Assembly: GCA_019312705.1 (NCBI GenBank) | Contig: JAFDCW010000184.1 | Location: 1 to 9,641, forward strand | Length of the DNA: 9,641 nt | Reading direction: 5' to 3' | Source of the DNA: Deltaproteobacteria bacterium | Lineage (GTDB): Bacteria; Myxococcota; Polyangia; Polyangiales; B10-G4 | In this document: positions 1 to 9,641 of the stretch, piece after piece | Position numbering within the stretch: the first letter of the stretch is position 1 | Layout of the letters: every line of letters begins with the position of its first letter | Notes under the pieces: generated by a model | Database searches by the model: none | Told to the model about the DNA's origin: nothing | What the model saw: the letters and a program-made list of their open reading frames with translations, nothing else | Program-made: the position numbers and the translations under genes

Positions 1-271
1 TCACCAGCCCCGTCACCCAGGCCATGCCGGTCCAGAAGCTCGCGAGAAACACGGCCGGACCGATGACGATGGCGGCGAGGGCAACGGCGGCCCCCGCCTT
101 CTTCCACCAAGGAGCGAAGTAGTCACCTTCGATGTGGTGACGGATGTGCTCCTTGGCGAAGGGGTTCTTGCGCACCCGCGGGTGATGACCGAGGTAGCGA
201 TGGATGCCGTACTCGAGCAGCGTCCACGTAAATGCGCCGAGGAAGAGTGCAGCGGCGATTCTCCAGATCAT
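1..271 (-). CDS. Fatty acid hydroxylase / sterol desaturase-type membrane protein, N-terminal part
   Basis: The gene is cut by the left window edge; 90 codons are visible, starting MIWRIAAALFLGAFTWTLLE. Residues 1-22 form a hydrophobic helix, and two histidine boxes follow: HRYLGH (H24-x4-H29, with H30) and HIRHH (H42-x2-H45-H46). A second hydrophobic stretch runs from about 60 to 90. A membrane span followed by HX4H and HX2HH is the signature of the fatty-acid-hydroxylase superfamily, whose di-iron centre oxidises lipid or sterol substrates in the membrane; the remaining histidine boxes would lie off the window. The ATG at 271-269 overlaps the TGA of the upstream TetR gene (ATGA), which indicates translational coupling and probably shared control. 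The substrate cannot be told from this fragment. Confidence 0.8.
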   Translation of the reverse strand, partial: MIWRIAAALFLGAFTWTLLEYGIHRYLGHHPRVRKNPFAKEHIRHHIEGDYFAPWWKKAGAAVALAAIVIGPAVFLASFWTGMAWVTGLV

Positions 272-978
272 GACGGGCCTCCCGAAAGCAAATCGAACGC
301 GTCGTCGACGGCGACTTCGTCTGCACCCCAGCCGAGAAGCAGCGTGCGCACGACCATCGCCACCAAGCGGTCGAGGTCGAGCAACTCCGGGGCGACGCGG
401 GCTTGCTTGCGCAGCTGAACGATGCCTTGCACCGATGCAAAGACGAGCACGGTGCGCTCGGGGACGGACCCGGGGGAGAGCAAGTGCTTCGCCTCCGCGA
501 CGGCGAGGGCGTCGGCGATCGGCGACAGCGTCGCTATCATCGAGTGCACGACCGGCTCGGCGACCTCCGGGGCCCGAAGCAGAACCCGGGGCTCGGCCAT
601 CGACATCGCGAGCAGGCTGAACTTGTTGCTCTCCTCGACCGAGAACCGGCGATAACCTCGGGTGAGGGCGAAGAGGCGCGCAAGGGGCCGGTCTTCGGGA
701 ACGAGCTCGGCTGCGACGACGAGAACCGCCCGCACCTCGTCGAGGACTTGGTTCACGAGGGCTCCAAGGAGGGCGTCCTTGGAGTCGAAGTAGCGGTAGA
801 GGGCACCGGGGGTGTAGTCGACGGTGCCGGCGAGCTTGTTCATGGACAGCCCGCCGAAACCCTCCTCGGTCACCATCTGCATCGCCGCGTGGAGGATCTT
901 CTCGAGATTGGCCGCCCGCCGGCGAGCTCTCGGGGTGGCTACGATCTCTTCGGCGTGAATTTCCTGAGGCACACGCAC
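268..978 (-). CDS. TetR/AcrR-family transcriptional regulator
   Basis: This is a 236-residue protein of usual TetR length. A basic N-terminal tail (PRARRRAANLEKILHAAMQM, about 16-35) leads into the helix-turn-helix at about 43-66, with the typical LSMNKLAGTVDYTPGALYRYF pattern split over two helices (SMNKLAGTVDYTPGALYRYF at about 45-64). The rest is the helical ligand-binding and dimerisation domain, which does not reveal a ligand. The start is GTG at 978; the ATG at 980 is out of frame. The stop codon overlaps the start of the lipid hydroxylase-type gene, so that enzyme is the most likely target, together with the regulator itself: a 27-bp imperfect palindrome covers the start region. A ligand related to fatty acids or lipids is inference from this pairing only. 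Confidence 0.9.
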   Translation of the reverse strand: MRVPQEIHAEEIVATPRARRRAANLEKILHAAMQMVTEEGFGGLSMNKLAGTVDYTPGALYRYFDSKDALLGALVNQVLDEVRAVLVVAAELVPEDRPLARLFALTRGYRRFSVEESNKFSLLAMSMAEPRVLLRAPEVAEPVVHSMIATLSPIADALAVAEAKHLLSPGSVPERTVLVFASVQGIVQLRKQARVAPELLDLDRLVAMVVRTLLLGWGADEVAVDDAFDLLSGGPS

Positions 979-1002
979 ATAGTGAACGCTATTTACTTTG
1001 TG
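976..1002. promoter_or_regulatory. Candidate TetR operator (27-bp imperfect palindrome)
   Basis: Nine of 13 base pairs around centre 989 are complementary: the outer CACA/TGTG, then AGT/ACT, then AA/TT. Its length and symmetry fit a TetR-family dimer site. It covers the GTG start of the TetR gene and the suggested -10 element, where binding would block transcription of the TetR-hydroxylase unit. Assignment to this regulator is inference from position. Confidence 0.5.
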
Positions 1003-1018
1003 GCCAGTGCTTTCTTAA
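990..1018 (-). promoter_or_regulatory. Weak sigma-70-like promoter for the TetR gene
   Basis: On the minus strand TTAAGA (1018-1013) is followed after 17 bases by TAAATA (995-990). The matches to the -35 and -10 consensus are only 4/6 and 3/6, but the spacing is ideal and the stretch is AT-rich in a GC-rich genome. Transcription would begin about 5 bases before the GTG at 978, so the mRNA would be almost leaderless. Confidence 0.25.
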
Positions 1019-1024
1019 CGAGGA

Positions 1025-1050
1025 CGCCGCCCTCACGGATGAGGGCGGCG
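1025..1050 (-). terminator. Hairpin terminator after the VWA lipoprotein gene
   Basis: A perfect 11-bp stem (CGCCGCCCTCA at 1025-1035 against TGAGGGCGGCG at 1040-1050) has a 4-base loop. It lies 47 bases past the stop of the VWA gene and before the TetR promoter. On the minus strand it is followed by TCCTCGTTAAG rather than a clean T-run, so it may be a weak intrinsic or hairpin-assisted terminator. It separates the VWA gene from the TetR-hydroxylase unit. Confidence 0.55.
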
Positions 1051-1097
1051 AAGCTCGACCAAGACCCTGGCCATAGCCCGCCAGACACGCACGCGGC

Positions 1098-2693
1098 TCA
1101 GGGAGTCGGGATCATCGCTCGGGCGGCGGTGAAGAGCTCGACGAAGCGAGCGCGGTCGTCGTCGAGGGTAGCCTGGGCCGCGGTGAGGGTCTCGATGCGG
1201 TCGAGGTCAGCGTGTTGAGCGAAGGGGCTGTCCTTGAGGATTTCGGCGAAGGCCGCGATGGACGCCGCCCAGAGGAAGTCGGGGTCGGCGTCGGCGGGCT
1301 GGACGACATCCGCCGGGGCGAGGCCGGCCGAGGTTTCGTAGGCAGCGTCCTCGGCGCTCGCGCCGAGGTCCTTCCAGCGCACCCGGACCTGGACGAACTC
1401 GTCCGCTGCGATCTCCCGGGTCCCTTCGACGGCCTCACCATCGGTGGCGTCCGGAGCCCCGTCGATGGCGGGCATGGACTGGCCGTTCAATACGACCTCG
1501 TAGAGCGCGGTGACCCGGTGACCCGCGCCGACTTCACCGGCATCCACCGAGTCGACGCGGAAGTCCGTGTCGGCGATCGCCCGGTTCTCGTAGCCGAGCA
1601 GTCGGTAGGCGAGGACGTGGTCGGTATTGAACTCGACTTGGATCTTCATGTCCTGGGCCACGAGGTTGACCCCCGCGAGCAGGGCCTCGTCGGCATACTC
1701 TCGGGCATGCGTCTCGCTGGTGATGACGCTGTAGGTGCCATTGCCGGCGTTGCTCACCCGCTCCATCATCGCGTCGTTCAAGTTGCCGCGGCCGAAACCG
1801 AGGGCCGTGAGGGTGACGCCGGTGCGGCGCTTCTCCTCGATCATCGTGACGAGGGCCTCGGTGCTCGAGACGCCGACGTTGAAGTCGCCGTCGGTGAGCA
1901 GAATGACGTGGTTGAAACCACCCTCGATGTAGCCGGCGGCGGCCTGCGCATAGGCGAGGTCCATCGCCGCACCGCCCGCGGTGCCGCCGCCCGCGTCGAG
2001 GGGGCGAATCGCGGCGAGAATGGTCTCGTGATCCGTCGCGTTGGTGGGCGGAAGCGCCACTCCAACTCTGCCCGAGTAAGTGACGATGGAGACCGTGTCG
2101 GTCGCATCGAGCACATCGAGGCTGTACTCCATGAGCAGCTTCGCTAGGGGCAGCTTGTCCGCCGACCCCATGCTGCCCGAGACATCGACGAGGTAGATGA
2201 GGTTCGTGGGTAGTTTCACGAACGCGGGGGGCGTTGCCGCTTGGATGCCGACGCGAAGCTGAGTGATCTCGCGACCCATGGCGTGGTTCGCCGCCGCGAG
2301 GTCGATGGTGAACGGGATCTCCGCGTCGTATGCAGGCGCCGGATAGTCGTAGTCGAAGGCGTTGACGTATTCCTCGAGGCGCACGCTCTCTCGGGCGGGC
2401 AGGAGGCCATCGGTGACGTCTCGGCGAAAGATGTCGTAGCTCGCCGTATCAACGTCGGCGGCGAAGGTCGAGAAGGGGTCGTGAGCGGCGACGACGAAGG
2501 GGTTGGTTCCGACGTACTCGTAGCGGTCGCCGGGGGGCGTGGCGGCCTCGTCATCGGACAACGGCGCGCCGGCGTCGGCACGCGAGGACACGCCCGAGTC
2601 ATACGGCCCATGTGCTGCGTAACCGCCCTCGTCGTAGGCCGCACAACCGACCGCGACCACACACGACAACCCTACCAATACGATCTTGTTCAT
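1098..2693 (-). CDS. VWA-domain lipoprotein of the YfbK type
   Basis: The protein has 531 residues when started at the ATG at 2693. This start is preferred over the upstream ATG at 2708 because GGAG sits 9 bases before it and it gives a normal lipoprotein signal, MNKIVLVGLSCVVAVGC, with Cys17 as the lipidation site. Residues 18-60 are a flexible linker. NPFVVAAHDPFSTFAADVDT (64-83) and RLEEYVNAFDYDYP (105-118) are the conserved N-terminal module of YfbK proteins. The VWA domain follows at about 165-340 with an intact metal site: D170-x-S172-x-S174, T238 and D268 in LLTDGD. The C-terminal 340-531 matches the YfbK C-terminal domain in layout. VWA domains with this site bind a divalent metal and usually a protein partner; the partner is unknown. 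No +2 Asp is present, so outer-membrane anchoring is likely by the E. coli rule. Confidence 0.88.
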   Translation of the reverse strand: MNKIVLVGLSCVVAVGCAAYDEGGYAAHGPYDSGVSSRADAGAPLSDDEAATPPGDRYEYVGTNPFVVAAHDPFSTFAADVDTASYDIFRRDVTDGLLPARESVRLEEYVNAFDYDYPAPAYDAEIPFTIDLAAANHAMGREITQLRVGIQAATPPAFVKLPTNLIYLVDVSGSMGSADKLPLAKLLMEYSLDVLDATDTVSIVTYSGRVGVALPPTNATDHETILAAIRPLDAGGGTAGGAAMDLAYAQAAAGYIEGGFNHVILLTDGDFNVGVSSTEALVTMIEEKRRTGVTLTALGFGRGNLNDAMMERVSNAGNGTYSVITSETHAREYADEALLAGVNLVAQDMKIQVEFNTDHVLAYRLLGYENRAIADTDFRVDSVDAGEVGAGHRVTALYEVVLNGQSMPAIDGAPDATDGEAVEGTREIAADEFVQVRVRWKDLGASAEDAAYETSAGLAPADVVQPADADPDFLWAASIAAFAEILKDSPFAQHADLDRIETLTAAQATLDDDRARFVELFTAARAMIPTP

Positions 2694-2702
2694 TTTGCCG
2701 TT

Positions 2703-2706
2703 CTCC
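2703..2706 (-). promoter_or_regulatory. Shine-Dalgarno GGAG deciding the start of the VWA lipoprotein
   Basis: GGAG on the minus strand is followed by nine bases (AACGGCAAA) and ATG at 2693. The alternative ATG at 2708 lies upstream of this site and would put four extra residues and a lysine ahead of the signal peptide. Confidence 0.6.
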
Positions 2707-2722
2707 ATCCGGCCAACACCAT

Positions 2723-2738
2723 TTCAAGCGGTGTGCCA
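2723..2738 (-). promoter_or_regulatory. Sigma-54-like -24/-12 element upstream of the VWA lipoprotein gene
   Basis: The minus strand reads TGGCAC-ACCGC-TTGAA. The consensus is TGGCAC-N5-TTGCA, so the -24 half and spacing are perfect, but the key C of the -12 GC is an A. The predicted transcript start near 2713 leaves room for the GGAG ribosome site before the ATG at 2693. Three phased repeats further upstream add context. The -12 mismatch keeps confidence low. Confidence 0.33.
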
Positions 2739-2787
2739 CCTGGATTCGCGGCGAATTATTGATGTAGGCAAGGCTAACCGAGGCACC

Positions 2788-2820
2788 TGGCCCATTGTTG
2801 ACCCATCGTTGGCCCACGGT
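2788..2820. repeat. Three tandem 11-bp repeats, candidate activator sites
   Basis: Three directly adjacent copies read TGGCCCATTGT (2788-2798), TGACCCATCGT (2799-2809) and TGGCCCACGGT (2810-2820), consensus TGRCCCAYNGT. The period is about one helical turn, so all copies face the same side of the DNA. They lie about 75-107 bp upstream of the start predicted from the sigma-54-like element, a usual distance for an enhancer-binding protein. The rest of the 2694-2855 gap between the VWA and DUF4139 genes shows no convincing terminator or small gene. Confidence 0.5.
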
Positions 2821-2855
2821 GGCACAGCCTTCGGCGGCAGACGACTAGACCCTGA

Positions 2856-4850
2856 TCAATCTTCGCCAAACTCGATTTTCCGAAGTACCTCCCGTGCTCC
2901 GAGGCGTAGCGCGGCGGCCTCCGCGTGCAGGCGCTTCTTCTCTCTGTGGATGGACTTGAGGCGATCGATGCATTCGGAGAGCTCGTGCACCCACCTCATA
3001 CGCAGCGCGCCCTCCTCGCCCTCGGCCCGCAGGACGCCGAGCTGTTCCTTGAGGCTCTCGGCGATGCCCTCGAGGTCATTCTCTTCTTCGGCGAAGCCGC
3101 TGCCCTGAGCGTCGAGGTCTGCGGCCTTCTGCCACGTATCCATCACGCCCATGAGCACCTGGTTCGTCGACGGGTCGATGTTGTCGGTGGTCATCCACGA
3201 CTTGAGCCGGTGCATATCCAGACGTTCGAGGTCCAGACGATAGTCGTGGCGCCACCGCTCGACGAAGGTCGCCTCGGTCGTCGCGCCGGGGGCGGCCTCC
3301 ACCGCGAAGCGCCACTGGGTCGCGGTCTCTTCGATGGGAGAGAGGCCGTCGGTGGCGATCTGATGTGAAGACGACCTCGGAACCTCGAAGATGACTCTAA
3401 CGGCTTCTTGGTGGTCGTTCTCGACGACCAGCGTATGGGTGTCTCGACGCTCATGCTGTTCCCAGGCGACGAGGCTCTTGATGCGAATCGCGTCCAGGCG
3501 AACGGAGTTCTCGACCGAGCGGCTACAGCGAATTCCGAGGTCCCGGGCGAAGGCCAGACGCACCTCGGCGCCTCGGGCGCTGTAGGGCACCATCGCCTCG
3601 CCCCCATAGCCTCCGCCGTCGTAGATCACCGACGGGCCCTCTTCGAGGACCGCGCCGGATGAGTTGTCGAAGCGCAGGACGATGTCCGGCGCCGGCCCCT
3701 GGCCGGAGCGCCAGATGCGCTCTCGGGCGGCTTTCACCTTCGTGGACAGGATGGGCACCATCGCGGAGCCACCGCGCCGGAGCGTCACCGGCCGGCCGAT
3801 GCGGTATTCGAAGTGTTCGCTGCGGTCCCCGCTGCCCACCTCAGCGGCGAAGCCGTCGTCGATGCCGATGGACGTGTCGCTGGCCTCCATCATCGAATAT
3901 TGGACTCCCCCTGCGCCGAACGCGTCCATCCCGTCCTGCTGCAGTGGTGGCGGCGCCCCAGCCGGAGCGGGAGCCATCCTCGGCGGCGGCGCCTCGGGTC
4001 CACTGCGGGACTTCTTATTGCGTGTGCGCTCGAGCCTTCGCGGCGCCGCCACGGCCCGGCTAGACTCTTCGAGGTGCGCCCGGGCGACGGTCCGAGGCTC
4101 GTAAAGCTCGGTAACGAACGACACGGGCTGCCCCGTGGTGAGGGTCAGGGCAATGCCCTCGAGGTCCTCGTCGGTAGGGTTGTGCACGATGGCCCAGGCC
4201 ATCAGCGTGACGTCGTCGTCTTCGGCGACCACGCGATAGGAGACCCGCCACATCGGCGCGGGGATCGTATAGGCAACGCGTAGATCCTGCGCGCTGCCCT
4301 CGACGTCGATGCGCACCCGCCGGTGCTCCCGGTCGTTGGCCGCCCGACTCTTGTCGACGAGCCAGGCGAGGTCGGCTTGGCTCGTCTCTTCGTCGAGGGA
4401 GAGATGCCGAATGAGCGCCGAGTCGAAGAGCGCGACCCGTCCTTCCTCGTCCCGGAGGACCAAACGCTCGCGCACCCGACCCTCGCTGTCCTGATCGCGG
4501 TCGACACCGAGAACCTCACCGCGCTGGGCGGTACCCCCGACATCCACCGTGACTCGCCGTCCGGTGAATGCGGCGAGCAGACCCCGGAAGGCCGCGCCGG
4601 GGGAGAGTGAGAGCCCACGCTCAGCGAGCTCCTCGGCGGGGTCCCGAGGCGCCTCGAAGGTCGCCGCCCCGACGGATCCGTCGCCGTCGGCGACCCAGAC
4701 CGCAAGGGACTTCAGCACGTCGTTCATCTCGTCGCGCCGAAACGTGAGTTCGAAGGGCCCGGACGCTGGGCCTCCGCGCTCGAGATAGGCCACGCCGTGC
4801 TTGAAGACGACGAGACGGCGGACTCGGGGGGATTCGCAAACGTCGGTCAT
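2856..4850 (-). CDS. DUF4139-domain protein (MuiA-like), cytoplasmic
   Basis: The protein has 664 residues, with no signal peptide or membrane span. The N-terminal part (about 8-60) begins with RLVVFKHGVAYLERGG and continues to DEMNDVLKSLAVW, a beta-rich module. The DUF4139 domain runs from about 194, with the telling motifs YTIPAPMWRVSYRVV (194-208) and VHNPTDEDLEGIALTLTTGQP (first part at 222-240), to about 535 with ATFVERWRHDY. A low-complexity Pro/Ala/Arg linker (about 265-335) is inserted in the domain. The tail from 540 to 660 is helical and charged and may form a coiled coil. Family members are often called mucoidy inhibitor A, but no biochemical role is established and none can be read here. 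The ATG at 4850 has AGGG seven bases upstream. The gene follows the MscS gene by 75 bases on the same strand and may be cotranscribed with it. Confidence 0.82.
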   Translation of the reverse strand: MTDVCESPRVRRLVVFKHGVAYLERGGPASGPFELTFRRDEMNDVLKSLAVWVADGDGSVGAATFEAPRDPAEELAERGLSLSPGAAFRGLLAAFTGRRVTVDVGGTAQRGEVLGVDRDQDSEGRVRERLVLRDEEGRVALFDSALIRHLSLDEETSQADLAWLVDKSRAANDREHRRVRIDVEGSAQDLRVAYTIPAPMWRVSYRVVAEDDDVTLMAWAIVHNPTDEDLEGIALTLTTGQPVSFVTELYEPRTVARAHLEESSRAVAAPRRLERTRNKKSRSGPEAPPPRMAPAPAGAPPPLQQDGMDAFGAGGVQYSMMEASDTSIGIDDGFAAEVGSGDRSEHFEYRIGRPVTLRRGGSAMVPILSTKVKAARERIWRSGQGPAPDIVLRFDNSSGAVLEEGPSVIYDGGGYGGEAMVPYSARGAEVRLAFARDLGIRCSRSVENSVRLDAIRIKSLVAWEQHERRDTHTLVVENDHQEAVRVIFEVPRSSSHQIATDGLSPIEETATQWRFAVEAAPGATTEATFVERWRHDYRLDLERLDMHRLKSWMTTDNIDPSTNQVLMGVMDTWQKAADLDAQGSGFAEEENDLEGIAESLKEQLGVLRAEGEEGALRMRWVHELSECIDRLKSIHREKKRLHAEAAALRLGAREVLRKIEFGED

Positions 4851-4925
4851 GGCGACACCCTACCCCCCTCGCCCGCCGGGGTGGGACTCAGATCGTCGGC
4901 TTACGGCCGGTTCGACGGTGGCGTC

Positions 4926-5984
4926 TCAGGCCGCGGGTTGGTGGTAGACGGTCTGCGTCGGGAAGGCCATGTCGAGGCCGTGCTCCCCAAACTCTTCGAG
5001 AATGCGAAGGTTGACGGTGGTCTGGGTGCCCATGATGTCGGCGCCGGGCTCGATGTAGTAGACGAACAGGATGTTCATCGCGAAGTCCCCGAAGGCGTTG
5101 AACGCGACGAGGGGTTCTTCGGCGACGCCTTCGATTTCGCCAGCGATCTCTTGAAGCACTTCCATGCCCCGCCGCATCTTGTCCGCCGTCATGTCGTAGG
5201 TCAGGCCGAGGTTCACGACGACCTTGCGGCTGGGTTCGAGGGTCACGTTCTCGACCGGAGAGTCCGCAAACGTCGAGTTGGGGATGGTCACGATGCGGCC
5301 CTCGAGGGTTTGCAGACGCGTGCTTCGAATCCCGATCTCCTTGATGGTCCCGTCGAAGCCCGCGACCTTGACCCGGTCATTCAACTTGAAAGGCTGGTCG
5401 GTGAAGATGGTGACGCCGCCGAACATGTTGGCGACGGTGTCCTTGCTCGCCATCGCGAGGGCGAGGCCACCGATGCCCATGCCGGCGAGCAAGGCTGCGA
5501 CGTCGTAGCCCGCGTTGTTGAGGGCGACGATGATCGCAACGCCCCAGACCGTGAGCTTGATCCCCTTGCGCACGATGGGCAGCAACTGGTCGTCGAGGTC
5601 GGTCTCGGACTTCTCGGCGAGGGGTACGACGTACTCCTGGAAGAGCGACTCGAAGAGCCGCGTGAGGAGCCACGCCACGTTCAAGACGATGACGATGTGG
5701 AAGATGCGGTCGACCCACACCTCGGCGCCTTCCGACATGGCGAGGGTGCCGACCCCATATCGAATGCCGCCAACCACGACAGCGAGGACCAGCGGCTCCT
5801 CGAGCATGTCGAGGAGGATATCGTCGAGGTTGGTCTTGGTCTTGGCGGTCAGCTTTCGAGCGACGCCGGATAGGAGCCAGTAGAGAATCTTACCTACGAC
5901 AGCAGCGCCGAGGGCGATGCCGGCCGCCGTCAGCCATTCGAGAATGGTGTTTCCGTAGAATGATTGGCTCAAGAACTCGGTCAT
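4926..5984 (-). CDS. MscS-family small-conductance mechanosensitive ion channel
   Basis: From the ATG at 5984 the protein has 352 residues, longer than E. coli MscS (286), with extra N-terminal membrane segments. Hydrophobic spans lie at about 13-39, 64-82, 92-116 and 141-158. The pore helix region is GYDVAALLAGMGIGGLALAM (159-178) followed by ASKDTVANMFGGVTIF (179-194), with the small-residue Gly/Ala packing pattern of TM3. The cytosolic beta domain follows (DQPFKLNDRVKV to NSTFADSPVENVT, 196-248), then the alpha-beta domain to the end. The channel opens under membrane tension to release solutes on osmotic downshift. The frame stays open to a GTG at 6080 and has another ATG at 5996, but those residues are not membrane-like and no start has a clear ribosome site. 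The choice between 5996 and 5984 is not certain. Confidence 0.92.
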   Translation of the reverse strand: MTEFLSQSFYGNTILEWLTAAGIALGAAVVGKILYWLLSGVARKLTAKTKTNLDDILLDMLEEPLVLAVVVGGIRYGVGTLAMSEGAEVWVDRIFHIVIVLNVAWLLTRLFESLFQEYVVPLAEKSETDLDDQLLPIVRKGIKLTVWGVAIIVALNNAGYDVAALLAGMGIGGLALAMASKDTVANMFGGVTIFTDQPFKLNDRVKVAGFDGTIKEIGIRSTRLQTLEGRIVTIPNSTFADSPVENVTLEPSRKVVVNLGLTYDMTADKMRRGMEVLQEIAGEIEGVAEEPLVAFNAFGDFAMNILFVYYIEPGADIMGTQTTVNLRILEEFGEHGLDMAFPTQTVYHQPAA

Positions 5985-6184
5985 GAATCGGATCATAGGG
6001 AGGCAGTCGCTGCAACCGCGACTTTCCGGTGTGCGTGCCCGGAATCGTTCGATACTGACAAACGCAACGAATGCGCCCACTCCCGCCGGCTACAGCTCGC
6101 AATCTAGCTCTGGTCGACTGCGTCGCCCTGCCGCCTTCTTGCGGGCTGGTGGACCGGACCGGACGGAGGCGCTAAACCCGCGCC
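5985..6184. other. Divergent intergenic region between the MscS and DUF2760 genes
   Basis: This stretch must hold promoters for both directions, but no consensus pair stands out. An inverted repeat AGTCGC-N7-GCGACT at 6005-6023 lies 21-39 bases upstream of the MscS start. Three near-identical GGACC units occur at about 6152-6165, and a GGAGG at about 6166-6170 lies about 15 bases before the GTG of DUF2760, rather far for a ribosome site. No small gene was found. Confidence 0.4.
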
Positions 6185-6769
6185 GTGAGCGACCAAAGAC
6201 CCGGTTTCATCTCCCGCATCTTCCTCTCCTGGGTGGCGTATTTCCGCTGTCTCTTCGACGCGGACTTCGCGGCCGGAGTGGTCCGCTTGAGGGCCGGCGT
6301 CGCGCTGCCCTCGGGCGACGTCGAGGCCGAGCAGAAGAAGGAGAAGAAAGAGAACGCGCCAGCACCCAAGCCCGTGGTCTTGCGCGAGGCCACCCCGGAC
6401 GCGGCGCTCCAGCTGCTCTCGCTGCTCCAGCGCGAGGGTCGATTCATCGACTTCCTCGAAGAAGACGTGGCGTCGTTCAGTGACGCGGACATCGGCGCCG
6501 CCGCCCGGGTCGTCCACGAGGGCTGCAAGAAGGCCCTCGACGAGCACCTCACCATCGAACCCGTCCGCAGCGAGGAAGAGGGCGCGAAGGTGACCCTCGA
6601 GGCGGGCTTCGACGCCGGGGCCGTGCGCCTCACAGGCAACGTCGTCGGCGAAGCTCCGTTCACCGGGACCCTCTCCCACCGCGGCTGGCGCGCGACGAAG
6701 ATCGAGCTGCCCAAGCTCGCCAAGGACCACGACGCCAAGGTGCTCATGGCGGCCGAGGTCGAACTGTGA
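6185..6769 (+). CDS. DUF2760 protein, likely partner of the adjacent Hsp70
   Basis: The protein has 194 residues and starts with GTG. The N-terminus, FISRIFLSWVAYFRCLFDADFAA (about 8-30, amphipathic to hydrophobic), is the feature by which DUF2760 proteins are recognised. A lysine/glutamate-rich linker (about 46-60) follows. The C-terminal domain begins with ALQLLSLLQREGRFIDFLEEDV (first part at 74-93) and ends with GTLSHRGWRATKIELPKL (161-178). The function is unknown. In my knowledge of this family it is often encoded directly before a divergent Hsp70, as here: its TGA overlaps the GTG of the Hsp70 gene by four bases, so the two are almost certainly cotranslated. A role as cofactor or client-specific adaptor of that Hsp70 is inference. 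The start fits the usual start of the family although the ribosome site is weak. Confidence 0.8.
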   Translation: MSDQRPGFISRIFLSWVAYFRCLFDADFAAGVVRLRAGVALPSGDVEAEQKKEKKENAPAPKPVVLREATPDAALQLLSLLQREGRFIDFLEEDVASFSDADIGAAARVVHEGCKKALDEHLTIEPVRSEEEGAKVTLEAGFDAGAVRLTGNVVGEAPFTGTLSHRGWRATKIELPKLAKDHDAKVLMAAEVEL

Positions 6770-8574
6770 GTGAAGGGGCCGAGGTCGATTCCGCGAGCGA
6801 TGACGGGGTGCAGTACGCGATAGGCGTGGACCTCGGCACGACCCATTCGGCGATCAGCTACGTCGAGCTCGACCTCTCCGAGGGCGAAGAGGTCGCCCAA
6901 CACGTTCTCTCGATCCCCCAGCTCACCGCCCCCGGCTCCATCGAGTCCGAAGAGCTGCTGCCCTCGTTCCTCTACTTGCCGCACCCCGATGAAGTGAAGA
7001 GCGGTGACCTGACCGTACCTTGGGACGCGGAGGCCAACCGCGCCGCCGGCGTGCTCGCCCGGGACCTCGGCAGCAAGACGCCGATCCGCCTCGTATCGAG
7101 CGCCAAGAGCTGGCTCTGCCACCCCGGCATCGACCGACGCGGGGCGGTACTCCCGGCAGACGCCCCAGACGAGGTGCCCCGGCTGTCGCCCCTCGACGCA
7201 TCCGAGCACTACCTCAGCCACCTGCGGGCGGCGTGGGATCAAAAGCACCCCGAGGCCCTGCTGCGCGACCAGGTCGTGACCATCACCGTCCCGGCGTCCT
7301 TCGACCCGGCGGCCCGGGAGCTCACCGCCGAGGCAGCGAAGCGCGCTGGATACGAAAAGCTCACTTTGCTCGAAGAGCCGCAAGCCGCGCTCTACAGCTG
7401 GATTGAGCGCACCGGCAGAAACTGGCGTGAAGAGGTCGCGGTCGGCGACGTGCTCCTGGTGATCGACCTCGGGGGGGGCACGACGGACCTCTCCCTCATC
7501 ACGGTCCAGGAAGAAGCCGGTGAGCTCACCCTCGAGCGCATCGCCGTCGGCGATCACATCCTCCTCGGCGGCGACAACATGGACCTCGCCCTCGCCCACA
7601 CCGTGCGCATGAAGCTCGAGGCCGAGGACAAGACCCTCGACGACTGGCAAATCCGGGCCCTCACCCACTCCTGCCGCGGCGCCGTGCCCAGCCGCGGGAG
7701 CAAGCTCATCGGCGGCTCGATGCGCACCGAGCTCACCCGCGAAGAAGTGAAGAAGGTCATTCTCGAGGGCTTCTTCCCGGTGGTCGGCGCCGACGAGCGG
7801 CCGAAGGCCCGGGGCCGGGCCGCCCTCACGCACCTCGGCCTACCCTACGCCCAGGACGCCGCCATCACCCGGCACCTCGGGGCTTTCCTAGGACGTCAGG
7901 TGGGCGCGATCGCAGGGGAGAAGAAGGGTGAAGAAAAGTTCGTTCATCCGACGGCGGTGCTCTTCAACGGCGGCGTCTTCAAGTCGAAGCTCCTGCGCGA
8001 CCGGATCCTCTCGGTGCTCAACAGTTGGCTCATCGCCAGCGGCAACAAGCCCGCCCGGGTGCTGCCCGGCGCCGACCTCGACCTCGCCTGCGCCCGAGGC
8101 GCCGCCTACTACGGCTACGTGCGCCGCGGCGGGGGCGTGCGGATCCGCGGCGGCACCGCAAAATCGTTCTACATCGGCGTCGAAGCCGCAATGCCAGCCG
8201 TGCCGGGCATGGAGCCCCCGCTCTCGGCGGTCTGCGTCGCCCCCTTCGGCCTCGAAGAGGGGTCCGATGCGGGCTCCCCGAGCCAGCCCTTCGGCCTCGT
8301 CGTTGGCGAACCCGTACACTTCCGCTTCTTCGGCTCGTCCGTCCGCCGCGACGACATCGTCGGGACCGTCTTGGACCGCTGGAACGAGGGCGAGCTCGAA
8401 GAGCTCAACGAGCTCGAAGCGACCCTGCCCGCCGAAGGCCGGGAGCCCGGTGAAGTGGTCCCGGTCTTCCTGCACGCGGGCGTCAGCGAAGTCGGGACGC
8501 TGCAGCTCGAAGCTGTGCCGCGGAGCGGTGGGGCGCCGTGGCGGGTCGAGTTTGATGTGCGCGGCGAGGGGTAG
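6766..8574 (+). CDS. Divergent Hsp70-family (DnaK-related) ATPase
   Basis: The protein has 602 residues; its GTG start overlaps the stop of the DUF2760 gene (GTGA). The actin/Hsp70 ATPase motifs are in order: phosphate-1 [12 protein letters not shown] (19-30), connect-1 [10 protein letters not shown] (171-180), [11 protein letters not shown] (199-209), phosphate-2 [10 protein letters not shown] (232-241), LLGGDNMD (266-273), [12 protein letters not shown] (400-411) and ARGAAYYG (443-450). This is a chaperone-type nucleotide-binding domain. The C-terminal 460-602 is short, beta-rich and unlike the DnaK substrate domain with its lid, so the client-binding mode is unclear. At 298-313 ([16 protein letters not shown]) the segment that in Hsc70 forms the adenosine-binding helix appears to be missing about 15-20 residues; the frame is kept. 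Many genomes carry a second, larger Hsp70-like gene (DUF3731 type) after this one; none is seen here. Confidence 0.88.
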
Positions 8575-8581
8575 GGCTGAG

Positions 8582-8809
8582 GGGAGCGGGAGCGGCGACG
8601 GGAGCGGCGGCGGGAACGGGAACGGGAGCGGGAGCGGGAGCGGCGACGGGAGCGGGAACGGGAGCGGGAGCGGGAGCGGGAGCGGCGACGGGAGCGGGAG
8701 CGGGAGCGGGAGCGGGAGCGGGAACGGGAACGGGAACGGGAACGGGAGCGGGAACGGGAACGGGAACGGGAGCGGCGACGGGAACGGGAACGGGAGCGGG
8801 GGCGGAAAC
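8582..8809 (+). repeat. 38-unit hexanucleotide tandem array (GGGAGC/GGGAAC/GGCGAC)
   Basis: Thirty-eight six-base units follow one another without a single insertion or deletion: 19 GGGAGC, 12 GGGAAC, 4 GGCGAC and one each of GGCGGC, GGGGGC and GGAAAC. G-runs of three recur every six bases, so the plus strand can form many G-quadruplexes (for example within 8690-8730). The array starts 7 bases after the Hsp70 stop. In the frame that starts at 8582 every unit encodes Gly followed by Ser, Asn, Asp or Gly. All frames are open through it, but no good protein start or end supports a gene. Confidence 0.93.
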
Positions 8810-8905
8810 GTTCCCGTTCACTCTCCCCTTCCCCGGAGCGTTCACCGCTCCCGTTCCCGTTCTCTCTCCCGTTCCCCTGAGCGTTCACCGCTCCCTGTCC
8901 CGTGC
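8810..8905. repeat. C-rich tract complementary in type to the hexamer array
   Basis: From the palindromic junction AACGTT (8807-8812) the sequence switches to GTTCCC, GCTCCC, GTTCAC and TCTCCC words, the complement of the units before it. The two parts together could form a long imperfect foldback. A 17-bp direct repeat, GAGCGTTCACCGCTCCC, occurs at 8836-8852 and 8879-8895; each copy holds a 5-bp stem (GAGCG/CGCTC). The rest up to 8940 carries two AAACGTYCG words and no gene. Confidence 0.75.
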
Positions 8906-8940
8906 CCCCAAACGTTCGCCGTTCACGCAAACGTCCGACC

Positions 8941-9012
8941 GTGTTCTGTTTTCATGGCGGCAGGCCCTCGGCGGTGCCTTTAAAAGGGCCTGCCGCCATG
9001 AAAACAGAACAC
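8941..9012. repeat. 28-bp perfect inverted repeat over the start of the four-helix-bundle gene
   Basis: The arms 8941-8968 and 8985-9012 are exact reverse complements, with a 16-base loop containing TTTAAA. The right arm holds AAGGG (8984-8988; its first A is in the loop), the ATG at 8998 and the first five codons (MKTEH) of the downstream gene. The left arm therefore carries the same start, ATGAAAACAGAACAC, on the minus strand, where it opens a frame of only ten codons. In a transcript that begins upstream of 8941 the ribosome site would be locked in a very stable stem. Confidence 0.95.
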
Positions 9013-9345
9013 TCCAGTCGTCCGATGGTTCATCACAACTTGCGAGTCTTTCAGCGTTCGCTGCAACTCGCTCGGGTCGTGTATGGGAATCTGCCCGCGA
9101 ACTCGGCGCTTCGCGACCAGGTGAAGCGGGCGAGCCTGTCCGTAGGCGCCAACATCGCCGAGGGGTGCACGATGTCCTCACGGGCGATGCGTCGGAAGCA
9201 CTACGAAATCGCGCGCGGGTCCGCGGTCGAGACGGTTGCTCTCTACGAACTGGGCGAAGCCATCGGCGAGAGCCTGCCGGTCGGTGAAGTCCGTGAGCAC
9301 GGCGCGGCTATCGCCGCGATGCTGACCGCGATGGTGAGACGCTAA
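8998..9345 (+). CDS. Four-helix-bundle protein (S23 / 23S rRNA intervening-sequence type)
   Basis: The protein has 115 residues, the usual length for this family. The hallmark LRDQVKRASLSVGANIAEG (38-56) is followed by RRKHYEIARGSAVETVALYE (65-84) and a last helix EHGAAIAAMLTAMVRR. Together with the first helix (VFQRSLQLARVVYG, 17-30) this gives four helices. The family was first found in intervening sequences of bacterial 23S rRNA and occurs as many scattered copies; its molecular role is not known and RNA or ribosome binding is only a suggestion. The ATG at 8998 is chosen because GGG of AAGGG lies nine bases upstream and the family usually starts just before this point; the frame is open further up only through the repeats. 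The start lies inside a 28-bp inverted repeat. A strong hairpin follows the stop. Confidence 0.9.
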   Translation: MKTEHSSRPMVHHNLRVFQRSLQLARVVYGNLPANSALRDQVKRASLSVGANIAEGCTMSSRAMRRKHYEIARGSAVETVALYELGEAIGESLPVGEVREHGAAIAAMLTAMVRR

Positions 9346-9353
9346 TCGCTCTA

Positions 9354-9380
9354 ACCCGGAGGGCGTGATGCCCTCCGGGT
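9354..9380. terminator. Bidirectional hairpin terminator between two converging four-helix-bundle genes
   Basis: A perfect 11-bp stem, ACCCGGAGGGC (9354-9364) against GCCCTCCGGGT (9370-9380), has a GTGAT loop. It lies 8 bases after one four-helix-bundle gene and 14 bases past the stop of the other on the opposite strand. No T-run follows on either strand, so termination may depend on the strong stem alone. Confidence 0.65.
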
Positions 9381-9394
9381 CAGTGCATCGGGCA

Positions 9395-9577
9395 CTACCG
9401 GCAGAGCTTGAAGAGAATCGCCACGATGTGGTCGAGCCGGTCGACCGCCGCCGGCAACTCATCGGCCCCTAGGTAGCCGAGAGCCTCGGCCGTCTCGAGA
9501 CACGCCGTCGACTCCCGGGCCGACCCCATCGCATTCGCGTACCTCGCCTGCCGGTTCCGCCCGGCCGACCGGCTGCG
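9395..9577 (-). pseudogene. C-terminal part (3' exon?) of a second four-helix-bundle gene
   Basis: On the minus strand an open frame of 61 codons reads RSRSAGRNRQARYANAMGSA from 9577, then the rest to DHIVAILFKLCR and the TAG at 9397-9395. It aligns with the second half of the other four-helix-bundle protein: from the residue after NIAEG to the Gly-Ser-Ala of ARGSAVE there are 17 residues in that protein, and 17 from 9577 to the GSA of AMGSARES here. Upstream of 9577 the frame gives SPGATR instead of NIAEG and hits TAA at 9598-9596. The N-terminal half is thus missing, not merely diverged. The upstream sequence resembles the 3' end of a group II intron, so this may be a 3' exon of a spliced gene rather than a dead remnant. 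It faces the first four-helix-bundle gene across a shared hairpin. Confidence 0.75.
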
Positions 9578-9641
9578 CCGGGTGGCCCCGGGGGATTACT
9601 CCCCCGGGGCTCCCACAGATCCGGACGTGCGGATTTCCCGC
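9578..9641 (-). mobile_element. Putative 3' end of a group II intron (domains V-VI), cut by window edge
   Basis: Read on the minus strand from 9641, GCGG-GAAA-TCCGC followed by ACGTCCGGATC resembles the distal loop and 3' strand of domain V, with its GNRA-type loop. The 5' strand with the AGC catalytic triad would be just outside. A 5-base TGTGG-type joiner then leads to a second hairpin with a perfect 11-bp stem (TCCCCCGGGGC 9600-9610 / GCCCCGGGGGA 9585-9595, as plus-strand arms) and a 4-base loop, in the place of domain VI. A basal GGG/CCC pairing leaves an unpaired A at about 9583, near the expected branch point. Against this, the 3' strand has GGATC where GGTTC is usual, and the expected final AY is not obvious. 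The reverse transcriptase gene, if any, is outside. Confidence 0.45.

Follow-up and report, generated by a model that had tools for sequence, protein, structure and literature searches.

The right end of the window (the whole stretch of 9,641 nt analysed here) holds two genes of the four-helix-bundle family which converge on one hairpin (Table 1). A hairpin similar to this one is also found 3' of the gene in several copies in G001, the related MAG B10_G4 (QMMC01) whose genome was searched for comparison, and which is 89% identical to the window over ~2 kb in the MscS region. The plus-strand gene is intact and its product scores 60.5 bits against PF05635 (cut-off 33.8) and 57.9 bits against TIGR02436 (cut-off 24). 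On the minus strand, 9576-9395 holds, in frame, the second half of a gene for a 108-aa four-helix-bundle protein, directly preceded at 9641-9577 by the 3' terminal part of a group II intron (part of domain V and the entire domain VI); the last 65 bases of the intron are visible, the contig ending inside domain V.

Table 1. Coordinates of the features discussed; positions are those of the window unless a locus in another genome is named.
Feature	Position	Strand	Basis
Intact convergent four-helix-bundle gene, 115 aa, distant paralogue	8998..9345	+	PF05635 and TIGR02436
Terminator-like hairpin common to both convergent genes	9354..9380	.	read directly from the sequence
Second exon: GC of the split Gly codon, 59 codons and stop TAG	9395..9576	-	homology
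Last intron bases GGC after the D6 stem	9577..9579	-	ending as in L066 and L070
Domain VI hairpin	9580..9614	-	fold, D6 covariation, model R1
Group II intron domain V, 3' part	9618..9641	-	RF00029 and identical core in relatives
G001 matches with sequence on both sides (n = 7)	L001-L005, L007, L009
G001 match whose own contig end falls in exon 2	L009
G001 match beginning at a contig edge	L006
G001 match, decayed	L008
Three further G001 matches, short
Leader examples outside the window	L003:5716-5823, L010:5701-5803, L065:399-502, others	+
RNA model matches 5' of IS110-like transposase frames	L140:1662-1753, L141:1665-1756	-
RNA model match 5' of an IS110-like transposase frame	L144:631-722	+

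A protein search with the 56-residue piece of the interrupted gene matched 19 proteins, including eight of 108 aa that share 73-98% identity with it, and these bear out the proposal of the earlier note that the minus-strand frame is the second half of such a gene. In the 108-aa homologues the matching piece is preceded by ..PLN(V/I)AEG. The spacing of the minus-strand piece agrees with that of the true homologues (NVAEGSRSAGRNRQ); it had also been said to agree residue for residue with the gene at 8998-9345, but this was not borne out, the minus-strand piece being one residue shorter and only 31% identical to what is a distant paralogue. Exon 2 alone reaches 18.9 bits against PF05635 (cut-off 33.8); the database protein P0001, which is 98% identical over the exon-2 piece, scores 53.7 bits against TIGR02436 (cut-off 24). 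The frame of exon 2 is intact, with 59 codons without a break and a stop where it is expected. Its dN/dS against six intact copies is 0.03-0.09, based on 2 to 8.5 amino-acid-changing differences per pair, and among the intact copies themselves it is 0.04-0.13; as a comparison of sequences this shows that the family is constrained and that exon 2 has not decayed, whilst neither the date of the insertion nor function can be deduced from such ratios.

Two hairpins next to the gene and in its orientation had been read as intron domains, and by their fold and by model R1 they are indeed domains V (in part) and VI of a group II intron. The Rfam model RF00029 matches 9641-9577 (-) with 23 bits. The cut-off of 40 is not reached because the initial 11 of the model's 77 positions fall beyond the contig end; the match is truncated 5', the first 12 or so bases of domain V are absent, and a default Rfam search of the window listed no match. 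R1, a covariance model built from 10 intron relatives that share the D5 pattern, matches the window with 77 bits (E 2e-12) and its match ends at 9577; as the members of R1 were picked by a D5 pattern derived from the window, only domain VI and the 3' end are independent in this result. By fold, covariation and R1 the domain VI hairpin stands a few bases from the 3' splice site, and exon homology starts at the next base. Most of the relatives other than L066 and L070 end in GAC or GAT. The A at 9583 is presumably the branch point, judging by where it lies in group II introns generally.

The 30-nt D5 core pattern, in which three positions are free and one is ambiguous, has 20 occurrences in 11 of 385 related genomes, against none for the reversed control. 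Seven of the eight D5-core loci tested pass RF00029 with 43-49.5 bits (L080 falls below), and among the 10 relatives the D6 stems covary, nine pairs having two-sided changes. The four relatives that are complete (L086-L089) measure 1912-1970 nt and end CCCGAC, if their 5' end is set at GTGCG as we have assumed from the consensus. A group II reverse transcriptase/maturase is encoded by L091 (TIGR04416, 351.6 bits, cut-off 300), and a reverse transcriptase motif in a frame of at least 200 aa is present in five of the nine D5-identical loci scanned (L086, L087, L089, L091 and L092); it is absent from the other four, therefore broken or reverse transcriptase-less copies of the intron exist. As in the window, seven of the 20 places have a contig end no more than 60 nt 5' of the D5 core, so that the missing body of the intron is most simply explained by a break in the assembly.

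The 3' strand of domain V reads CCGGATC in all 20 relatives (L066-L085) as in the window, with A where the Rfam consensus has U. The differing base had been left free in the D5 search pattern, and from these sequences the lineage seems to lack the usual G-U pair of domain V.

The end of the intron and the start of the exon were located by separate evidence, the intron models on the one hand and homology on the other, and they meet with no gap: RF00029 and R1 both end at 9577 and exon homology starts at 9576. The abrupt loss of homology that had been noticed here is exact to the base, as all seven G001 copies with sequence on both sides align from 9576 (minus-strand position 66). The base directly 5' of exon 2 is C in the window and G in the G001 copies read, and this difference fixes the boundary between 9577 and 9576. 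The insertion site is GAG G^GC AGC, the Gly codon of NVAEG being split after its first base; the intron therefore lies within the last codon of the motif and not after it, as had been suggested, and codon 9577-9575, which had been taken as wholly exonic, includes one base of the intron. Because the Gly codon is split as G^GC, we infer that the 108-aa frame would be regained if splicing were exact. We did not adopt the idea that the NVAEG site has a special meaning, as PMC2814812 describes no preference of group II introns for conserved sites.

In G001 12 places match the last 297 bases of the window, and none of the 12 extends into the intron part. One of them, L005, is colinear with the window over 639 nt at 89% identity and without the intron, from exon 2 across the hairpin and on through the convergent gene to where its own contig ends; by this colinearity it is likely to be the orthologous empty site in a sister species. 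The empty site, in L005 and in six other copies, joins the exons exactly at the 3' exon and target site. Five group II intron ends are found in G001 by RF00029, three of them over the cut-off, and R1 finds two of the same places; none lies in this gene as far as these places can be read. That the intron might be present in every copy of the gene was also considered, and is unsupported by the G001 copies and by these intron ends.

The same holds across the related genomes, where 48 second-half matches in 44 loci (L001-L014 and L036-L065, some places being represented twice) include no intron-bearing copy at the same site. As judged by a loose regular expression, 43 of the 48 run straight into a motif of the N..EG type; the remaining five are otherwise explained: L006 begins at a contig edge, L008 is decayed, the minus-strand matches in L059 and L065 are unbroken but read NVSES or NLAES, and that in L062 (minus strand) enters a masked stretch. 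The interruption at the NVAEG site is therefore an exception. Six database proteins of 44 aa that start with MGSARES (P0013, P0014 and P0016-P0019; six of the 19 matches in one protein search and six of the seven in another) share their length and start with the gene call expected from the interrupted copy of the window (P0020), and on this likeness they may mark further interrupted copies. No match to P0001 was found in plasmids and phages, nor to alignment A2 in viral contigs.

Other copies of the gene are interrupted by other sequences. The copy in L108 (the same place as L148; G001:C398) is interrupted after RDLG by a repeat; the translation of this repeat (..KKAPREAAR..) is also found inside P0009 and P0010, and past the stop codon in L004. 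These translations point to a dispersed repeat by which other copies of this four-helix-bundle gene are broken or lengthened, and P0011 bears yet another, different insert.

The reading that we consider probable is that one copy of a repeated PF05635/TIGR02436 gene received, within the Gly codon of NVAEG and in the sense orientation, a mobile group II intron that is spliced out in frame. The intron 3' end, exon 2, their exact abutment and orientation, the intact frame of exon 2 and the uninterrupted homologous site are all directly seen. An intron body of ~2 kb with a reverse transcriptase/maturase, together with the first exon, would lie just beyond the contig end, which would have been placed there because introns present in multiple copies break assemblies. 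Splicing from the transcript would rejoin the exons in frame, and the insertion would persist as the protein is restored and other copies of the gene back it up; it may well be tolerated because the host gene is repeated and other copies are broken by other inserts. Several points count against this reading, namely that the last two intron bases are GC, where AC or AT would be more usual, that the RF00029 score in the window is below the cut-off with the 5' exon, body and reverse transcriptase all beyond the contig end, that a reverse transcriptase motif is found in only five of the nine D5-identical loci, and that no second intron-bearing copy of this gene is readable.

Some of the same observations would suit an intron that is 5'-truncated or dead, lying in a gene copy that is a pseudogene with an undecayed second half and that is not spliced. 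Only 65 nt of intron are visible, the motif-less loci amount to four of the nine, and other copies of the gene have been broken by other inserts (L108/L148, P0009, P0010 and P0011). We hold this to be unlikely, albeit a real contender, since the visible end is intact to its last base, exon 2 has not decayed and repeats explain the contig ends beside D5 (7 of 20 places). It would be very surprising if the junction proved to be chimeric, the assembly having joined an intron copy to an intact gene: although it is 65 nt away from a contig end and the genome is rich in repeats, it falls exactly at the intron 3' end as set by the relatives, and the base directly 5' of it differs (C for G), whereas a false join would be expected on shared sequence.

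The sense-oriented intron in a coding gene that the earlier note proposed is thus upheld in its main part, by the intron end that abuts the second half of the gene, by the empty homologous site and by the match to R1; its claim that such an insertion is unusual is weakened, in that the host gene is repeated, other copies of it are broken, and introns in rarely essential genes are among the placements known from PMC6003770. The interruption is for these reasons less surprising. According to this paper, bacterial group II introns are mostly intergenic or lie in non-conserved, rarely essential genes, often in mobile DNA. The arrangement seen here, a redundant gene with a sense group II intron, is of a known kind.

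The intron in the window shares with group II introns (RF00029, TIGR04416) the D5-D6 sequence, order, orientation and 3' end, and its relatives are ~2 kb long with at least one encoding a reverse transcriptase/maturase that passes TIGR04416; it differs in its place inside a protein-coding gene and in having only its 3' end on the contig. Ll.LtrB in the relaxase gene of Lactococcus (PMC6003770) is likewise a group II intron inside a protein gene, whereas here the host is a repeated four-helix-bundle gene between chromosomal genes and splicing is predicted from sequence. The host protein belongs to the family of the PF05635 23S rRNA intervening-sequence protein, 2GSC and Avd of the diversity-generating retroelements; P0001 matches the solved chain 2gsc_A (E 4e-4), and PF05635 and Avd are described as akin in PMC10053308. 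Unlike the intervening-sequence protein the gene here lies among ordinary chromosomal genes and not inside 23S rRNA, and unlike Avd it has no reverse transcriptase in the window. Among open-licence PMC papers none was found with both "four helix bundle protein" and "group II intron", and none, by title or start of abstract, on a structured leader of such genes or on such an intron. The locus adds one case of a bacterial group II intron in a position from which splicing could restore a protein, and the repeated host gene allows similar copies that have the intron to be compared with those that lack it.

The more novel lead is an RNA-like leader that lies outside the window, 5' of four-helix-bundle genes in related genomes. 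All eight leader copies in G001 are 5' of a four-helix-bundle gene or of its remaining first part. In a model built from 13 leaders, each from a different locus, a conserved GUGCUCG/CUGCGC internal loop is flanked by two covarying stems, with 93.5% of cells paired and a covariation of 0.509 against at most 0.10 in slid controls; in a larger alignment of 35 rows from 30 loci the covariation is 0.566 against at most 0.11, these rows having been fitted to the model, with several loci at places of the training leaders and three rows being reverse-strand echoes. The model matches 39 of 144 myxobacterial genomes, with up to 18 matches per genome, and in 27 of the 32 sense matches (30 loci) a four-helix-bundle match on the same strand starts 14-63 nt further on, the other five being L112 (at a contig edge), L119, L125, L132 and L134. 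The MAG copies of the leader have a Shine-Dalgarno-like AAGGAG within the outer stem. No Rfam 15 family matched over its cut-off in the 24 leader loci given. In the window the model has no significant match (best E 0.05), as would be expected if the leader lies 5' of the off-contig first exon.

On balance we favour the view that the ~90-150-nt covarying leader and the PF05635 gene directly 3' of it form an undescribed dispersed unit of myxobacteria and relatives, to which the interrupted gene would belong; it is present many times in a genome and may be an RNA-protein element that is mobile or regulates itself. If so the intron would be a passenger in a mobile-like host. An RNA partner would make the role of the four-helix-bundle family directly testable. 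A simple story of leader and gene is countered by related RNAs that stand 5' of IS110-like frames in L141, L144 and L140 (L140 and L134 being the same place). L140 and L141 are 99% identical over 1983 nt including the RNA, the IS110-like piece of L140 scores 26.9 bits with Pfam, just under the cut-off of 29, and that of L144 has no Pfam match, its assignment resting on 71% DNA identity to L140. IS110 elements encode a bridge RNA in their noncoding end, and by analogy a link between the leader RNA and this bridge RNA is possible.

The window also contains repeats of its own. A perfect 28-nt inverted repeat with 16 nt between its arms occupies 8941-9012, and since the start codon (8998) of the intact convergent gene falls in its right arm, the predicted hairpin could hide that start codon; the colinear match of L005 with the window extends through this inverted repeat. 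An array of ~37 copies of the 6-nt unit GGGAGC is found at 8582-8805, with similar repeats near four-helix-bundle genes in L003, L005, L008 and L009. Finally, a dispersed repeat of ~44 nt at ~6099-6142, between the MscS and DUF2760 genes, accounts for 20 of the 25 matches that one search of G001 gave.
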